NCBI GenBank assembly: GCA_025041175.1 | Contig: JAKCFJ010000002.1 | Coordinates: 868,001 to 932,000, forward strand | Direction of reading: 5' to 3' | From: Halobacteriales archaeon YIM A00010 | Lineage (GTDB): Archaea; Halobacteriota; Halobacteria; Halobacteriales; Haloarculaceae | DNA length: 64,000 nucleotides | Shown here: positions 1 through 64,000 of the stretch, piece after piece | Layout: every line of letters starts with the position of its first letter | How positions within the stretch are numbered: position 1 is the stretch's first letter | Program-made: the position numbers and the translations under genes | The notes under the pieces: model-generated | Told to the model about the DNA's origin: nothing | The model's input: the letters and a program-made list of their open reading frames with translations, nothing else | The model's database searches: none

Positions 1-108
1 GCCATCCAGAAAGAGGAACATCCCGAAGAGAAAGAACAGAAGCGCAAACCAGAGCTCTGCGAGCGGTAGCCTGAGCGGCTGGCCGACTAGTGATACGACG
101 TCAGTCAT
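1..108 (-). CDS. cydB: Cytochrome bd oxidase subunit II, N-terminus (partial)
   Basis: Only the first 36 codons lie in the window; the gene runs off the left edge. The translated start MTDVVSLVGQPLRLPLAELW leads straight into a hydrophobic helix, as expected for CydB, the second membrane subunit of the cytochrome bd quinol oxidase. Its ATG overlaps the end of cydA by 8 bases, so the two are translationally coupled in one operon. The identity rests on this position and the helix; too little is visible for domain evidence. Confidence 0.75.
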   Translation of the reverse strand, partial: MTDVVSLVGQPLRLPLAELWFALLFFLFGMFLFLDG

Positions 109-1525
109 TCGTGGTCACCTCAGATTCCGGTGGCGGTGATCGGGGCTGATCGGCGAGGTCGTCGTGGGGCGGCGGTCCCTCCCTGATAATCCGACTGACG
201 ACGTAGGTGTACAGTCCGAGCAACAACGCGTACCCGGTGGCGAACCCGAGAAGGGTGACGGTCGCTTCGGTGGCTGTCAATCCGGGTGAAACGCTGGCTG
301 AAGTCTTCATGACGCCTTGGATGACCCAGGGCTGGCGCCCGACTTCTGTAACGATCCACCCCACCTCGACGGCAACGAAGCCCAGCAGTGACGATAGCAT
401 TAGAGCCTTGTGGAGGAGATCGTCCTCGAACAGTTCGCCGCGCCACCAGCGATACGCACCCCACAGTGCGAGCAGAACGAACCAAAAGCCGAGCGCGACC
501 ATGATCCGGAACGCCCAGAACACGATCGCTACCGGGGGTGCTTGCGTCGAGAACGACGCAAGTCCGCGTATCGTCGCCTGTGGGTCCCCACCGCTCGCAA
601 GCCACGAGGCACCGCCCGGGATGCCGACGCCGAAGAGACTCTCGGTTCGGGGGTTCAGTAGATCAGCAACGTTCGTGGGGAACGCGACGATGTACTCCGG
701 AACGGACGAGTCGGTCTCCCAGACGGCCTCCATTGCGGCGAACTTCTGCGGTTGGGTCTCCGAAACGTGGCGAGCGTACGCGTCGCCCTGGATCACCTGC
801 AACGGCGCCGTGATGAGAAGCGCCACGAGCGCGATCTTGAGCGTCGTTTCCCAGAAGCCGATGTGTTGGATCGAGTAGCCCCAGACGTGGTGCCGGAAGA
901 CGTAGTAAGCGGCGACACCAGCCATGAACAAGGCGACCGCCTCGACTGCAGCATTCTGCATGTGGACGAACATGTATGGAAATCTTGGATTGAGGTAGGC
1001 CGCGAGTGGATCGGTGAGTTTCACGACGCGGTGGCCGTTCTCGACAACGATCTCGAAGCCACGCGGGGTCTGCATCCACGAGTTCGCGATGAGAATCCAA
1101 ACGGCTGAGAGCCACGTTCCAAGCCCGACAGCGATACTCGATAAGAAGTAGAGACGGTCAGACACGCGGTCACGGCCGTAGACGAAAATGCCGAGGAACG
1201 TCGCTTCGAGCATGAACGCCATCATTCCTTCGAGGGCGAGTGGTCCACCGAACAGTTCGCCAGCAGTCGTCGAGAACGCCGCGAAGTTGGTTCCGAACTC
1301 GAATTCGAGAACGAGCCCCGTTACTGTGCCGACCACGAAGCTCACCGCGAAGATGCGCGTCCAGAACCGGCGGAGCTGCTCATAAATCGCCTCACCCGTA
1401 CGAACCTCTTTCCACGTGAAGTAGACGAGGAACGGGGCGAGACCCATACTCATCACGGGAAAGATGATGTGAACGATCGTGGTGAGCGCAAACTGAAGCC
1501 GGCTGGCGGTGACGGGATCAACCAT
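101..1525 (-). CDS. cydA: Cytochrome bd quinol oxidase subunit I
   Basis: Membrane subunit carrying the haems of cytochrome bd, which oxidises quinol and reduces oxygen at the cytoplasmic membrane. The sequence shows the family start SRLQFALTTIVH, the EFGTN motif, WMQTPRG, the Q-loop stretch KFAAMEAVWET, and the GRQPW motif near the C-terminus, with about nine hydrophobic helices. An upstream ATG at 1579 would add 18 residues, but starting at 1525 puts the haem-ligand histidine at residue 19, as in the E. coli protein, so 1525 is preferred. At about 474 residues the Q loop is short. It is followed by cydB with an 8-base overlap. This high-affinity oxidase is usually used at low oxygen. Confidence 0.95.
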   Translation of the reverse strand: MVDPVTASRLQFALTTIVHIIFPVMSMGLAPFLVYFTWKEVRTGEAIYEQLRRFWTRIFAVSFVVGTVTGLVLEFEFGTNFAAFSTTAGELFGGPLALEGMMAFMLEATFLGIFVYGRDRVSDRLYFLSSIAVGLGTWLSAVWILIANSWMQTPRGFEIVVENGHRVVKLTDPLAAYLNPRFPYMFVHMQNAAVEAVALFMAGVAAYYVFRHHVWGYSIQHIGFWETTLKIALVALLITAPLQVIQGDAYARHVSETQPQKFAAMEAVWETDSSVPEYIVAFPTNVADLLNPRTESLFGVGIPGGASWLASGGDPQATIRGLASFSTQAPPVAIVFWAFRIMVALGFWFVLLALWGAYRWWRGELFEDDLLHKALMLSSLLGFVAVEVGWIVTEVGRQPWVIQGVMKTSASVSPGLTATEATVTLLGFATGYALLLGLYTYVVSRIIREGPPPHDDLADQPRSPPPESEVTTND

Positions 1526-1778
1526 CGAAACCACCGCCTTGTCGGCTGTCTTCCACGAGGTGCGGGCGACCGGAACCATGTCGGTTTGCCATCAGTGGCG
1601 CTATGCTGGGTGCCCAGGTCAATCGACGGTGGATTCCTATCGAGAGAGAATCCGCCCAAGTGGTCCATCAATGGGATGCGTAGTTCTGCGGAGCTGGTTT
1701 GTTCCCGGATCGTTTTCACACCCCGCTGTTCGAGCCGTAATCGGGTAGCATATCCCGGGTAACTTCCAACATCGGATA

Positions 1779-2153
1779 ATGGTGAGCGATTCAGTGTCAT
1801 CCGAGGACGCTCCCTCGTTGCAGGATGTCCTCGATGCGCTGGATGATCCCGACTGTCGGAAGATCCTCCGTGAAACAACTGAACCCATGACTGCGAACGA
1901 ACTCATCGATGCCTGTGACATCCCCAAATCGACAGTGTATCGCAAACTGGAACTCCTCGCCCGAGCCTCGCTCGTCCACGAACGGGACACGATCAATCCC
2001 GGGGGTGGGCGGATTACGCGATACGAGCGGGATTTCGACGATGTGATCGTCTCGATCGACGAAGACGGTTTCTCAGTGACAGTCGAACGTCCGCCACGGA
2101 GGGCAGACGAACGTCTCGCAGACATCTGGTCGAAGATGGGTGATGAACTATGA
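1779..2153 (+). CDS. Winged-helix transcriptional regulator
   Basis: A 124-residue DNA-binding protein. Residues about 12-75 form a winged helix with the recognition segment CDIPKSTVYRKLELL, followed by a basic wing (GGGRITRYERDFDD) and an acidic tail. It fits the ArsR/HTH_20-like haloarchaeal regulators. The stop codon overlaps the start of the next gene by four bases (ATGA), so it is co-translated with a small membrane protein, a pairing that suggests membrane-state or redox sensing. It lies divergent from cydA, about 250 bases from the cydA start, so it may control the bd oxidase; that is inference. Confidence 0.75.
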   Translation: MVSDSVSSEDAPSLQDVLDALDDPDCRKILRETTEPMTANELIDACDIPKSTVYRKLELLARASLVHERDTINPGGGRITRYERDFDDVIVSIDEDGFSVTVERPPRRADERLADIWSKMGDEL

Positions 2154-2431
2154 CGTGGGTGGGAACGGCCATCGTCGCCGTCAAGACAGTCATTCTGCTT
2201 TTGGGGAGCGGTATCACGTACATTGCCTACAAAGCCTATCGGCGTACAGGTGCCCCTTCTCTCCGCGTGCTCGGTATTGGGTTCGGCGTTATTACGTTCG
2301 GTGCTCTTTTCGCAGGCGTCATGCATCAACTCCTCTCCGTCTCTCTCGAAATGGGTGTCTTGATCAACAGCATCCTCGTTGCAATCGGGTTCGCGATCAT
2401 CATGTACTCGCTCTATCTCGAACGCGGATGA
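2150..2431 (+). CDS. Small integral membrane protein (DUF7521-like)
   Basis: A 93-residue protein with three hydrophobic helices at about residues 5-25, 40-60 and 65-88, and no catalytic motif. It overlaps the upstream winged-helix regulator by four bases, so the two form a unit. Length, topology and pairing resemble a haloarchaeal membrane family often found next to HTH genes, probably DUF7521; I recall this assignment and cannot test it here. The function is unknown. The first origin-type repeat begins 18 bases after the stop codon. Confidence 0.7.
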   Translation: MTWVGTAIVAVKTVILLLGSGITYIAYKAYRRTGAPSLRVLGIGFGVITFGALFAGVMHQLLSVSLEMGVLINSILVAIGFAIIMYSLYLERG

Positions 2432-2448
2432 CGACGCCGGAGAGGCGC

Positions 2449-2561
2449 CGCTATCGATTTGTTGTGTGAGAAGCCACCACGCCCTGTGGGCGCCCCTATC
2501 GACTTGTTCCGGGATCGAACGAGGGCGTCGACAGCACCCTCGCACCCCTATCGATTTGTTC
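2449..2561 (+). repeat. Three origin recognition box-like repeats 3' of orc1
   Basis: Three copies of the box CACCCCTATCGATTTGTTC lie between the membrane-protein gene and the 3' end of orc1. They are at 2449-2463 (CGCTATCGATTTGTT, partial), 2493-2509 (CCCCTATCGACTTGTTC) and 2543-2561 (full match). All have the same orientation as the copies on the far side of orc1. No other gene fits in this stretch. They probably bind the adjacent Orc1 protein. Confidence 0.8.
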
Positions 2562-2571
2562 GGAGAAGGAG

Positions 2572-3897
2572 CTACCGATCGAGTTGTGCATTCACGACGG
2601 TACGGAGTTCGTCGTCGTGAACGTCGTCCAGCCGCGAATCCTCCCGAAGCGTCTCGATGATGGTCTTTGGATTCTCGCCGAACGTGAACTCGAGATAACT
2701 GCCCGAGTGGGGTCCCTGACTCTTCCGCTCCGTCTCGACCAACGAATACGTGGTGAGTTCCTTCATCTTGTTCACGTACGTCTCCTGGTAGTACTGTTCG
2801 GAACCAAGGGTTCCCGTCAGATACTGATACACTCGGTACCCGAGCGGGCTTTTCGCCGCTCCAGTCCCGGTTTCCCGAGCAACTGCAGCAGTTGCAAAAA
2901 GACAGAGCTTCTTCTGGGTGCTTATACCACGGGTCACTTCTAATACGCGATTCTTCTCGACCTTGTCTTGGGCTTCTCGAATGTGTTCCTCACGAACCTG
3001 ATCCGCGTTGCCTTTTTCAGCGATCGATCCTGCTGTTCGCATTAGGTCGATCGCCTTCCGTGCGTCCCCGTTAGTTTGTGCAGCGAACGCTGCTGCCAGT
3101 GGGATTACGTCGTTACTGAGTGTGCCTTCGTGGAAGGCGTCCTTCCGAGCCCGAAGAATCTCTCGAAGCTGGTTTGCGTCGTAGTCGCTGAAATGGACGT
3201 CCTCGGGCGTGAACGAACTGAGCGCTCGACTGCCCACGTTCTTCATCATCTTCGTATCGTTGGTGATGGCGGTTACCGAGACCTGGGCGGTGATCTCGTC
3301 TGTACTACCAGCGCGCGAGAGTTGGTACAGAAGACGGGAGAAGGCGGGCTCATCCTTATCCCGACGACCGACGAGCATATCGAGTTCGTCGAGGATGAAC
3401 ACGACTGTGTCGTAGTGTTCATTGATAAGGCGGTAGAGTTCTCGCCATTTCTTCTTGTTCGGGATGCCGTGTTCTGGGACCTCGACAGTCGTTCCGCTGT
3501 CGTTTGCGACTTTTCGGGCGAGCTCGTAGACGGCTGAGCCGAGGGTTCCAACGTTCTGGCAGTTCATCTGGATCACCCCGAATCGGATATCGCGGCTTTC
3601 GCAGAGTTCGACAATGTTCTCACAAACAGCGTTGATGATGAGTGATTTCCCAGTCCCTGACGGGCCGTAGAGGAAGAGATTCGGCGGGCGTTCGTTACTA
3701 ATTGCAACGCGAAGATGCTGGGTGATATCGGTGAGCTGAGTGTCGCGACCGACGATGCGTTCTTCGTCGACGATCTCGTTCGGTTCGAGAAGAGATCGAT
3801 TCTTGATGAGACTCGCGGCTTCTTCCTGCTCGAGGATGAGATCTTTAATAGAACCCGTGGAATCGGGAGAGTCCTCAGGACCAGGATCCGGTGGCAT
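2572..3897 (-). CDS. orc1: Orc1/Cdc6 replication initiator
   Basis: AAA+ initiator ATPase that binds origin boxes, melts the origin and helps load the MCM helicase. The protein is about 441 residues. It has Walker A GPSGTGKS at about 78-85, Walker B with FILDELDMLVG, a sensor region around VTAITNDTKMM, and a C-terminal winged helix (from about residue 320) that contacts DNA. A GTG at 3909 would add four residues; ATG 3897 is preferred because a TATA-like TTTTTAGTA lies about 24-32 bases upstream, the spacing of leaderless haloarchaeal transcripts. Origin-type repeats flank the gene on both sides, so it is very likely the cognate initiator. Haloarchaea often carry several orc1 genes, so this may be a secondary or replicon-specific origin. 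Confidence 0.96.
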   Translation of the reverse strand: MPPDPGPEDSPDSTGSIKDLILEQEEAASLIKNRSLLEPNEIVDEERIVGRDTQLTDITQHLRVAISNERPPNLFLYGPSGTGKSLIINAVCENIVELCESRDIRFGVIQMNCQNVGTLGSAVYELARKVANDSGTTVEVPEHGIPNKKKWRELYRLINEHYDTVVFILDELDMLVGRRDKDEPAFSRLLYQLSRAGSTDEITAQVSVTAITNDTKMMKNVGSRALSSFTPEDVHFSDYDANQLREILRARKDAFHEGTLSNDVIPLAAAFAAQTNGDARKAIDLMRTAGSIAEKGNADQVREEHIREAQDKVEKNRVLEVTRGISTQKKLCLFATAAVARETGTGAAKSPLGYRVYQYLTGTLGSEQYYQETYVNKMKELTTYSLVETERKSQGPHSGSYLEFTFGENPKTIIETLREDSRLDDVHDDELRTVVNAQLDR

Positions 3898-3920
3898 ACT
3901 CCACTCCACTCTATCAGGAT

Positions 3921-3949
3921 ACTAAAAAGTTCCCCTGTCGATTTCTTTT
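3921..3949 (-). promoter_or_regulatory. orc1 promoter with a degenerate origin box
   Basis: Reading toward orc1, a TATA-like TTTTTAGTA occupies 3921-3929, 24-32 bases before the ATG at 3897. Directly upstream, 3932-3949 reads CCCCTGTCGATTTCTTTT on the plus strand, a diverged copy of the origin box. Its place next to the TATA element suggests that Orc1 may bind its own promoter and regulate itself. A second weak match (CCGACGATTTGTT) is at 4011-4023. Confidence 0.5.
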
Positions 3950-4067
3950 CTACCGGTACGGCACTCAGAGGACGAGAATCAAAGAGTTCCATCATTCTGC
4001 TTTCGGACCTCCGACGATTTGTTAGCGAGAGGGGTGGACGGGGTGACGAGACGTAAGGACACCCTCA

Positions 4068-4086
4068 CACCCCTATCGATTTGTTC
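4068..4086 (+). repeat. Origin box 1 (left arm)
   Basis: Exact copy of CACCCCTATCGATTTGTTC, preceded by ACACCCTCA as at several other copies. It points toward the AT-rich core. Confidence 0.85.
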
Positions 4087-4222
4087 AATCCACAGAGGAA
4101 AGGGTGATCGGATCCCGAACGAACTGTTGTTGCTTCTAGGCTACGAACTCCTAGGCCACGATTGGCGCAGTATTGAGAGTGACTCTCTATATCTTCTCTT
4201 CTTTCTTCTAGTGCTAGTCACT

Positions 4223-4297
4223 AGTCTACTAGAAGAACGTAGTCTGCTAGAAGAACGTAGTCTACTACAAGAATACACCCGTCTACTAGATGAACAC
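4223..4297 (+). repeat. Tandem 18-bp iterons in the origin
   Basis: Three head-to-tail 18-bp units start at 4223 (AGTCTACTAGAAGAACGT), 4241 (AGTCTGCTAGAAGAACGT) and 4259 (AGTCTACTACAAGAATAC). A fourth diverged unit lies at 4281-4297 and abuts the next origin box. The unit differs from the origin box, so it is a second repeat class. It could bind a different factor or assist melting. Confidence 0.8.
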
Positions 4298-4315
4298 ACC
4301 CCTATCGACTTGTTC
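4297..4315 (+). repeat. Origin box 2 (left arm)
   Basis: CACCCCTATCGACTTGTTC, one base different from the consensus, directly following the iteron series and pointing toward the core. Confidence 0.85.
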
Positions 4316-4452
4316 AAATCAATCAATGCTGTTCGATCTATGTACGTGTTCCCACTTAAAGAGGATCCAACGAGAGTATCGTTACGTGGACGGAGGTAGC
4401 TCCCTTACATCCAATACTAGTTCTTGTACTGACTTCCGGTATGGATACGCTC

Positions 4453-4468
4453 CACTATCGATTTGTTC
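4453..4468 (+). repeat. Origin box 3 (left arm, shortened)
   Basis: CACTATCGATTTGTTC keeps the ATCGATTTGTTC core but lacks the full run of C. It is the innermost left box, at the edge of the AT-rich core. Confidence 0.7.
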
Positions 4469-4626
4469 TATATCTATGCCTCCCCTGGAAACACCAGTAT
4501 TCGACGCAATAAAGAACGAAGAATACAGAGAGATATCCCGGACGCGTTATTTCCCATGACTTCCATCCTATTGCGTTCTATTATGACTTCCATCACGTTT
4601 TACTCCCCCGTGTACTCTCTGTACCA

Positions 4627-4645
4627 GAACAAATCGATAGGGGTG
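4627..4645 (-). repeat. Origin box 4 (right arm, inverted)
   Basis: GAACAAATCGATAGGGGTG on the plus strand, the exact reverse complement of the consensus, and followed by TGAGGGTG, which mirrors the flank of box 1. Confidence 0.85.
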
Positions 4646-4771
4646 TGAGGGTGGTCCCGAAGACGATACCACGACAATCACAGACAGTTCATCAAGGAGA
4701 CCGAGTTCCAGATTCTACTCTGTATCTTGGAGATCCTCGGCGTGGATCGATACGGCTCGCGCTTTCCCAAC

Positions 4772-4790
4772 GAACAAATCGATAGGGGTG
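4772..4790 (-). repeat. Origin box 5 (right arm, inverted)
   Basis: GAACAAATCGATAGGGGTG, an exact inverted copy of the consensus. Confidence 0.85.
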
Positions 4791-4816
4791 ACTCTGTGTA
4801 TGCACGTGGTTCCCGC

Positions 4817-4835
4817 GAACAAGTCGATAGAGGTG
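4817..4835 (-). repeat. Origin box 6 (right arm, inverted)
   Basis: GAACAAGTCGATAGAGGTG, two bases different from the consensus. It is the outermost right box, about 75 bases from the stop codon of the EamA transporter. Confidence 0.75.
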
Positions 4836-4910
4836 CGCCTCCACAACCACTCGATTGGCTGCCGAACAGCAACACCGGGTTCACAGCCACGAAAAGCGGG
4901 CGATTTCCGG

Positions 4911-5948
4911 TCAGTCCCCAGAACAGACAGCAGTGTCGTCGTCGAATCGTCCGTCGGAGCCGTCACTATCAGTAACCGGGCGCTTGGGATTGCCACGCGC
5001 ACCGACCGGGTGACGAACGCGGTGGCGCGCCGCGACAGCGGCCGACCGGGCGAGATCCGGGTAGTCCAGCGTCTCGCTTCCGATGACGGCGAACCCGGCG
5101 AAAATAACGAGGAAGCCGGCGACAGCGAGTCCCGAGATCGACTCGCTGAGCAACGCCCAGCCGCCGACCGACGCGACGACCGGGACGACGTAGAAGACCA
5201 GGTTCGCGCGGATCGCGCCAGTCGCGTCGATGAGGTTGAAGTACGTGACGTACGCGACGCCACCGGCGAAGACGCCGAGATACGCGACCGCGACGACGCC
5301 TCCTGGTGTCCACACAATGCTCGCCATCGACTCGCCGGCCACGGCGCTCAGCAGGTGCGCGAACACGGCAGCGAGCGGGAGTCCCCACGCTGTGCGGACC
5401 GACGGAGAGAGTTCGCCGTCAGCCCACCGGATGAGGACGCTCCCGAGCGCACCGGATGTCGCAGCGGCAACCAGCAACGCCTTGCCGACGACGCTCCCAC
5501 CCAGCAGGTTCGCCGGGTCGGGGCTGACAACGAGCGCGACACCCACCAGGCCGAGCGCCATCCCGAGGGCACCGCGGCGTGAGAGGCGCTCGTCAGAGAC
5601 GAGCGCCGCCGCAAAGACTGGCGTTAGGATCGGGTTCAAACTAGCGATGATCGAAGCAACGCCGCTGGTGACGTACTGCTGACCGACGAAGATCAGGGCG
5701 TTCGTTACCCCGACCACGACCAGGCCGGTCGCGACGATACCGGCAACGTCACCACGAGTCCGCGGTCGCAACGCAGCGGGCGAAAACTGCCAGACAGCGT
5801 ACCCACCGAGCACTAGCGTCGCGACGTCAAACCGTAGCGCCAACAGCAACAGCGGCGGGATGTGCGCCAGGCCGGCCTTCGCACCCACGAACGTGCCGCC
5901 GAAAAACACGCTCGTGACCCCAAAGAAGGCGACTGTTCGCCGGTCCAT
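4911..5948 (-). CDS. EamA/DMT-family transporter
   Basis: A 345-residue membrane protein with ten hydrophobic helices in two EamA repeats (about residues 5-140 and 150-285). The first ends with ASIIASLNPILTPVFAA and the second with ANLVFYVVPVVASVGGWALL, the paired signature of drug/metabolite exporters. The C-terminal 50 residues are a charged, probably disordered cytoplasmic tail that reaches toward the origin. The substrate cannot be read from sequence. It is divergent from the regulator at 6178, which may control it. Confidence 0.9.
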   Translation of the reverse strand: MDRRTVAFFGVTSVFFGGTFVGAKAGLAHIPPLLLLALRFDVATLVLGGYAVWQFSPAALRPRTRGDVAGIVATGLVVVGVTNALIFVGQQYVTSGVASIIASLNPILTPVFAAALVSDERLSRRGALGMALGLVGVALVVSPDPANLLGGSVVGKALLVAAATSGALGSVLIRWADGELSPSVRTAWGLPLAAVFAHLLSAVAGESMASIVWTPGGVVAVAYLGVFAGGVAYVTYFNLIDATGAIRANLVFYVVPVVASVGGWALLSESISGLAVAGFLVIFAGFAVIGSETLDYPDLARSAAVAARHRVRHPVGARGNPKRPVTDSDGSDGRFDDDTAVCSGD

Positions 5949-6177
5949 TCAGCGACTGACCTCCGATGCATCCGTCCAGGCTGGCCGCGCGACGGGCGCG
6001 GTGCGCGACCGGTCGACTGACTCACGCATTCCACGCTGTTGTACGGGTTGGGGACGTATAGATCCGTTCAGAAAACGTTGCGCAGCGAGAAACCGCCGCG
6101 CACACCGCTGCGTCGCTGTCCTATGAAAGGATTTCACGGTGCGAAAACAGTTTCCGGACGGGCGTCTGACGACCGGC

Positions 6178-6969
6178 ATGGACGCGCCACTCGAGACAGT
6201 CGAGTTTTTCGCCCGGTCGGAGAACCGGGTCGAGGTGCTCCGGTTGCTCGCCGAGAGAAGTCAGACCAGAGGAAGCCTTGCGGACGCCACCGGCGCGTCG
6301 CAGGCGACGCTCAGCCGGATTCTCAGCGATTTCGAGAAACGATCGTGGGTCCAACGGCAGGGCGGCGAGTACGTTGCGACAGCAACCGGCTGTCTCGTCG
6401 CGCGTGGGTTCACCGACCTGCTCGAGGTGCTGGCGACGGAGCAGAAACTGCGGGAGGTGGTCGAGTACCTGCCCGCCGAGGAGTTGACGTTCGACCTCCG
6501 CCACCTGGCGGACGCGACGGTAACGCTCCCGACGGGGACGCGGCCGGACGCGCCGGTCGGGCGGCTCCTGGAGTTGGAACGGGACGCCGACCAGGTCCGG
6601 GCGTTCTCCCACGCGTTCAACGAACGGAGTCTCTCGCTGATCGCCCAGCGCGTTCGCAACGACGAACTGGCGTTCGAGGGCGTCTTCTCGCGGGACGCGA
6701 TCGACGCACTGGTTGCCGACCCCGATCTCCGGGACCGACTGACGACCCTGCTCGACGCCGACGGCGCGGCTGTCCGGGTCCGCAGGGCGGTTCCGCTCGC
6801 CGTGACTGTCGTCGGCGAGACAGTCCACCTGCTCGTTCGCGACGAGAGCGGCGTCCTCCGGGCCTCGGTCGAGACCGACGATCCGACCGTCCGCTCGTGG
6901 GCCACCGACGCCTTCGAGGAGTACTGGGAGCGCGGCAGTGATCTCGATCGAACCGACCTCTTCGAGTGA
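6178..6969 (+). CDS. Winged-helix regulator of the FilR1-like type
   Basis: A 263-residue archaeal transcription factor. Residues about 1-80 are a winged helix with the recognition segment TGASQATLSRILSDF. The rest resembles the FilR1-type effector domain common in haloarchaea. ATG 6178 (MDAPLETVEFFARSENR) is chosen over the upstream ATG at 6139 because it matches the usual start of this family. It is divergent from the EamA exporter. The methyltransferase remnant follows immediately. Confidence 0.8.
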   Translation: MDAPLETVEFFARSENRVEVLRLLAERSQTRGSLADATGASQATLSRILSDFEKRSWVQRQGGEYVATATGCLVARGFTDLLEVLATEQKLREVVEYLPAEELTFDLRHLADATVTLPTGTRPDAPVGRLLELERDADQVRAFSHAFNERSLSLIAQRVRNDELAFEGVFSRDAIDALVADPDLRDRLTTLLDADGAAVRVRRAVPLAVTVVGETVHLLVRDESGVLRASVETDDPTVRSWATDAFEEYWERGSDLDRTDLFE

Positions 6970-6991
6970 GTCACGCGCTCGGGCCTGGGGA

Positions 6992-7362
6992 CGGTTCGTC
7001 GCCGAACTCGGCGGGACGGGGAACGTCGCCGCCATCGCCAACGCGGTGCAAGCCGCGGCCGCCGAGCGGGGCTACGCGGTCGGTGGTAGTTCCCGAGCGT
7101 CGGCGAGTACACCACGAAACTCGAAGAACACGGCTTCGAGGTGCGCTACGCGACCCTCTTCGACCGTCCGACCGAGCTCGACGGCGGTACAGACGGCCTC
7201 TCGTCGTGGCTCGGGATGTTCGGCGACAGCCTCCTGTCCGCGGTCCCGGACGAGGAACGGCAGGCCACCATCTCAACTGTCGAGGACTCTCTCCGCGACG
7301 CTGTCGAGAACGGAACGTGGACGGCGGACTACCGGCGGCTCCGCGTCGTTGCTGTTCAGTAG
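6992..7362 (+). pseudogene. Class I methyltransferase, C-terminal remnant with frameshift
   Basis: Two reading frames together give the C-terminal third of a SAM-dependent methyltransferase. One covers FVAELGGTGNVAAIANAV and ends near 7085. The other resumes after an in-frame TAG as FPSVGEYTTKLEEHGF and runs to 7362. The N-terminal SAM-binding half is absent, because the regulator gene ends just before. The gene is therefore truncated and frameshifted. The family call is from the pattern GGTGN...EYTTKLEEHGFEVRYATLFDRP, which I recognise from archaeal methyltransferases. Confidence 0.7.
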
Positions 7363-8459
7363 AGTAGCCCGTCCGAAGTTCGGGTGTGTGGAGCCACCGG
7401 ACGGGGCGAGAACGGTATTACGGTTTGTGCTTGTCTGCAGCCCAGTCCGCTAGCAGCAGTTGTAGCGCAGGGAAACGCGTAGTTCATCTTGGGCATCGTT
7501 AGACAGAATTAATTAGAAATATAATATTATTTATTTTTTACATTGGTTATATATTGTGTGTCGATTATCTTCGTGTCTAAAGCCATTTTGTGGGTGTATA
7601 CGACCGTTATCTGCCATCAAACGTGGATAGGGGTCGATGGATGGGCAGAGTGGTCGTGTGTCATAGACGGGTACCAGTACTGAAATGACGAAAAGACGCC
7701 TAATACCAGCATTTACTCGCGTATTGTATGAACCCCAATCAAAATTTCTCACTATCTGATCATCGACGATCCGTTCGACTACGCCGCCAAAAGTATAATA
7801 ACTAATATGGCGTCGCCGCCTCGGACACAGTGATGCACTCGTGCTATCAAACGCTGTGGCGTCTCCGGAAAACGGACGACGAGACGGAAACCGGTGAACA
7901 CCGCAGCAGCCGATGCGTGTGGCGATGTGCTTGGCGCCGATTCAACCGTCCCCCGGACCGATAGCGTTACAACAGTACGCATGTAAGAAATCGTTCGACC
8001 AACTCTCGCGGGGGGCGCGAAGAGACGATCAGCAGTTGCACGTGCCGACAAGCCCAGCGGACTCGACAGAGGGAGCCACACTCCGTTCGGTGTCTCACGG
8101 GACACCGAGGACAACACCGCTGCGACGGAATCCGGGTCGCATGTAGCGACCACCGCGGCGATTCAGCGCACTGCTCCGGGCGTTCTATTATTCCCCAGCT
8201 GTTCTGTAATAGAGAACTCGGTGGTGTGCTACCCGAAGGTTCGTCTCCGTGAGCGATGTGAACCATCAGATATTTCTCGTTTCGGGGCGCGAGCGTCGCC
8301 AGTGCGGTTGTTGTGACGATCAGGCAATCAGCGGGGTGACGCTGTCTGTGTCGAAGAACGCGCTGTACAGCGTCAGTCAGAGGAAAAACTACTGGTCGAA
8401 TCGCCCATCCGTCAGTAGAGGATCCGATTTCATCGATCCGACAAATCCGTACAGCGACC
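7363..8459. other. Gene-free gap of 1.1 kb
   Basis: No convincing coding region on either strand. The stretch 7505-7555 is strongly AT-rich. An imperfect hairpin (GTTCTATTA and TAATAGAGAAC) lies near 8182-8218. Short open frames here lack haloarchaeal composition and look accidental. The gap may be decayed DNA next to the methyltransferase remnant. Confidence 0.5.
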
Positions 8460-9959
8460 CTATCGGACCGAAATTCCGGCGACCGTCGACGGCGGGAGTT
8501 CCGCGGTGAGGGACCCATCGGAGCCGACCGAGACGGCCAGAGCGGTGGCCGCGAACTCGTCGGCGTTGTCCGGGGTGACCGCGAGATCCGGTTCTTGATC
8601 CGCGAACAGGATCTCCGCGCTGACGCTCTCCTCGGTCGGAGCGTTGCCCTCGAGCGAGACCTCGACAGCGTGTTCCTCGAGGCAATCGAGGTTCGTGACA
8701 GTGACGTAGGTCTCCTCGTCGGCGATCGAGGCAGAGGCGCGGACCAGTTCGAGGTCGTCATCGTCGGTGGCACGCGTGGGCGCGGAGACGGAGGTCCGGA
8801 CGGCTTCATTGCCCTTGTGTGGGGCATAGAGATCGAAGACCCGGTAGGTCGGGCGCGCCCACGCGCCGGTTTCGTCGGTCTCGACGAGACACTGGAGAAC
8901 GTTGACAGTCTGGGCGATGTTCGTCATCGTCACGACGTCGCTGTGATCGTTAAACACGTCGAGAACGGCCGCCGCCGAGAGCCCGTCGAGGACGGTCCCC
9001 GGCTGCTCGAGACCGGTGTCGGCCGTGGCTTCGGGGTGCCAGGAACCCCACTCGTCGACGATGACACCGACGTCGCGCGTCGTGGCGACCGAGTTGATCG
9101 CAGCGGCCATCCGCTCGATGTGGCGTTCCATCTCGAGGGCCTCGGCGAAAAATTCGTCGTACTGCTCCTCGTCGGCATCGGAGACGGTCATCGTGCGGCC
9201 GTAGTAGTGGTGTAGCGTGAGGTGGTCGAGCGGGAACGCTTGGCCCCACGGGGCGCCCGCAACTTCCTCGAGGAAACGGCGGTTCCACTCGTGGCCCTCG
9301 TAGCCACAGGCGATGAGTTCGAGGTCGTGATCGAGCAGTAGATTGTCCGTGGTTCCAACGTAGGTCGCAAAGCGACGGTACTCGCGTGCGTACTGTTCGG
9401 GGGTCATCCGGCCGCCACACCCCCAGTTCTCGTTTCCGAGTCCCCAGTAACTGACGCCGTAGGGCTCTTCGTGGCCGTTCTGTCGGCGCCGGTCTGCCAG
9501 TTCGGTGTCGCCGTCGTAGTTACAGTACTCGACCCAGTCTGTGGCCTCCTGTGGATCACCGGAGCCGACGTTCGCGGCGAGATACGGCTCTGTGCCGATG
9601 CGCTCACAGAGTTCGAGGAATTCGTCGGAGCCGAAGGCGTTCGACTCCTCGGGCGTCTGTTCGGGTCCCTGCGCCCAGAAGAGGTTGCGACGGCGCGGTC
9701 GTTCCTCTTGCGGTCCGACACCGTCCTCCCAGTGGTAATCGTCGGCGAAACAGCCGCCGGGCCACCGGAGAACGGGAAGGTCGAGATCCTCGAGCAGGGA
9801 AACTGTGTCCTCGCGGAAACCGCTCTCGTCCGCGCTGTCGCTGTGCCAGATCCCGCCGTAGATACAGCGACCGAGGTGTTCGGCGAAGTGGCCGTGGGCT
9901 TCGGGTGCGATTTGGTCGATACTCGCCGCAGTATGAACCGTTACGCGCGCGTCAGTCAT
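8460..9959 (-). CDS. Cytoplasmic GH51 alpha-L-arabinofuranosidase
   Basis: Removes terminal arabinose from arabino-oligosaccharides. The 499-residue protein has the GH51 start GHFAEHLGRCIYGGIW, the barrel motif LPVLRWPGGCFADDYHWEDG, the acid/base glutamate in GLGNENWGCG (about E177) and the nucleophile in VDEWGSWHP (about E303), then a C-terminal beta domain. It has no signal peptide, so it acts inside on imported oligomers. ATG 9959 gives the normal family start; the open frame extends to 10037 without support. A TATA-like element 24-34 bases upstream agrees. It is divergent from the sugar ABC transporter operon, and a secreted paralogue lies at 15837. Confidence 0.95.
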   Translation of the reverse strand: MTDARVTVHTAASIDQIAPEAHGHFAEHLGRCIYGGIWHSDSADESGFREDTVSLLEDLDLPVLRWPGGCFADDYHWEDGVGPQEERPRRRNLFWAQGPEQTPEESNAFGSDEFLELCERIGTEPYLAANVGSGDPQEATDWVEYCNYDGDTELADRRRQNGHEEPYGVSYWGLGNENWGCGGRMTPEQYAREYRRFATYVGTTDNLLLDHDLELIACGYEGHEWNRRFLEEVAGAPWGQAFPLDHLTLHHYYGRTMTVSDADEEQYDEFFAEALEMERHIERMAAAINSVATTRDVGVIVDEWGSWHPEATADTGLEQPGTVLDGLSAAAVLDVFNDHSDVVTMTNIAQTVNVLQCLVETDETGAWARPTYRVFDLYAPHKGNEAVRTSVSAPTRATDDDDLELVRASASIADEETYVTVTNLDCLEEHAVEVSLEGNAPTEESVSAEILFADQEPDLAVTPDNADEFAATALAVSVGSDGSLTAELPPSTVAGISVR

Positions 9960-9982
9960 GCAGTATTTGGTATTTGCACATG

Positions 9983-9993
9983 CCATATTAATA
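9983..9993 (-). promoter_or_regulatory. TATA element of the GH51 gene
   Basis: Reading on the minus strand, TATTAATATGG lies 24-34 bases upstream of the ATG at 9959, the spacing expected for a leaderless or short-leader archaeal transcript. Confidence 0.55.
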
Positions 9994-10037
9994 CTTCGGA
10001 TCGTATCAGTACTGTATTTGGTCGTCGATAGCCACAC

Positions 10038-10533
10038 TACGAGTGATCGGTAATGCCGGACGTTGCTGGACCGATTCCGGATGACCGGTACCCGATTCGC
10101 TCCCGTTATCTATACCATTACGAATATACGCGTGTAATGACCGAGGTATCAGCCGCGAGCAGATCGGACAGTTTTATCCGGTGGTATCGGACGTGATTGT
10201 GTAAGAAGACCAACCAGAGCCGGTGATAGACGACCGTGCGTCCCAGACGCTCGGTGCATCACTCGGCTTGCCTGGGACGAACGTCGACGCAGCGTCATAC
10301 TGTCGGTCATAATTACGTGAATGTACGGTGGCGTTTGCGGGAGCGTGGAGCAATCGCCTGATTGAACTTGCCATCGAGTGTGCAACGATCCATGACCGAC
10401 AGTATCAATAACAGCGAGTCGGGCGCACTGTCGACGTTCTGCCCCGTGTGTTGCTCACAATAACACCACTGTTTAATGTAAAAAAGCAATAAATAGTAAC
10501 ATATATATGTGCATGTTTGATTGATGCTGTTGT
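10038..10533. other. Divergent intergenic region with a possible gene remnant
   Basis: Separates the GH51 gene from the sugar transporter operon and holds one family A element. On the minus strand 10174-10294 reads as a Ser/Thr/Asp-rich peptide ending GSGWSSYTITSDTTG and a stop, in the style of a haloarchaeal secreted protein. The frame is interrupted by the family A element, so it may be the tail of a lost gene. AT-rich DNA at 10470-10520 (ACATATATATG) probably holds the promoter of the transporter operon. Confidence 0.4.
10298..10404 (+). mobile_element. Family A MITE-like element, copy A1
   Basis: A 107-bp element bounded by TACTGTCGGTCAT and its inverted copy ATGACCGACAGTA, flanked on both sides by TCA (10295-10297 and 10405-10407), a likely 3-bp target duplication. 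The interior matches copy A2 at 60035 along most of its length, including GGAGCAATCGCCTGA. No coding capacity. The ends match those of family C. Confidence 0.8.
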
Positions 10534-11841
10534 ATGAGAGCGGGTGACAAAAGGGAGAGATCCCGAGCAAGCGTTCGGAACGGATCGAGTTCCACGAGTC
10601 GCCGGGGGCTGCTTCGGGCAGCGGGTGCTGTCGGGCTCGCCGGGCTCGCTGGTTGTACAGGATTCGTCGGCGGAACACCGGACGGTGTCGAGTACTGGAC
10701 GTTGTTCGCCGGGGGTGACGGCGAAGTGATGGAGGCGATGGTCGACGAGATCAACGAGAGCGACGAGCACGAGTGGCAGATCAATCGCCAACGGGTTCCG
10801 TGGGACGAACACTACGGTCGTCTCTACACGTCGATGGTCGGCGGGAATCCGCCGGACATCGCCGTGATGCACTCCCGAATGATGCACGACTACAAGGACA
10901 ATCTCGTCGCGGTCACGGACGACATCGGCACGGAGCCGTACCTCCAGGAAGTCGCACAGGGGGGGATGGTCGACGGCGAGCAGCTCGCTGTTCCGATCGA
11001 TACGCATCCGTTCGGTCTCTACTACAACAAAGAGGTCTTCGAAGAAGCCGGACTGGATCCCGAAAAGCCGCCGAACACGCCGGACCGGTTCTACGAGGCC
11101 GCCAACGCGATCGTCGAGAACACGGCGTACTACGCGTTCGACTACCCCGAGAACGAGTTCCACGCGGAAACGATGCGGATGCTGCTTCACGGCCGGGGCG
11201 GTCGAATCCTGACCGACGACTACGAGCCCGCGTTCGATACGGACGAGGGACGGGCGGTCGTCCAGGAGATGCACGACTGGGTCCACGAACACGAGTGGGC
11301 ACCGGTCGATCCGACGACGGGGTGGGACGCGTGGAATCGCGGCGAAGTCGGCATGAAGATCGAGGGAACGTGGCACGTGACCGTCGTTCGTGAGGCGGGC
11401 TTCGAGTTCGGACTGACGAAACCGTTCGTTATGCCGGACGCGGACGATCCCGTTACGCTCGGTGATAGCCACATGCTGATCATCCCCCAGAGCGACGACC
11501 GCGATCGTGAACGCCTCGAGAACGCGATCGAAACCATTCGCCTGCTCTCACAGGAGTTCAACGACAGGTGGGGGAGCGAGGCCGGCCACCTTCCCGCCAG
11601 CGAGGCAGCGCTCGAGAGCGATTCTCTCCGAGAGTCGGACACGTGGGAACAGACCCTCGGAACGTTCTACGAGATGGTGGACAACGACCAGTTCATCCGG
11701 CCGCCCGCGACGCCGAACGTCGAGCAGTACACCGAAGAGATCTACCAGCCCCTCGACGACATGCGCGCGGGGAACATGTCCCCCGAAGCGGTGATCGAGA
11801 CCGCCGCGGACGGCGTCGAACAAGCGTTCAACAGGAGATAA
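10534..11841 (+). CDS. Sugar ABC transporter substrate-binding lipoprotein (CUT1)
   Basis: Extracellular binding protein for a sugar or short oligosaccharide. The N-terminus has a Tat motif (SRRGLLRAAG) and a lipobox (GLAGC, about residues 33-37), so it is exported folded and lipid-anchored. The rest is a family 1 solute-binding fold with PPDIAVMHSRMM near residue 105 and GEVGMKIEGTWH near 270. Length 435 is normal. It begins a tight operon of two permeases, a DUF624 protein and an ATPase, next to arabinofuranosidases, so arabinose, xylose or arabinoxylan oligomers are the likely ligands. It resembles the Haloferax XacG type in role; orthology is not tested. Confidence 0.9.
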   Translation: MRAGDKRERSRASVRNGSSSTSRRGLLRAAGAVGLAGLAGCTGFVGGTPDGVEYWTLFAGGDGEVMEAMVDEINESDEHEWQINRQRVPWDEHYGRLYTSMVGGNPPDIAVMHSRMMHDYKDNLVAVTDDIGTEPYLQEVAQGGMVDGEQLAVPIDTHPFGLYYNKEVFEEAGLDPEKPPNTPDRFYEAANAIVENTAYYAFDYPENEFHAETMRMLLHGRGGRILTDDYEPAFDTDEGRAVVQEMHDWVHEHEWAPVDPTTGWDAWNRGEVGMKIEGTWHVTVVREAGFEFGLTKPFVMPDADDPVTLGDSHMLIIPQSDDRDRERLENAIETIRLLSQEFNDRWGSEAGHLPASEAALESDSLRESDTWEQTLGTFYEMVDNDQFIRPPATPNVEQYTEEIYQPLDDMRAGNMSPEAVIETAADGVEQAFNRR

Positions 11842-11842
11842 C

Positions 11843-12754
11843 ATGTCACAATCAACCCAGCAGACCGACGCGGACGAACCGGGTCCCATCGACCTCTCGG
11901 AGTCGGCGACGCGCGAGTGGATCGCAGGAGCCACGTTTTCGTTGCCGTACATCCTGATCGCCGGGACGTTCCTCTTCGGGCCGTTGTTGCTCGCGTTGTA
12001 TATGAGCCTCCACGACTGGAACGCGCTCAATCCGGCCCAATCGCAGTTCATCGGTATCGAGAACTACCAGATCCTCCTGTCGGATCCGGACTTCTGGAAC
12101 GCGCTGTGGAACACCATCTACTTCGTCGTTCTGACCGTCCCGCCGATCATCATCGGCTCGTTGCTGCTCGCGCTCGGCGTCAACCGCGACGTGAAAGGCA
12201 AGTGGCTGTTGCGAACGATCTTCTTCAGCCCGTACGTGTTGACCGTCGCGGTCGTCGGACTCCTCTGGACGGAGATCTTCAGTGCTTCGGGGTTGGTTCC
12301 CTACTACGTCGGCGGGGGCAACTGGTTGACCTCCTACGATCTCTCGATGCCGGCGATCGCTGTTGCGACGATCTGGTGGCAGTTGGCGTTCAACTTCATC
12401 ATCCTGCTGGCCGCGCGCCAGAACGTTCCGGACCGACTCTACGAGGCGGCGAAGCTGGACGGAGCGAGCACGTGGCGGATGATGCGCGACGTTACGATCC
12501 CACAGATGCGGAACCCGCTCGTCTTCGTCGTCATCGTCACCTTCGTCAACTCATTTCAGGTGTTCGGCCAGCCGTTCATCATGACCGACGGCGGACCGTC
12601 GTTCTCGACGACGACGATCGTCCTCTACCTCTACGACACGGCCTTTACCGGCCGGCAGTTCGGGTACGCCGCCGCGGTCGGCTACGTCCTGTTTATGATT
12701 CTGATCGCCATCTCTGCGACCAACTACTACTTCCTCGCGGGTGATGATCAATGA
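11843..12754 (+). CDS. Sugar ABC transporter permease, MalF type
   Basis: A 303-residue inner-membrane permease with six or seven helices. The cytoplasmic EAA loop, DRLYEAAKLDGASTWRMMRDV (about residues 193-213), contacts the ATPase. It starts one base after the binding-protein stop and overlaps the second permease by four bases, so it is co-translated with its partner. It forms half of the transport channel of a CUT1 importer. Confidence 0.93.
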   Translation: MSQSTQQTDADEPGPIDLSESATREWIAGATFSLPYILIAGTFLFGPLLLALYMSLHDWNALNPAQSQFIGIENYQILLSDPDFWNALWNTIYFVVLTVPPIIIGSLLLALGVNRDVKGKWLLRTIFFSPYVLTVAVVGLLWTEIFSASGLVPYYVGGGNWLTSYDLSMPAIAVATIWWQLAFNFIILLAARQNVPDRLYEAAKLDGASTWRMMRDVTIPQMRNPLVFVVIVTFVNSFQVFGQPFIMTDGGPSFSTTTIVLYLYDTAFTGRQFGYAAAVGYVLFMILIAISATNYYFLAGDDQ

Positions 12755-13608
12755 GCATCGAATCGCGCACCCTCGAGAACGTGTCGAGCAATCGACTCCG
12801 AACCATCGCCCTGTACGCCGGACTCTACGGGACGGCGGCGCTTTTCCTCGTCCCGTACTGGTACATGTTCGCGACCTCGTTCATGACGCGAGATCTGGTC
12901 TACTCCGAGGTCCCGCATCTGATCCCGTGGGACCTGACTCTTTACTGGTATGAGTATCTCCTGACGAGCTCGTTGATCGTCCAGTGGACCGTCAATACGG
13001 TCCTTCTCGCCGGGATCACGACCGTCGTCGTGATCCTGATCGACGCGATGATCGCGTACTCGCTGACCCGGCTGGACTGGCCCGGCAGACGCGCCATCTT
13101 CGCGGTCATCGTGGCGAGTTTCATGGTGCCCGGGATCATCAACCTCGTCCCGGTCTACATCATCGTGAGCGAACTCGGACTCGTCAACTCCATTTGGGGC
13201 GTCGTTCTCCCCAGCGCTGCCAATCCGCTCGGCGTGTTCATGCTCGTCCAGTTCTTCAAGGACATTCCCGAGGAACTGGAGGAAGCCGCCCGCCTCGACG
13301 GGTTCTCGCGCCTACGGATTTTCACTCACATTGTACTGCCGCTGATGCGGTCGGCGCTCGCTGCGCTCGGGCTGTTCATCTTCATCTGGACGTGGAACGC
13401 CTTCGTTTGGCCGCTGTTGATCCTCCAGAGCGAGACGATGTACACGCTACCGATCGGGCTAGTGACGCTACAGGACAACATGGGCGTCACCGAACCGGGT
13501 GTGATCATGACCTCCGCGGTCATCGCCTCGGTTCCGCTGCTGCTCGTGTTCCTCCTCATGCAGAAACACCTCGTTCGAGCCGTCGAAATGCAGGGGACGA
13601 CGAAATGA
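12751..13608 (+). CDS. Sugar ABC transporter permease, MalG type
   Basis: A 285-residue permease with six hydrophobic helices and the EAA motif EELEEAARLDGFSRLRIF (about residues 174-191). Ends of MalG-type permeases (LVRAVEMQGTTK) are recognisable. It overlaps the MalF-type partner and the following DUF624 gene by four bases each, so the whole set is translationally coupled. It pairs with the upstream permease to form the channel. Confidence 0.93.
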   Translation: MSIESRTLENVSSNRLRTIALYAGLYGTAALFLVPYWYMFATSFMTRDLVYSEVPHLIPWDLTLYWYEYLLTSSLIVQWTVNTVLLAGITTVVVILIDAMIAYSLTRLDWPGRRAIFAVIVASFMVPGIINLVPVYIIVSELGLVNSIWGVVLPSAANPLGVFMLVQFFKDIPEELEEAARLDGFSRLRIFTHIVLPLMRSALAALGLFIFIWTWNAFVWPLLILQSETMYTLPIGLVTLQDNMGVTEPGVIMTSAVIASVPLLLVFLLMQKHLVRAVEMQGTTK

Positions 13609-14246
13609 CCGGGACGAATCTCGACCCGATGTACGCGTCGCTCGAGCGAACCGGCCGGTTCGTCTGGAGCCACCTCGTGTCGATCGTCTGGATCAGCGTC
13701 GGCTGGTTCCTCGCGTCGCTCCCGATCGTGACGCTCGGTCCCGCGACCGTCGGGGCCTACCGCGCCGTGTTGTCGCTCCGGGACGAGGGCCGGGGAATCG
13801 ATCGGGTGGCGGTCCTCACGACCGTGCGCCAACAGTCCGTTCATGCGGCGTTGCTCGGGATCGTCCCGCTGGTCCTGTTCGCGATCGCGGCGAACTACGC
13901 GCTCGCGTACCTCGTGACCGGAATGGTCGTCGCCGGCCTGCTCGGACTCTGTTGTGCGTACGCCGGCCTGTACGCCTCGCTCGTGTCGATGCCGACGCTA
14001 CTCGGCCTTGCGGCGGGAAAGCCTGCACCCGCCGCGCTCAAAGACGGGATTCTCTGGACGGCGCGCCACGCTGTCGGCGCGGTGGCGCTCGGTGTCGTGA
14101 CGGGGGCGTTGCTCGTCCTCACGTCGCTGTTGACCGTCGCGGTGGCGCTGCTGTTCGCTGGCGTCGCGTTCGCGCTCCACATCGAGTTCATCTCGAGCGT
14201 CTCCGAAGGCGAAACGGGGATCCCAACAGTGGTGACCGAGCGATGA
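13605..14246 (+). CDS. DUF624 (YesL-like) membrane protein
   Basis: A 213-residue protein with about five hydrophobic helices. The N-terminal section FVWSHLVSIVWISVGWFLAS followed by PIVTLGPATVGAYRAV is the hallmark of DUF624, known from Bacillus YesL, which sits in operons for plant-polysaccharide uptake. The start ATG overlaps the MalG-type stop by four bases (ATGA), which rules out the longer open frame beginning at 12984. The function of the family is not known; its fixed place in this transporter operon suggests an accessory role in uptake or assembly. Confidence 0.85.
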   Translation: MTGTNLDPMYASLERTGRFVWSHLVSIVWISVGWFLASLPIVTLGPATVGAYRAVLSLRDEGRGIDRVAVLTTVRQQSVHAALLGIVPLVLFAIAANYALAYLVTGMVVAGLLGLCCAYAGLYASLVSMPTLLGLAAGKPAPAALKDGILWTARHAVGAVALGVVTGALLVLTSLLTVAVALLFAGVAFALHIEFISSVSEGETGIPTVVTER

Positions 14247-14342
14247 CGCGCGCCGATCGTTCACGGACAGCCTCCCCGGAAACGGGCGAATCGAGAGCAT
14301 CAGTCAGGAACGACAGTACCACGAACCAACGGAGCTTCAACA

Positions 14343-15479
14343 ATGAGTGAAACGAACAATGCGGCATCGGTGACGTTCGACGACGTGCGGAAAGTGTACC
14401 TCGACGACTTCGTCGCAGTCGACGGATTCGGCGCCCACATCGACGACGGGGAGTTCATCACCGTCGTCGGTCCCTCGGGGTCCGGCAAATCGACGCTGTT
14501 GCGAATGATCGCCGGTCTCGAGGAGATCACCGAGGGGGACATCGAGATCGGTGATGAGAGCATCAAGGGTGTCGAACCCCAGGACTGCGGGATTGCGATG
14601 GTGTTCCAGAACTACGCGCTGTACCCCCACATGACCGTCCGAAAGAACATGTCCTACGGGCTGAAGCTGACGACGGATCTCTCTGCTGAGGAGATCCAAC
14701 GACGGGTCCGTGAAACGGCGGAGATGATGGGCATCGAGGACCAGTTGGACGACAAGCCGGCGAACCTCTCGGGCGGACAGCAACAGCGCGTTGCGACCGG
14801 TCGCGCGATCGTCCGCGACCCGAAGATCTTCCTGATGGACGAGCCGCTCTCGAACCTCGACGCCAAGCTCAAGGTTCACATGCGGACGGAACTCCAGCGG
14901 TTACAGGAAGAGCTCGGAACGACAACGATCTACGTCACCCACGACCAGCACGAGGCCCTGACGATGAGCGACCGGATCATCGTTCTCGAGGAGGGAGAAC
15001 TCCAGCAGTTCGCTCCGCCGAGCGAAGTGTACAACGAACCCGCAAACCGGTTCGTCGCGGACTTCATCGGCAGTCCGGCGATGAACTTCTTCGACGTGGA
15101 ACTGAACGGAACGACGCTCGTCGGCAACGGATTCGAGTACGATGTCCCGTCCTCGATCGTCGACGCGATCCCCGCAGACGCCGGTCTCGAACTGGGGATC
15201 CGCCCCGAAGACATCACGTACGACGCGACTGGCGACAACACGATCTCCGCCGTCGTCGAGGTCGTCGAGGTCGCGGGGAGCGACAACTTCATCCACCTAG
15301 ATATCGAGGGCTTGGAGTGTCGCGTTCGGGTGGCTGGCGGCGTGAAGCCGTCTGTCGGCGAGCAGGTAAACATCGCGTTCGACCCTGACGACGTTCACCT
15401 CTTCGACGCGTCCGGCGAGAATCTACTCGCCGAGCGGAGCGACCGGGCTACCCCCGTCGAGACGGAGGAGGCCGCCTGA
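14343..15479 (+). CDS. Sugar ABC transporter ATP-binding protein (MalK/UgpC type)
   Basis: The ATPase that powers the CUT1 importer. It has Walker A GPSGSGKS (about residues 40-47), the signature LSGGQQQR (about 141-148), Walker [16 protein letters not shown] and a C-terminal OB-like regulatory region with IRPEDI (TOBE). Length 378 is typical. It lies 96 bases after the DUF624 gene in the same direction and completes the transporter. MalK-type ATPases can serve several importers. Confidence 0.94.
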
Positions 15480-15676
15480 GCGACGATCGGCGTGGGATAC
15501 CCGTCGTCGACCGACTCGACGACACCAGTGCCGTCGTCGTCACGGAGACGACAGATACGGTGCTGGAGTACGCTCGCAACGGGGGAAACGTGCTGTTGCT
15601 GGCAGACCGAGACGGCTCCGTCGCTGACGAGACAGTGTTCGAATACCGCGATCTACCCGAAGACACTGTCCGGTGA
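15476..15676 (+). pseudogene. Glycosidase-like remnant
   Basis: Directly after the ATPase gene a 66-codon frame reads [20 protein letters not shown], then VLEYARNGGNVLLLADRDGS, and stops. It has no start codon and overlaps the end of the ATPase gene. The VLEYARNGGNVLLLAD stretch resembles segments of haloarchaeal GH2-like glycosidases, where a strand-helix-strand unit follows the barrel. I take it as a leftover of a larger glycosidase gene lost from this position. The family assignment is from memory and is weak. Confidence 0.45.
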
Positions 15677-15792
15677 CGACGGTGCTCCTCGAGGAGTTGC
15701 TGGCAACGTCACTCGAGTCGTCCGCGCCACGGTGAGCAAACTGCCGCCCGAACGCGCTACGGTCGGGTGTCGGTTGCTGTACGTTCTACCCA

Positions 15793-15800
15793 TTATATTA
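15793..15800 (+). promoter_or_regulatory. TATA element of the secreted GH51 gene
   Basis: TTATATTA lies 37-44 bases before the ATG at 15837, within an AT-rich patch. A second candidate, TTATAATG, lies at about 15808-15815. Either would separate this gene from the transporter operon as its own transcript. Confidence 0.5.
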
Positions 15801-15836
15801 CTAAGTATTATAATGATCCGTATAGATAGTTATCTC

Positions 15837-18179
15837 ATGGGTGAGAAAAGCGTTCGTTCGACCCCGAGTAGCGCCGTGTTTCGTCGGCAGTATCTCGTTC
15901 TGCTGGGAGCGGTTGGGACAGGTCTGCTCGCCGGTGGGGAACAGGTTTCTGCCGCCGAGGGCGGAACTGAAACGACGGTCTCGCTCGACGTTGGTGCGCG
16001 AAACGAGCGAGACGTCCCCGAAACGTTGTTCGGCCGGTTCGCCGAACACTACGGGGCACACGAGATCTACCCCGGAATCTACGCGGAGCACGTCACGAAC
16101 ACGTCGTTCGTCGCCTGGGGACAGGTCCAGCCGGATCACGTTTCTCACGTCTACGGCTTCGATGAGGTCGGAGAGTACGACGGCGTGCCGTTCCCGTGGG
16201 AGCCGCTGGGGGAGCGCGCCGAGTTCGAACGCCCAGAGGAGGGTGGCGTTCGCGGACTCGGTGCCTGGGACTCAGACGGCGGCTGGCCGGACGTCGGGCA
16301 GGACCCGCGCAACGAACACCAGCGCGTCGTCCTCGAGGACGCCGACGGCGGGGTCAGCCAGCGGATTCCGCTCCCCGACTGGCGAACCCTCGGCTACGAG
16401 TTCGCGCTCTCGGCGCGAGCCGACGGCATCGACGGCATCGAGATCCGGCTGACAGCCCCGGACAGCAGCGTCCTCGCGAGCGAGCGGATCGAGGAGCTCA
16501 CCGACGAGTGGGAGCGATACGAGGGGATCGAGCTGACGCTCACGGAGCCGAGCGGGAGCCGACTCGAGGCCGGCGCGCTGGACGATATCGCGTCGCCCTA
16601 TGGCGAGTACGTCCTCGAGATCGTCGCCGAGGGAACCGGACACGTCGACCTCGACTGGGTCTCACTGTTCCCCGACGACGCGGTCAACGGAACGTTCAAC
16701 CCGACGACGATCGACCTGATGGACGATCGCAACGTCGAGCTGTTGAAGTGGCCCGGTGGCAACGTCACGAGCACGTACAAGTGGGAAGACGGGATCGGTC
16801 CCATTGAAGAGCGTCCGATCAGGCCCAACGTCGTCTGGAACGGTCTGGATCCGAATCTGATGGGGACTGCGGAGTACGTGGAGTTCTGCGAGCACACCGG
16901 TGTCGAGGCGACGATCACCGTCGGCGTGACCGTCGAAGACACTGACAGGGAGTTCCAGCCGCCCGAGCCGATCACCCCCGAGGACGCTGCCAACTGGGTC
17001 GAGTACTGTAACGGGGACCGGACAACGGAGTACGGCAAACTCCGGGCCGAACACGGCTACGAGGAGCCGTTCGGCATCGAGGTCTGGGAGATCGGCAACG
17101 AGGTCTGGGGCGGCTGGCAGGCCGGAGGCACGGACGACCCTGCGAAGTTCGCCGAACGCGCCGCCGAGTTCATCGACGCGATGACGGCCGTCGACGACTC
17201 GATCACGGTGATCCCGGACGGGATGGATCCGAAGTACGACGACGAAGGGCTTCCCGACCCCGACGACTGGAACGAGACGCTGTTCGACGTGATCGGCGAG
17301 ATGGACGGGATCGGTATGCACCGGTACAACTGGGGCATTCGCGAGGAAGATCCCGGTAGCATCGAGGAGTGGAAGGAGACGAACGACGCCGACGCGCTCG
17401 ACTACAACGAGGTGTTGATCATGTTCCCGACGCAGTTCGGCGACCTCGTCGCAGAGACCGCTGAGATGGCGACAGCGTACGGTCTTGAGGGCCTCGAGTT
17501 CTTCATCGGCGAGTGGGGGCTGTATCCGACGGTCGCCCAGGGCGATCCGTGGCCCGGAATGCCGACGATGGCGGGGGCGTCCTACGTCGCCGGAATGTTC
17601 AACGCGTTCATCCGGGAGAGCGACCACGTCCGACGAGCGAGTCACACGCACCTCCCTGTCCGCATGTTCCCGCCGGAGCACGTCGAGCATCCGGCGAATC
17701 CGAACCCGCTGTTCCCGGTCGGCTACGCGCTGGGCCTGTACGCAGCCGTCTTCGACGGCGAGCAGACGTGGGAGGTGATCGAGTCGTCTGTCGACGGTGA
17801 GACGCGCGACATTCCCGAAACCGGCGCCCGCATCCGGGCGATGGAGGACGTTCCGTACGTCGATGTGGTGACGATGGCGACGCCGGACGCCGACGAACTG
17901 TGTGCGTTCCTCACCAATCGAAACCTCCGAGACGCTGCCGAGATCACGCTCGAGATTCCAGAGGCGCTCGACGGCGCCGACGCGTCAGTGATTATCCAGC
18001 AACCCACGGACGATCCCCACGATGCACAACAACAGCTGGGGGCGTTTCCCGACTCGTGGTTCGACTGGTCGGGTCTCGAGAGCTACGAAATCGACGAGTA
18101 CGAGGAGTCGATCGAGGACGGCTCGTTGCTCCTGTCGCTCGAACCGTCAGCGGTCGCCCGCGTTCGACTCGTGGACTGA
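15837..18179 (+). CDS. Tat-secreted GH51 arabinofuranosidase with inserted carbohydrate-binding domain
   Basis: A 780-residue exported hydrolase of arabinose side chains. A Tat signal (FRRQYLVLLGAVG) ends near VSAAEG at about residue 42. The GH51 start GRFAEHYGAHEIYPGIYAEH (about 66-85) is followed by roughly 200 extra residues with the look of a CBM4_9-type beta sandwich, and then the barrel resumes at LLKWPGGNVTSTYKWEDG. The acid/base is in EIGNEVWGG and the nucleophile in FIGEWGLYP. ATG 15837 is chosen because it gives the Tat signal; the open frame continues upstream to 15492 through unrelated sequence. It acts outside the cell on arabinoxylan or arabinan, feeding the adjacent transporter. 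Confidence 0.93.
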   Translation: MGEKSVRSTPSSAVFRRQYLVLLGAVGTGLLAGGEQVSAAEGGTETTVSLDVGARNERDVPETLFGRFAEHYGAHEIYPGIYAEHVTNTSFVAWGQVQPDHVSHVYGFDEVGEYDGVPFPWEPLGERAEFERPEEGGVRGLGAWDSDGGWPDVGQDPRNEHQRVVLEDADGGVSQRIPLPDWRTLGYEFALSARADGIDGIEIRLTAPDSSVLASERIEELTDEWERYEGIELTLTEPSGSRLEAGALDDIASPYGEYVLEIVAEGTGHVDLDWVSLFPDDAVNGTFNPTTIDLMDDRNVELLKWPGGNVTSTYKWEDGIGPIEERPIRPNVVWNGLDPNLMGTAEYVEFCEHTGVEATITVGVTVEDTDREFQPPEPITPEDAANWVEYCNGDRTTEYGKLRAEHGYEEPFGIEVWEIGNEVWGGWQAGGTDDPAKFAERAAEFIDAMTAVDDSITVIPDGMDPKYDDEGLPDPDDWNETLFDVIGEMDGIGMHRYNWGIREEDPGSIEEWKETNDADALDYNEVLIMFPTQFGDLVAETAEMATAYGLEGLEFFIGEWGLYPTVAQGDPWPGMPTMAGASYVAGMFNAFIRESDHVRRASHTHLPVRMFPPEHVEHPANPNPLFPVGYALGLYAAVFDGEQTWEVIESSVDGETRDIPETGARIRAMEDVPYVDVVTMATPDADELCAFLTNRNLRDAAEITLEIPEALDGADASVIIQQPTDDPHDAQQQLGAFPDSWFDWSGLESYEIDEYEESIEDGSLLLSLEPSAVARVRLVD

Positions 18180-18272
18180 CAGGAACCGATCCGGAGAGGG
18201 GGAACGCCAAGCGAGGAATCGAGGCGCTCGCCCGGTGAAATTCCGGGTGGCTTCGTGGCGGTACGGACTGAG

Positions 18273-18303
18273 ACTGTCGGTCATAAGGACCATGACCGAG
18301 AGT
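18273..18303. repeat. Minimal inverted repeat with family A ends (A4)
   Basis: ACTGTCGGTCAT and ATGACCGAGAGT are separated by only seven bases. These are the two ends of a family A element without its interior, so it looks like an internal-deletion derivative. It could form a hairpin between the GH51 and GH4 genes and act as a terminator. Confidence 0.55.
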
Positions 18304-18368
18304 ATGAGCGCGTCGCGTGTGGGCGACCGAAAACGTATTATCGCGTGCGTGTGACGAGCCAGCGTACA

Positions 18369-19703
18369 ATGGTGAAAATCGCGTTCATCGGTGCTGGGAG
18401 TCACACGTTCACGCAGACGCTGATTCGTGGCATCCTTTCGTTTCCGGCGCTCCAGGACTCGACGCTGTGTTTGATGGATATCGACGCGAAACGCCTCGAA
18501 CGAATCGAAACTGCGACACAACGACTGGTGGACGAACACGCATTCCCTGCGACGGTCGAAGCGACGACCGGTCGCCGGGAGGCGCTCGAGGGGGCAGACT
18601 ACGTGATCACGACGATTCACGTTGGCGGCGTCGAACCGGTCGAAAACGAGATCGAGATTCCCCGGCGCTACGGCGTCAAACAGTCCGTCGGCGATACGCT
18701 CGGTCCGGGCGGTGTCTTCCGCGCCATGCGAACGATCCCGACGATGCTCGACATCGCTCGCGACATGGAGGAGCTGTGTCCGGACGCCCCCCTCCTACAG
18801 CACACGAATCCGATGGCGATGACCTGCTGGGCGCTCGCGGCCGAAACGGAGATCGACGTGTACGGAATATGTCACAGCATCGTGGGGACGGCCCGCGACA
18901 TCGCGGACTACGTCGGCGTTCCGTTCGAGGAACTCGACTACTGGGTCGCCGGGATCAACCACATGGCGTGGTTTCTCGAGCTACAGCACGACGGGCGCGA
19001 TCTGTACCCCGATCTCAGGGCGGCGAGGACGGATCCGGAGACGTACGCCCAGGACGTCGTCCGCTTCGAGACGATGGATCACTTCGGCCGATTCATCACG
19101 GAGTCGAGTCACCATCTGAGCGAGTACCTGCCGTACTTCCGCCACAGCCAGGCGGAGATCGACCGGCTCGTTGACGCCAGCGCGTACGATCCGGAGCGGG
19201 AAGCGTTCGAGTACTCTCCCGTCTGCTGGCTGCCAACCGGCGAGTATTTTGCCCAGTGGCGGACCATCGACCACGCAGACCAGTTCGACCGAGAGACGAT
19301 GGACACCTCGCTCTCGCGATCGGACGAGTACGCCCCGCGAATCATCCACTCCCTCGAAACCGGTGAGGCCCGGCGAATGAATCTCAACGTCCCGAACGAC
19401 GGACGTCTCATCACGAATCTTCCCGACAATGCTGAAGTCGAGGTTCCGTGTCACGTCGACGAAACGGGCGTCCACCCCTGTTCCGTGGGCGACCTTCCGC
19501 CACAGCTCGCGGCCCTCAACCGTTCGAACGTCAACGTCCAATCGCTCGCCGTCGAGGCCGCCAACGAGCGTAGTGAGGCGTCACTCCGGCAGGCCATCAA
19601 ACTCGATCCGCTGACTAGCGCCGTGTGTACGCTCGAGGAAATCGACGACATGATCGACGATCTGCTCGAGGCGAACGCGGCGTATCTTCCCGAACTCGCC
19701 TGA
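18369..19703 (+). CDS. GH4 family glycosidase (alpha-glucosidase/alpha-galactosidase type)
   Basis: NAD- and Mn-dependent glycosidase that cleaves by an oxidation-elimination mechanism in the cytoplasm. The 444-residue protein has a Rossmann start (KIAFIGAGSHTFTQTLI), HTNPMAMTCWA, the metal-site cysteine in VYGICHS (about C168) and GINHMAWFL. ATG 18369 gives the canonical MVKIAFIGAG start; the frame is open upstream to 18255 without support. A TATA-like TATTAT lies about 30 bases upstream. In this locus it may act on alpha-linked side groups such as galactose or glucuronic acid; the exact substrate is not determined. Confidence 0.93.
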   Translation: MVKIAFIGAGSHTFTQTLIRGILSFPALQDSTLCLMDIDAKRLERIETATQRLVDEHAFPATVEATTGRREALEGADYVITTIHVGGVEPVENEIEIPRRYGVKQSVGDTLGPGGVFRAMRTIPTMLDIARDMEELCPDAPLLQHTNPMAMTCWALAAETEIDVYGICHSIVGTARDIADYVGVPFEELDYWVAGINHMAWFLELQHDGRDLYPDLRAARTDPETYAQDVVRFETMDHFGRFITESSHHLSEYLPYFRHSQAEIDRLVDASAYDPEREAFEYSPVCWLPTGEYFAQWRTIDHADQFDRETMDTSLSRSDEYAPRIIHSLETGEARRMNLNVPNDGRLITNLPDNAEVEVPCHVDETGVHPCSVGDLPPQLAALNRSNVNVQSLAVEAANERSEASLRQAIKLDPLTSAVCTLEEIDDMIDDLLEANAAYLPELA

Positions 19704-20242
19704 GAACAGTGTGGGAAACGATCGTTTCTCGGCCGTCGACAAGAGGATTGCTTCCCACAATACAAGACGCTGTATACACCCGAGGGAAATTTTGTCAAAA
19801 CTATCGAGAAGAACGAATCACGCAGTTTCCAGAATATAACGAATTTCGTTTACATTTACGAACGGAGCACCATCGAGTAACGCCGCGAACGAGCGCGGAA
19901 ACGCGAACTGGTGATTCTGTCCACCACGACCGCGTAGCAACCACTACGTATCCGCCGAGAATGGATCTTAGAAGCGTCTGAATCCGCGATCAGCACGTAG
20001 ACGAAGCCAATAGCTAACATAATATATTATGAATCTATTATCTCATATCCAGGAATCACTGAATGGCTGCGGCTCACAGACCGGCGTGAGTACCAATAAC
20101 CTAGATTTCTCTAAATATTATCCCTTCCAAATTTGCCGGGGAATGTAATAAGACATACCATTCCGACAAAAACGAAATCCTACATATTCATAATATTTAT
20201 ATTAATGGGCGTATATGTGCTGCACACGGGTGATGCGTTAGC
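19704..20242. other. Intergenic region before the xylanase gene
   Basis: About 540 bases with no plausible gene. It turns AT-rich from about 20020 and probably holds the regulated promoter of the xylanase. A TATA-like TTTATATTA lies at 20196-20204. No clear operator repeat was found by eye. Confidence 0.5.
20196..20204 (+). promoter_or_regulatory. TATA-like element of the xylanase gene
   Basis: TTTATATTA lies 39-47 bases before the xylanase ATG. A second AT run, GTATATG, lies about 25 bases before it. One of the two is likely the core promoter. Confidence 0.45.
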
Positions 20243-21625
20243 ATGAACAGCGATCGAGAGCGATCAGTATCAGAGGACGAGCCGAGTGATGGCACGGTGG
20301 GCCGACTCGACCGTCGAGGGTACATGCGAGTTCTTGGCGGGCTGGGGATAGTCGGGACCCTGGGCAGCTTCGCACCGAGAACGGCGGGCGCAGAGACCGC
20401 GGACCGATCCAAGACCGTAGACGAGCGGATTCAGGAGCACCGAACCGGCGACTTGGAGGTGGTCGTCGAGAACCCCGACGGACAACGCGTGGAAAACGCC
20501 ACAGTCCACGTGACTCAGCAGGAACACGATTTTACCTGGGGCACCGCGGTCGACGCGGGAGCACTCATCAACGACAGCAGTCCGGGAGACAACTACCGGA
20601 CGTACATCCCGGAGCTGTTCAACACGGCAGTCCTAGAGAACCACCACAAGTGGGCGTTCTGGGAGGACAACCAGGGGTTGGCCGACGACGCAACGAGTTG
20701 GCTCCTCGATCAGGGTCTCGATGTTCGCGGGCACGTCTGTATCTGGGGGAGTCGGGGCTCTGGTGCCATTCCCTCCGACATCGAGACGGCGATCGACAAC
20801 GGCGACGCCCAGACCATCGTCGACCGGTCGATGCAACACATCGAAGACATCATCACCCACTACGGAAGCGATATCCACGAGTGGGAGGTCGTCAACGAGG
20901 TGCTCCATGAGCAGGAAATCATCGAGGCAGTGGATGGATCGGATGTTAACCCCCTGAAAGCGCCGATCCTTGCCGATTGGTACCGGCAGGCCGAAAACGT
21001 CCGACCCGGCGGTACCTCGCTGGGAGTCAACGACTACAGCGTGTTGGCCGGCAACTACGGCAGTGAGCAAAGCGACTACGAAACCCAGATTCAGTTCCTG
21101 CAAAACGAGGGGGTCGATCTCGGAACGATCGGGCTCCAGAGTCACTTCAGCCAGAACGAGACGCTGAGTCAAGAGGAGATCACATCGATCCTCGATAGCT
21201 ATCAGGCGCTCGGTCCTGGCATCAAGATCACGGAGTTCGACATGGCCGACTCCGGCTGGTCCGAGAACGATAAAGCAGACTTCTTCGACACCTTCCTCAG
21301 GGCTATCTACAGTCACCCCGGCGTCAACGGCTTCCTGATGTGGGGTTTTTGGGACGAAGAACATTGGCAGGACGACGCCCCGCTGTTCACCAGTGACTGG
21401 TCGGAAAAGCCCGCCTACGACGTGTACGAGGAGCTCGTCCACGGCGAGTGGTGGAACGACGAGACCGGTTCGACCGACGAAACGGGAACCTACACCACCG
21501 ACGCGTACCTGGGTGAGCACAAGATCACCGCAGAGACAGACAGTGATTCGGCGACTACCGCCGTGTCCGTGACGGACCCGTCTACGTTTGGAACGACGAC
21601 GGTGCAGATCACCGTCGATGGTTAG
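20243..21625 (+). CDS. Tat-secreted GH10 endo-1,4-beta-xylanase
   Basis: Cuts the xylan backbone outside the cell. A Tat motif (DRRGYMRVLGGLGIVGT, about residues 23-39) ends with TAGAE near residue 51. A short beta domain (about 70-95) precedes the GH10 barrel. The acid/base glutamate is in EWEVVNEV (about E219) and the nucleophile in KITEFDM (about E331); GFLMWGFWDE marks the final strand. The last 70 residues form a Thr/Asp-rich beta domain of unknown role. At 460 residues it is a normal single-domain GH10. It provides the substrates for the two ABC importers nearby. Confidence 0.95.
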   Translation: MNSDRERSVSEDEPSDGTVGRLDRRGYMRVLGGLGIVGTLGSFAPRTAGAETADRSKTVDERIQEHRTGDLEVVVENPDGQRVENATVHVTQQEHDFTWGTAVDAGALINDSSPGDNYRTYIPELFNTAVLENHHKWAFWEDNQGLADDATSWLLDQGLDVRGHVCIWGSRGSGAIPSDIETAIDNGDAQTIVDRSMQHIEDIITHYGSDIHEWEVVNEVLHEQEIIEAVDGSDVNPLKAPILADWYRQAENVRPGGTSLGVNDYSVLAGNYGSEQSDYETQIQFLQNEGVDLGTIGLQSHFSQNETLSQEEITSILDSYQALGPGIKITEFDMADSGWSENDKADFFDTFLRAIYSHPGVNGFLMWGFWDEEHWQDDAPLFTSDWSEKPAYDVYEELVHGEWWNDETGSTDETGTYTTDAYLGEHKITAETDSDSATTAVSVTDPSTFGTTTVQITVDG

Positions 21626-21860
21626 CGTAACGGTGACGGTCCTGTCACCGGCGGGGGCGACAGCGTCGAAAACGTCAGCAGGGCACTGGACGCGACGGAC
21701 GGATCCTCGGAGCCACCGTCCGCAACACTGTTCGACAGCCGGGCCAGACCCGTAAGGATACGAGGCCACGCGAGATCGATCGTCTCGTAGGCCGGCGAAA
21801 CGAGATCAACGGCGTTCTCTAGACCAGAACGCTTATTCGGAAAGATACTAAGGTGATGTC

Positions 21861-22616
21861 ATGAACGCCAAATACCCGGTGCGAACCACCGAAAAGACGC
21901 TCGCCCTGGTCGAGCAGTTGATGAAACGGGGATCCTGTGGGGTGACCGAGTTGGCAAACGACCTCGATATGGGCAAGAGCGCCGTGCACAACCACTTGAC
22001 GACGCTCCAGGAGCACGGCTACGTGCAGAAGGTTGGCGACGAATACCAGCTCAGTCTGAAGTTCCTCGAAGTCGGCGGGCGCATTCGCAAGTCGATGGAG
22101 TTTTACCAGGTCGCCGAGCCAGAGGTGAAATCACTCGCGGCCGAGACAAACGAACTCGCCAACATCCTCGTCGAAGAACAGGGGATGGGCGTCTATCTGA
22201 TGCGGGCGAAAGGGAAAGACGCAGTGGATCTCGACACGTACGCCGGTCTCCGGACGTGCCTCCACGCGACGGCGCTCGGAAAGGCGATTCTCGCACACCT
22301 TCCGGAGTCGCGGGTCGAGGAGATAATCGAACACCGGGGTCTCGAACAGAAGACGCCAAAAAGCATCGGCACGCGCGAGGAGTTGTTTCAGGCGCTCAAC
22401 GACATCCGCGAACGCGGGTACGCCATCGACGACGGCGAGCGTCTGGAGGGCCTTCGCTGTCTGGGCGCTCCCGTCAAAACGTCCTCGGGTGAAGTGCTGG
22501 GCGCGATAAGCGTCTCGGCTCCCGCTAGTCGCGTCAGCGACGAGGACCTCCACGGCGACCTCCCCGAAAAGGTTCTCAGCGCGGCGAACGTCATCGAACT
22601 CAACATCAACTACTGA
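21861..22616 (+). CDS. xacR: IclR-family regulator, XacR-like
   Basis: A 251-residue regulator. An N-terminal winged helix (residues about 5-65, with [17 protein letters not shown]) is joined to an IclR effector domain containing [15 protein letters not shown]. In Haloferax volcanii the IclR protein XacR activates D-xylose and L-arabinose genes. This gene lies between the xylanase and the pentose dehydrogenase genes, so the same role is likely. Orthology is inferred from family and neighbours. A second IclR gene is at 37772. Confidence 0.8.
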
Positions 22617-22848
22617 GCGCGTTCTCTCGTTTCGAACAGCCGTCATCGATCTCGCTACTGTCAGGATCGTCTCGAACGTCCGGACGGCGCGTCGGGGCAC
22701 GACGATACGCGTGTAAACGCCGACGCGTCGTACGCAGCGCTGTTCTGTATTTCAGAATTGACTAGAGAGGAGCCGGCCAACGACCAGGGACCGCGTCAGC
22801 CGCTGACCGTCCGTCGGACAGGGGGCCGAACGAAGACCGCGAAGAGTG

Positions 22849-24297
22849 TCAGTAGTTGTCGTAGACGGTCTTCTCGATGGTGTAGAACTCGAGCCCAGCG
22901 TCCCCCTGTTCGCGCCACGTTTCGGACGAGGAGCGTTTGAATCCACCGAAGGGAACGTGGAGTTCGAGACCAGTGGTCTTCTCGTTGATCTTCACGACGC
23001 CCGCTTGGGCATCCTCGACGAAACGGTTGGCTTGGGAATGGTCGTCGGTAACGATGCTGGCGGAGAGGCCGTACGGGACATCGTTGGCCACCTCGAGACC
23101 CTCCTCGAAGCCGCTAACCCGAATCACAGCGATGACGGGACCGAACACCTCCTCTTGTGCAATGCGCATGTCGGGGTCGACGTCGGTGAAGACGGTCGGC
23201 TCCACGAAATACCCCGAATCGACCGCATCACCCTCCGGAACGCCGCCGCCCGCGGCGAGCGTCGCGCCCTCGTTCTGTGCAACGTCGATGTATTCGAGGG
23301 TCGAGTCCAGTTCGTCGGCGCTCACCTGCGGACCCATCTCGTGGTCGTCGCCGGGACCGATGTCGGTGGATTCCGCCCGATCGACCAGTTCGTCGACGAA
23401 GTCGTCGTAGACAGCCTCGTGGACGATGGCGCGGGAACAAGCCGTACAGGACTGACCAGTAGTGCCGAACCCGCCAGCGCTGACGATGTCGGCGGCTTCT
23501 GCGGGATCAGCCGACTCGGCGACCACCGTCGGGTTCTTCCCGCCGAGTTCGGTTTGGACGCGCTTGCCGGCGTCGGTGGCCTGTTCGTACACCATTTCCC
23601 CGACCTGACTACTGCCGGTGAAGGAAACGGCGTCGGTGCCCTCGTTCTGGACGAACTCGCTGCCGACCTCGCTACCAGGACCGGTCACCACGTTGAGAAC
23701 GCCGTCGGGGAGACCCGCCTCGTCGAGCGCCGTTGCGATTTCGACGACGACGCCGGGCGCGAGCGAGGCGGGCTTGATGACGACTGCGTTGCCCGCAGCG
23801 AGCGCTGGCGCGAGTTTCCACGCCGGAATGGCGATCGGATAGTTCCACGGCGTGATGAGGGCCGCAACGCCGACGGATTCTTTTCGGGTATAAAGGTTCG
23901 TGTCGGGTGCGCTCGATCCCTTCACGGTGCCGCCGAGGTCGGCAGCCTTGGTTGCGAAGTAGTAGAAGATGTCTACCGCCCGCTGAACTTCGCCCGATGC
24001 CTCCGAGCGGGCTTTTCCCTCTTCGGCAACCAGGAGATCGGTCAGCTGTGCCTTCCGCTCGTCGAGGAGCGTTGCGGCCTCGCGGAGGATGGTCCCGCGT
24101 TCGGGACCGGGGGTGTTCGCCCACTCCGCTTTGGCGTCGACGGCGGCGTCGACCGCCCTCGTCGCGTCCTCCGTGCTAGACTGTTGGTACTGTGCGACGA
24201 CTTCGCTCGGGTTCGCAGGATTCGTTACATCGATGGTCTCGTTCGTCTCGGTCGAAACCCATTCTCCGTCGATGTAGTTCTCTCGTGTTTCCGGCAT
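22849..24297 (-). CDS. xacF: 2-oxoglutarate semialdehyde dehydrogenase (aldehyde dehydrogenase family)
   Basis: Oxidises 2-oxoglutarate semialdehyde to 2-oxoglutarate, the last step of oxidative pentose degradation. The 482-residue protein has all ALDH marks: [20 protein letters not shown], the glutamate in QTELGGKNP and the catalytic cysteine in [12 protein letters not shown]. The C-terminus [18 protein letters not shown] is typical of semialdehyde dehydrogenases of this branch. It is divergent from the xylose dehydrogenase with a 96-base shared promoter region. The frame opposite it is open for hundreds of codons, but that is a GC-bias shadow. The substrate is inferred from context. Confidence 0.88.
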
Positions 24298-24393
24298 GGA
24301 CTGACTGTTCTCGGCTCACTCATACTACTCTTACGGTTTCTCACCTATCGACAGTCCACTACATTTTTGCTGGTCGCCTCGAACTGGCGTACC

Positions 24394-25476
24394 ATGACGG
24401 TCGACGACTATCTGCGAAGCGCGAGAGACCGCGACTGGGAACAGCTGGAGTCCGGGACGCTTCGTCTCGCCATGGTCGGTCTCGGATGGTGGACGCGCGA
24501 ACAGGCGATACCCGCCATCGAGTCCTCGGAGTTCTGTGCGGCCACCGTCGCGGTCAGCAGCACCCGCGAGAAAGCCGCGGACGTGGTGGCCGGGACGCTG
24601 GAGACGGCGATCACGTACGAGGAGTTCGTGGCGGGCAGGGCAGCCGACGAGTACGACGCTGTGTACATCTGTACGCCCAACGCACGCCACCTACCGTACG
24701 CGGCGGCGGCTGCCGACCACGGCAAGGCGATTCTTTGTGAGAAGCCGATCGAAGCGACCCACGAACGCGCCGAGAAGCTCGTCACGACCGCCGAGAGCGT
24801 TCCGTTGATGGTCGCCTACCGGATGCAGACTGATCCGCAGGTCCGCCGGATGCGCGAGCTCGTCGCGGACGGAGCCATCGGGGAGCCGGTGGTCGTCCAC
24901 GGCCACATGGGTCAGCAGCTGCTCGACGCGGTGTCGGAATCACCCGACCAGTGGCGACTCGATCCGGAGCTGGCCGGATACGGCGCGACAGTGATGGATC
25001 TGGGCATCTACCCGCTCAACACCGCTCGGTTCGTTCTCGACGCCGACCCGGTGAGCGTGACCGCACAGATGCACTCGGAGAACGAGGCGTTTCGGAACGT
25101 CCCTGACCAGCACGCCGCGTTCACGGTGCAGTTCGATGATGGGACCTACGCCGCCTGTACGGCCAGTCAGCAAGCCCACCGCTCCGGACACCTCCGCATC
25201 GTCGGCACGGAGGGAGAGCTCCAACTCGAGCCCACGTTCCTCGGAGAGTCCCCCCAACGACTGCGCCTGCGCGCGCTCGACGGACGCGTGGCGATGGACG
25301 ACGGCCGCCGCGAGCTGTTCGGTGACGAGATGACCGAGGAGTTCGACTACTTCGCCGACAGGATCCTCCGCGAGGAACCTGTCTCGCCCGACGGCGAACA
25401 CGCGCTCGTGGACATGCGGACGCTCGCGGCCATCTACGAGGCGGCCGAAACCGACGGGACGGTTTCGGTGGCGTGA
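24394..25476 (+). CDS. xacA: D-xylose 1-dehydrogenase (NADP+), Gfo/Idh/MocA family
   Basis: First step of oxidative xylose breakdown, xylose to xylonolactone. The 360-residue protein has a Rossmann start ([18 protein letters not shown]), the family motif ILCEKPIEA and the barrel segment [14 protein letters not shown] with the catalytic region. The MVGLGWWT and EKPIEA forms closely follow the characterised haloarchaeal xylose dehydrogenase as I recall it. ATG 24394 ([15 protein letters not shown]) is chosen; the longer upstream frame is the antisense of the neighbouring aldehyde dehydrogenase. The lactonase and pentonate dehydratase that should follow are not in the window. Confidence 0.88.
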
Positions 25477-25501
25477 TCAGGAGACGGCGGCGAGCGCGTC
25501 A

Positions 25502-25596
25502 TACTGGCAGACCTGCGGACGGAGTGCGACGGAATATCCAGCTGCTATCTGGCGGTTCACCAGCATCTGATAGTCGATCACCTCTGTCCGACAGTA
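25502..25596 (+). mobile_element. Family C MITE-like element, copy C3
   Basis: A 95-bp element between convergent genes, flanked by TCA at 25499-25501 and 25597-25599. The left end (TACTGGCAG) has two changes from the family consensus; the right end is CCGACAGTA. The interior matches copies C1 and C2. The right TCA is the stop codon of the minus-strand gene that follows. Confidence 0.8.
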
Positions 25597-25935
25597 TCAG
25601 ATCCCCTGCTGTTCGAGAATGTCGACGAACCTGTTCGAAAACTCGACCGTCCGGGTGGGAAGCCCGTACCTGTCGGTGTCCATGTCGTAGTCGCGCAGCT
25701 CCGAAACCATCTCTTCGGTGTGATACAGCGTCGTCACTGTCTCACGAACGTCCACCTCGAGCGCACCGTCGTCGGTGTCCAACCACGACTGTGTCCGTTG
25801 TTTCTCGTCGTACTCGATGGTGTACGTGTCGCCGCCGATCGCAGCCACGATGTCATCAATGGTCCCAACCTCGATCCTGTCGTCCCCCACGAGGAACAGC
25901 GTGCCATCCACACACTCGGGCTCGTACCGTGTCAT
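25597..25935 (-). CDS. Conserved-looking small protein of unknown function
   Basis: A 112-residue acidic protein with no transmembrane segment and no motif I recognise. The sequence looks like a compact alpha/beta domain (GTLFLVGDDRIEVGTIDDIV, then a strand YTIEYDEKQRT). It lies 24 bases after the fused transporter ATPase in the same direction and is probably the last gene of that operon. Its TGA stop coincides with the duplicated target of element C3. The function is unknown. Confidence 0.6.
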   Translation of the reverse strand: MTRYEPECVDGTLFLVGDDRIEVGTIDDIVAAIGGDTYTIEYDEKQRTQSWLDTDDGALEVDVRETVTTLYHTEEMVSELRDYDMDTDRYGLPTRTVEFSNRFVDILEQQGI

Positions 25936-25959
25936 CAGCCCAGTTATCCCGTCTGTTCA

Positions 25960-28167
25960 CTAATAGGGTTGTCGCTCGGCTCCCTCTAGGGGTTCGCTAT
26001 CCCAATAGTCGTGGGTCGGATCCTCGCGGAAGCACGCGGCTTTCCCGTCGGCGTCCGCAAGTTCCCGTAGATCCGGGTGCTCTTTGCGACACGCCTCGCG
26101 GGCGACGGGACACCGGGTGTGGAACCGACAGCCAGAGGGCGGGTCGACCGGATCCGGCACGTCGATCTCCCTGATCGGCGGATCCTCGGCCTCCATGGCG
26201 TCGATTTCCAGATTCGGCGTCGCCCACCGGAGCACTTCCGTGTAGGGGTGGCGCGGGTCGTGGATGAGCCGCTCGGGCGAACCGATCTCGACGATCTCGC
26301 CGAGATACATCACCGCAATCCGTCCGTTGCCGTGTTCTGCGAAGTACCGCGCGTTCGAGAGATCGTGGGAGATGAACAGGAACGACGTGTCGAACTCCGA
26401 CTGGAGTTCGAGCATCAGATCCATGATCTCGATCCGCAACGAGACATCGACCGCGCTGATCGCCTCATCAGCGAGGATCGCGTCCGGATTCATCAACAGC
26501 GCTCGGGCGAGGACGACGCGCTGTTTCTCGCCGCCCGAAAGCTGGTGGGGATACCGGTCCATGAAGTCGTCCGGCGGCGTTATGCCGACCCGCTCGAGCA
26601 GCGAGTAGATCCGGCTCCGGCGCTCGTTCGTACTGATGTTCGGATGGGTGTGTCGAAGCGGTTCCGAGAGGATGTCGACGATGCGGCGGTTGGGATTGAG
26701 CGCGCTGCCCGGGTCCTGGTGAATGATTTGAAGCGCCGACCGGATTGCCTCGTCTGAAATGTCACTATCGCTCGCGTCCGCATCCCAAACGTCCCGTCCC
26801 CGGTACTCGATCGAGCCGCCGGTCGGTCGCTGGAGACCGATCATCGTTTTGCCCAACGTCGTTTTCCCACAGCCGCTCTCGCCGAGGAGACAGACGAGGT
26901 CCTGCTCTTGAATGTCGAGCGAAACGCCATCGACTGCTCGGACGGCATCCGGGTCGCTGCTGAACCGCTCGATCAGCCCTTGCTCTTTCGTGAAATGGAC
27001 CTCGACATCGTCGAGCGACAGGAGCGGCGACCCCTTGGCGTCCGCGCCCTGTCCACTCGGCAATTGATCGGGTCCTTCGGCCGGCTCGCCGGCCTCGAAC
27101 CATTCTTTCGTCTCCCCGAAGTTGAGGGAAATCTCCTCTCGGGCCTCCTTCCAGTGGTGACACGCTGCGCGGTGCTCGGAGTCGAACCCCTCGAGCACCG
27201 TAAGCGGTGGGTCGACGGTCCGACACTTCTCGGTCGCAAGGGGACACCGCGGGTGGAACCGACAGCCCGATGGGACGTTCACCGGAGCCGGACCCTCTCC
27301 CTCGATGGGCTGCATCTCCCCGAGCGGCGCGTCGAGGTTCGGCGTCGCGTTCAACAGCGCCCGCGTGTAGGGGTGGGCCGAGTCGCCAATGATCTCGTCG
27401 CGGGGACCGATCTCCGCGAACTGGAACGCGTAGATGATGGCCATCCGGTCGGCGAGCGACGCGACCAGTGGGAGGTCGTGCGTAATAAACACGATCGTCA
27501 GGTCGTACTCCGCCTGTAAGCTGTCGAGCAGCTGGAGGATCGACCGTTGCATCAGCAAATCGAGCGCCGCCGTCGGCTCGTCCATCACGAGGACTTCCGG
27601 GTTCAACACCATACTCAACGCGATCAACGCCCGCTGTTGCATGCCACCGGAGAGTTCGTGGGGGTACGAATCGAGCACCCGATCGGGTTCGAGATAGAGA
27701 TTTTCGAGGAGTCCGCGCGCGAAGTCGAGACCCTCGGAGACGTTCTTGTCGTGGGTCTTGAGGGTCTCCGCGAAATGGGTCCCGATCTTCATCGTCGGAT
27801 TGAACGAACTCATTGCGCCCTGGAACACCATCGACACCTCCTCCCAACGGAACTGCCGGAGTTCCTCGTCGCTCAGTTCCAGCACGTCGACGGTCGACCC
27901 GTCCTCCCGGTGGTAGCTGATCTCTCCGGTGAGCACCCCCGGATCGGGAACCGCATCGAGCAGCGCGGAGGCGAACATCGACTTCCCGCTCCCGCTCTCG
28001 CCAACGATGCCCAGAACCTCGCGCCGGTCGATGCTGACATCGACATTGTCGAGGACGTACGTTTCGCCGTCGTTGTAGGTGACGCTCGTATCGCTGATTT
28101 CGAGGATCGGATCGTCGACGACCCCGCCCGATACCGTTCTGTCTCCGGATGAACTATCAATAGACAT
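25960..28167 (-). CDS. Fused dual ATP-binding protein of an oligopeptide/oligosaccharide ABC transporter
   Basis: A 735-residue fusion of the two ATPases that are usually separate (DppD plus DppF). The first half has Walker A GESGSGKS, signature LSGGMQQR and the terminal CRFHPRCPLATEKC motif. The second has GESGCGKT, LSGGEKQR and CRFHTRCPVAREAC. A linker at about residues 335-375 joins them. It is in an operon with a binding protein (30207) and permeases (29171, 28168). Transporters of this type import oligosaccharides in several archaea, and the location among xylan genes favours xylo- or cello-oligomers over peptides; the substrate is inferred. Confidence 0.93.
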   Translation of the reverse strand: MSIDSSSGDRTVSGGVVDDPILEISDTSVTYNDGETYVLDNVDVSIDRREVLGIVGESGSGKSMFASALLDAVPDPGVLTGEISYHREDGSTVDVLELSDEELRQFRWEEVSMVFQGAMSSFNPTMKIGTHFAETLKTHDKNVSEGLDFARGLLENLYLEPDRVLDSYPHELSGGMQQRALIALSMVLNPEVLVMDEPTAALDLLMQRSILQLLDSLQAEYDLTIVFITHDLPLVASLADRMAIIYAFQFAEIGPRDEIIGDSAHPYTRALLNATPNLDAPLGEMQPIEGEGPAPVNVPSGCRFHPRCPLATEKCRTVDPPLTVLEGFDSEHRAACHHWKEAREEISLNFGETKEWFEAGEPAEGPDQLPSGQGADAKGSPLLSLDDVEVHFTKEQGLIERFSSDPDAVRAVDGVSLDIQEQDLVCLLGESGCGKTTLGKTMIGLQRPTGGSIEYRGRDVWDADASDSDISDEAIRSALQIIHQDPGSALNPNRRIVDILSEPLRHTHPNISTNERRSRIYSLLERVGITPPDDFMDRYPHQLSGGEKQRVVLARALLMNPDAILADEAISAVDVSLRIEIMDLMLELQSEFDTSFLFISHDLSNARYFAEHGNGRIAVMYLGEIVEIGSPERLIHDPRHPYTEVLRWATPNLEIDAMEAEDPPIREIDVPDPVDPPSGCRFHTRCPVAREACRKEHPDLRELADADGKAACFREDPTHDYWDSEPLEGAERQPY

Positions 28168-29181
28168 TCACATCATCCCCGTTGTTGTGGTGTCGCTCTC
28201 CTCTTCGATCGATTCGGATTCGCCGGTGAGGCGGGTCCGGACCTGGGGATTGAACACCCGATCCAGCCCCTGGCTCACCAGGATGAGCCCGAACGTGAGT
28301 CCGACGATGGCGACGATCGGGACGAGCAGCCAGTGGAACGCCTGCATGGTGAACAAGCCGCCTTGATTGTACGCGTTGTTCAGTGTGACGCCCCAGTTCT
28401 GTCCGGAGTAGGGCAGCACGCCGATGAAATACAGGCCGACGGACGCGAAGATGGTGTAGCGCGCGGCGAGGACGAAGTTGACCATCACGTACGGCATGAG
28501 GTTCGGAAGCACGTCCTTGAGAAGGATGCGCGGCGTGCTCGTTCCCATCGTTCGGGCGGCTTCGATGTAGCTCGCTTCCCTGATGGAGAGGACCTGTGAC
28601 CGTATCGAGCGGCCCAACCCGGCCCAGTAGTTGATCGTGAGGATCACCCCGAGAAATATCGGGTTCTCCGGACTGAACGCGAGCGCCAACACGATGACGA
28701 GCGGCAGGCCCGGGATCGCCATGAAGAAGTCGGAAATCGACGTGATGACGGTGTCGACCGTGCCCCCTTTGTATCCGGAGACGGTGCCGACGACAACCGC
28801 AATACCGGTCGCCCACACGCCACCAGCCAGTACCATCAACAGGATGAACGGCGTCGAGTCGATGATCAGGGCCAGCAGATCGACGCCGGACTGGGTGGTT
28901 CCGAGCGGGTACTGCATGGACTCGAAGGGCGTGAGGAGACGACCCGCCTGGTTGGTAGAGGGTTCGCGCCAGAGGCCGAGCAGCTCGACCAGCGCCATGA
29001 GCACGTAGACGCTCAGAATGAGGATCCCGATGCGGGTGCGACCGTCCGACCACGCGATGACGGCCGGCTCGTAGATCCAGCGGCGATAGAGCTCGCGCAC
29101 CCGCTCACGGGGGCTCATCTCCGCCGACGATGCGTCCGACCGCCAGTCGATCTCCTCCGAAGCGTCGGTTTCAGTAGCCAT
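28168..29181 (-). CDS. ABC transporter permease, DppC type
   Basis: A 337-residue permease with a long cytoplasmic N-terminus and six helices. The conserved loop IREASYIEAARTMGTSTPRI lies in the middle. ATG 29181 is preferred over a GTG at 29190; it overlaps the DppB-type stop by 11 bases, showing coupling. The stop codon abuts the fused ATPase start. It forms the channel with the gene at 29171. Confidence 0.92.
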   Translation of the reverse strand: MATETDASEEIDWRSDASSAEMSPRERVRELYRRWIYEPAVIAWSDGRTRIGILILSVYVLMALVELLGLWREPSTNQAGRLLTPFESMQYPLGTTQSGVDLLALIIDSTPFILLMVLAGGVWATGIAVVVGTVSGYKGGTVDTVITSISDFFMAIPGLPLVIVLALAFSPENPIFLGVILTINYWAGLGRSIRSQVLSIREASYIEAARTMGTSTPRILLKDVLPNLMPYVMVNFVLAARYTIFASVGLYFIGVLPYSGQNWGVTLNNAYNQGGLFTMQAFHWLLVPIVAIVGLTFGLILVSQGLDRVFNPQVRTRLTGESESIEEESDTTTTGMM

Positions 29182-30169
29182 CGGAATCACCTGCGCTAAT
29201 CCGCGGATCGATCAGCCCGTACGTCAGGTCAGCAATGTACACCGCAACGACGAGGGTGACCGTGATGACGAGGAAACACCCCATCATCAGCGGGTAGTCG
29301 TTCGCGTTGACGGCCTCGATCAGGTAGTATCCCAGTCCGGGGTAGGAGAAGATCTCTTCGAGCACCACGGTTCCCCCGAGTCGGAACCCGATCAACAGGA
29401 GGAGCCCCGTGTACATCGGAAGAATAGCGTTCTGGGCCACATAGCGGGTGGCGATACGGCTGTCAGCAAGCCCGCGGAGCCGGGCAACCTCGACGTACTC
29501 CTCGCCGAGCACTTGGATGCTGTTGCCGCGCATGTTGAGCGCCGTCGATCCGATCCCGCCGATGGTGAACGCGATGATCGGAAGCGCGGCGTGGTGCAGA
29601 ACGTTGATGAAATACTCGAGGGTGAATCCCGTCTCGACGGTCCGCGCAACCGCGTTCCCCGTCGGAAAGAGCCGGAATTGGTACGCCAAGAAAAACAGAC
29701 CAATCACGGCGAAAATGTAGTACGGAACTGCCATCAGGAAGATCGATCCGCCCGAGAACACGGTATCGAACGTCGATCCCTCCCAGTAGGCCTGGATCGC
29801 GCCGAGCAGCACGCCGATGACGAACATCAACACGGTCGAGGTGACGACGAGAAACACCGTCCACGGGAGCGCTCTGGCGATGACCTCGATGACCGGGGTA
29901 CCGAGAGAGATCGATTCCCCCAAATCAAGCTGTAGGACCCCAACGAGGTAGTCGAGATACTGCTGCCACAGCGGCGCGTCCGGTCGGATGTTCTGCAGCG
30001 CCTCGATGCGCGCGTCGACCTGCTCGGCCGGGACGCCCTGCTGGAGGAGCTGCACCCGCAGCTGAGTGAACGGTCCGCCGGGGAGCAGACGAATCAACCC
30101 GAAGGTGAGCGTCACGACCGCGAGCACGGTGATCGGAATTCTGATCGTCCGTCTGAGATAGTAGTTCAT
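29171..30169 (-). CDS. ABC transporter permease, DppB type
   Basis: A 332-residue membrane permease. The N-terminus YLRRTIRIPITVLAVVTLTFGLIRLLPGGPF is the classic DppB start, and VARLRGLADSRIATRYVAQNAILP is the cytoplasmic coupling loop. Six helices are visible. It lies 37 bases after the binding-protein stop and overlaps the DppC-type partner. Confidence 0.93.
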   Translation of the reverse strand: MNYYLRRTIRIPITVLAVVTLTFGLIRLLPGGPFTQLRVQLLQQGVPAEQVDARIEALQNIRPDAPLWQQYLDYLVGVLQLDLGESISLGTPVIEVIARALPWTVFLVVTSTVLMFVIGVLLGAIQAYWEGSTFDTVFSGGSIFLMAVPYYIFAVIGLFFLAYQFRLFPTGNAVARTVETGFTLEYFINVLHHAALPIIAFTIGGIGSTALNMRGNSIQVLGEEYVEVARLRGLADSRIATRYVAQNAILPMYTGLLLLIGFRLGGTVVLEEIFSYPGLGYYLIEAVNANDYPLMMGCFLVITVTLVVAVYIADLTYGLIDPRISAGDSDGY

Positions 30170-30206
30170 GAGTGTGGTAAATCGGTGTGCTCGGTGATCG
30201 ATGCGG

Positions 30207-31952
30207 TCATGCGTCGTGCTGTAGTTCCCCCTCGTGGATCCACCAGAACGGCGGCCACTTGACCTCTCGGTTCGGGCTGTCCTCGGCGGCGACCGTCCAC
30301 TCGTCGTCGGTCACCCACGACTGCTCGTATTTGGAGACGAGTCCGAGGAACGGCAGTTCGATGTGGCTGTGCCACGCCGCCCGTTGGACGTACGGTCGTG
30401 ACTCGTCGTCGCTCGGTTGTTGTGCGATCTTCTCGGTTTCCTCCAACGGGGTGAGCGTCATCTCTCCGCCGCCCCGCCCCGGGATCGTCTGCTCGGATTG
30501 GGCTTTCTCCCGGTAGTTGTGGCCGCCGCCGATCTCCTCTTCCCACAGCTGGTAGCGCAGCGGGAAGTACGGGAACGACGACCGCGAGCCACCCGGCAGC
30601 CAGTAGAGACTCCCCATCGTGAAGTCGTTGTTGGAGTACCGGCTGAACCAGTCGTTCGTCGGCAGCGTGCTGATCGAGAAGTCGAATCCGAAGCTGTTCA
30701 GCTGGTCGACGACCGTTTCGGTCATCGTCGTCCAGTCCGTCCAGCCCGCGGGCGAGTAGTACTCCCCGCCGATCGTGCCGTCCGAGTTCTGCCACGTGCC
30801 GTCCTGCTTGGCATAGCCGGCGTCCTCAAGGAGTTGGGTCGCCTGGTCGGTCTGGCTCGATTCGGGACCGTAGGTCTCGAAGTCGCCCATCCAGTCGCCG
30901 AGCCAGTACTCCTGGTCCTGGGGCGCGATGCCACAGGGAGTCTGGGACACGAACTTCGACCGCGGACCGGCGTTGTCGACGATCGCCTGTCGGTTGATGA
31001 CGTGGGCGACTGCCTGGCGGACTGCGCGCTGTCCGAAGTGGGGATCGTCGTGGTTGAACACGATGCCGTACCCCCACTTGGCCGGGATGTTGATCTCGAC
31101 GATGTGATCCTCGAACTGATCGACAATCTCCGGCGGCGCGAACAGGCTCGACGCCGCATCGACCTCTTCGCCCGAGATCAACGCCTGGTGTTGCGCGTTG
31201 TTCCCGCCGAAGCTCTGGATCAGATACGACTCAAAGTTCACGTTGTCCGCGTTGTAGAACTCGGAATTGCGCTCGAACTCGAACGCCTGCTGGTCCTTGG
31301 TCACGAAGGAGAACATCCCGCTGGCGACGGGATCCTCCCACTCCCACTGCAGGAACTCCGACTCGTCTTTGTCCAACCACTGCTCGTGGGTGTCCACTTT
31401 CGTGTCCACGAAGAAGTTCGTGAGCTCGAACTTGATGATCTGGGGGTTCGTCGTTCCGGAAAATAACAGACGGGCGGTCTTGTCGTCGACGATCTCGTAG
31501 TCGTCGATGTAGCCCCACAGCGAGGTACCGGTTTTCTCTGCGAGTTGGAGCTGAACGTCCAAGTCCTCGGTGGTCCACTCGTCCCCGTTGTCCCACGTCA
31601 GATCGTCGCGGAACGTCAGGGTGGCCTGCTCGGCCTCGATCTGCAGATCCTCGAGCGCCCCGAGGATGAACTCCTCTTCGGTGAACGAGTATTTCAAAAA
31701 CGGCGCGAAGACCGCCCGTCCTGCAGGCCAGCTGTAGTTTTGGATTCCCGAACTGTTGAAGTGGAGATCGACGGGATTGCCGGTGTAGGCGTTACGATAC
31801 GTGGCGCTGCTCGCTCCGTCGCCGGATCCCTCGTCGTCCACCCCGGTAGCACAGCCGGCGAGTACGGCCATACCGGACGCCCCCGCTACTGCCAACATCT
31901 CCCGACGGCTGAGTACGCCGTCGTAGCCGCTCGGACCGCTGTCAGATTCCAT
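30207..31952 (-). CDS. Substrate-binding lipoprotein, family 5 (oligopeptide/oligosaccharide)
   Basis: A 581-residue extracellular binding protein. A Tat motif (SRREMLAVAGASG) and a lipobox (VLAGC, about residue 34) show export and lipid anchoring. The body follows the SBP family 5 pattern, with FRDDLTWDNGDEWTTEDL and AVRQAVAHVINRQAIV. ATG 31952 gives the short Tat n-region; the frame upstream to 31988 is unsupported. It opens the transporter operon. Family 5 proteins bind peptides, but archaeal members also bind cello- and xylo-oligosaccharides, which fits this locus. Confidence 0.9.
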   Translation of the reverse strand: MESDSGPSGYDGVLSRREMLAVAGASGMAVLAGCATGVDDEGSGDGASSATYRNAYTGNPVDLHFNSSGIQNYSWPAGRAVFAPFLKYSFTEEEFILGALEDLQIEAEQATLTFRDDLTWDNGDEWTTEDLDVQLQLAEKTGTSLWGYIDDYEIVDDKTARLLFSGTTNPQIIKFELTNFFVDTKVDTHEQWLDKDESEFLQWEWEDPVASGMFSFVTKDQQAFEFERNSEFYNADNVNFESYLIQSFGGNNAQHQALISGEEVDAASSLFAPPEIVDQFEDHIVEINIPAKWGYGIVFNHDDPHFGQRAVRQAVAHVINRQAIVDNAGPRSKFVSQTPCGIAPQDQEYWLGDWMGDFETYGPESSQTDQATQLLEDAGYAKQDGTWQNSDGTIGGEYYSPAGWTDWTTMTETVVDQLNSFGFDFSISTLPTNDWFSRYSNNDFTMGSLYWLPGGSRSSFPYFPLRYQLWEEEIGGGHNYREKAQSEQTIPGRGGGEMTLTPLEETEKIAQQPSDDESRPYVQRAAWHSHIELPFLGLVSKYEQSWVTDDEWTVAAEDSPNREVKWPPFWWIHEGELQHDA

Positions 31953-32153
31953 AACATGGGAGATGTAACCATGGGTAGTAATAAACATTGTGGTACAATT
32001 CCATATTACGATGGGAGGCGGCGGCCTTCACAACGGATCGAGCCGGGTGTTCGGGCATCCCGGACGAAGACGGAAACGCGGGGAGCGGGGCGATGGAGCG
32101 TCGGTGGGCACGGTCACCACTGTGTTTTTCACGCATGCCTGCCGACCCCCACT

Positions 32154-32387
32154 ATGTCGAACACATCGGTGCTGCTCGATCTCGTCTGCGGTCAGCGGAG
32201 ACGGATGAAGCTACTGCTCGCCCTCCTGATCGCCTCGGGGCTCTTTCTCGGGCTCTCGGTCCTGTTCGTCGAACCCGGCGACCCCTCGTTTCCCATTCTC
32301 ATCCTCGACATCGTCCTCGTGGTCGGTGGACTCGTCTTCTTCAGTGCTGTCTACTGGTACTGCACGAAGCGAGCGATGGACGAGTGA
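32154..32387 (+). CDS. Small two-helix membrane protein
   Basis: A 77-residue protein with a charged start (GQRRRMK) and two hydrophobic helices at about residues 18-38 and 46-70, ending in a basic-acidic tail. No known motif. The ATG at 32154 is chosen because upstream residues in the open frame are antisense to the binding-protein gene. It is separate from the flanking operons. The function is unknown. Confidence 0.65.
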   Translation: MSNTSVLLDLVCGQRRRMKLLLALLIASGLFLGLSVLFVEPGDPSFPILILDIVLVVGGLVFFSAVYWYCTKRAMDE

Positions 32388-32405
32388 GCGTTCTCACCGA
32401 CCGCG

Positions 32406-33299
32406 CTACGACGCGTCCGCGAGGAAGTCCGCGGTCTCCTCTGCGAGTTCACGAATGTCCTCGTCGTTGTCCGTCTCGCCGACGGCTCTCAGTTTCGGCA
32501 CGGCCCCGCTTTCCCCGAGATAGCCGAGCGCTCGGACGGCACGCGCGCGCACGACCGTTCGATCGTGGTCGAGACAGTCGATCAGTCGGTCGCTGGCGGG
32601 AGCGACGACATCCGGATTCGCCGCCGCGAGCTCGCCGAGCGCATCGACAGCGCCGCCGGTGACGGCTGGATCCACGTCGTCGAGCAGCACGATGAGATCG
32701 TCGACGACATCGAACGGTGGGTGCGTCTCGGTGATAGCGACAACGACGTTGATCAGCGTCCGCCGCGCAGAAATCTGCCGTTGGCGCTCGGCTTCCTCGT
32801 GTTCCTGGAGCGTCCGTCGGGTCTGTCGATCGTTCACCACGCTACCGAAGTCCCTGATACCGGGATCTGGCTCGGTGGCTCGAACCGCCTCGATCAGCTG
32901 CCCTGTGTAGGGAGCAAGCAGATCCGGTCGCTCGACGACGAGTTTGCCGAGGACGGACCCGGCGGTCAGCTGCACGTCCACAACGTCGGTGTCGAGCGCG
33001 CCGACGAGGTCGGATACTCGCCCTTCGAGCGCTGCCCCATCGCTCTCGACGACGGTGTGGAGGGTGGAAATCGCGCGGAGCGCAACCGCGACAGTGCTGT
33101 CACCCGCGAGCGACGCGACCCTATCGAGAAACGGTCGAACGGCGTCGATGTCCTGCTCAGCGAGGGTTTCACACAGTTCCACGCCCCGCCGCCGGACCAG
33201 CGGGTTCGAGGACGAGAGGGCGGCACTGACATCCGATTCGTCGGTGTCATCGGGGGTGATCGACGCAGGATCGATTCCGTCGAACGAGTTCGTGGTCAT
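32406..33299 (-). CDS. HEAT-repeat protein
   Basis: A 297-residue soluble acidic protein made of helical pairs typical of HEAT/armadillo repeats, for example NPLVRRRGVELCETLAEQ, DSTVAVALRAISTLHTV and RTVVRARAVRALGYLGESGAV. ATG 33299 (MTTNSF) is preferred; an upstream frame to 33368 has no support. Such proteins act as scaffolds; the partner is unknown. It is convergent with the small membrane protein at 32154. Confidence 0.8.
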   Translation of the reverse strand: MTTNSFDGIDPASITPDDTDESDVSAALSSSNPLVRRRGVELCETLAEQDIDAVRPFLDRVASLAGDSTVAVALRAISTLHTVVESDGAALEGRVSDLVGALDTDVVDVQLTAGSVLGKLVVERPDLLAPYTGQLIEAVRATEPDPGIRDFGSVVNDRQTRRTLQEHEEAERQRQISARRTLINVVVAITETHPPFDVVDDLIVLLDDVDPAVTGGAVDALGELAAANPDVVAPASDRLIDCLDHDRTVVRARAVRALGYLGESGAVPKLRAVGETDNDEDIRELAEETADFLADAS

Positions 33300-33452
33300 G
33301 CCCCCACGTACGTGTCGAAGGGTAAATACGTTCGGTTCAGCAATCTCGAACCACTGATTCGAGGGCAACGACGAGAGAGATGGTGCGCCGGCGGAGATTC
33401 GACGCGCGCTGGTTGGCGATACTCTTTTAACGGTATCAGTGCTTCAACGCGT

Positions 33453-34334
33453 ATGCGGTACTATCGACTCCCCGGCAAAGAGCACCAGTCACGCTCCGGG
33501 TCGCTCGTCGTCATCGACGACGGTGACGCCTACGACCTGACGACGGCGTCGGACGATCTCGGTTCGTTCACCGAGCTCGCGCGCGCGGCGAACGCCTGCG
33601 ACCGGTCGATTGACGCCATCGCCCGGGGTCGAATCCCGGACGCCGAGCCTCGTGACCTCGACAGCGTTGACAGAAACGCCCTTCTGCCAGTCGTCCCGGA
33701 CGAGGTGTGGGCGGCGGGCGTCACGTACAGCATCAGCGAGAAGGCCCGGAAAGCCGAGAGCGGCAAACCCGAGGTGTACATCGACGTTTACGACAACGAG
33801 CGACCGGAACTGTTCTTGAAGGCGACGCCGTCGCGGACGGTCGGTCCTCGGGACGCCATCGGCATCCGCGGCGACTCCGAGTGGGACGTACCGGAGCCGG
33901 AGCTGGGCATCGTCCTCCACCGCGAACGGGTGGTCGGCTACACGATCGGCAACGACGTCTCTAGCCGCGACATCGAGGGAGAGAACCCCCTGTACCTCCC
34001 CCAGGCGAAGGTGTACGACCGCTGCTGTTCGCTGGGTCCCTGCGTCGCCACCCCCGATATCGTCGAGGATCCCCACGACCTCACGATGTCTCTCACCATC
34101 GAACGCGACGGGGAGATCGTGTACGAGGGGTCGACATCGACCAGCGAGATGGTTACCAGTTGCGAGCGGCTGGTCGAGTACCTCCGTCGCCACAACAGTC
34201 TCCCCGAGACGCTGGTCCTTCTTACCGGCACCGCGCTCGTCCCGCCGGACTCGTTTACGCTCCACGAAGGTGACCGCGTCTCGATCGACATCGATCGTAT
34301 CGGTCGTCTCGTCAACGACACCGTCGTCGTTTGA
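33453..34334 (+). CDS. xacE: 2-keto-3-deoxypentonate dehydratase (fumarylacetoacetase-like)
   Basis: Probably dehydrates 2-keto-3-deoxyxylonate or -arabinonate to 2-oxoglutarate semialdehyde, feeding the dehydrogenase at 22849. The 293-residue protein shows the FAH C-terminal domain with VWAAGVTYSISEKARK, the metal-site region WDVPEPELGIVLHR, GNDVSSRDIEGENPLYLPQAK and TGTALVPPDSFTL. ATG 33453 has a TATA-like CTTTTAA about 25-30 bases upstream, as in leaderless genes. The substrate is inferred from the Haloferax XacE precedent and the pentose genes nearby. Confidence 0.82.
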   Translation: MRYYRLPGKEHQSRSGSLVVIDDGDAYDLTTASDDLGSFTELARAANACDRSIDAIARGRIPDAEPRDLDSVDRNALLPVVPDEVWAAGVTYSISEKARKAESGKPEVYIDVYDNERPELFLKATPSRTVGPRDAIGIRGDSEWDVPEPELGIVLHRERVVGYTIGNDVSSRDIEGENPLYLPQAKVYDRCCSLGPCVATPDIVEDPHDLTMSLTIERDGEIVYEGSTSTSEMVTSCERLVEYLRRHNSLPETLVLLTGTALVPPDSFTLHEGDRVSIDIDRIGRLVNDTVVV

Positions 34335-34347
34335 ACCGCGCGTCTCA

Positions 34348-34442
34348 TACTGTCGGCCCTGCGGACGGATCGAGACGGACTATTCAGTTGCTGTCCGGCG
34401 GTTTTCCAGCAGCCGATACGCGATCACCCTTCTCCGACAGTA
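34348..34442 (+). mobile_element. Family C MITE-like element, copy C1
   Basis: A 95-bp element between the convergent dehydratase and GH3 genes. It begins TACTGTCGG, ends CCGACAGTA and is flanked by TCA on both sides (34345-34347 and 34443-34445). The interior (CAGCAGCCGATACGCGATCA) is shared with copy C2. Confidence 0.85.
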
Positions 34443-34450
34443 TCAGCCCG

Positions 34451-36769
34451 TCACTCGGCGTCCACGTCCGTTTCGGCGAAGTACGTGCGGCCAGCCGGTG
34501 GGACTTTTTTCGTTTCCGTCACCTCGAACGACGCTGACGCGGCGATCTCGGCCGCGGAGTGGCCGATTCGGAACTCGTACGGGCCGTCCTCGACCGCGAG
34601 ATCGAGCGCGCGGTCGTGGTAGGCGAGCTGTGACGCGTCGACTTCGAACCGAACGCGCTTCGTTTGGCCCGCATCGACGTGGACGCGTCGGAACCCGACG
34701 AGTTCCTGCACCGGACGCGCTTGGTCGGGATTCTGCGCGCTGGCGTACAGCTGTACCACGTCGTGGCCGTCGCGGTCACCGGCGTTCTCGACAGTTGCCT
34801 CGGCGGTCACCGTCCCCGCCGGCGGGAGTTCGTCGGTCGATAGCGAGAGGCCGCCGTACTCGAAGTCGGTGTAGCTCAGCCCGTGGCCAAAGGGATAGAG
34901 GGGATCGCTCTCCGTGTAGACGTACTCCTCGTTAGCAGTGTTGGGCTTGCGGTTGTAGTGGACGGGCAGTTGTCCGACGCTGCGCGGGATGGAAACAGGG
35001 AGATGGCCACCGGGATTGTGCTCGCCGAACAGAACGGCAGCGATCCCGTCGCCGCCTCGTTCGCCGGGGAGCCACGCCTGAAGCACGGCAGGAACCGACT
35101 CGGCGATCCACTCGATGGAGTGGGGCTTTCCACTCACCACGACGACGACGAGCGGCGTCCCCGTCTCGTAGAGCCGTTCGACCAGTTGCCGTTGGACGCC
35201 CGGAAGGCCCAGATCCACCACGTCGCAGCCTTCGCCGCTAGTGGCGACGCTCGGCATGTTGATCCGCTCCCTGTCGGAGTCCGAGAAATCGACCGCCGAG
35301 CGAGCACCGACCAGTGCGATAGCAACGTCGGCGTCCGCCACAGCGTCCGCGGCCGGGTCGAACCCGTCGGTGTCGGGTCCGGTCGTCGTACAGCCCCGTT
35401 CGTGGAGCACCTCGAATCCGAGCTCGTCACCCCGGGCTCGGACGGCGTCGAGCGGCGTCGTCGCTTCGAACTCGACCTCCTCCTCGGGGTAGTGGGCGGG
35501 GTACGCGTAGTCACCCACGAGTTCTTGCGGGTCGTCGGCCTTCGGCCCGATCACGGCGACGGTGTCCGTCTCCTCGCCGAGCGGAAGAAGGTTGTCCTCG
35601 TTTTTCAGGAGCGTCATCGACTCGCGGGCGGCGCGCGTGGTGAGGTCCGCGGCTGCCTCGGTTCCGAACGGCTCGCTCGCCGTCTCGGGATCGACCGTCC
35701 TGTTCTCGAGCAACCCCTTGCGCGCCTTCATCCGAAGGACGCGGCGGGCAGCCTGTTCGACCGTCTCCTCGGCGAGTTCCCCCGCCTCGACAGCAGCAAC
35801 GAGGTGTTCGCCGTAGCAGTCGGTGTAGGGGAGTTCGACGTCGATTCCAGCTTCGACGGCAGCGACGCCCGCCTCCCGTTCGTCGGCGGCCACGCCGTGT
35901 TCGCTCCGGAGGTACTCGATGCTGTAGTAGTCGGACACGACCGTTCCGTCAAACCCCCACTCGCCGCGGAGCACGTCGGTCAGTAGCCACCGGTCGCTGG
36001 CGCACGGAACGCCGTCGATGTCGTGGTACGCGTTCATCACGGATTCCGCGTTCGCCGTCCGGACAGCCGCCTCGAAGGGGAACATGTGGGTCTCGCGGAG
36101 TTCGCGGCGGCCGAGACCGACCGAACTCCGATTCTTTCCGCCCTCGCCAGCGCCGTGGCCGACGAAGTGTTTCAGCGTCGCGGAGATTCCGTCGCCATCG
36201 CCCTGAAGCCCATCCACGTAACCACACGCCATCGCCGCGACGAGATACGGATCCTCGCCGAACGTTTCCTCGACCCGCCCCCACCGGGGGTCGCGCACCA
36301 CGTCGAGCACCGGGGAAAGCGCGTGTGTGGTGCCGATCGCCGCCAACTGGCTGCGAATGGTGCTGGTGACGTCCGAAAGAAGGTCGGGCGACCACGTGCT
36401 TGCCATCCCGATCATCTGTGGGAACGTCGTCCCTCGGGGACCCATGTAGCCGCTCAGACACTCTTCGTGAGGGATCGCTGGAATGCCGAGACGGGTCTCG
36501 TCCCGAAGATACGCCTGTATCTCGTTCGTCCGTTCGGCTGCCGCCCGCGGTGACAGGCCTCCCTCCCCGCCGATGCGAGTCAGGTGACCGATGCCGTTCG
36601 AAAGGTGTTCCTCGAGCGCTTCATCGTCGAGACCGTCCCCATCGAAGAGTCTATCGGCGTTCACCGATCCGAGCTGCTCGGCTTTTTCGGCGAGAGTCAT
36701 CCGTTCGAGTAATCGTTCCACGCGCCGGTCGGCGCTTGCACGGTCTCCGCTGTCTTCACCGGATTGCAT
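34451..36769 (-). CDS. GH3 beta-glycosidase (beta-xylosidase/beta-glucosidase)
   Basis: Releases terminal sugars from imported beta-linked oligomers. The 772-residue protein has the GH3 barrel with ATLKHFVGHGAGEGGKNRSS, the nucleophile aspartate in DGTVVSDYYS (about D280), the second domain with TLLKNEDNLLPL, and a C-terminal fibronectin-III-like domain from about residue 650. It has no signal peptide, so it is cytoplasmic. ATG 36769 is preferred over 36811. The locus favours xylobiose or xylo-oligomers, but GH3 specificity is not readable from sequence. Element C1 lies 8 bases after the stop. Confidence 0.93.
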   Translation of the reverse strand: MQSGEDSGDRASADRRVERLLERMTLAEKAEQLGSVNADRLFDGDGLDDEALEEHLSNGIGHLTRIGGEGGLSPRAAAERTNEIQAYLRDETRLGIPAIPHEECLSGYMGPRGTTFPQMIGMASTWSPDLLSDVTSTIRSQLAAIGTTHALSPVLDVVRDPRWGRVEETFGEDPYLVAAMACGYVDGLQGDGDGISATLKHFVGHGAGEGGKNRSSVGLGRRELRETHMFPFEAAVRTANAESVMNAYHDIDGVPCASDRWLLTDVLRGEWGFDGTVVSDYYSIEYLRSEHGVAADEREAGVAAVEAGIDVELPYTDCYGEHLVAAVEAGELAEETVEQAARRVLRMKARKGLLENRTVDPETASEPFGTEAAADLTTRAARESMTLLKNEDNLLPLGEETDTVAVIGPKADDPQELVGDYAYPAHYPEEEVEFEATTPLDAVRARGDELGFEVLHERGCTTTGPDTDGFDPAADAVADADVAIALVGARSAVDFSDSDRERINMPSVATSGEGCDVVDLGLPGVQRQLVERLYETGTPLVVVVVSGKPHSIEWIAESVPAVLQAWLPGERGGDGIAAVLFGEHNPGGHLPVSIPRSVGQLPVHYNRKPNTANEEYVYTESDPLYPFGHGLSYTDFEYGGLSLSTDELPPAGTVTAEATVENAGDRDGHDVVQLYASAQNPDQARPVQELVGFRRVHVDAGQTKRVRFEVDASQLAYHDRALDLAVEDGPYEFRIGHSAAEIAASASFEVTETKKVPPAGRTYFAETDVDAE

Positions 36770-37771
36770 CACCTGGGTTCTCTCGAGCACGCGTCTTAAC
36801 GGTTCGGGCAACCGGGAAGGGAACCACCTCGTGTGACTCTTCTTCCCGATCGTTCTACACAGAAGAACAGAATAGTCGCGTCGTCTGGGTCATTCGGTGG
36901 ATATAACCGCTGTAGAGGCGATCTGTCCGGGTCAGTTCACGGCGAACACCGCGTCTGCATCATTTTTATCGGCTTATTCTAACATAAAGAACGAAAAAAC
37001 AGCCGGCTGGCGCTACCCGACCATCACCGAACGTAGTTTTACAGAGGTACGTTTGTAACGAAATTCCAGCATTGTATCGGGAGATCATACGACGTTAACG
37101 TAACAAAGCCCTATTCTCTACAGCAGAACAACCATCCAGCAGCCGAGAACGGACGGTGCTCGGTCGCGGGGGAGCACGCGCCGTGCGATGCTATCGAAGG
37201 ATAACGGCGGTTCGACGCAATCGTTATACTGTCGGACGGGGGTGATCGCGTATCGGCTGTTGGTGAATTGCCCGACGGCAGCTTGATAGTCAGTCGCGAT
37301 CCGTCCGCAGGGCCGACAGTAGTAGGAGACCGAGTAGTTGGGTGGATCTGAGTGCCTCGAAGACGGGCGTCGGTCACCCTGATCCGAAGAACACGAGAGC
37401 CGATCGGTAACGATTGTGGGAACCTAGATTGCCATTACACTCGTACTGGTGTAATTTCCTCTTCCATGCCGGCGTCGTGGATGGGGAGTTGCGGGGGCGT
37501 TCGGGAGCGTCTCCGTCAGTTCGGCTATCGGATGATTCGCTTTGGGTCTCCCAGAGGTCAGGGCGGGTCCGTCACCGGTACGCGATACGACCGGCCAATT
37601 CGACGCGAGCCGTTCGCGTTTCGATTCGTTCCGGCGCGCCACGAGGATCCCAACGCATCCCGCCACCCGGGAACAGCGTTTTCCGGAAGAGACGGGCAAG
37701 AAACAAAGATGCAGGCCGGTGCTCGAATCTAGTGAGCTAGCAGCCGTGTCGTTTGCTTTCCGCACCGCGGG
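36770..37771. other. Intergenic region of 1 kb with element C4 and a palindrome
   Basis: No convincing gene. An AT-rich patch lies at about 36960-37000. Element C4 is at 37227-37321. A 22-base inverted repeat (ATTACAC, eight bases, GTGTAAT) lies at 37434-37455 and could be an operator. Short open frames in 37410-37770 on both strands have poor composition. Confidence 0.45.
37227..37321 (-). mobile_element. Family C MITE-like element, copy C4 (inverted)
   Basis: 95 bp, in the opposite orientation to C1-C3. It begins TACTGTCGG and ends CCGACAGTA; the interior reverse complement matches the family (GCCGATACGCGATCACC). The flanking triplets are TTA and GTA, so the duplication has decayed or was never exact. 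Confidence 0.8.
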
Positions 37772-38539
37772 TTAGGAGTATTTGAGGTTGAGTTCGATCT
37801 CGTTTACCGTTCCGAGAAGGAGGTTGGGTAGCTCCTCGCGGAAGTAGTCGCCCTTGATCCGGTGGGCCGGGGCAGTGACGCTGATCGCGCCGATGACGTA
37901 TCCGGACTCGTAGCGTATCGGCGCTCCGACCGCTCGGAGTCCGACGGTCGACTCCTCGTCGTTGAACGCGTACTCGCGGTCGGCGATTTCCTCGAGCTCC
38001 GCCTTCAGATCCTCCCTGTCAATGATCGTGTGTTCGGTGACTGGATTGATCGTGTTCTCGTCGAGGATTGCTTCCCGGCGGTTGTCGGGAAGATACGCGA
38101 GGATCGCTTTTCCGGCGGCACTGGCGTGCAGCGGGCCGCGTTTACCGATCGCTGCGTCAGTTCGCACGGCGTCCGGTCCCGCGTGCGTGAACACGTAGAC
38201 GCGCTCGCCCTGTTCCTCGACGATGAACTGGACCCGCTCCCCCGTTTCCTCGCTGAGCTGGTGCACCTTCCGCTCGATGAGTTCGTGTGACGGTATGCGG
38301 GACTGAACCTGCCCCCCGCGAGTGAGAAACCGGGTTCCGAGGTGGTACTGGCCGTTCTCGATGACGACGTATCCGCGTTCGCGGAGCGTGACGAGGTGAC
38401 GGTGAACGGTGCTGGTGCTGACGTCGATGTCGTCGGCAATCGTTTCGATCGTCGTCCCGTCCCGCTCGTGGAGAGACTCTATAACCGATAGGCTCGTTTC
38501 GACTGCTTTCACTGTCGATCGATCGTCGTTTCGTGCCAT
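37772..38539 (-). CDS. IclR-family transcriptional regulator
   Basis: A 255-residue regulator. The winged helix is at about residues 8-70 (VSTSTVHRHLVTLRERGY), followed by an IclR effector domain with LHASAAGKAILAYLP. ATG 38539 (MARNDD) is chosen; an upstream start at 38548 would add three residues. It shares direction with the FAD-dependent dehydrogenase at 38622, 83 bases away, and may control it and other sugar genes. The ligand is unknown. Confidence 0.88.
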   Translation of the reverse strand: MARNDDRSTVKAVETSLSVIESLHERDGTTIETIADDIDVSTSTVHRHLVTLRERGYVVIENGQYHLGTRFLTRGGQVQSRIPSHELIERKVHQLSEETGERVQFIVEEQGERVYVFTHAGPDAVRTDAAIGKRGPLHASAAGKAILAYLPDNRREAILDENTINPVTEHTIIDREDLKAELEEIADREYAFNDEESTVGLRAVGAPIRYESGYVIGAISVTAPAHRIKGDYFREELPNLLLGTVNEIELNLKYS

Positions 38540-38621
38540 GGATAACAATATTCACCGACGCTTAAAACATCCCGCATCGGGGGACGGGCGGGATACTCCA
38601 CGAAAAGCGCGTTCGAGGAGG

Positions 38622-40034
38622 CTACCGGTCGTCAACCGCGAGGTAGTCGGCGGCCTCCTCGGCGGCGATCTTGCCGAACACGGCCGCGTTTGCCAGACCG
38701 GTTCCACCCGGGTAGTTGTCGAAGAACAGCCCGCCGGTGGTGTTCCCCGCCACGTAGAGACCGGAGATCGGCCGGCCGACCGTGTCGAGCGCGCGAGCAC
38801 GGGTGTCTTGTGCCGCGCCGCCGAAGCCGAAGGTGATGCCGCCAGTGACGCAATAGCCGTAGAATGGCGGCTCGTCGATCGGGAGCGCCCAGTTGGACTT
38901 CTCGGTGTCGAGACCGTCCGTGTCGTTGCCGTCCAGCGAGTCGGGATCGAACTCGCCGGGATCGCAGGCGGCGTTGAACGCCTCGACGGTCGCCGCACCC
39001 GCCGCTGGAGCGTCACAGCCCAACTCCCCCAGTACCGCTTCGACGGTGTCTCCCCTCACCCAGCCGCCGGGACCCGTCGCCCGCATGTGGTTCCGAAGCG
39101 GGTCGTCGATGACGATGAACGCCTCGTGGCCGGGTTCTTCGAAGATGAGCCGTCCGAGCTTCGCGTAGGTGTGTGCCCGGGCGTCTTCTCCCTCGTCGAA
39201 GAAGCGTTCTCCTTCGTTGTTGAGGAGAACGCCGTACTGGTAGCCGTCGACGCGGTTCGCACCGCCCTCGTAGTCGGGGGAGTCGCTGTCGATGAGCGCC
39301 ATGTGGGCGCCGCCCCACTGTCCGGTCGCGCGACCGCCAGCGTCGAGCACCATCTCGATGCCCTCACCAGTGTTGTACCGGCTGCCGCGGACTTTCATCG
39401 CGTCGTAATCGGAGCCGTAGTATCGGGTCCGCTTCTCCTCGCTGGACTCGTAGCCGCCGGCGGCTACGATGACTGTCTCCGCGCGAAACTCCACGATCCC
39501 CCCGTCGGTTCTGGCTCGAAGCCCGGCGACCGCGCCGTCGTCGAAGACGAGTTCGCGGGCTTCGGTCCCGTAGTGGAACGTTGCCCCCGTTTGCTCGGCG
39601 GCGTCGACGAGATCGGTGACGAGCTCCTCGCCCTCGAAGAACGTCCGGGCAACGGTGTACCCGACGTTGAGCGGCTCCATGTCCCATTCGACGCCCCGCT
39701 CGGTGAGCCACTCCACCGTCGGCCCGATGTTGTCGACGATGGTCCGGGCGAGCTCCTTGTCGGCCCGCCCGTTCGTCTGTTTCATGACATCGTCGTAGAA
39801 CTCATCGGGGCTGTAGTCGTCGATGTCGAACTCGTAGCCGTACTGTTCGAGGTCCGCATCCGACGATGCAACCCGGAACGATTCGCTGAATCGGGTGTGT
39901 CCCCCACGGTGTTCTTCGGGCGCCTTTTCGAGAACCGTCACGTCGAGACCGAGCTCAGCGGCCCGGTTGGCTGCGCTCAATCCGGCCATACCACACCCGA
40001 CCACGACGGCGTCCTGGTCGCTGACTGTCGTCAT
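38622..40034 (-). CDS. FAD-dependent oxidoreductase (fumarate reductase/TcuA-like)
   Basis: A 470-residue flavoprotein. The N-terminal dinucleotide motif is VVVGCGMAGLSAANRAAELG with VLEKAPEEHRGGHTRF, and the C-terminus has GGLFFDNYPGGTGLANAAVFG, the pattern of the FAD_binding_2 family that includes fumarate reductase and tricarballylate dehydrogenase. It would transfer electrons from, or to, a carboxylic acid substrate. It is upstream of an IclR gene and divergent from UspA and 2-hydroxyacid dehydrogenase genes, which suggests handling of sugar acids; the substrate is unknown. Confidence 0.87.
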   Translation of the reverse strand: MTTVSDQDAVVVGCGMAGLSAANRAAELGLDVTVLEKAPEEHRGGHTRFSESFRVASSDADLEQYGYEFDIDDYSPDEFYDDVMKQTNGRADKELARTIVDNIGPTVEWLTERGVEWDMEPLNVGYTVARTFFEGEELVTDLVDAAEQTGATFHYGTEARELVFDDGAVAGLRARTDGGIVEFRAETVIVAAGGYESSEEKRTRYYGSDYDAMKVRGSRYNTGEGIEMVLDAGGRATGQWGGAHMALIDSDSPDYEGGANRVDGYQYGVLLNNEGERFFDEGEDARAHTYAKLGRLIFEEPGHEAFIVIDDPLRNHMRATGPGGWVRGDTVEAVLGELGCDAPAAGAATVEAFNAACDPGEFDPDSLDGNDTDGLDTEKSNWALPIDEPPFYGYCVTGGITFGFGGAAQDTRARALDTVGRPISGLYVAGNTTGGLFFDNYPGGTGLANAAVFGKIAAEEAADYLAVDDR

Positions 40035-40194
40035 CGGTCGTGTATCCCGCATGCGCGGCTAAAGGGGTTTCGTCGCGCGACGCGTTTGCTTGAGGTCGGC
40101 CGTTCCAAATGACGCGGACCGTTCCAGCCGGCGGAGCGAGCGCCGCGTCGTCGCTGCCCGATAGAACTATATAACTCTACCGCCCAATCCACGT

Positions 40195-40626
40195 ATGACA
40201 GTCGTTGTCGGAGTCGACCTCACGGACGAAAACGCGCCACTGATCGCCGAAGCGGCGAAGCTCGCTGACGCGTTCGACGAGCCACTCCACGTCGTCCACG
40301 TGCTGAGTCGGTCGCGGTTCCGAACACTCGAGCAGACGAGCGTCGAGGACACGGGCAAGACGATTCCGCTCGAGGAGATCCGGAACCACGCGAAGCGGAT
40401 CGCAAACGACACCGCGAGCGACGTCGACCACGAGGCGGTCGGTCTCGTTGGCGACGCGGCCGAGGAGCTGATCGGGTACGCGGACGGCGAGGACGCGTCG
40501 TACATCATCATCGGGGGACGAAAGCGGTCCGCAGTCGGGAAAGTGCTCTTCGGGAGCGTCACGCAGTCGGTGCTGCTCAACGCCGACGTTCCAGTGGTGA
40601 CCACGATGACGGAGCCGGGCGATTGA
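40195..40626 (+). CDS. Universal stress protein (UspA)
   Basis: A 143-residue nucleotide-binding stress protein. It starts TVVVGVDLTDEN, and the ATP-binding loop is GGRKRSAVGKVLFGSVTQSV near residues 105-125, matching the G-2x-G-9x-G(S/T) form. A TATA-like ACTATATAAC at 40167-40176 is about 20-28 bases upstream, as for leaderless genes. It overlaps the 2-hydroxyacid dehydrogenase start, so the two are co-expressed. Confidence 0.92.
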   Translation: MTVVVGVDLTDENAPLIAEAAKLADAFDEPLHVVHVLSRSRFRTLEQTSVEDTGKTIPLEEIRNHAKRIANDTASDVDHEAVGLVGDAAEELIGYADGEDASYIIIGGRKRSAVGKVLFGSVTQSVLLNADVPVVTTMTEPGD

Positions 40627-41594
40627 CCGTGCCGGTGCGAATACGCGTCGATCAGGACATCAAGCCGAAGGCTCCGCTGTTCGAGGCGTTCGAGGACGAC
40701 GCGTTCGACGTCGAGATCCACGCCACCGAGACCGCACTCACAGAGGCGCTGGCGGGAACCGACGTGCTGGTCACCACGTCGCGTCTCCCGGTCACGGACG
40801 AACTCCTCGCAAACACGTCGTTGTCGATGATCGCTAAAGTGGGGACCGGACTCGACAACATTGCGCTCGAGGCGGCCGCCCGGGAAGGGACGACCGTCGT
40901 GTACACGCCGGGGATGAACGCGCGCTCGGTCGCGGAGCACGCCCTGACGCTGCTGTTGACGGTCAAGCGGAACGTCGTTACGGGCCAGCAGGCGCTCCAA
41001 TCGGGATCGTGGCGCGACGAGGTGCCAAACGCCAAACCCGTAACGGAAACGACGGTCGGTCTCGTCGGCTTTGGCAACGTGGGAAGCCGGTTCGCCGGTC
41101 TCCTCGACGGATTCAACGCGAACGTCCTCGCGTACGACCCGTACGTGCACGGGATCGACACGGAAATCACGGGCGCGACGCTGACCGACTTGGAGGCCGT
41201 TCTGACCGAATCCGACGCGGTCGTCGTCACTGCCGAGCTGACCGACGAGACGCGAGGGATGATCGACAGGGACGCGTTCGATGCGATGAACGCCGAGGCG
41301 GTTCTCGTCAACACCGCCCGCGGTCCGATCGTCGATCACGACGCGCTCGTGACCGCGCTCGAATCCGGTGAAATCTCCGGAGCGGGGCTGGATGTCTACC
41401 ACGACGAACCGCTTCCGGCCGACTCGCAGCTCCACGATCTCGACACCGTCGTGACGACGCCCCACACCGCCGCCTCCTCGATACGCGCACGTACTCGGAT
41501 CGTCGAGACGCTTGCAGGGTGTATCAGACGGTTCCACGACGGCGACCCGATCTCGGAGCGATTCATCGCGGCCGAACCGGACACCGACGGATAG
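40623..41594 (+). CDS. D-isomer-specific 2-hydroxyacid dehydrogenase
   Basis: An NAD(P)-dependent oxidoreductase interconverting 2-oxo and 2-hydroxy acids. The 323-residue protein has the Rossmann motif GLVGFGNVGSRFAGLL and the catalytic Arg, Glu and His in NTARGPIVD, DVYHDEPLP and TPHTAASS. It starts with TTG at 40623 (overlapping the UspA stop) or GTG at 40629; no ATG is suitable. Co-translation with UspA and the location beside sugar genes suggest clearing of glyoxylate, hydroxypyruvate or sugar-derived oxo acids; this is inference. Confidence 0.9.
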   Translation: MTVPVRIRVDQDIKPKAPLFEAFEDDAFDVEIHATETALTEALAGTDVLVTTSRLPVTDELLANTSLSMIAKVGTGLDNIALEAAAREGTTVVYTPGMNARSVAEHALTLLLTVKRNVVTGQQALQSGSWRDEVPNAKPVTETTVGLVGFGNVGSRFAGLLDGFNANVLAYDPYVHGIDTEITGATLTDLEAVLTESDAVVVTAELTDETRGMIDRDAFDAMNAEAVLVNTARGPIVDHDALVTALESGEISGAGLDVYHDEPLPADSQLHDLDTVVTTPHTAASSIRARTRIVETLAGCIRRFHDGDPISERFIAAEPDTDG

Positions 41595-41772
41595 TCGGTG
41601 CAACCAGGGTTCCACAGCCGACCGAGGCGACCGACCGCCGAACAGCCACCTGTCCGAGCACACTGCGGTATACAGGAAACACGCGAATATCTACACTGTT
41701 TTAATGATATGTTCGAACAATCATCAGATCTCTGAATATAGTGTTTACCGTCGGCAGCTCGATGGGGGTATA

Positions 41773-41852
41773 TACTGTCGGTCATAATTACGTACACCGG
41801 CAGTGGACGCTTCGGGATCATGGAGCGCGCTGCTGGCTGAACCGGCGACTGA
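41773..41852 (+). mobile_element. Family A element, truncated copy A3
   Basis: The left end TACTGTCGGTCATAATTACG matches A1 and A2 exactly, and about 50 further bases align with them. The right half and end are missing; the family B element B2 begins at 41853, so the copy was cut by that insertion or an earlier deletion. Confidence 0.65.
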
Positions 41853-41960
41853 TAGAGACTGTTGTGACTCCGTACCGCTGTGGCGACACAGAACGGTTCG
41901 TGAACCACCAGAGCAGTCGTCAGTCAACGTCCGTGCCCAACATACTCACAACAGTCCCTA
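41853..41960 (-). mobile_element. Family B MITE-like element, copy B2
   Basis: A 108-bp element, inverted relative to B1. Ends are TAGAGACTGTTGTGA and TCACAACAGTCCCTA. It is flanked by TGA at 41850-41852 and 41961-41963, a 3-bp target duplication. The reverse complement matches B1 at almost every position and both are exactly 108 bp. Confidence 0.88.
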
Positions 41961-42166
41961 TGAAGCATCCACTCCGTCCCTCTGACAGTCTCCAGTTCGA
42001 TATCGACCATCTCCACCGCGTCGAACTGGGACGCAGCGAAGAGTCGATCCAGACGCCCGGTGTTGCGCGCGTGTCCCCCAAACCACTCGGCCCTGTTGGT
42101 TGCAATAATCGACAGCTCTCCGTCGTAGTTAGAAAGTTGAGAAATCGGATCGTCAGCTCTGTCCAT
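41924..42166 (-). CDS. Small protein of unknown function, C-terminus replaced by element B2
   Basis: An open frame of about 80 codons (MDRADDPISQLSNYDGELSI...) with an acidic, haloarchaeal-looking composition. A TATA-like GATATATG lies about 30 bases upstream of ATG 42166, which supports a leaderless start. The frame enters element B2 at 41960, and its last 12 or so codons and stop come from the element, so the original C-terminus was lost. No family recognised. It may be a truncated gene. Confidence 0.4.
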   Translation of the reverse strand: MDRADDPISQLSNYDGELSIIATNRAEWFGGHARNTGRLDRLFAASQFDAVEMVDIELETVRGTEWMLHRDCCEYVGHGR

Positions 42167-42275
42167 CCGAAACTCGATCACGTCCGCTACGTCTCATATA
42201 TCACATGATACTGATAGATCGTTCGTTGTGCCAGCAAGAGCGAACCGATCCGGTTTCATAGGAGTGTGTAGTCCG

Positions 42276-42306
42276 CTGGCGGTATAAAAAGGTTCGATAC
42301 CGCCAG
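42276..42306 (+). promoter_or_regulatory. Perfect inverted repeat around a TATA-like sequence
   Basis: CTGGCGGTAT (42276-42285) and ATACCGCCAG (42297-42306) are a perfect 10-bp inverted repeat with an 11-base loop that contains TATAAAAAGG overlapping the left arm. This could be an operator built over a promoter. The next gene downstream on the plus strand is the copper-storage-like protein at 42494, about 190 bases away. Confidence 0.45.
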
Positions 42307-42493
42307 TATGATTACATCAATATATAATTATCCATTAATATATCCAAGTTTATCATTTGTTGCCCAGGAGAAGTGAGGTGCGATTATTCTACACGAGGCG
42401 CGTCAGTCCAGAGGTACCGACCGCTGGCAGGCGGCACGCCCAGCAAAAACAAGCACAGTAGTAATCCTAACCATCATCGTTGAATGAGACATA

Positions 42494-42859
42494 ATGGCTC
42501 TTGCAGAAACCGTTTCCAAGATCGACCACCTGAGCGACCAACAGCGCGACTGTATCGAGCGTTGCCAGGAGGCAACCGAGGTCTGTGAGTGGTGCAGCGA
42601 TGCATGTATCGACGAGGGGGAGGAGATGGAGAGGTGTATTCGGCTCTGTCGGGATGTCGTCGATCTCGCGTCGCTTCACGCCCGGTTCATAGCCCGTGAT
42701 TCGGGTTACAGTCCGGAGCTCGCCGGGATCTGTGCCGACGTGTGTGAAGAATGCGCCGACGAATGCGCTCGTCACGATGCCGATCATTGCCAGGTCTGTG
42801 TCGACGTGCTCAGAGAGTGCGCTGATAGCTGCCGCGCCATGAGCGCCCGATCGGCGTGA
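42494..42859 (+). CDS. Four-helix cysteine-rich copper-storage-like protein (DUF326)
   Basis: A 121-residue protein with 13 cysteines on predicted helices, in repeats such as CIERCQEATEVCEWCSDACID and CADVCEECADECARHDADHCQ. This spacing is that of the DUF326/Csp four-helix bundle, which stores Cu(I) ions inside the bundle. No signal peptide, so it is a cytoplasmic form. Copper binding is inferred from the family; a ferredoxin-like label sometimes given to DUF326 is not supported by the spacing. Confidence 0.85.
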   Translation: MALAETVSKIDHLSDQQRDCIERCQEATEVCEWCSDACIDEGEEMERCIRLCRDVVDLASLHARFIARDSGYSPELAGICADVCEECADECARHDADHCQVCVDVLRECADSCRAMSARSA

Positions 42860-42919
42860 GGCGTGACCGGGACCCGTCTAGAACGATCGCTGAATCTCCG
42901 ATCGACTACCGCGCAGGCG

Positions 42920-43804
42920 TCATAGCGACGCCCGTCGACCGTCGAACGGGGTGAACGATGCTGTATCGTCCGCGAACGGAACGACACCAGCGAGCGTTTG
43001 TCGGGCACGCGCCCCAAAGAGCTGTACGAACGACGTGACGCTCTCCCTCCTCAAAGCATCAGCGTTCACGTAGGTGTACCGAAGTCGTCCAACGAGCGAA
43101 TCGGCTGCGTCGGCTGAAGCTTTGGCTGTCGTCAGTTTCTCGCCAATCGTCTCGTAGTATCCGAGTCCCCCGTGACCAACGGCGTACTGGTTCGCGCGGA
43201 CGCCCCGAACGACGAGGGGTGTGGCGTCGTCGGGGAGATAATCGGCTCCAAGACGATCCGTTTCCGAGCCGAAATCGTCGGTAGTGGGAGCCTCGGAATC
43301 GATGGCTGTGGACGTTTTCGGTCGCTCGGACGATGCGTCCGGGGGAACGAGCTCAGCCCACGTTTGGCTCTCGGAGGTAGACGCCCGCAGTTTTTCGAGC
43401 CGGTCGGTCGACAGCAGTGGCCGCCACCGCTCCGGTGGTCGAAGCAGAGCCGCGCCGTCGACGACACTCTCGAACGTCTCGTATCCCAGACCATCCGCTT
43501 TGGCGCTGGCTGTTTCCGAAGGGAGCATCGGGCGAGTCGCGTGGAAAACGTCGACATCCCGGTCGAGAAACCGCTCGAATCCCTCACCAGTACCGACCGT
43601 GCTGATCGATAATGCAGCATCGTCCTGCCGAAACGGCGCGTCGAGATCGTCGGAAATGGGAGCAAGCATCCTGTCACGCGCGACGGTAACGGACGGAGAC
43701 GGCTTCCCGTCTACCGTCTGACTCAACCCGGCGACACCGGTCATAGCGGTGCCGGCTGCGATGAGGACGTCTCGGCGCGAAAGCGCTGAGATGCGTTGTG
43801 ACAT
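42920..43804 (-). CDS. Tat-exported PstS-like substrate-binding protein
   Basis: A 294-residue exported protein. The Tat signal is LSRRDVLIAAGTAMTGVAG (about residues 8-26), without a lipobox cysteine. The section STVGTGEGFERFLDRDVDVFHATRPML resembles the ligand loop of PstS-type phosphate-binding proteins, and YAVGHGGLGYYETIGEKL resembles their C-terminal lobe. No pst transport genes are nearby. Its start is one base after the Mn catalase stop, so the two are one operon. It may bind phosphate or another anion; the role is unclear. Confidence 0.7.
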   Translation of the reverse strand: MSQRISALSRRDVLIAAGTAMTGVAGLSQTVDGKPSPSVTVARDRMLAPISDDLDAPFRQDDAALSISTVGTGEGFERFLDRDVDVFHATRPMLPSETASAKADGLGYETFESVVDGAALLRPPERWRPLLSTDRLEKLRASTSESQTWAELVPPDASSERPKTSTAIDSEAPTTDDFGSETDRLGADYLPDDATPLVVRGVRANQYAVGHGGLGYYETIGEKLTTAKASADAADSLVGRLRYTYVNADALRRESVTSFVQLFGARARQTLAGVVPFADDTASFTPFDGRRASL

Positions 43805-43805
43805 A

Positions 43806-44621
43806 TCAGTTCACTTCGTTGTGCATCTCCTCGATGACGGTTTCGAGGTCCGCTTTTCCGCCACCGGGCTGATCAGAGAGGAAGGAGAACTCGCCCTTTC
43901 CGTCGGGGGATTCGCCTTGCGTCCACGGCTGCTCCGGATCGTCACGATCGCCACAAACCGTGGACATGAACTCGTAGTTGAATTTCTGATTCTCCTCCTC
44001 CTGGGGGAAGCTTCCGGGAATGGGCATGTGGTCTTCAAAGCATTCTTCGAGAACGACGCGCCATTGGTTCTGGTGCATGGTGTCACGAGCAATGAGGTAC
44101 GAAAGCATGTCCTTCATGCCGGGATCGTCCGTCATCTCCCAGAGGCGCGTCGCAAGGAGGCGGCCCGTCGATTCGGCCATCACGTTCGCGTACATGTCGG
44201 CCGCCATATTGCCGCTCGCGACGACGAAGTTGCCGCTAAACGGAACGCCGTTGCTGTCGACGGGCATCGCGTGGAGCCCGGCAGAAAGCGCTTGTCGGGG
44301 CTGACCGCTGTCCATCATGGCCGCGATGACCGAGTTCTGTCGCGCCCGTTCGCGGTCTTTTTCGGGTGCGCCCTGCAAATTCTTCGCAACCGCCGTCGCG
44401 AGCATCTCGATGTGACCGAGTTCCTCGGCGGCCGTCTCCATCAGCATCATCCGGAACTCGCTTTTCTCCGCGGGGACGGCAAACGCTTGAAACATGTACT
44501 GGAGCGCAACGCGCATCTCTCCCTCGACGCCGCCGATGGCCTGCTGAAGCATCTTCGCAAACTCGGGATCGGGTTCTTCGACTCGCACTTCGTACTGGAG
44601 TTCTTCGCTATGGTGGAACAT
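43806..44621 (-). CDS. Manganese catalase
   Basis: Breaks down hydrogen peroxide with a di-manganese site, in the cytoplasm. The 271-residue protein has the ferritin-like ligands in GGVEGEMRVALQYMFQAF, ETAAEELGHIEML and NVMAESTGRLLATRLWE with DTMHQNQW. Length is normal. A TATA-like AATATATACT lies about 40-50 bases upstream. The PstS-like gene follows after one base. It gives heme-free peroxide defence. Confidence 0.95.
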   Translation of the reverse strand: MFHHSEELQYEVRVEEPDPEFAKMLQQAIGGVEGEMRVALQYMFQAFAVPAEKSEFRMMLMETAAEELGHIEMLATAVAKNLQGAPEKDRERARQNSVIAAMMDSGQPRQALSAGLHAMPVDSNGVPFSGNFVVASGNMAADMYANVMAESTGRLLATRLWEMTDDPGMKDMLSYLIARDTMHQNQWRVVLEECFEDHMPIPGSFPQEEENQKFNYEFMSTVCGDRDDPEQPWTQGESPDGKGEFSFLSDQPGGGKADLETVIEEMHNEVN

Positions 44622-45066
44622 TGTATTCCCGGGTGGTTGTGCTCCACTTGCGATAGTATATATTCTGCCTTCGTAATCAAGTAATCATATAGATATAGGA
44701 TCAAAATATAAAGGAAGGTCGTTTATACTCCCTGTATACACAAGTATTTGGGTCAATTGGAAATTGAGTGCGGGCGCTCGCGGACATCGAGCGATGCTTT
44801 GAGGCCGATGGCGCTGTTAATGTAGTGTTCGCCCGGCGGATTGACTTCGATACCCCTGTTCCCGAACACAGCGCGTCGGACAGCATGATTCGACCGATAC
44901 ATGTCGCGGGTCGCGTCCGTCCATTACGCTCGTACACCCGTAAAAGCAAGGCGAACTATATTGGTGGTGTATATTCCGACCGTATCGTCGGTTTTAGACG
45001 CTTAACGGACGGACACGGCCACGGAGGTCAACAGCGGGCTTGCTAACGAAAGTCAAGCGCACTGAC
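44622..45066. other. Intergenic region with a possible gene remnant
   Basis: 445 bases. On the minus strand 44753-44902 encodes a 49-residue peptide with a protein-like core (VNPPGEHYINSAIGLKASLD) and no clear start signal, possibly the end of a lost gene. The part near 44640-44720 is AT-rich and holds the Mn catalase promoter. Nothing else was recognised. Confidence 0.4.
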
Positions 45067-45600
45067 CTACGTGTTAGATTCGATCCACGCTCCGAGCGTG
45101 AAGCCGTAGATAGCGTGGCTCATGTGGAAGATGAGCCGTTCGTCCGATTCGAGATCCATGTCCAAAAACCGTTTCAGGACGACCTGCACCCCGAACACGG
45201 ACAGTAAAAGGCCAAACACGGCCCCCCACAGAATCCCCCGTCGTTCCTGTTTGGCCTCGGAGACAGTCTCCTGAGGAGTATAGAACGTCGCGAAGACGAC
45301 CCCGCTGCCGGCGCCGTACAACAGGTGGAGGAGGATCCCTTGGAAGGTGTAATCGCCCGGCTCGCCGGTGCCGATGTACTTCGCCCAAAAGTTCGCCGTC
45401 GGTGGGAGCGAACGAGCGATCGGAATGCGAAACGCCGTCATCACGATCGTCGCGATGAACCCACCTTTCGCTCCGGATCGGACAGCACCGAAACCGCCTG
45501 CTCCTAGTTTTAGTTCCGATTCTGATTCTGATTCGGGGACTGTTTTCCGTGCCGGTTCAGCTCGGTGCTCGAATACGATCTTTCGTATGTCCGAAAGCAT
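45067..45600 (-). CDS. Haloarchaeal membrane protein of unknown function
   Basis: A 177-residue protein with a soluble N-terminus and four hydrophobic segments at about residues 45-63, 88-107, 122-142 and 160-173. Sections such as GGFIATIVMTAFRIP and LLHLLYGAGSGVVFATFY resemble small conserved membrane proteins of the DUF6789/YagU kind; the assignment is uncertain. It is a single gene with its own promoter. Confidence 0.65.
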   Translation of the reverse strand: MLSDIRKIVFEHRAEPARKTVPESESESELKLGAGGFGAVRSGAKGGFIATIVMTAFRIPIARSLPPTANFWAKYIGTGEPGDYTFQGILLHLLYGAGSGVVFATFYTPQETVSEAKQERRGILWGAVFGLLLSVFGVQVVLKRFLDMDLESDERLIFHMSHAIYGFTLGAWIESNT

Positions 45601-45756
45601 GAGGCATCCTCATCTCGTCAGTTACACCATCAGTAGCCAGTCGAATAGGGTTACCGGTCTGGAGGGGCGGCCGTCAGAGAGAACGTCGCTCGGGTAGCCG
45701 CGCGATGAGGACTTATTGTCCTTCATTCCCTTGTAGGAACAACGAGGGTGAAACGT

Positions 45757-46626
45757 ATGAGCCAAAAGACGAATCCGGATCCACAGGAAAGCACGGAGAA
45801 GATCCCCTCCCGAGAGATGTGGGCCAAACGGTCACCCCAACAGGAGCGAACAGCGGAGAAGACGGCTCGACAGCCCGACGAACGAGAGCGCAGCGCAGCC
45901 GAGGATCACGCCCGGTTGCTGGTGTTCCGGTACGATCCCGAGGTCGAGGACAAACGCGAACCGCGGTTCGACGAGTTCACCGTCCCGTTCGAGCAGGGGA
46001 TGACGGTGCTGGACGCGCTGATCTACGCGCGCGACACCTTCGATCCGTCGCTCACGTTCCGCCACTCCTGCCGACAGGCAATCTGTGGCTCCGACGCGTT
46101 TTTCATCAACGGCCGACAGCGCCTCGGTTGTCGGACGCAGATCGAAGGGCTTTCCGAACCCGTGCGCGTCGAGCCGCTCCCCCACCAGGAGGTCGTGAAG
46201 GATCTCGTCGTCGACATGGAGCAGTTCTACGACCAGATGGACGCGGTCGACCCGTACTTCCGGACGGAGCAACGACCGGATAGCGATCTCGAGGAGCAGC
46301 GCCAGAGCCCGGCCAACCGCGAGAAGATCAAGATGAGCACGCGCTGTATCTGGTGTGGCGCGTGTACCTCCTCCTGTAACATCGCGGCCGGGGACAACTA
46401 CCTCGGTCCCGCGGCCATCAACAAAGCCTACCGCTTCATGATGGACGAACGCGAAGGCGAGGCGATCGAACAACAACGGCTCGAAACGATGGACGAAGAA
46501 GAGGGGGTGTGGCGGTGTCAGACCCAGTTCTCGTGCACAGAAGTCTGTCCGAAAGACATCCCGCTCACCGAACACATCCAGGAACTCAAGCGCGAAGCCG
46601 TGAAAAACAACCTCAAATTCTGGTGA
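45757..46626 (+). CDS. sdhB: Orphan succinate dehydrogenase/fumarate reductase iron-sulfur subunit
   Basis: A 289-residue electron-transfer subunit with three clusters. The [2Fe-2S] site is SCRQAICGSD with a later cysteine (about C105, C110, D113, C125); the Asp replaces the third Cys, as also in E. coli SdhB. The other ligands are CIWCGACTSSC (about 197-207) and C254, C260, C264. A Lys/Glu-rich N-terminal extension of about 50 residues precedes the domain. No sdhA, sdhC or sdhD is adjacent, so it is a detached copy or works with a distant complex. ATG 45757 is preferred over GTG 45748. Confidence 0.9.
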   Translation: MSQKTNPDPQESTEKIPSREMWAKRSPQQERTAEKTARQPDERERSAAEDHARLLVFRYDPEVEDKREPRFDEFTVPFEQGMTVLDALIYARDTFDPSLTFRHSCRQAICGSDAFFINGRQRLGCRTQIEGLSEPVRVEPLPHQEVVKDLVVDMEQFYDQMDAVDPYFRTEQRPDSDLEEQRQSPANREKIKMSTRCIWCGACTSSCNIAAGDNYLGPAAINKAYRFMMDEREGEAIEQQRLETMDEEEGVWRCQTQFSCTEVCPKDIPLTEHIQELKREAVKNNLKFW

Positions 46627-46734
46627 GCCGACGGCCAGCTGTGGGTGCAAACGGAGGGGACCACCGTTGGCGTACAACCGCTCGTCGTGCGTTCACGAGC
46701 GACAATAGCCGGCTCCCGCCACGGAAGACCGAGG

Positions 46735-47160
46735 CTACGGCTGGTAGCCAGGGGACTGCTTTTCGATGACGGTGGCAGCATTCTCCAACTGTTCTCCAGT
46801 CAATGATATGACATCATCGAGCGAAACGATTCCCACGACCGAATCGGAGCTGTCAACGACGGGGATTCGTCGCACGCCTTCCTCAGCCATCGTCCTCGCA
46901 GCCGCCAGACTGTCGTCGTCTTCCTGCAACGTCACCGCTCTCTCGGTCATTATCTCCTCGGTAGTAATGCCCGAGAGATCACCGTCGCGCTCTGCAACCG
47001 CGAGCGCGATCTGGCGGTCCGTGAGGACGCCCGTAACCGTGCCGCTGTCCTCGATAACGAGCGAGCCAACGTCCTTTTGATCCATCCGCTCGGCGCAGTC
47101 GCTCACCGGTTCGTCCTCCGTTGCTGTGACCGGATCGTTCGAAATTTCTTTAATTGGCAT
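46735..47160 (-). CDS. Two-CBS-domain protein
   Basis: A 141-residue protein made of a CBS pair (residues about 1-65 and 70-132), with GSLVIEDSGTVTGVLTDRQIA and IPVVDSSDSVVGIVSLDDVI. CBS pairs bind adenosine nucleotides and act as energy sensors. A stand-alone CBS protein of this length is common in haloarchaea. The partner is unknown. Element C2 lies between it and the next gene. Confidence 0.9.
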   Translation of the reverse strand: MPIKEISNDPVTATEDEPVSDCAERMDQKDVGSLVIEDSGTVTGVLTDRQIALAVAERDGDLSGITTEEIMTERAVTLQEDDDSLAAARTMAEEGVRRIPVVDSSDSVVGIVSLDDVISLTGEQLENAATVIEKQSPGYQP

Positions 47161-47250
47161 GCTACACTAGCAGTAATCTGTCCGGAGTCCCTAAACGCCA
47201 CGCCTGTATCTGCCACTGTCGCTCGAGGGGATGAGAGAGCGCAGCACTCA

Positions 47251-47345
47251 TACTGTCGGCCCTGTGGACGGACCGAGACGGACTATCCAGCTGCCGCCGG
47301 GCGATTCACCAGCAGCCGATACGCGATCACCGCTGTCCGTCAGTA
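47251..47345 (+). mobile_element. Family C MITE-like element, copy C2
   Basis: A 95-bp element, closely similar to C1 through the interior, with TCA on both sides (47248-47250 and 47346-47348). The right end is CCGTCAGTA, one change. The right TCA is the TGA stop codon of the minus-strand gene at 47346. Confidence 0.85.
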
Positions 47346-47678
47346 TCAGTCTTCAGTCCAGTACATCAGCGCTTCTTTCGGTTCCTCACATCCCGTGCAT
47401 CGATCCGGAAGGCCCCCCTTGATTTGCCCCATCTCGCCGCATTCCGTACACCGCCACATGAGTTCCCCTTCACCGAACTCGTGCCCGGTACGGGCGTGCT
47501 CGACGGTCAGACTCTCGACCCCTGATCTCGTGGTCACGAACACGCCCGCTTCTCCGATCCCCCGGATCGTCCCCACCGATTCGCCCGCTTCGGTGTACAA
47601 CGTTTGTCCGAGATCGAGCGTCCGATCCCCGGTGCCAGCATCGGGCTGTTCCTCGTCCGGCGGAGTTTCACCGTTCAT
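47346..47678 (-). CDS. Small rubredoxin-like zinc-ribbon protein (DUF7130-like)
   Basis: A 110-residue protein. The middle has a small beta-barrel-like region (LGQTLYTEAGESVGTIRGIG), and the C-terminus holds two CxxC knuckles, CTECGEMG and CTGCEEPKEALMYWTED, that form a metal site. The type is common in haloarchaea, where it is called rubredoxin-like (I recall DUF7130). The stop codon is the duplicated target of element C2. Confidence 0.8.
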   Translation of the reverse strand: MNGETPPDEEQPDAGTGDRTLDLGQTLYTEAGESVGTIRGIGEAGVFVTTRSGVESLTVEHARTGHEFGEGELMWRCTECGEMGQIKGGLPDRCTGCEEPKEALMYWTED

Positions 47679-47745
47679 ACTCGGTTATTCACCGCCCGCT
47701 TCCTTAAATATCCGCCACGATCGGCCAGTTCGGGTTCAGCCACCG

Positions 47746-47853
47746 TAGGGACTGTTGTGAGTATGTTCGGCACGGTCGTTGACTGACGACTGCTCTGAGG
47801 GTTCACGAACCGTTCTGTGTCGCCACAGCGGTACGGAATCACAACAGTCCCTA
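47746..47853 (+). mobile_element. Family B MITE-like element, copy B1
   Basis: A 108-bp element with perfect 15-bp inverted ends TAGGGACTGTTGTGA and TCACAACAGTCCCTA, flanked by CCG at 47743-47745 and 47854-47856. It lies upstream of two divergent genes and has no coding capacity. It matches B2 (41853) at nearly every position in reverse. Confidence 0.88.
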
Positions 47854-47919
47854 CCGTCGTTCGTTGCCCGCTGGATATGCGTGGTCAAGACGTATGGAGA
47901 TCCCGCTACCAGAGGAGGT

Positions 47920-48243
47920 ATGCCCGAGGACGACACCGATCGTGTGCAAGGGGTAGATTTCACCGACACGATGCCAGTGCTCGAGGACGTTTCATACCCG
48001 ATCACGATCGACGAGTTAGTCGAGCAGCACGGCGATCACAGCATCGAACGCACCAACGCCGAGCCGATCACGATCCAAGAACTGTTCGACTCGATGGGCG
48101 ACGACACCTTCGAGTCGCCCGACGAGGTCCGCCAGATGATGCTGAATCTGATGCCGGAGGAATCGGTCGGTCGAGAGGGCTACTCCGACCGTGGCGGCTC
48201 CCAGCCGGACGAAACCGACGCGGACGAAGACGAATCGGTGTAG
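47920..48243 (+). CDS. DUF5789-like small acidic protein
   Basis: A 107-residue acidic protein with the section YPITIDELVEQHGDHSIERT and MGDDTFESPDEVRQMMLNLM, the pattern of the haloarchaeal DUF5789 family. No transmembrane segment. The ATG at 47920 is preceded by a GGAGG run, too close to be an ideal ribosome site. Function unknown. Confidence 0.75.
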   Translation: MPEDDTDRVQGVDFTDTMPVLEDVSYPITIDELVEQHGDHSIERTNAEPITIQELFDSMGDDTFESPDEVRQMMLNLMPEESVGREGYSDRGGSQPDETDADEDESV

Positions 48244-48371
48244 GTCTCCCTTCTTCGCATCGATCGGGCTATCGTTTCGAGGAACACGATCAGTCGGGTT
48301 GTACATTGTGCGTACCGACAAAACAGGAGCCCCGATGGGTGGTAGCTGACACCACACTTACGGCGGTTGCG

Positions 48372-49277
48372 GTGCATACGTTCGGTAGGGACATCCTCGT
48401 ACTGGGTGGTGCTGGCTTCATCGGCCGTCACCTGTGTGCAGAGCTCGACGCCCGGAGTCACGACGTGTCAGTGCTGTCGAGATCTCCCGATCCGCGCGTC
48501 CTCCCGAACGGCGTCGATGCGCACAGGGGGAACGTGATCCAGTACGAATCGATCGCGCCGGCCTTCGATGGGCGGGATGCGGTCGTAAACCTCGTTGCGC
48601 TCTCACCGATGAGCCGCCCAAAGGGAGGGGAAAAGCGACATTTGGAGGTCCACCTCGATGGCACGAAGAACGTCCTCCGAGCAGCCGAGGAGCACGGCGT
48701 TGCCCGCGTCCTCCAGCAGAGCGCGCTCGGTGCGGATGCGAACGGGCCGACCCACTACATCCGTGCCAAGGGCCGGGCGGAGACAGCGACGCGCGATTCC
48801 GATTGCGAGTGGGTGATCACTCGCCCGGCGATCGTCTTCGGAGAGGCCGGCGAATTCGTCCCATACGTGAAAAAGGTCACGACGCCGTACGTCACCGGAC
48901 TGCCCAACGGCGGGAAGCGACCGCGATACCAGCCGATCTGGGTCGGTGATCTCGCACCCCTGTTAGCGGATGCCGTCGAGGAGGACCGCCATACCGGTGA
49001 GACCTACGAACTGGCCGGATCGGAGGTACTGACGCTAGCGGACGCGACGCGACAGATCTACCGCGCGGAGGGCAAGTCGGTCGAAATCGTTCCGGTACCG
49101 ATGGCGCTCACGAAAGCGGGACTCACTGTTACCGACGCAATACCCGGGTTCCCCATGGGAAAAGACCAGTACCGGTCGCTACAGTTCGACAACACGACTG
49201 ACCGAAACGCCATCGATGCCTTCGACATCTCCGTCAAGGAGCTAACGACCCTCCGCGAATATGTGACACAGGAGTAG
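48372..49277 (+). CDS. NAD(P)-binding SDR protein, NDUFA9-like
   Basis: A 301-residue Rossmann protein of the atypical short-chain dehydrogenase group. It begins ILVLGGAGFIGRHLCAEL, has THYIRAKGRAETATRDS with the Tyr/Lys equivalent, and VITRPAIVFGEAGEFV. This arrangement is typical of the complex I NDUFA9-like family. The start is taken as GTG 48372; there is no ATG at the right place and the open frame extends upstream. Substrate unknown. Confidence 0.85.
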   Translation: MHTFGRDILVLGGAGFIGRHLCAELDARSHDVSVLSRSPDPRVLPNGVDAHRGNVIQYESIAPAFDGRDAVVNLVALSPMSRPKGGEKRHLEVHLDGTKNVLRAAEEHGVARVLQQSALGADANGPTHYIRAKGRAETATRDSDCEWVITRPAIVFGEAGEFVPYVKKVTTPYVTGLPNGGKRPRYQPIWVGDLAPLLADAVEEDRHTGETYELAGSEVLTLADATRQIYRAEGKSVEIVPVPMALTKAGLTVTDAIPGFPMGKDQYRSLQFDNTTDRNAIDAFDISVKELTTLREYVTQE

Positions 49278-49278
49278 C

Positions 49279-49482
49279 TCATTCGTGCACCGGGAACGTG
49301 ACCTCGACGGTTGCTTTGTACTGGGTGATCTCGTCGTCGTCAACGGCAGCCGTCCACGATTTGACTTCGACGCCGCTCGCGTCATCGATCGTCGCGGTCG
49401 CTTGACGGAGCGCTTCCTCGGCAGCGTCTTCCCACGACGACTCGGACGTTCCCATCACTTTAATGACTTTAACTGCGGGCAT
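49279..49482 (-). CDS. Dodecin (flavin-storage protein)
   Basis: A 67-residue protein with the dodecin pattern VKVIKVMGTSESSWEDAAEEALRQA, the tryptophan in GVEVKSWTA, and a final strand YKATVEVTFPV. Dodecin assembles into a 12-mer that binds flavins. ATG 49482 (MPAVKVIKV) is preferred to 49512. It ends two bases after the stop of the convergent SDR gene. Confidence 0.92.
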   Translation of the reverse strand: MPAVKVIKVMGTSESSWEDAAEEALRQATATIDDASGVEVKSWTAAVDDDEITQYKATVEVTFPVHE

Positions 49483-49662
49483 AGCAGTTCCTACTGCGCT
49501 CGGAAAATCCATATAATTTTTGCCGGTAGATCACGGGTCGGTGTCGAAACCGGTGGATTGTGTCCCCCTGCCGGCCGTCGGGGTCGAACGCCCCGCGGAG
49601 ATGGGACAGCGCATCGAGGGCGTAGCTGAAAGCGTCCGGTGCTCGACGCTGTTCATGTAGTT

Positions 49663-49971
49663 TCACTCGCGTTGCTCGCTGTCCTCCCACTCCGTGTGTT
49701 CCTGTCGGAAGATGTCGATGGCGTCACGGGCCTCCTCTATTTGGGTCTCGGTCGCGCCACTGGTCTCATCGAGCAGTCCGACGAGTTTCTCTTCGATCGA
49801 CGTGAGCCGATCGGTCTCGCTCGCCGGATCGGAGTCCTGTGTCTTGTCCTCCTCGGTGAGTTCCATCAGTCCCTCATCGAGCGAGTTGAGCTGTTCTCGA
49901 ACGGCCGCGTTGTCAGTCGTCTCGCTGGCCCGCTGAATGGACCGGCGGGCGACGGAAAGCTGGTCGATCAC
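49663..49971 (-). CDS. Small helical coiled-coil protein
   Basis: A 102-residue acidic protein, almost entirely helical with heptad-like spacing (SVARRSIQRASETTDNAAV, EQLNSLDEGLMELTEEDK, IEEARDAIDIFRQEH). It matches a haloarchaeal small-protein type (I recall DUF7553). Function unknown. It may form a dimer. Confidence 0.7.
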   Translation of the reverse strand: MIDQLSVARRSIQRASETTDNAAVREQLNSLDEGLMELTEEDKTQDSDPASETDRLTSIEEKLVGLLDETSGATETQIEEARDAIDIFRQEHTEWEDSEQRE

Positions 49972-50169
49972 GGGTATCCCTCGGGGTAACTACTCCTTAG
50001 GTACGCGGCCTGTATTCCCCTGTCGGGGCGCTGTCTGGAGCGCAACGCCGTTCGACGACCGATCCGCATTTACAACCCGAATCGCTATCGGGCTTGCGCG
50101 TCCGATCCGACGTAGGCAGCGTGGCGAACGATCGAGGAACGTCACATAGCCCACGGTCCGATTACCACC

Positions 50170-50898
50170 ATGACGAGCGTGCCACTCGCGTTCAGTTGGC
50201 GTCGTGTACTGTTCGCCAACTGGCCTGTCGATCCCGGTCTCCTCGACGATCACCTTCCGGAACCGTTCGCCGTCCACGAGTATGATGGAAACGGATGGTT
50301 GACGGTCGTTCCCTTCGTCAACGTCGACACGCGACCGCGCGGGCTTCCGGCGCGAGTCGGGGTGGATCTGCCGGAGCTGAACCTGCGGACGTACGTCGTC
50401 TGTGACGGCGAGCCCGGCGTCTACTTCTTCAGTCTCGACGCCCCGAGCATACTCGCCGTCCTCGGGGCGCGGCTGACTCACCGTTTGCCGTATTACAGGG
50501 CACAGATGTCCGTCGAACGCTCGGAAGGCGGGATCCGCTTTCGGAGCCGACGACAACACCCTGGAAGCCCTCCGGCGCGGTATGTGGCGACGTACCGACC
50601 GGCCGGTGATCCATTTACGACCGATCCGTACACCCTCGAGAGGTTCCTGACCGAACGTCGACGCCTGTACACCCAGTCACAGAACGGTCGCGTCCGGTAC
50701 ACTGACGTCGACCACGAGCAATGGACGCTGTACGAGGCGAGCGTCGAAACGAGCGAGAACACGCTCTTTCGAGCGAACGGGTTCGCTCCTCCCGCGGACG
50801 AGCCGGTGTGTTACTACAGCCCCGGCGTCAGTGTGGTAACGATGCGGAGCAAGCGATGGCGGTCGTCTCAAAACGACGGGAGGACCTCTCGTTCGTAG
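50170..50898 (+). CDS. DUF2071 (YqjF-like) protein
   Basis: A 242-residue soluble protein. The pattern WRRVLFANWPVDPGLLDDHLPEP, followed by LRTYVVCDGEPGVYFFSLDA and FRSRR, is that of DUF2071, an acetoacetate-decarboxylase-like fold. No catalytic role is known. Its last 31 bases overlap the end of the convergent F420 oxidoreductase gene. Confidence 0.88.
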   Translation: MTSVPLAFSWRRVLFANWPVDPGLLDDHLPEPFAVHEYDGNGWLTVVPFVNVDTRPRGLPARVGVDLPELNLRTYVVCDGEPGVYFFSLDAPSILAVLGARLTHRLPYYRAQMSVERSEGGIRFRSRRQHPGSPPARYVATYRPAGDPFTTDPYTLERFLTERRRLYTQSQNGRVRYTDVDHEQWTLYEASVETSENTLFRANGFAPPADEPVCYYSPGVSVVTMRSKRWRSSQNDGRTSRS

Positions 50899-51815
50899 AA
50901 GTCGAAAAAGCCCGCCTGGTTCGGACCGACCTGATGGACGTAGACGTGATCGTATCCGGCGTCTGCGTACGTTTCGATCAGCTCGATGTGGTCGTCCGGG
51001 TCGGGACCGCAGGCGACGCGCTCGGCAACGTCGTCCTCGGAGACCATCTCGACGGCCTGCTCGAAGTGCTTGGGCGTCGGCAGCAACTGCCCGAGTTCGC
51101 CCTGGAGAGCGACATTGGGCCACCACTCGTGGGCAGTCGTTCGCGCTTGAGACTCCGATTCGGCGTAGCAGACCGTTACCTGTCCGTAGCGCGGACCGTC
51201 GTTTTCCTCCGCGAACGTTTCTATCAACGACGCTTGGGGAGCGGTGCCAACGAGTCCATCACCGATCTCTCGCGCCGTCCGGGTCGACTTGGGACCCGTC
51301 CCGGAGACGTAGATCGGCGGATCCTCCGCCGGAAGCGTGAACAGGCGGGCGTTTTCGACGGTGTAATGTTCCCCACGGTGAGTAACGTTCTCCCCGCTCC
51401 AGAGCTTTCGGATGACCTCGACCGCCTCCGTGAGCATTTCGAGCCGGACATCGAAGGGCGGCCACCGATCGCCGTTGACGTGTTCGTTGAGGTTCTCGCC
51501 GGTACCGACGCCGAGGAAAAAGCGACCGTCGAACATCGCCGCCGTGGTGGCACTCGCGTGGGCCACCGTCGTGGGGTGCATGCGCACGGTCGGGCACGTG
51601 ACGCCAGTTCCCAGTTCCAACGAGTCGGTCGCCTCTGCCACGCCCCCGAGCGTGCTCCAGACGAACGGTGAGTTTCCTTGCGTCGAGGTCCAGGGATGGA
51701 AATGGTCCGAGATGAGGGCGTAGCCAAAGCCGACCTCTTCGGCGCGGACCGCGTTCTCGACGAGCGTATTTGGCCCGCGTTCCTCGCTAGAGAGGGTGTA
51801 GCCGATATTCGTCAC
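50868..51815 (-). CDS. F420-dependent LLM-class oxidoreductase
   Basis: A 315-residue luciferase-like monooxygenase fold. Motifs are EEVGFGYALISDHFHPW, GTGVTCPTVRMHP, and FFLGVGTGENLNEHV, which match the F420-dependent glucose-6-phosphate dehydrogenase-like group (TIGR03557 type). It would transfer hydride between coenzyme F420 and a substrate. The substrate is unknown. It overlaps the DUF2071 gene tail to tail by 31 bases. Confidence 0.9.
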   Translation of the reverse strand: MTNIGYTLSSEERGPNTLVENAVRAEEVGFGYALISDHFHPWTSTQGNSPFVWSTLGGVAEATDSLELGTGVTCPTVRMHPTTVAHASATTAAMFDGRFFLGVGTGENLNEHVNGDRWPPFDVRLEMLTEAVEVIRKLWSGENVTHRGEHYTVENARLFTLPAEDPPIYVSGTGPKSTRTAREIGDGLVGTAPQASLIETFAEENDGPRYGQVTVCYAESESQARTTAHEWWPNVALQGELGQLLPTPKHFEQAVEMVSEDDVAERVACGPDPDDHIELIETYADAGYDHVYVHQVGPNQAGFFDFYEREVLPSF

Positions 51816-52060
51816 ACGCGATCACCCCGAGAGACAGCAGCGGCCGTCCAACGGCTGTGCTGCGCGTCGGTATCGGTGGCGAACGGCGTTCGTTCTCGAA
51901 GGCTCAGATCCTCGATGGAGTGGCCGAGCATGATCTCTTCTCCGGCGGCCGCGGCCTTAATGACCGTGCAGGAACTGGCAGGTGAGCGCTCTCGAAAGAC
52001 GGGAGTACCCTCACAGGGCCACGTGTCAGAAATTCTGATAGAGGAGAGGATAGAAGATCG

Positions 52061-53413
52061 TCATCCGTCTCCCTCTTCGGGAGGAGAGAGTTCGGTTTCG
52101 CGCCACTGATCGAGAGTCTGCATCACCGGATCGCTAGTGACGCCGTGGATGACGATGGAGCCGAGCACGACCGTGCCGACGAAGGCCCAAAGTTGGTCGG
52201 CGGCGAACAGATCGAATCCTTTCGGTGTCACTTCGTTGAGGGCGTGACTGAGATAGTAAAACGATCCGATCCCTCGAATACCGAACGACGCGATAACGAC
52301 CCGCTCGTACCACCCATCCGGCGCGCCGAGCAGTCCGACCAGTCCCGCGATCGGCCGGACGATCAGGACGATCGAGAGAGCAAGGATCCCATCGAGCAAC
52401 TCCAGCGGGACGAGTAGTCCGGTAGTGAGCGCCCCACCGAACAGAACCAGCACTGCGGCCATCAGCAGCCGCTCGACGACGACCGCGAAGTCGTGAAGCG
52501 CCACGTAGTAGTCGTCCTGCCATTCGAAGTGGCGCAGCGTGAGCGCGCCGACGAACACGGCGATGAACCCGTAGCCGTGGAGCAGTTCCGCCACGCCGTA
52601 CGTTATCAGCGTCGCGGCCAGCGCCTCCGTTCCCTCCATCACCCGCCCGAGATCGGTACTCGCCGGATGCCTGAAAATGAACACCGCGGTGATGTAGCCG
52701 ATGACGACCCCCACGACAAGCCCGACGCCGATCTGGTACACGACATCGACGAGAAACCACTCGACCAGCCAGCCCGCATCACCGAACAGGTGGACCGCTC
52801 CGATGAGCGGCAGCTGTAGCTCGGTCGATCCGGTGGCAGCCGTCGCGGCCGCCACAATAGCGAGGTTGGTGAACGGAAAGGCGAGTCCGTCGTTGAGACC
52901 CGCCTCCGAAGTGAGCGCGAACCTGATCGATCCTTCTTGCTCGTCCGGATCGATCTCCGTGTCAGTATAGGTAGTGGGGGGCGTTGCCTGGACATCCGAC
53001 GCCAACACGGGATCCGTCGGCGCAATGACGGCCCCCACGAGCACGGCGATCGCGGGGTGAACGTCGAGGATGAGCCACGAAAGGAGCCCAACAGACACGA
53101 TCGTCAGTGGCATCGTGATGCCCAGCAGCCGCCAGGTCGGCGTCCAGCTCCGCCAATCGAACGGACGGTCGAGCTTCAGCCCGGCGCTCATGAGCGCAAT
53201 AATGATGACTGATTCCGTAATGCGCTCGGCTATCTCGGGGTGCGCGACCGGGTCAGGCGGCGGTATGTCGAGAGGAACGGAAAAGAGAACTGCGCCCATA
53301 ACCACGTACAGGAGCGGGAACGACAGTGGTTTTCCGGAGAGCAAGCGGGGAAGAACCGCCGCTCCGAGGAGGGCGATACCGACCATGAGTAGAACGATCT
53401 CGTACACAGCCAT
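52061..53413 (-). CDS. Cation:proton antiporter (NhaP/CPA1 type)
   Basis: A 450-residue membrane protein with about twelve helices. It has the ion-site pattern VGAVIAPTDPVLASDVQ (TDP in the fifth helix) and ALTSEAGLNDGLAFPFTN (ND), as in Na+/H+ exchangers of this group. It keeps cytoplasmic sodium and pH in check. ATG 53413 (MAVYEIVLLMVG) is preferred; the 32-residue upstream extension to 53509 is unsupported. Confidence 0.9.
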   Translation of the reverse strand: MAVYEIVLLMVGIALLGAAVLPRLLSGKPLSFPLLYVVMGAVLFSVPLDIPPPDPVAHPEIAERITESVIIIALMSAGLKLDRPFDWRSWTPTWRLLGITMPLTIVSVGLLSWLILDVHPAIAVLVGAVIAPTDPVLASDVQATPPTTYTDTEIDPDEQEGSIRFALTSEAGLNDGLAFPFTNLAIVAAATAATGSTELQLPLIGAVHLFGDAGWLVEWFLVDVVYQIGVGLVVGVVIGYITAVFIFRHPASTDLGRVMEGTEALAATLITYGVAELLHGYGFIAVFVGALTLRHFEWQDDYYVALHDFAVVVERLLMAAVLVLFGGALTTGLLVPLELLDGILALSIVLIVRPIAGLVGLLGAPDGWYERVVIASFGIRGIGSFYYLSHALNEVTPKGFDLFAADQLWAFVGTVVLGSIVIHGVTSDPVMQTLDQWRETELSPPEEGDG

Positions 53414-53753
53414 ATCGAGTGTTCGATTCCTGTTTGGTGGGATCAGATCCGATTTCTGGTTGGCTACCGCTTCCGGCCTGTCGGGCGATAGGGGGGCCGG
53501 TGTCTCCATTCATGAGTCACCGGCGGTTTCGACCCTCGACTGGAACGACCGCGGTGTGGAGTCCGATAGGGCGTCCAGTACACCGGTGAGGTCGATGGGT
53601 TCACAGACGAACACAGCCAATCGGACGTAATAAGAATTCGGCAGGTAATATAAAATCAATGCTGGCGACTGCCACCGCGTAAATACCGGGGAAACGTCCT
53701 TCCGGGCTGAGACCCTCGGTTCGTTCCCGTTACAGCACTCCGGAGTGATCGAT

Positions 53754-55337
53754 ATGGGAAATGACAGCGCCACGGGCGACACGAACGAGCTGGCGGGGCG
53801 ACACAAACCGATCTGGTTCGATACCTCGCCGCAAACGGAATACGCGGCGCTCGACGGCGAACTGCGCGTCGACACCGCAGTGGTCGGGGGCGGTATCGCG
53901 GGCATCACGACCGCGTTCGAGCTCCGGAACGCCGGCCAGTCGGTGGCGCTCCTCGATCGCAACCGGATACTACGATCGGTCACTGGGCACACGACGGCAA
54001 AGCTCACGTCGCTACACGGCCTGATCTACGCCCACCTCTGCGACCATTTCGGCCAACAGCACGCTCGACAGTACGCTGGCGCCAACGAGGCGGCCATCGA
54101 CGGAATCGAGGCGACCGTTCGGGAGCACGATATCGACTGTGGATTCGTGCGCACACCCGCGTACACCTACGTCGAGTCCGAAGACGGTCACCAGAAGATA
54201 CGCGAAGAGGTAGAAGCCGCGCGCAATCTCGGTCTTCCCGCTACCTACGTCGAGTCGACGGAGCTACCGTACGACGCGGAGGCCGCCGTCGAATTCGCCA
54301 ACCAGGCGCGGTTTCAGCCCCGGAAGTACCTGCTCGAACTCGCACGAAGAATACCGGGGGGCAACAGCCACATCTTCGAGGAGACGACGGTTCAGGACGT
54401 CACGGACGGCACGCCCTGCCGCGTACAAACCGACCGCGGGGAAGTGGTCGCCCGCGACGTCGTGATTGCGACCCATTTCCCGATCCGAGATCCCGCCCTC
54501 TACTTCACACGGCTCTCGCCAAAACGCTCCTACGTGCTTGGGGCGCGGCTCGCAGCTGCGCCCCCCGAAGGGATGTACTACGACCCCGAGGAGCCGTATT
54601 TCTCGGTCCGACCACACCCCGTGGACGGCGAATCGATGGTGTTGATCGGCGGACAGAACCACCGAACGGGCCAGGGAGACAGCACGAAAGAACGCTACCG
54701 CCGGCTAGAGCAACAGGCCCGCGAGCGGTTCGACATCGAATCCATCGAGTACCAGTGGGCCACCCAGGACTACGTCGCTATCGACCGGGTGCCGTTCGTG
54801 GGGCGGCTCGCGCCACAGATGTGCCACCTGTACGTTGCGACGGGATTCGGTGGGTGGGGAATGACCAACGGCACCGCTGCCGGACGACTCCTCAGTGATC
54901 TGATCCTCGGCCGGGAGAATCCCTACCGATCGGTGTATCGGCCCGCACGGCTCCAACTCGGAGCGTCACTGGGGCGGTTGCTGTCGCACAACACACACGC
55001 TGCGAAACACCTCATCGGAGACCGCACCGAGCGCCGTCCTCGGCTCGACCGTTCTCGGCTGGCCCGGGGCGAGGCAGCGGTCTTCACCGCACAGGATGAA
55101 CCTGTCGCCGCCTACCGCGATGAGGGGGGTGAACTTCACGCCGTCTCGGCGGTCTGTCCCCACATGGGGTGTCTCGTGTCGTGGAACGACGGCGAACAGT
55201 CCTGGGACTGTCCGTGTCACGGCTCCCGGTTCGACATCGACGGCACCGTGCTCGACACGCCGGCGGTGGACGATCTCGACCACCCTGATCACACATATGA
55301 CGGGGACCGATCGAACACCTCGGAGCGACGGCTTTGA
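53754..55337 (+). CDS. FAD-dependent oxidoreductase with C-terminal Rieske domain
   Basis: A 527-residue fusion. The N-terminal D-amino-acid-oxidase-like part has VVGGGIAGITTAFELRNAGQ and GHTTAKLTSLHGLIY. The C-terminal 90 residues carry the Rieske [2Fe-2S] ligands CPHMGCLV and CPCHGSRFD (about residues 465-495). This joins substrate oxidation to an electron-transfer centre and is known in bacteria as well. ATG 53754 is preferred over GTG 53745. The substrate is unknown. Confidence 0.9.
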   Translation: MGNDSATGDTNELAGRHKPIWFDTSPQTEYAALDGELRVDTAVVGGGIAGITTAFELRNAGQSVALLDRNRILRSVTGHTTAKLTSLHGLIYAHLCDHFGQQHARQYAGANEAAIDGIEATVREHDIDCGFVRTPAYTYVESEDGHQKIREEVEAARNLGLPATYVESTELPYDAEAAVEFANQARFQPRKYLLELARRIPGGNSHIFEETTVQDVTDGTPCRVQTDRGEVVARDVVIATHFPIRDPALYFTRLSPKRSYVLGARLAAAPPEGMYYDPEEPYFSVRPHPVDGESMVLIGGQNHRTGQGDSTKERYRRLEQQARERFDIESIEYQWATQDYVAIDRVPFVGRLAPQMCHLYVATGFGGWGMTNGTAAGRLLSDLILGRENPYRSVYRPARLQLGASLGRLLSHNTHAAKHLIGDRTERRPRLDRSRLARGEAAVFTAQDEPVAAYRDEGGELHAVSAVCPHMGCLVSWNDGEQSWDCPCHGSRFDIDGTVLDTPAVDDLDHPDHTYDGDRSNTSERRL

Positions 55338-55441
55338 ATGCACAGGGCGAAGATCGATACCGCTCACACCCGTTCGTCAACGAGCGCGAAACTGCTGTCG
55401 CCTGGGCGCGTGTATTCATCCGCGTCCGAGATACCACGATC

Positions 55442-55993
55442 ATGACCGATCCTGATTTCGAAACCGAATTCGAGGAAGCGCTTACGAACGTTCCCGAAGA
55501 ACAGTACGACCGCGATCGATTCGTTCCGGGGAGCGGTTCGTTCGACGCGGAAATCGTGCTCGTCGGAGAGGCCCCCGGCGAACAGGAGGTCGAACAGAAC
55601 GAACCGTTCGTCGGAGCAGCAGGGAAACGGCTCCGGTCTACGTTCGGTGACACCGGTCTCGACCGAGCAACACTGTACATTACGAACCTGGTGAAGGTCA
55701 GACCGCCGGAGAATCGTAATCCCCATCGCGAGGAGATCAAGGCGTGGCAACCGCTGCTCGACGCCGAACTCGAACGCGTCGATCCGGCCGTCGTGGTTCC
55801 ACTCGGTACGTTTGCCATCCGAGAGCTGCTCGACACCGAGAAGACTATTTCGGAGCTGCGGGGGACAGCCTACGAGCAAAGCGGGCGGCTCGTCGTTCCA
55901 ACGTACCACCCAGCGGCATCGTTTTACGATGAGAGCACACGGGAGGCGCTCGCTGACGACCTGCGCTTGGCGGCGACGAAAATGGAATCGTAG
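55442..55993 (+). CDS. Uracil-DNA glycosylase family 4-like protein without cysteines
   Basis: A 183-residue member of the UDG superfamily. The first motif is GEAPGEQEVEQNEPFVG (about 42-58), the middle one VKVRPPENRNP, and the last PTYHPAA. Family 4 enzymes hold a [4Fe-4S] cluster with four cysteines. Here there is no cysteine at all: the KCRPP position is V86, the next is A101/W102, and the N-terminal CxxC is absent. It may be an active cluster-free form or a non-catalytic binder of uracil DNA. Confidence 0.85.
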   Translation: MTDPDFETEFEEALTNVPEEQYDRDRFVPGSGSFDAEIVLVGEAPGEQEVEQNEPFVGAAGKRLRSTFGDTGLDRATLYITNLVKVRPPENRNPHREEIKAWQPLLDAELERVDPAVVVPLGTFAIRELLDTEKTISELRGTAYEQSGRLVVPTYHPAASFYDESTREALADDLRLAATKMES

Positions 55994-56219
55994 CGCAGTG
56001 GCTGCTCGATCTCGGTGTACGCTCCGGCTGCCCGTCGTCCGCGTCCGCCTCGAGAGCAACCAGTACTCGGATGAACGTTACGCCCAGCTATCCACAGCGT
56101 TCTCGGCTGCGGTCGAGTGCAGTCCGAACAGGCGGGGCTCGGGGTCGTCCCGCCCGCGACAGCCACGAGCGCACCCAACTCCGTTCTCACGGCGTCCTCT
56201 CTCCGCTCGTGGGCGTGAG

Positions 56220-56435
56220 TTAGCGATCGTCGGTGTATCGAAATCCGACGACGGTCGTCACGCCACACGCCCGACAGATGCTTTCGACCAGCCCATCGGG
56301 CTGTTCGTCGGAAAGGGTAGCGGGGGCGGACAGTCTGACCGAACGCCGGCGGTGGCATTCGTCGCAGGTGACCGTCACGGTAGCGGCTGACGATGCCGTT
56401 TTTTCCACGGGCGCGAGCGCACCATTCCTGGTCAT
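56220..56435 (-). CDS. Small two-CxxC zinc-ribbon protein
   Basis: A 71-residue protein with CDECHRRRSV and ICRACG knuckles, so a four-cysteine zinc ribbon. ATG 56435 is used because the upstream frame to 56606 has a poor composition. Haloarchaea have many such small zinc-finger proteins. Function unknown. Confidence 0.7.
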   Translation of the reverse strand: MTRNGALAPVEKTASSAATVTVTCDECHRRRSVRLSAPATLSDEQPDGLVESICRACGVTTVVGFRYTDDR

Positions 56436-56602
56436 TTGTATCTCCCCACCCTGCACTCTACTGAGCAAGGTGGTTGTCAGTAGGATACGAACGGTCAAGT
56501 TTGTAGTGGTGGCGGTGAAAGTGAAATCTCGTTCGATTGATGCCCCGACGGAGACCGCGGGATCCATCCGGCTCTCGAACGGTCCCACCGTCAACGCACG
56601 GG

Positions 56603-57265
56603 TCAAAATCCGAGTTGGTCGTCGATCAGCACGAGCTGCGTGCGGTCGTCGACCCGCTCGTATTCGAGGGAGACGAGTTTCCCGACGAGGCTTCCTTGCC
56701 CGTACACCTCCTGTGCACGGGCGTCCTCAAGAGGAAGTGCGTATTCGCGAAGCCGCTCGACGGCGGCGGCCCACGTCGGCATGATCTTGTTCGTACTGCC
56801 GAGGAGAACGAGGGATTCGGCTCCGAACGGCCAGGCCCCCACGCCGTTGCCGAGCGCGTTCGCGCCGATCAGTTCGCCGCTCTCAGCGATGGCGTTGACG
56901 CCATCGAAGAAAACGTCCGTCGTGGTCGCGTTCCGACGGGCTTCGAATCGGGCGTCGCCTTCGAGTTCATCGAGTCGATTGCCGACGTATTCGAACCCAT
57001 CGGCTGTTTCCAGCACGTCCGTGAATCCGATCTCTTCCATCGTCGTCGAGTGGCCGCTCATCACGCTCGCGCCGCGCGGGATCTGTTCTGTGAGGTACTC
57101 GCGCGCTTTGTCGCTGGAGTCACAGACAGTGACGCCAACGTTTCGCTCCTCGACGTTCTCGACGACCGCCGCGATCGTCTCCTCAGCGGGCCGCTGATCG
57201 AACTCGGACTGATCGAGGTCCAATTCGTCCACAAAATCGTCTTTCGTGTGGTAGTCGTCGGCCAT
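56603..57265 (-). CDS. LUD-domain protein (LutC/YkgG type)
   Basis: A 220-residue protein. It has SVMSGHSTTMEEIGFTDVL, VNAIAESGELIGANALGNG and VLLGSTNKIMPTWAAAVERL, the LUD-domain pattern found in lactate-utilisation proteins. No LutA or LutB partner is nearby, so its role is not clear. ATG 57265 (MADDYHTKDDF) is chosen over 57298. Confidence 0.88.
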   Translation of the reverse strand: MADDYHTKDDFVDELDLDQSEFDQRPAEETIAAVVENVEERNVGVTVCDSSDKAREYLTEQIPRGASVMSGHSTTMEEIGFTDVLETADGFEYVGNRLDELEGDARFEARRNATTTDVFFDGVNAIAESGELIGANALGNGVGAWPFGAESLVLLGSTNKIMPTWAAAVERLREYALPLEDARAQEVYGQGSLVGKLVSLEYERVDDRTQLVLIDDQLGF

Positions 57266-57414
57266 CGCGTGGGATCGTTCGACGGCCAGGCGGATCAAGC
57301 TACTGGAGGAGACGGTCCGACGCGTGCGCCACGATCTCCCACCGACCGCATCGGTTTCTCCCCCTTGTATTGGAAAACAGAACGGGTAGCTTTCGGCGGA
57401 CCCGTACTTCCTCC

Positions 57415-57774
57415 ATGGCGCTCATCGACACGCTCGTCGTGTTCGTGATCAGTCTGCTCGTGGGAGCTACCGGGATCTACATCGGGGCTCGCATCATCAC
57501 CGGCACGAAGAACTTCACGTACGCGATCATTACGGCGCTCATCGCGTCGATCGTGTGGGCTGGGGTCGCTCTCCTCCTGGGATGGATTCCGTTTCTCGGG
57601 CCGCTGGTGGCACTGGTGGCGTATCTCGGCGTGATCAACTGGCGCTATCCCGGTGGGTGGCTGCGCGCCGTTGGAATCGCGCTCATCGCGTGGGTAGCCT
57701 CGCTGGTCATCCTCTATGTGCTCGCAGCCCTCGGTCTCATCACCCCCGACGCCGTCGGCGTCATCGGGGCGTGA
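57415..57774 (+). CDS. Four-helix membrane protein
   Basis: A 119-residue protein with four hydrophobic helices (about 5-25, 36-58, 60-78, 85-108) and a short GTKNFTY loop. No functional motif. The ATG at 57415 is preferred to 57370. It sits just upstream of a broken kinase gene. Function unknown. Confidence 0.75.
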   Translation: MALIDTLVVFVISLLVGATGIYIGARIITGTKNFTYAIITALIASIVWAGVALLLGWIPFLGPLVALVAYLGVINWRYPGGWLRAVGIALIAWVASLVILYVLAALGLITPDAVGVIGA

Positions 57775-57863
57775 GAACGCGCTCCTCGAAGAGCGCGGAG
57801 CTCGACGCGCGACAGCGCTTCCGACGAAAGACGCCTTTTCCATCCGCCTCCCGTAGTGGCTGT

Positions 57864-58336
57864 ATGGGCTACGCCGACCTCGCCGCTGTGCTTCGAGACA
57901 GTGCCTCGCGCCGCGAGATCACTGCGTTTCCGGACGGCAGCGTCGACGTGTATTACGATGTCATCGATAGCGACGGCGATCACGTTGAGTCTCGTGAGGC
58001 GTTCGGGGAACGAATCACGGCCGGTGTGGATACGTTCTCGATCGATCGATCGGCGGTAACGATGGGTGGACAGGCGGTGAACATGGCCCGTCAAGCACAC
58101 GAACTCAGCGACATCGTCTCCCTAACGTTCGCGTCGAAGAAACGAAGCCGGTGACGGGTGCAGGGGACCGGTTCAGCGCAGGGATGGCCCACGGTCTCGC
58201 GCGGGAGTGGGGGTTCGAGAGCGCGCTACGGCTCGGCAATCTCTGTGCCTCGTACTACGTGGAACACGGAGAAACCGGATCGAGAGCGGCGCTCTCTGCC
58301 TACGCGGAACAACACGCCCGAGACAGCGACGGTTGA
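57864..58336 (+). pseudogene. PfkB-type sugar kinase with internal deletion
   Basis: The first 96 codons (MGYADLAAVLRDSASR... VTMGGQAVNMARQAHEL) match the N-terminus of a PfkB/ribokinase-like protein. From about 58110 the frame changes and the C-terminal part PVTGAGDRFSAGMAHGLARE follows, with the TGAGD catalytic motif. About 150-200 residues in the middle are missing, so the gene is broken by deletion plus frameshift. Confidence 0.8.
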
Positions 58337-58482
58337 ATCGTTCGCACCGCGGGGGTGGTTCTGATTCGGTGGTGCCGACCCGACCGGGCGCTCGGGCGTC
58401 GGATCGACAGCACGCTGTCTCCTTCCCCTAGACACCGCTCACCCCTCGGATTTTTCCCTGTGCTCCCCGTACACACTACGCA

Positions 58483-58746
58483 ATGCCAGACTCGTTAGAC
58501 AGGGCGGAGACGTCCACAGAAGCCCGAATGGTGATCGAACCCGATGCCGTGCACGAGGGCGAAGACGAACTGTTTCTCGACTGCCCACAGTGTGGCTCGA
58601 CCACGACCATTACCCGGATACTCAGTAAGGGCCGCTGCTCCGGCTACCTCGACGCGGACGCAGCGGAGTCCAAAACGGAGGACAAACAGCTCCTCGACCC
58701 GATCTGTACCGCGAAGCTGTCGCTCGAACTCGTCTGGGAGTCCTGA
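58483..58746 (+). CDS. Small zinc-binding-like protein
   Basis: An 87-residue acidic protein with CPQCGSTTTITRIL and later single cysteines CSGYLD and ICTAKL, which together suit a metal knuckle. It matches a haloarchaeal small zinc-ribbon group (I recall DUF7837; not tested). Function unknown. Confidence 0.7.
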   Translation: MPDSLDRAETSTEARMVIEPDAVHEGEDELFLDCPQCGSTTTITRILSKGRCSGYLDADAAESKTEDKQLLDPICTAKLSLELVWES

Positions 58747-58758
58747 CCACCGAACGCT

Positions 58759-59991
58759 CTACTCCGCCGTGCGCCACCAGTTGAGCAGTTCCTGGGCCTG
58801 TGCCGTAGAGCGATTGCGTCGTTCACGGGGGTGTTTCCGGGACTTGTCCTCGAGAGCATTCCCCTCCGCAACAGCGGCTGCTTCCTTGAAGGCCGTTGGG
58901 GCCCCGTACTCCTCGGCCGATCCCACGAACCGACCTTCGTCGGTGAACAGCCGAACAGTCACGAGCAACAGCGGCGTGCCACGCTGTTGCTCGCGGTGTT
59001 CGTGGAAAACGACGTTCGCTTCCAGAATATTCATATCCTGGTACTTGTGGTCGATCTCCTCGATGCGCGTGGCGATGTCGGCGCGGGAAAGCCCGTACAG
59101 ATGTTCGACACCGAACACCTGGATATCCATGTGACGCTGTTCGTCCACCGTCAGCACGCGCAGAACGTCGGTCGTCGTCATGATACCGATCGGACGCCCA
59201 TCGGATGCAGTGACGACCAACGAGGAATAGTCGGTGTCGAGTATCTCTTCGACGGCTTCCTTCAGAGACTCCTCGTGGTCGACGGTGTAAACGGGCGTCG
59301 ACATCACGTCACGAGCGGGAAGATCGAGCATCCGCGCGGACTCACCGACGCGCTCACCGAAGCCAGTATGGGTGCGAAATCCGGGGGACGAACCGGAACC
59401 ACCGTGACCGTCGAACCCGTCCGGCGCGCCGCCCTGGATGCGTTGCATCTTCCGGACGATGAACTCGATGAGATCGAAGACGCTAACGAGACCGACCGCC
59501 TCACCCTCATCGATCACCGGAACGCGAGAAATGTCGTTTTCTCGGAGAACGTTAATGACCCGTCCGAGGGACGTGTCCGGCTCGACCGAGACGAGATCTC
59601 GCGTGAAAACGTCCTGAACGCTGAGAGTGTCCAGATTCTCTAGCACGAGGTCGAGGACAGCGTGGTCGGTGACGACACCGTGGAACTGGCTCCCCTCGTA
59701 GACGGGCAACAGCTTCAGTTCGCTTTCGACCATCAGCCGCGCCGTCTCGCGGACGTTCTCCGTCCGCTTGATCCGCGGCGGACTCCGAACCACCGACTGC
59801 AGCTTCTCCCCGGGGTCGTGATGGGAGTCCAGGAGTTCTTTGCGCGGGATGACCCCCTCTACCCCGTCGTCGCCCGCGACGAGGATGGCGTTCGACAGTT
59901 TCTCTTCACTGAACGCCCCACGGAGCTTCGAAACGCGAGTCGATGGATCGAACGATGCGTGCTCGGTCGTGACGGCGTCAGTGATGTCCAT
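58759..59991 (-). CDS. CBS-repeat protein with HPF-like C-terminal domain
   Basis: A 410-residue protein. CBS motifs are at about residues 1-117, 125-182 and 225-282 (VQDVFTRDLVSVEPDT, ARDVMSTPVYTVDHEE, GIMTTTDVLRVL). Residues about 287-385 (MDIQVFGVEHLYGLSRADIA, ANVVFHEHREQQRG, DEGRFVGSAEEYGAPTAFKEA) look like the ribosome-hibernation S30AE/HPF fold. The CBS part probably senses nucleotides and controls binding of the C-terminal part to ribosomes. The HPF assignment is by pattern only. ATG 59991 is used, because the open frame to 60276 runs through element A2. Confidence 0.82.
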   Translation of the reverse strand: MDITDAVTTEHASFDPSTRVSKLRGAFSEEKLSNAILVAGDDGVEGVIPRKELLDSHHDPGEKLQSVVRSPPRIKRTENVRETARLMVESELKLLPVYEGSQFHGVVTDHAVLDLVLENLDTLSVQDVFTRDLVSVEPDTSLGRVINVLRENDISRVPVIDEGEAVGLVSVFDLIEFIVRKMQRIQGGAPDGFDGHGGSGSSPGFRTHTGFGERVGESARMLDLPARDVMSTPVYTVDHEESLKEAVEEILDTDYSSLVVTASDGRPIGIMTTTDVLRVLTVDEQRHMDIQVFGVEHLYGLSRADIATRIEEIDHKYQDMNILEANVVFHEHREQQRGTPLLLVTVRLFTDEGRFVGSAEEYGAPTAFKEAAAVAEGNALEDKSRKHPRERRNRSTAQAQELLNWWRTAE

Positions 59992-60034
59992 CACCGGATC
60001 TACGTCCTCGAATGAGAAAAGTGTATGGCTGCTA

Positions 60035-60140
60035 TACTGTCGGTCATAATTACGAGACTCTACGGTGGCGTGTTCGAGAGCATGGAGCAATCGCCTGACC
60101 ACACAGGCTAGCGAGTGGTCAACGACCATGACCGACAGTA
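60035..60140 (+). mobile_element. Family A MITE-like element, copy A2
   Basis: 106 bp, ends TACTGTCGGTCAT and ATGACCGACAGTA, interior closely matching A1 (GGAGCAATCGCCTGA shared). It lies upstream of two divergent genes, 44 bases from the CBS start and 89 from the next ATG. The flanking triplets CTA and TAC do not match, so the duplication is not clear here. Confidence 0.85.
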
Positions 60141-60228
60141 TACTGACTGGCACTGATCTCACGCCGGTGTCGGAAGGGCCGCTGTCGCAGCCCGGTCGCT
60201 TATTCGGATCGCGCCCCTCAAACCGACC

Positions 60229-60810
60229 ATGTCCGTCGATGAAAGCGTGATCGAGGAGATAACGAAACACAGCCAAAACGTGCTTTTCAGGGAGCTACTG
60301 CTGATGATCGAGCGGTCTCATCCCGAGACGGCCGGCATCTCCCGAGAGACGATCGACGCCTACGCCAGCGAACTCGGGGGCACAACAGCTGTCGAGTTTA
60401 CTCCCGAGGAACTGCTCGACACCGTCGACGACCGACTCGTGGACACCGATACGTGGATCGACACCAACACGCTCTATCCCCTCGACGACCGAATCAGCGT
60501 GTATCCCGCGCGCTGGCACGATGCGCTCGGTGGAACCGTCGATATCCCGGCCTACATCCGGTTTATCGAGGACGAAGTCGACGGAAACGACGCCGACCTC
60601 ACGAGGGCACAGCCGGGCGACGGTCTCCACGAACAGGATCTGCTCGATCTCGTCGCAGTCGTCGGACGCACGGACAGGGAAACGGCGAAATCCCGCCTCG
60701 AGCAGCTCCGCGATCGGGGCGAGATCGCCGAAGGTGCCGACCAACACCCCGACGCTCTCGTCTATCTGCGCGAGCGGACCGACCGCCGCGATCCCGCGCT
60801 CGATACGTAA
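60229..60810 (+). CDS. Haloarchaeal protein with C-terminal winged helix
   Basis: A 193-residue acidic protein. The N-terminal part is alpha-helical (EEITKHSQNVLFRELLLMIERSHPE), and the C-terminal 60 residues look like a winged helix (LHEQDLLDLVAVVGRTDRETAKSRLEQLRDRGEI). No family recognised. It could be a DNA-binding regulator. Confidence 0.65.
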   Translation: MSVDESVIEEITKHSQNVLFRELLLMIERSHPETAGISRETIDAYASELGGTTAVEFTPEELLDTVDDRLVDTDTWIDTNTLYPLDDRISVYPARWHDALGGTVDIPAYIRFIEDEVDGNDADLTRAQPGDGLHEQDLLDLVAVVGRTDRETAKSRLEQLRDRGEIAEGADQHPDALVYLRERTDRRDPALDT

Positions 60811-61039
60811 GGAACGGGCACTGACGTAATGGATAGCATCATTAGAAGTAATATATGCATTCTTGAGCACGATCAGTATGAACATATGCTTGTATGGAAA
60901 ATAGATTTTATATATGATCACCATTACTCCACCTGAATACATTTGACTAATCCACATATGATGGATAGATAGATCATCAATATGCGACCGGTGACACAGT
61001 CGCCGCTCGTTCGTCGTAGGGGCGTTCGTGTTCCGCCAC

Positions 61040-61474
61040 CTATCGGACGATAGTAACGGGAACAGGGGACCGGCGGGCAACCGTTTCGGCAACGCTTCCG
61101 AGCAGGATTCGGCTCGCGCCCGAACGGCCGTGGCTCCCGATCACGATGTGATCGACGTCGTGTTCTCGTGCGTACTCGACGATAGCGCGCTTGGTGGAGC
61201 CGGTCTGTACCTCGGTATCGATGGTAACGCCGTGAGCATCGGCCCGTTCTTTTGCCTCCTCTAACAGCTGTTCAGTCGCTTCTCGGCGTTGGGTTTGAAT
61301 CGCCTGGTGATCGATCATCGCGTCCCCCTCGATCCCGCCGTAAACGTACTGATCAGCGGGATCGAGGATGTGGACAGCCGTAATGTTTTCCTCGGGATAC
61401 TCGGCTGTCGCGTAGTTCAAGGCCTCGTCCGATTGCTCGGAGCTATCGATCGGGACGAGGATGTGTCGAGGCAT
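61040..61474 (-). CDS. Universal stress protein (UspA)
   Basis: A 144-residue UspA. It starts RHILVPIDSSEQSDEALNYA and ends IVIGSHGRSGASRILLGSVAETVARRS, the ATP-binding loop of the family. Single gene, divergent from the regulator at 61726. Confidence 0.93.
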   Translation of the reverse strand: MPRHILVPIDSSEQSDEALNYATAEYPEENITAVHILDPADQYVYGGIEGDAMIDHQAIQTQRREATEQLLEEAKERADAHGVTIDTEVQTGSTKRAIVEYAREHDVDHIVIGSHGRSGASRILLGSVAETVARRSPVPVTIVR

Positions 61475-61725
61475 ATCATGGTATAGTCCACCTAGACATA
61501 AATACTACCTGCCGTCGACGGCCACCCAGCAGGGTCCGCAGAAACCGACCGCCGAGAGATGCGCGAGAGACCGTGTAATGGAGACGGTTTATTCACCGTG
61601 GTCGGAATGACCGATCCGTAGTACGCACCCTGCATCTGTCGTCGGCTCCGCGTCGTATACCCTTGAATATCGAAGGACCTATATCCCATAGTCATGAGTG
61701 TGACAACACGGAACACCTAGAACAC

Positions 61726-62400
61726 ATGGCCGATGCAAACATCGTCGTCGACATCACCATCCCGGCCGAAAGCTTCGAGTTGGGGCGGATTTTCAGTGAT
61801 TTCCAGGATCTCTCCGTGCGTTTCGAACGGATCGTACCGCTTCGAGCCGAACTGCTCCCGCTGCTGTGGGTGGCAAACGAGGATCGGTCGGAAATCAAAG
61901 CGGCTCTCGAGGAACATCCACAAACGGAACGCGTGCGGTCTATCACGACGGCGAACGACGCGGAGCTGTTCGAAGTGGGGTGGGAGCCGGATCTCAACGG
62001 ACTCATTCGGACCATGATCGAAACGGACGCCCGGCTGCTCAAAGCCGAAGGCACCGCCGAAGAGTGGGAGTTTCGTCTCCGCTTTGCAACTCACGAGGAC
62101 CTCACTGCGTTCAATCAGGCCGTTACCGACCAGGGGATCCCGCTGTTGCTCCGGCAGTTGCACAATCCGGCCGAATCCACCGACCAGTCGCCGTTGTCGT
62201 CGAAACAGCGCGAGACGATCGAGCAGGCGTACCACCGCGGCTATTTCAACGTGCCCCGAGACAGCACCGTCACTGATCTCGCTGACGCCATGGAAATCAG
62301 CGATTCGGCCCTTTCTCAACGCCTGCGCCGTGGTCTCTCCGTGCTCGTGCGAGAATCCCTCATCTCGGAGGAAACTGGCGGAGGAAACGCAGGGAAATGA
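61726..62400 (+). CDS. HTH_10 (Bat-like) transcriptional regulator
   Basis: A 224-residue regulator. The C-terminus has an HTH_10 domain, KQRETIEQAYHRGYFNVPRD followed by TVTDLADAMEISDSALSQRLRRG, typical of haloarchaeal bacterio-opsin-activator-like proteins. The N-terminal 150 residues are a ligand-sensing region (ESFELGRIFSDF). ATG 61726 is chosen. A related paralogue follows at 62532. Confidence 0.88.
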   Translation: MADANIVVDITIPAESFELGRIFSDFQDLSVRFERIVPLRAELLPLLWVANEDRSEIKAALEEHPQTERVRSITTANDAELFEVGWEPDLNGLIRTMIETDARLLKAEGTAEEWEFRLRFATHEDLTAFNQAVTDQGIPLLLRQLHNPAESTDQSPLSSKQRETIEQAYHRGYFNVPRDSTVTDLADAMEISDSALSQRLRRGLSVLVRESLISEETGGGNAGK

Positions 62401-62531
62401 GCATCGCCTTCGCCACCGAAGGTCTGTCTCTCAGCCGGTTCTCTCCCCCATTATTACCTTAATCACACGGGTGAATTAATAACAATACATTCAAGGAAAT
62501 ACTTACCGTATAGCTATCCAATGAAAGAGAC

Positions 62532-63272
62532 ATGGAGGTTCGAACGGCGCAGACCACCGACGAGGTCGATAGGAACGAGCAGCACGATGAAAGCACCCTC
62601 GTGCGCGGGCGGATACCCACCGAGTCGTTCGCCTTGGAGGAGACGTTCGCCGCGGTTCCGGATCTTACGATCGAGTGTGCCCCGCTCGTCGCGTCGGGCG
62701 AGGCGGCCAACATGTCACTGCTGTGGGCCAACACCGACGACACCGATCTGACAGCCACTCTTGCGAGAGATCCGACCGTTTCCGCCGTCACAGAGCTCCG
62801 ACGAACCGACGATCGGCGCTTGTACCGGGTGGAGTGGGCCCACGATGTCGGCTGTTGCATCGATATGCTCCTCCAGTCAGAGGGGATTCTGCTCAGCAAC
62901 CGAGGAACCGAGACCGAGTGGACCGTCGAAATCCTCTATCCCAACCGCGAGGACGTGCGAACCGCAAACGAGTGCTGTGAGCAGTACGGCCTTTCGTTCA
63001 CGATCGATACGATCCGTTCCCTTGATTCCGAACAGACGACCCAGTGTGGACTGACGTCGGCACAGTACGACGTCCTCACGCAAGCGTGCCAGAGCGGCTA
63101 CTTCACCGTTCCTCGGGAGATCGGTCTCGAGGATCTCGCAAACAAGATGGACGTTTCCCACCAGGCGCTCTCCGAACGGCTGCGGCGCGGCCACGATACC
63201 CTCATCAGATCGACGCTCATCGAAACGTCCTCCGGCTCGCCGACCGTTTCGTCGCCCACGTTGTCCCTGTAG
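62532..63272 (+). CDS. HTH_10 (Bat-like) regulator, tandem paralogue
   Basis: A 246-residue regulator of the same layout as the previous gene: GRIPTESFALEETFAAVPDL in the N-terminal part and AQYDVLTQACQSGYFTVPREIG plus DVSHQALSERLRRGHDTL in the C-terminal HTH. The two probably arose by duplication, although identity is moderate. A tyrosine/phenylalanine at GYF is conserved in both. Element C5 follows. Confidence 0.87.
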   Translation: MEVRTAQTTDEVDRNEQHDESTLVRGRIPTESFALEETFAAVPDLTIECAPLVASGEAANMSLLWANTDDTDLTATLARDPTVSAVTELRRTDDRRLYRVEWAHDVGCCIDMLLQSEGILLSNRGTETEWTVEILYPNREDVRTANECCEQYGLSFTIDTIRSLDSEQTTQCGLTSAQYDVLTQACQSGYFTVPREIGLEDLANKMDVSHQALSERLRRGHDTLIRSTLIETSSGSPTVSSPTLSL

Positions 63273-63382
63273 GCCAGTTACCCGAGACCGGCTGTCGCTG
63301 TTCGGAGACGCGTCCGGTGAGAAGCTCCGCTCCGTGGTCGCTGCGGACCAACACGCATTCCCGTCGCACACCGCACGGCTCA

Positions 63383-63480
63383 TACTGTCGGACAGAGGTG
63401 ATCGAATATCGGATCTCGTGAACCGCCGGACAGCAGCTGGCTATTCCGGCCCAATCCGTCCGTGGCTCTGTCCGACAGTA
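63383..63480 (-). mobile_element. Family C MITE-like element, copy C5 (inverted)
   Basis: 98 bp, three bases longer than the other copies. Begins TACTGTCGG, ends CCGACAGTA, and is flanked by TCA on both sides (63380-63382, 63481-63483). The interior, read in reverse, matches the family (CCAGCTGCTGTCCGGCGGTT). Confidence 0.85.
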
Positions 63481-63554
63481 TCACTGTCGTGCGACGAGAC
63501 ACTGCGATACGGCCGGCAGAAATCCACTTGTAGCCGACGCCGCTAGTCGTTCGC

Positions 63555-64000
63555 ATGGGTGATCACACGAGCGCAGCACAGAAAGACGAGTACGCCGCAG
63601 TTATCGATCAGGAGAAGGTCACCGACGAGGTTCGAGACATCGCGCTGAAATACGACCCCTTGAATCAGGTGGGACGCGACGCGGGCTTTCACCTCACGGA
63701 CGACGGAGAGCTCCACATAGACGACGCAGCGGTGATCGAGGAGCACAAAATCGTCGCAAACAAGATCCCCAACGACGCGATCGAGATCGTTCGGCTTCCC
63801 GCCGAACGCGGCGAGCTGATCCACCAGTTCGGCGAAAACGGCTTTCGTCTCTACGAGCTGCCTGCGCCGTCCGAGGGGCGCGTTGTCGGCCTGCTCGGAC
63901 CAAACGGAGTGGGAAAATCGACCGCGCTCGGTATCCTCGGTGGATCGCTGAAACCGAACCTCGGGTATGGGACCGATCCGGAGTGGGACACCATCGTCCG
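63555..64000 (+). CDS. ABCE1/RLI-like ATPase lacking Fe-S cysteines (partial)
   Basis: The N-terminal 148 residues of an ATPase that continues past the right edge. The order matches archaeal ABCE1 (RLI), the ribosome-recycling factor: a ferredoxin-like start, then GENGFRLYELPAPSEGRVVGLLGPNGVGKST (Walker A about 115-123). In RLI this start holds two [4Fe-4S] clusters with eight cysteines. Here every cysteine position in the second cluster is replaced (I61, H64, V67, I71 ahead of PNDAIEIVRLP) and the first cluster site reads YDPLNQVGRDA, also without cysteine. So it is a cluster-free RLI paralogue. Whether the rest of the protein is complete cannot be seen. Confidence 0.85.
   Translation, partial: MGDHTSAAQKDEYAAVIDQEKVTDEVRDIALKYDPLNQVGRDAGFHLTDDGELHIDDAAVIEEHKIVANKIPNDAIEIVRLPAERGELIHQFGENGFRLYELPAPSEGRVVGLLGPNGVGKSTALGILGGSLKPNLGYGTDPEWDTIV

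Follow-up and report, generated by a model that had tools for sequence, protein, structure and literature searches.

Replication origins that lie beside an orc/cdc6 gene and carry family-specific boxes are a known kind in haloarchaea (PMC3528665; PMC4441112). Wu et al. (2012, PMC3528665) described families of such origins in which Orc and ORB type are linked, the rule for a family being 80% Orc identity. In Haloarcula hispanica, the downstream element oriC2D lowers the activity of oriC2, likely through binding of Cdc6E, and the effect rises with the number of boxes (PMC3936714). Dormant origins are also known in haloarchaea (PMC4595724).

The locus described here lies in a window of 64 kb (the whole stretch of DNA that was analysed; C2:868001-932000 of the 1.02-Mb contig C2). 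It is most probably an Orc1/Cdc6-dependent replication origin of plasmid type, which forms one mobile cassette with its own initiator. Like the origins of Wu et al. (PMC3528665), it has an Orc1/Cdc6 gene beside inverted boxes with C/G runs, an AT-rich region between the inward-facing boxes and a linkage between box and Orc family, the marks of an orc/cdc6-adjacent origin; further points in common are boxes that flank the gene on one side or on both, and spread with mobile DNA. By its sequence the cassette is probably a new family within this known kind. Among those plasmids of the 15 genomes of Wu et al. that were searched, none has a member of its Orc family at the 80% rule. The nearest Orcs on those plasmids are the sole Orc of pL131 and one Orc of pHLAC01; with 67% identity, a box CCCTCTATCGATGTGTTC and a different key base, they place the cassette outside their family (at least 80% Orc identity, box CCCTCTATCGATGTGTTC). 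The comparison with the oriCa and oriCb families of Wu et al. covered the plasmids of those genomes, none of which reached 80%. Of the species treated by Wu et al., H. salinarum (type strain DSM 3754) is the only one that appears among the loci listed in the genome scan. The conserved archaeal origin oriC1 with its ORB elements is alike in general design and initiator superfamily. The Orc of oriC1 type is, however, encoded by a different gene in this genome, for which C1:2343051 is the best candidate, with 37% identity to the Orc of the cassette. The latter scores 261.9 bits against the cut-off of 501 bits of NF001625, and judged on its Orc the cassette lies outside the oriC1 family. The exact box strings gave no relevant match in the running text of open-access literature, and no description of the recognition box and the built-in control boxes as a set was found in the same text. 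What this analysis adds is the complete cassette, its status as sole Orc1/Cdc6 locus on small plasmids, a one-base switch in the box relative to a sister family, and a promoter box. The features are as follows, in window coordinates.

2437-4858, no strand: full cassette with its downstream boxes, the orc1 gene, the promoter boxes and the origin, from blastn homology to related loci; the flanks differ
2446-2464, plus: downstream box 1, 3 mismatches (box search)
2491-2509, plus: downstream box 2, 2 mismatches (box search)
2543-2561, plus: downstream box 3, exact, directly past the orc1 stop codon (box search)
2572-3897, minus: orc1/cdc6 initiator gene, 441 aa from a conserved ATG (profile matches; start kept in relatives)
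3921-3930, minus: TATA-like promoter element of orc1, ACTTTTTAGT, about 29 nt 5' of the ATG (mean column conservation 0.976, 17 loci)
3930-3948, plus: degenerate box TTCCCCTGTCGATTTCTTT, candidate autoregulatory operator abutting the TATA element (conservation 0.98)
4006-4024, plus: conserved half box GACCTCCGACGATTTGTTA (conservation 0.885 vs 0.59 for spacers)
4068-4086, plus: origin box, exact (conservation 0.997)
4188-4215, no strand: conserved CTAG/purine tract, ACTAGAAGAAAGAAGA on the minus strand (conservation 0.826)
4219-4295, no strand: 20-nt repeat unit, four copies, spacing 18-21 nt
4297-4315, plus: origin box, 1 mismatch (box search)
4450-4468, plus: inner origin box, 2 mismatches (box search)
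4469-4626, no strand: AT-rich core of 158 bp with 44.3% GC, the likely site of unwinding
4627-4645, minus: inner origin box, exact (conservation 0.994)
4772-4790, minus: origin box, exact (box search)
4817-4835, minus: outer origin box with 2 mismatches; distance to the neighbouring box 45 bp, likewise in most relatives

The original prediction had seen an orc1/cdc6 gene of a possibly distinct initiator lineage next to the boxes, and both points held. The product matches TIGR02928 (4.5e-119) and, in Pfam, Cdc6_lid (1.8e-23) and Cdc6_C (8.5e-11), giving AAA, Cdc6 lid and winged-helix domains; its length is above the 300 aa expected, together with AAA+ and winged-helix domains, of the gene adjoining such an origin. 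The best matches among solved structures are 2v1u and 2qby, archaeal Cdc6/Orc1 homologues. An alternative GTG start at 3909 would give 445 aa (ORF 2572-3909, minus strand); the ATG at 3897 is the counterpart of the annotated start in a close relative. The own genome contains 16 above-cut-off matches to the Cdc6 lid family, and the nearest paralog is 44% identical. The distinct lineage is seen in a supported clade of its own (99/94), in identities of at most 44% to the other Orcs of the genome and in a separate box. It should be noted here that the own-genome paralogs OWN_L017 and OWN_L020 entered the Orc tree from the wrong strand, so that their rows are meaningless, and that the midpoint root is distorted; the conclusions are restricted to the clade around the window Orc.

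The 19-bp box CACCCCTATCGATTTGTTC occurs nine times in the window at up to 3 mismatches, with none expected (dinucleotide shuffles of the window gave no match at this threshold). Its 14-bp core has eight sites without mismatch in the 5.97-Mb genome (7 contigs), all at the cassette, and the scan of the whole genome of about 6 Mb revealed no box cluster elsewhere. Six of the nine boxes lie upstream of orc1, three facing three across the core, whose GC content of 44.3% compares with 61.3% for the window. The orientation is the one that had been described, plus on the left (4068, 4297, 4450) and minus on the right (4627, 4772, 4817). The other three boxes, past the orc1 stop codon (2446-2561), had been overlooked. 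Positions 4060-4086 and 4627-4653 form a perfect 27-bp inverted repeat, which includes the boxes 4068+ and 4627-. The inner box at 4450 deviates at two bases, a point against the reading as an origin. The gap between the inward-facing boxes is 81-136 bp in relatives, usually about 135 bp, as compared to 158 bp in the window. The 20-nt repeat expansion at 4219-4295, beside the CTAG/purine tract, is found in the window copy only among 17 aligned, being absent in 16 relatives.

A scan of GTDB species genomes found 28 loci with an Orc 78-94% identical, distributed over about nine families of Halobacteria. The carriers are Halalkalicoccus, Halogranum, Halogeometricum, Haloarchaeobius, Halobacterium, Haladaptatus, Halorubrum, Haloarcula, Halobium, Haloparvum, Halobellus, Halonotius, Natronococcus, Haloglomus, Haloquadratum, Natronorubrum, Halocatena, Natrinema, Halarchaeum and Halococcus. 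A motif search for the box beside orc1 homologues of other haloarchaea had been proposed as a check, and nearly all of the 28 loci keep the arrangement. In the reading direction of orc1, a typical locus begins with three forward boxes, followed by a core of about 135 bp and three reverse boxes; orc1 comes next, and about 14 bp past the gene a further three reverse boxes begin. A few loci have fewer or more boxes, and in Halalkalicoccus (L059) the downstream block is shifted by about 1.6 kb. In an alignment of 17 upstream regions, conservation is 87-99.7% in the box columns as against 59% in the spacers. The claimed archaeal origin design of inward boxes, AT-rich core and orc1 is kept in nearly all of the 28 loci, and on three complete plasmids the cassette forms the sole Orc1/Cdc6 locus.

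DNA homology between the window and related loci spans 2437-4858 and stops at the outer boxes, and by this measure the outer boxes delimit a self-contained mobile cassette of about 2.4 kb. The cassette is present on named complete plasmids. In three complete circular plasmids of 94,501, 118,989 and 135,207 bp it contains the only Orc1/Cdc6 match, and no other initiator is annotated on them, although the PLSDB gene tables are incomplete and could lack a Rep gene; the 119-kb plasmid has a DNA primase gene, which counts against our reading. This sole status is the best indirect support for the cassette as a working origin. Haloparvum and Halobellus have 5.8 kb in common at 100%, and each has 4.3 kb in common with Halonotius at 99.8%; Halogranum and Halobacterium salinarum DSM 3754 have 8.75 kb in common at 97.5%. 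About nine families are intermixed in the Orc tree, and the window Orc is 94% identical to that of Halalkalicoccus as compared to 89% for Halocatena pleomorpha, an inferred member of the window's own genus. In Halorubrum ezzemoulense (NZ_CP034941.1, 208970-213112) the orc1 of the cassette is apparently split by the insertion sequences IS1595 and IS701, and a sister-type Orc is found elsewhere on the same replicon. A viral source of the cassette was considered and is unsupported, since viral contigs gave 16 single isolated box matches without arrays, and phage records only a remote Orc (26%).

Cassettes of a sister family have an Orc 65-70% identical to the cassette Orc and the box CACCCCTCTATCGATGTGTTC, in which CGATTTG has become CGATGTG, a key change of T to G. 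Its carriers include many Natrinema and Haloarcula, the plasmid pHLAC01 of H. lacusprofundi and, as sole Orc, pL131 of N. pharaonis; the downstream boxes are mostly in the opposite orientation. In Natrinema zhouii cassettes of the T type and of the G type are both present. As one key base is changed together with a matching Orc group, box and initiator co-vary in the compared sequences. More distant Orcs go with the boxes CCCCGTCATCGA(T/A)GTGTAA, CCCCGTGTGCGATATGAA and CCCCGTTTTCGAGTTGTAA, which were assembled by eye from repeated 10-mers, without a motif program. A C run, a central CGA and one further arm recur in the boxes of all compared families. The Orcs of the two closest families show consistent differences at 56 positions, of which 11 lie in the winged-helix domain, six of these at 392-405. 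By its position in the domain this stretch would be the wing, and it offers a lead for specificity.

The promoter of orc1 carries a degenerate box. A matrix was built from relatives and run on positions 1-6000 and on C2. The box TTCCCCTGTCGATTTCTTT at 3930-3948 has the top non-canonical score within 1-6000, and only 20 of the 2.04 million positions of C2 score as high or higher, nine of them canonical boxes and one TTCCCCTGTCGATTTCTTT itself. A single strict pattern for the promoter element with this box matches in 22 of the 28 loci. Of 13 sister loci, 11 have a box of sister type, e.g. ATACACATCGATAGAGGTGG, directly before the sister TATA element AACACTTTT; the pattern is unmatched in the remaining two, and also in the pL131 and pHLAC01 loci. 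Position and spelling of the promoter box thus track the initiator family, with a sister-spelled box at the equivalent place, as expected for an Orc operator, and the degenerate box at the TATA element suggests a candidate site for orc1 autoregulation. The presence of one degenerate box on the orc1 TATA element in both families could be taken to mean that all the boxes are chiefly transcription operators of orc1 and its neighbours, with no origin present. We regard this as extremely unlikely: the canonical boxes are away from the promoter, the inward three-and-three arrangement around the AT-rich core is conserved, and small complete plasmids have no Orc1/Cdc6 locus other than the cassette.

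The boxes past the gene could serve another control. Three are present in the window. Haloquadratum J07HQX50 has a tandem run of seven with 53-bp spacing, and a plasmid of Haloarcula marina has seven, six of them at exact 47-bp spacing. Downstream arrays with the fixed periods 53, 47 and 42 bp (L080 6332-6650; L285, NZ_CP100410.1 88121-88356; L267 7237-7447) look like repeated duplication of one box unit. A cluster of ORB-like boxes directly 3' of the initiator gene is the defining arrangement of oriC2D, and in H. hispanica oriC2-cdc6E/oriC2D the origin-type boxes are likewise clustered directly downstream of the gene. The likeness noted here is one of arrangement; oriC2 is chromosomal whereas this origin is of plasmid type, and oriC2D has 11 boxes in 722 bp as against three here (up to seven, in tandem, in relatives). 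By this parallel, the downstream boxes probably titrate the initiator. In iteron-controlled bacterial plasmid origins, and in DnaA with datA, an initiator binds repeated boxes, while extra copies and a promoter site provide feedback. The working is similar and the initiator unrelated, and the comparison is an analogy only, with no claim of membership.

The original prediction had named boxes found widely away from orc1 genes as an outcome that would speak against it. The own genome showed none, and in 392 genomes of the order only a few clusters lack a cognate Orc. Those few mostly look like relics: G116 and G060 retain an Orc end of 65 and 68 residues, respectively, G045 lacks orc1 between the end blocks, and G256 and G076 have one transferred block in common. 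Orphan clusters were also considered as decoys or trans-acting origins, and most look like relics instead. On the chromosomes of G256 and G076 (L268, L269), more than 14 kb are about 96% identical across two families and carry the downstream box triplet only, without orc1. An inverted repeat, TTAACCAACAAA...GTTGGTTAA (L268 about 8462-8500, L270 about 8452-8495), recurs near relic clusters and some other Orc families. Two Halocatena species, both without an Orc of the cassette family, have a chromosomal pair of inward-facing boxes in the interval from the aRF1 gene to the ferredoxin gene, with about 200 bp from one box to the other (G227:C1:1682058-1682289, L042 1498-1735; G387:C1:2317127-2317369, L045); the boxes are kept, the intervening DNA has diverged, and the pair is absent from the other genomes of the genus searched with the box. 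The decayed copies without intact orc1 in other genomes raise the question of whether the window holds a functionless plasmid remnant of the same sort. Such decay is very unlikely here, as orc1 in the window is an intact gene with 94% identity to copies carried by complete plasmids, and all boxes are kept.

Whether the origin fires in its present replicon is a separate matter. C2 carries two other full-length Orc genes (43242-44411 and 181909-183207), both close to a repeated motif of their own. The contig therefore has at least three candidate origins, and the one in the cassette may be dormant. The raw cumulative GC skew of C2 has its minimum at 865.5 kb, 7 kb off the cassette at 872 kb; after detrending the minimum lies elsewhere, and the skew has a small amplitude. 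Of the three plasmids only one has its GC-skew minimum near orc, and GC and keto skews of C2 and the plasmids are noisy. The weak skew, which also counts against the main reading, the rival Orc genes and the haloarchaeal precedent (PMC4595724) fit a genuine cassette that is a recent passenger on C2, replicated from another Orc-linked site. We consider this sub-case of the origin reading quite possible, though on balance we do not favour it, for the boxes, core, promoter box and ORF are all intact whereas relics elsewhere lack orc1.

In the reading as a mobile origin with its own initiator, Orc1 from the adjoining gene would bind the six inward-facing boxes at 4068-4835 and open the AT-rich core at 4469-4626, where the helicase would be loaded. 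Through the degenerate box upstream of the TATA element, Orc1 may repress its own promoter, and the three boxes past the stop codon may soak up excess Orc1 and thereby limit firing. The cassette moves among plasmids, megaplasmids and genera, and a joint change of box and initiator would keep different cassettes compatible within one cell. A bolder and rather doubtful extension, offered tentatively, is that the 2.4-kb unit contains three graded classes of box, strong at the origin, weak as operator at the TATA element, and a downstream tandem array of variable box number, about three to seven, which sets plasmid copy number, and that the joint specificity switch of box and initiator defines incompatibility groups of haloarchaeal plasmids.

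The cassette would be a portable origin-initiator pair and a defined minimal unit. Since small plasmids carry it alone, the specificity of the origin, together with autoregulation and copy control through an archaeal Orc1, becomes directly testable. The sister pair, which differs in one box base and in a few Orc changes in the putative wing (392-405), would allow the specificity of the initiator to be tested by swaps. A further use of the boxes could be to group haloarchaeal megaplasmids by their likely compatibility.

Follow-up and report, generated by a model that had tools for sequence, protein, structure and literature searches.

The window, a stretch of 64,000 nucleotides from the genome of Halobacteriales archaeon YIM A00010, belongs to contig C2 of a genome of 5.97 Mb in seven contigs. 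It contains two copies of a short repeat (family B), designated B1 and B2, together with sister elements of two types, A and C (Table 1). B1 and B2 share 94% identity, are both exactly 108 bp long and lie inverted relative to each other, with 15-bp ends (TAGGGACTGTTGTGA / TCACAACAGTCCCTA) that show one mismatch in the left end of B2. The length, the ends, the opposite orientation and the 3-bp duplications (CCG and TGA) described in the sequence-only reading were all confirmed in the sequence. Neither copy is located at a stop codon. The remnant of the C element around B2 was recognised by eye through comparison with the C inserts of other B copies. The neighbouring DUF7130 gene (47346-47678, minus strand), the Pfam match of which reaches the last residue of the protein, is adjoined at its stop by an A element. 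A 32-bp C-type remnant with a deleted core and some altered end bases lies between TGA triplets at 18273-18304.

Table 1. Elements of family B and sister elements in the window, with their ends and duplications
Feature	Position	Strand	Remarks
B1, 108-bp element	47746..47853	+	flanks CCG/CCG; gap between divergent called genes
B1 left terminal inverted repeat	47746..47760	+	TAGGGACTGTTGTGA
B1 right terminal inverted repeat	47839..47853	-	
B1 left 3-bp duplication	47743..47745		CCG
B1 right 3-bp duplication	47854..47856		CCG
B2, 108-bp element	41853..41960	-	flanks TGA/TGA; within remnant of C element
B2 left duplication	41850..41852		TGA
B2 right duplication	41961..41963		TGA
C-type element, left part	41773..41852	+	TACTGTCGGTCAT...; host of B2; right part absent
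A-type sister, 95 bp	47251..47345	+	TACTGTCGG ends; TCA duplication 47346-47348 = DUF7130 gene stop
A-type sister, 95 bp	34348..34442	+	TCA/TCA
C-type sister, 107 bp	10298..10404	+	TCA/TCA
A-type sister, 98 bp	63383..63480	+	TCA/TCA
A-type sister	37227..37321	+	no matching duplication (TTA/GTA)
C-type sister	60035..60140	+	no matching duplication (CTA/TAC)

Copies, duplications and nesting of family B

A search of the own genome with B1 showed 28 other full-length or nearly full-length copies at 90-96% identity, and the pair is thus far beyond chance. Altogether, family B comprises 47 copies and 2 fragments. The copies are either simple (29 copies, 104-108 bp) or longer and interrupted (18 copies, 206-319 bp), the latter being located with the help of the end pattern. 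All copies lie on contigs C1-C3; C4 shows two single end matches with 2 mismatches each, and C5-C7 show none. The two window copies had been called nearly identical and taken to indicate recent movement. This wording is slightly too strong for the pair, because 94% is typical of the family and the nearest copy of B1 elsewhere in the genome reaches 96%.

The flanking triplets are identical in 38 of the 47 copies (21 TCA/TCA, 16 TGA/TGA and 1 CCG/CCG) and differ in nine, five of which (L011, L012, L013, L017 and L024) lie within copies of a D element. Flanks that combine TCA with TGA, as would be expected from palindromic element ends, are absent among the 47 copies, indicating that the triplets are true direct target duplications. 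B1 with its CCG and L077 with its TCC/CCG deviate from the TSA flanks (TCA or TGA).

The comparison of relatives for empty sites, proposed in the sequence-only reading, covered one insertion (L025) in six congeners. The flanks of L025, where the neighbouring genes resemble gcvH and hemA by eye, adjoin without the element in four of the six (G001, G003, G004 and G005). The joined flanks align in one piece in G003 and G005, and in two pieces without room for the element in G001 and G004. According to the alignment, the gene stop at this point is TGA in two of the four empty-site congeners and TAA in the other two. In G002 and G006, the distance between the flanks exceeds that in the joined query by about 0.4 kb; the coordinates are the same in both genomes, which are possibly not independent of each other.

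Seventeen of the 47 B copies contain a parsed A and/or C insert flanked by a duplicated TGA or TCA. The A inserts are 98-99 bp long with TACTGTCGGACAG ends and the C inserts are 106-107 bp long with TACTGTCGGTCAT ends; one copy (L064a) bears an A plus a C insert, and an 18th longer copy (L061) bears a C insert with one changed end, as judged by eye. Within B, the inserts are confined to positions 39-41 and 58-60, with a shift of 3 in two copies that have a small deletion. These are two of about three internal TSA sites, few sites on which to judge the targeting of the hairpin apex that was considered. B elements with 98-107-bp cargo are found at many places, each with its own duplications, and the copies sharing one insert type tend to cluster in the tree. 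That such copies cluster and yet have their own genomic duplications indicates that the composites moved as units. Five B copies are hosted by copies of a D element, the uninterrupted sequence of which is seen in a D-like stretch lacking B (L281 and L282, by eye). Nesting two or three deep also occurs among elements of the TACTGTCGG group at two further places of the own genome (L275 and L280, C1:3500-4800 and 949300-950300), with the nesting site about 20 bases from the element end; at L275, an A element lies within another A element and a C element within the inner one.

The dispersed copies with their own 3-bp duplications, the site empty in congeners and the composites moving as units support the mobile-element reading of the pair. 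The reading that would overturn it, in which the B repeats are a conserved structured RNA or a regulatory hairpin at fixed places, draws on the folding of B, which is well above that of shuffles both as DNA and as RNA (z about -5.5 to -6). However, the direct duplications, the empty site and the nesting show movement of B, and its positions are not fixed. The compensatory changes are at the shuffled level in 20 copies, with a covariation score of 0.037 vs. 0.034 (115 of 500 shuffles as high) and 1 pair changed on both sides vs. 0.4 expected (180 of 500 shuffles as high). Rfam gave no match in the window at the gathering threshold. A conserved-RNA identity was rejected on the missing Rfam match and the level of compensatory changes, and the structured-RNA reading as a whole is barely credible.

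Insertion of B and its sisters on TGA stop codons

The gene ends come from a home-made gene caller, the codon-usage model of which was built from the window and 40 loci. Each site was classified in a script from the single TSA remaining after removal of the element and one duplication. The B count omits 10 of the 47 copies, namely the five inside D and five without identical TSA triplets (L001, L005, L029, L077 and L078), leaving 37 sites: 18 at a stop, 16 in other non-coding sequence and 3 in coding sequence. The sister count is based on 39 sites from 40 loci picked among 66 listed pairs, with 15 at a stop, 23 in other non-coding sequence and 1 in coding sequence. R/S-rich open upstream ORFs (L002, L007, L008, L014, L022 and L023) were not called genes, in agreement with the protein reading.

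Insertions of B and its relatives fall preferentially on TGA stop codons, at a rate far above chance. The duplicated TSA is the TGA stop of an intact gene at 33 of the 72 non-coding sites (B 18/34, sisters 15/38) compared with 7-8% expected; stops make up 31 of 445 non-coding TSA within 1 kb of the B loci and 38 of 599 of the sister loci. A cruder count of start-bearing ORFs of at least 50 codons ending at the TGA gave 24 of 37 sites vs. 15% of 478 flank TGAs. All seven upstream proteins tested from the 18 B stop sites have Pfam matches, as has the DUF7130 protein of the window. Relative to the stop, B lies in the same orientation at 11 sites and in the opposite one at 7, a fairly even split. 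The other 39 non-coding sites lie away from stops, 14 of them in divergent gaps. The frequent coincidence of the duplicated TSA with the stop of an intact gene is new here; a limited literature search of titles and abstract openings found no earlier description of stop-codon-directed insertion.

The motif around the target is weak, with mostly C before the TGA and a purine after it. Weighting the null by eight motif positions raised the stop fraction to 8.4% only, and a motif-weighted per-locus simulation (5000 runs) gave a mean of 9.7 and a maximum of 19 stops vs. the 33 observed.

An insertion exactly on the stop leaves the upstream gene with its full length and its stop codon, and its protein intact. 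The excess might accordingly come from pure selection, in which any TSA is cut and only insertions at gene ends survive. Called coding sequence is hit by only 4 of 76 insertions, although 68-76% of all TSA are coding. Insertions are also rare at stops within gene overlaps, where the neighbouring gene would be cut: such stops account for 1 of the 33 observed vs. 33 of the 109 others, which points to some contribution of selection. However, an insertion at a non-stop TSA up to 60 nt downstream of a gene end should do about as little harm, and yet, of the 45 insertions in this range, 33 lie exactly at the stop, compared with 34-36% expected; the sisters alone show 15 of 23 (P = 0.003). The stop excess also holds in convergent gaps alone, where 14 of 20 insertions are at stops vs. 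30 of 205 in the null, and tandem gaps show 18 of 35 vs. 46 of 516. The observed sites are left out of the null pools, so that the null is slightly lowered; with these sites included in a pooled null, the P values stayed near 1e-6 (convergent) and 1e-8 (tandem). The 14 insertions in divergent gaps, none of them at a stop, also argue against survival at gene ends as the sole cause. Pure selection, rather than target choice by the enzyme, is thus possible but somewhat doubtful. The preference, if true, would be an unusual and elegant means of spreading through a compact genome while sparing its genes, and could reshape 3' ends by placing a hairpin right after the stop. It would also serve as a testable handle for finding the missing enzyme, and the 47 B copies and 351 sister half-sites form a rich natural record of target choice.

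Proposed movement in trans and the search for a mobiliser

With a probability of roughly 0.86, family B is a non-autonomous family of the MITE kind that is moved in trans, with a cut at TSA and a preference for TGA stops. B has no coding capacity for a transposase, being 108 bp long, and its longest form of 319 bp consists of nested elements. A transposase acting in trans, probably of the DDE type, would read the 15-bp terminal inverted repeats and make a 3-bp staggered cut at T-S-A. It would be encoded away from any element with B ends, or have been lost. The stop-codon bias would then reflect not selection alone but also the choice of gene ends as targets by this enzyme.

Like prokaryotic MITEs, for which a description from Haloquadratum was used as the comparison (PMC3119063, available part), B is short and gene-less, has terminal inverted repeats and a target duplication, and is found inside other elements; prokaryotic MITEs are thought to move in trans, as proposed here. 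Unlike them, B has no parent transposon with common ends in the searches made and shows a strong preference for TGA stop codons. B is thus a genuine MITE-like family, ordinary in kind, and what is unusual in it is the lack of a visible mobiliser and the stop-codon preference. The latter, the nesting and a wider superfamily are additions to the sequence-only reading.

That reading had stated that the window holds no transposase. For PF01609 the statement holds, as its 38 hits in the own genome all lie outside the window; three Pfam transposase families were covered. PF13586, the controls of which gave matches, is absent from the own genome and from all element-bearing genomes tested (5 of 5). 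PF07592 gave no match in the own genome but none in the control genomes either, so this search shows little. Most of the PF01609 hits (25 of 38) lie on C4-C7, contigs without B copies that are perhaps recently acquired plasmids. Among the 30 examined of the 38 PF01609 hits, none has a two-sided match to the B ends and 7 have a single loose or short one. An insertion sequence with the ends GGGACTGTTGTGA, which the sequence-only reading had proposed to look for, did not emerge from the searches made. The own genome contains no pair of B ends from 319 bp to 3 kb apart with up to 2 mismatches, and a convincing pair of insertion-sequence length is absent from the 12 haloarchaeal stretches among 30 GTDB stretches (the other 18 being bacterial) and from the order-wide matches read. 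No relatives on plasmids emerged for B or for the one A element searched.

Pairs of B ends of insertion-sequence length with equal triplets occur at two places only among 414 loci, and both were rejected. The first (L086, identical to L248, in G232; L086:1501-2542) spans 1042 bp between TGA triplets with 0 and 1 mismatch and consists of two separate 79-bp elements; the 0.9 kb between them holds no transposase-sized gene of its own (ORFs by eye). The second of these elements has a changed left end, and its TGA is the stop of the 1912-2463 ORF; it stands outside the counts. The other place (L268, identical to L405, in Halostella; L268:129-1512) spans 1384 bp between TGA triplets and is a 79-bp B-like element split by other DNA. 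The splitting DNA, about 1.3 kb long, has ends of the GCCTCTGTTGAAATCC type and what looks like an 8-bp duplication; it carries a small helix-turn-helix-like ORF and a membrane-like ORF, with no obvious transposase by eye. Among the matches listed, a 913-bp pair of sister ends with equal triplets proved to be two separate elements, and a 2319-bp pair, by its coordinates, has one end in one element and the other in a second element that lies inside a B copy. Paired end matches on viral contigs (80 of 83 stretches examined) were judged to be chance, given their scattered distances and low G+C. The best loose pairs without equal triplets (0 and 2 mismatches, 2058-2061 bp) lie on three viral contigs of 38-40% G+C. 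No transposon with B ends was thus found in the searches made, and the mobiliser would lie elsewhere or be lost.

The nearest documented behaviour found for the TSA cut is that of the IS1031 group of the IS5 family, members of which have a TNA target and a 3-bp duplication (PMC12016507, in the part available). These members carry a transposase, whereas B has none between its ends and no such transposase was located here; one set of IS1031-group ends given in that part differs from the B ends. B could be a deletion derivative of such an IS1031-like insertion sequence now lost from the genome. Besides the TNA-type duplication, the inner end CTGTTG of B is common, by eye, to GGCTCTGTTGAAATCC, an end at a PF01609 locus of the own genome, and the GGCTCTGTTGAAATCC-type ends are presumably IS5-like. 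However, no insertion sequence with the full B ends appeared in the searches made, and the PF13586 result also counts against this origin, which is unlikely.

In 2011, the way in which the small mobile repeats of haloarchaea move was described as enigmatic (PMC3119063). The SMR-A elements of Haloquadratum walsbyi (HqIRS42, 43 and 55) are described in the same available part as about 110 bp long, with prominent inverted ends and many copies, lacking a target duplication and aimed at near-terminal palindromes of IS605/PATE. B and its sisters could be elements of this type, a defence module attacking IS605-type transposons, as they resemble SMR-A in size, inverted ends, copy number, the lack of a related transposon in the searches made and insertion into mobile elements. 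This is improbable, compared by description: B shows clear duplications and often lands on gene stops (about half of the B sites) and in sister elements.

ISPsy8 inserts in REP palindromes with a 3-bp duplication, and REPs often lie between convergent genes (PMC1525189, available part). The insertion of REP-targeting insertion sequences (ISPsy8, ISRm19/22 and IS1397) is, like that of B, extragenic and often at gene ends or between convergent genes. However, according to the same part, these recognise the repeat palindrome, whereas the target of B is the TSA triplet, often a stop codon, with a weak flanking motif.

Sister elements and the wider haloarchaeal group

The half-site of the sister families, TSATACTGTCGG, occurs 351 times in the own genome, and the reversed control 0 times. 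Pairing of the sister ends among the matches listed per direction, which covered most of C1 and not the other contigs, gave 66 pairs of 93-118 bp, 62 of them with equal duplications. At least one TSATACTGTCGG match was present in 41 of 59 relatives (own genome counted), where many single matches are chance-like because the reversed control also gave matches; the counts are highest in G031 (137), G022 (92) and G019 (33).

Family B is absent from the six congeners at an E value of 0.001, save for a 36-base partial match in G005. Exact B ends are present in 9 of 392 genomes of the order, own included. The paired B-end elements read elsewhere are 77-80 bp long in Halostella, Natronosalvus, Natrialba and the MAG SW_9_67_24, and 109 bp long in Halorussus. 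By eye, the 77-bp TACTGTCGGCTGTAAC and the 79-bp TAGGGACTGTTGTAAC elements have the inner TGTAAC and a similar central hairpin in common, and on these shared features they probably form one superfamily. B belongs to this wider haloarchaeal group of 77-109-bp elements with TA... ends, TSA duplications and two end sequences.

Sites in other genera (G009, G029, G089, G088 and G015) were counted at 14 of 40 loci with a usable element, giving 8 at a stop, 4 in other non-coding sequence and 2 in coding sequence. The stops thus make up 8 of the 12 non-coding sites vs. 19 of 177 in the null (Fisher P = 2e-5). The 79-bp set shows 4 stop, 4 other non-coding and 1 coding site; it partly overlaps the Halostella and SW_9 loci of the preceding count and was kept out of its sum. 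We tentatively suggest, at somewhat less than even odds, that these tiny elements, a superfamily with at least two end sequences, are moved by a haloarchaeal transposition system that selects TGA stops for landing. Insertions by such a system would add a hairpin just behind an intact gene. A further family, of TACTGTCGGCTGT elements of about 77-78 bp, was seen in another genus (L387-L400 in G029); it is apparently older and decayed, and a codon-like NNC TGA precedes many of its members.
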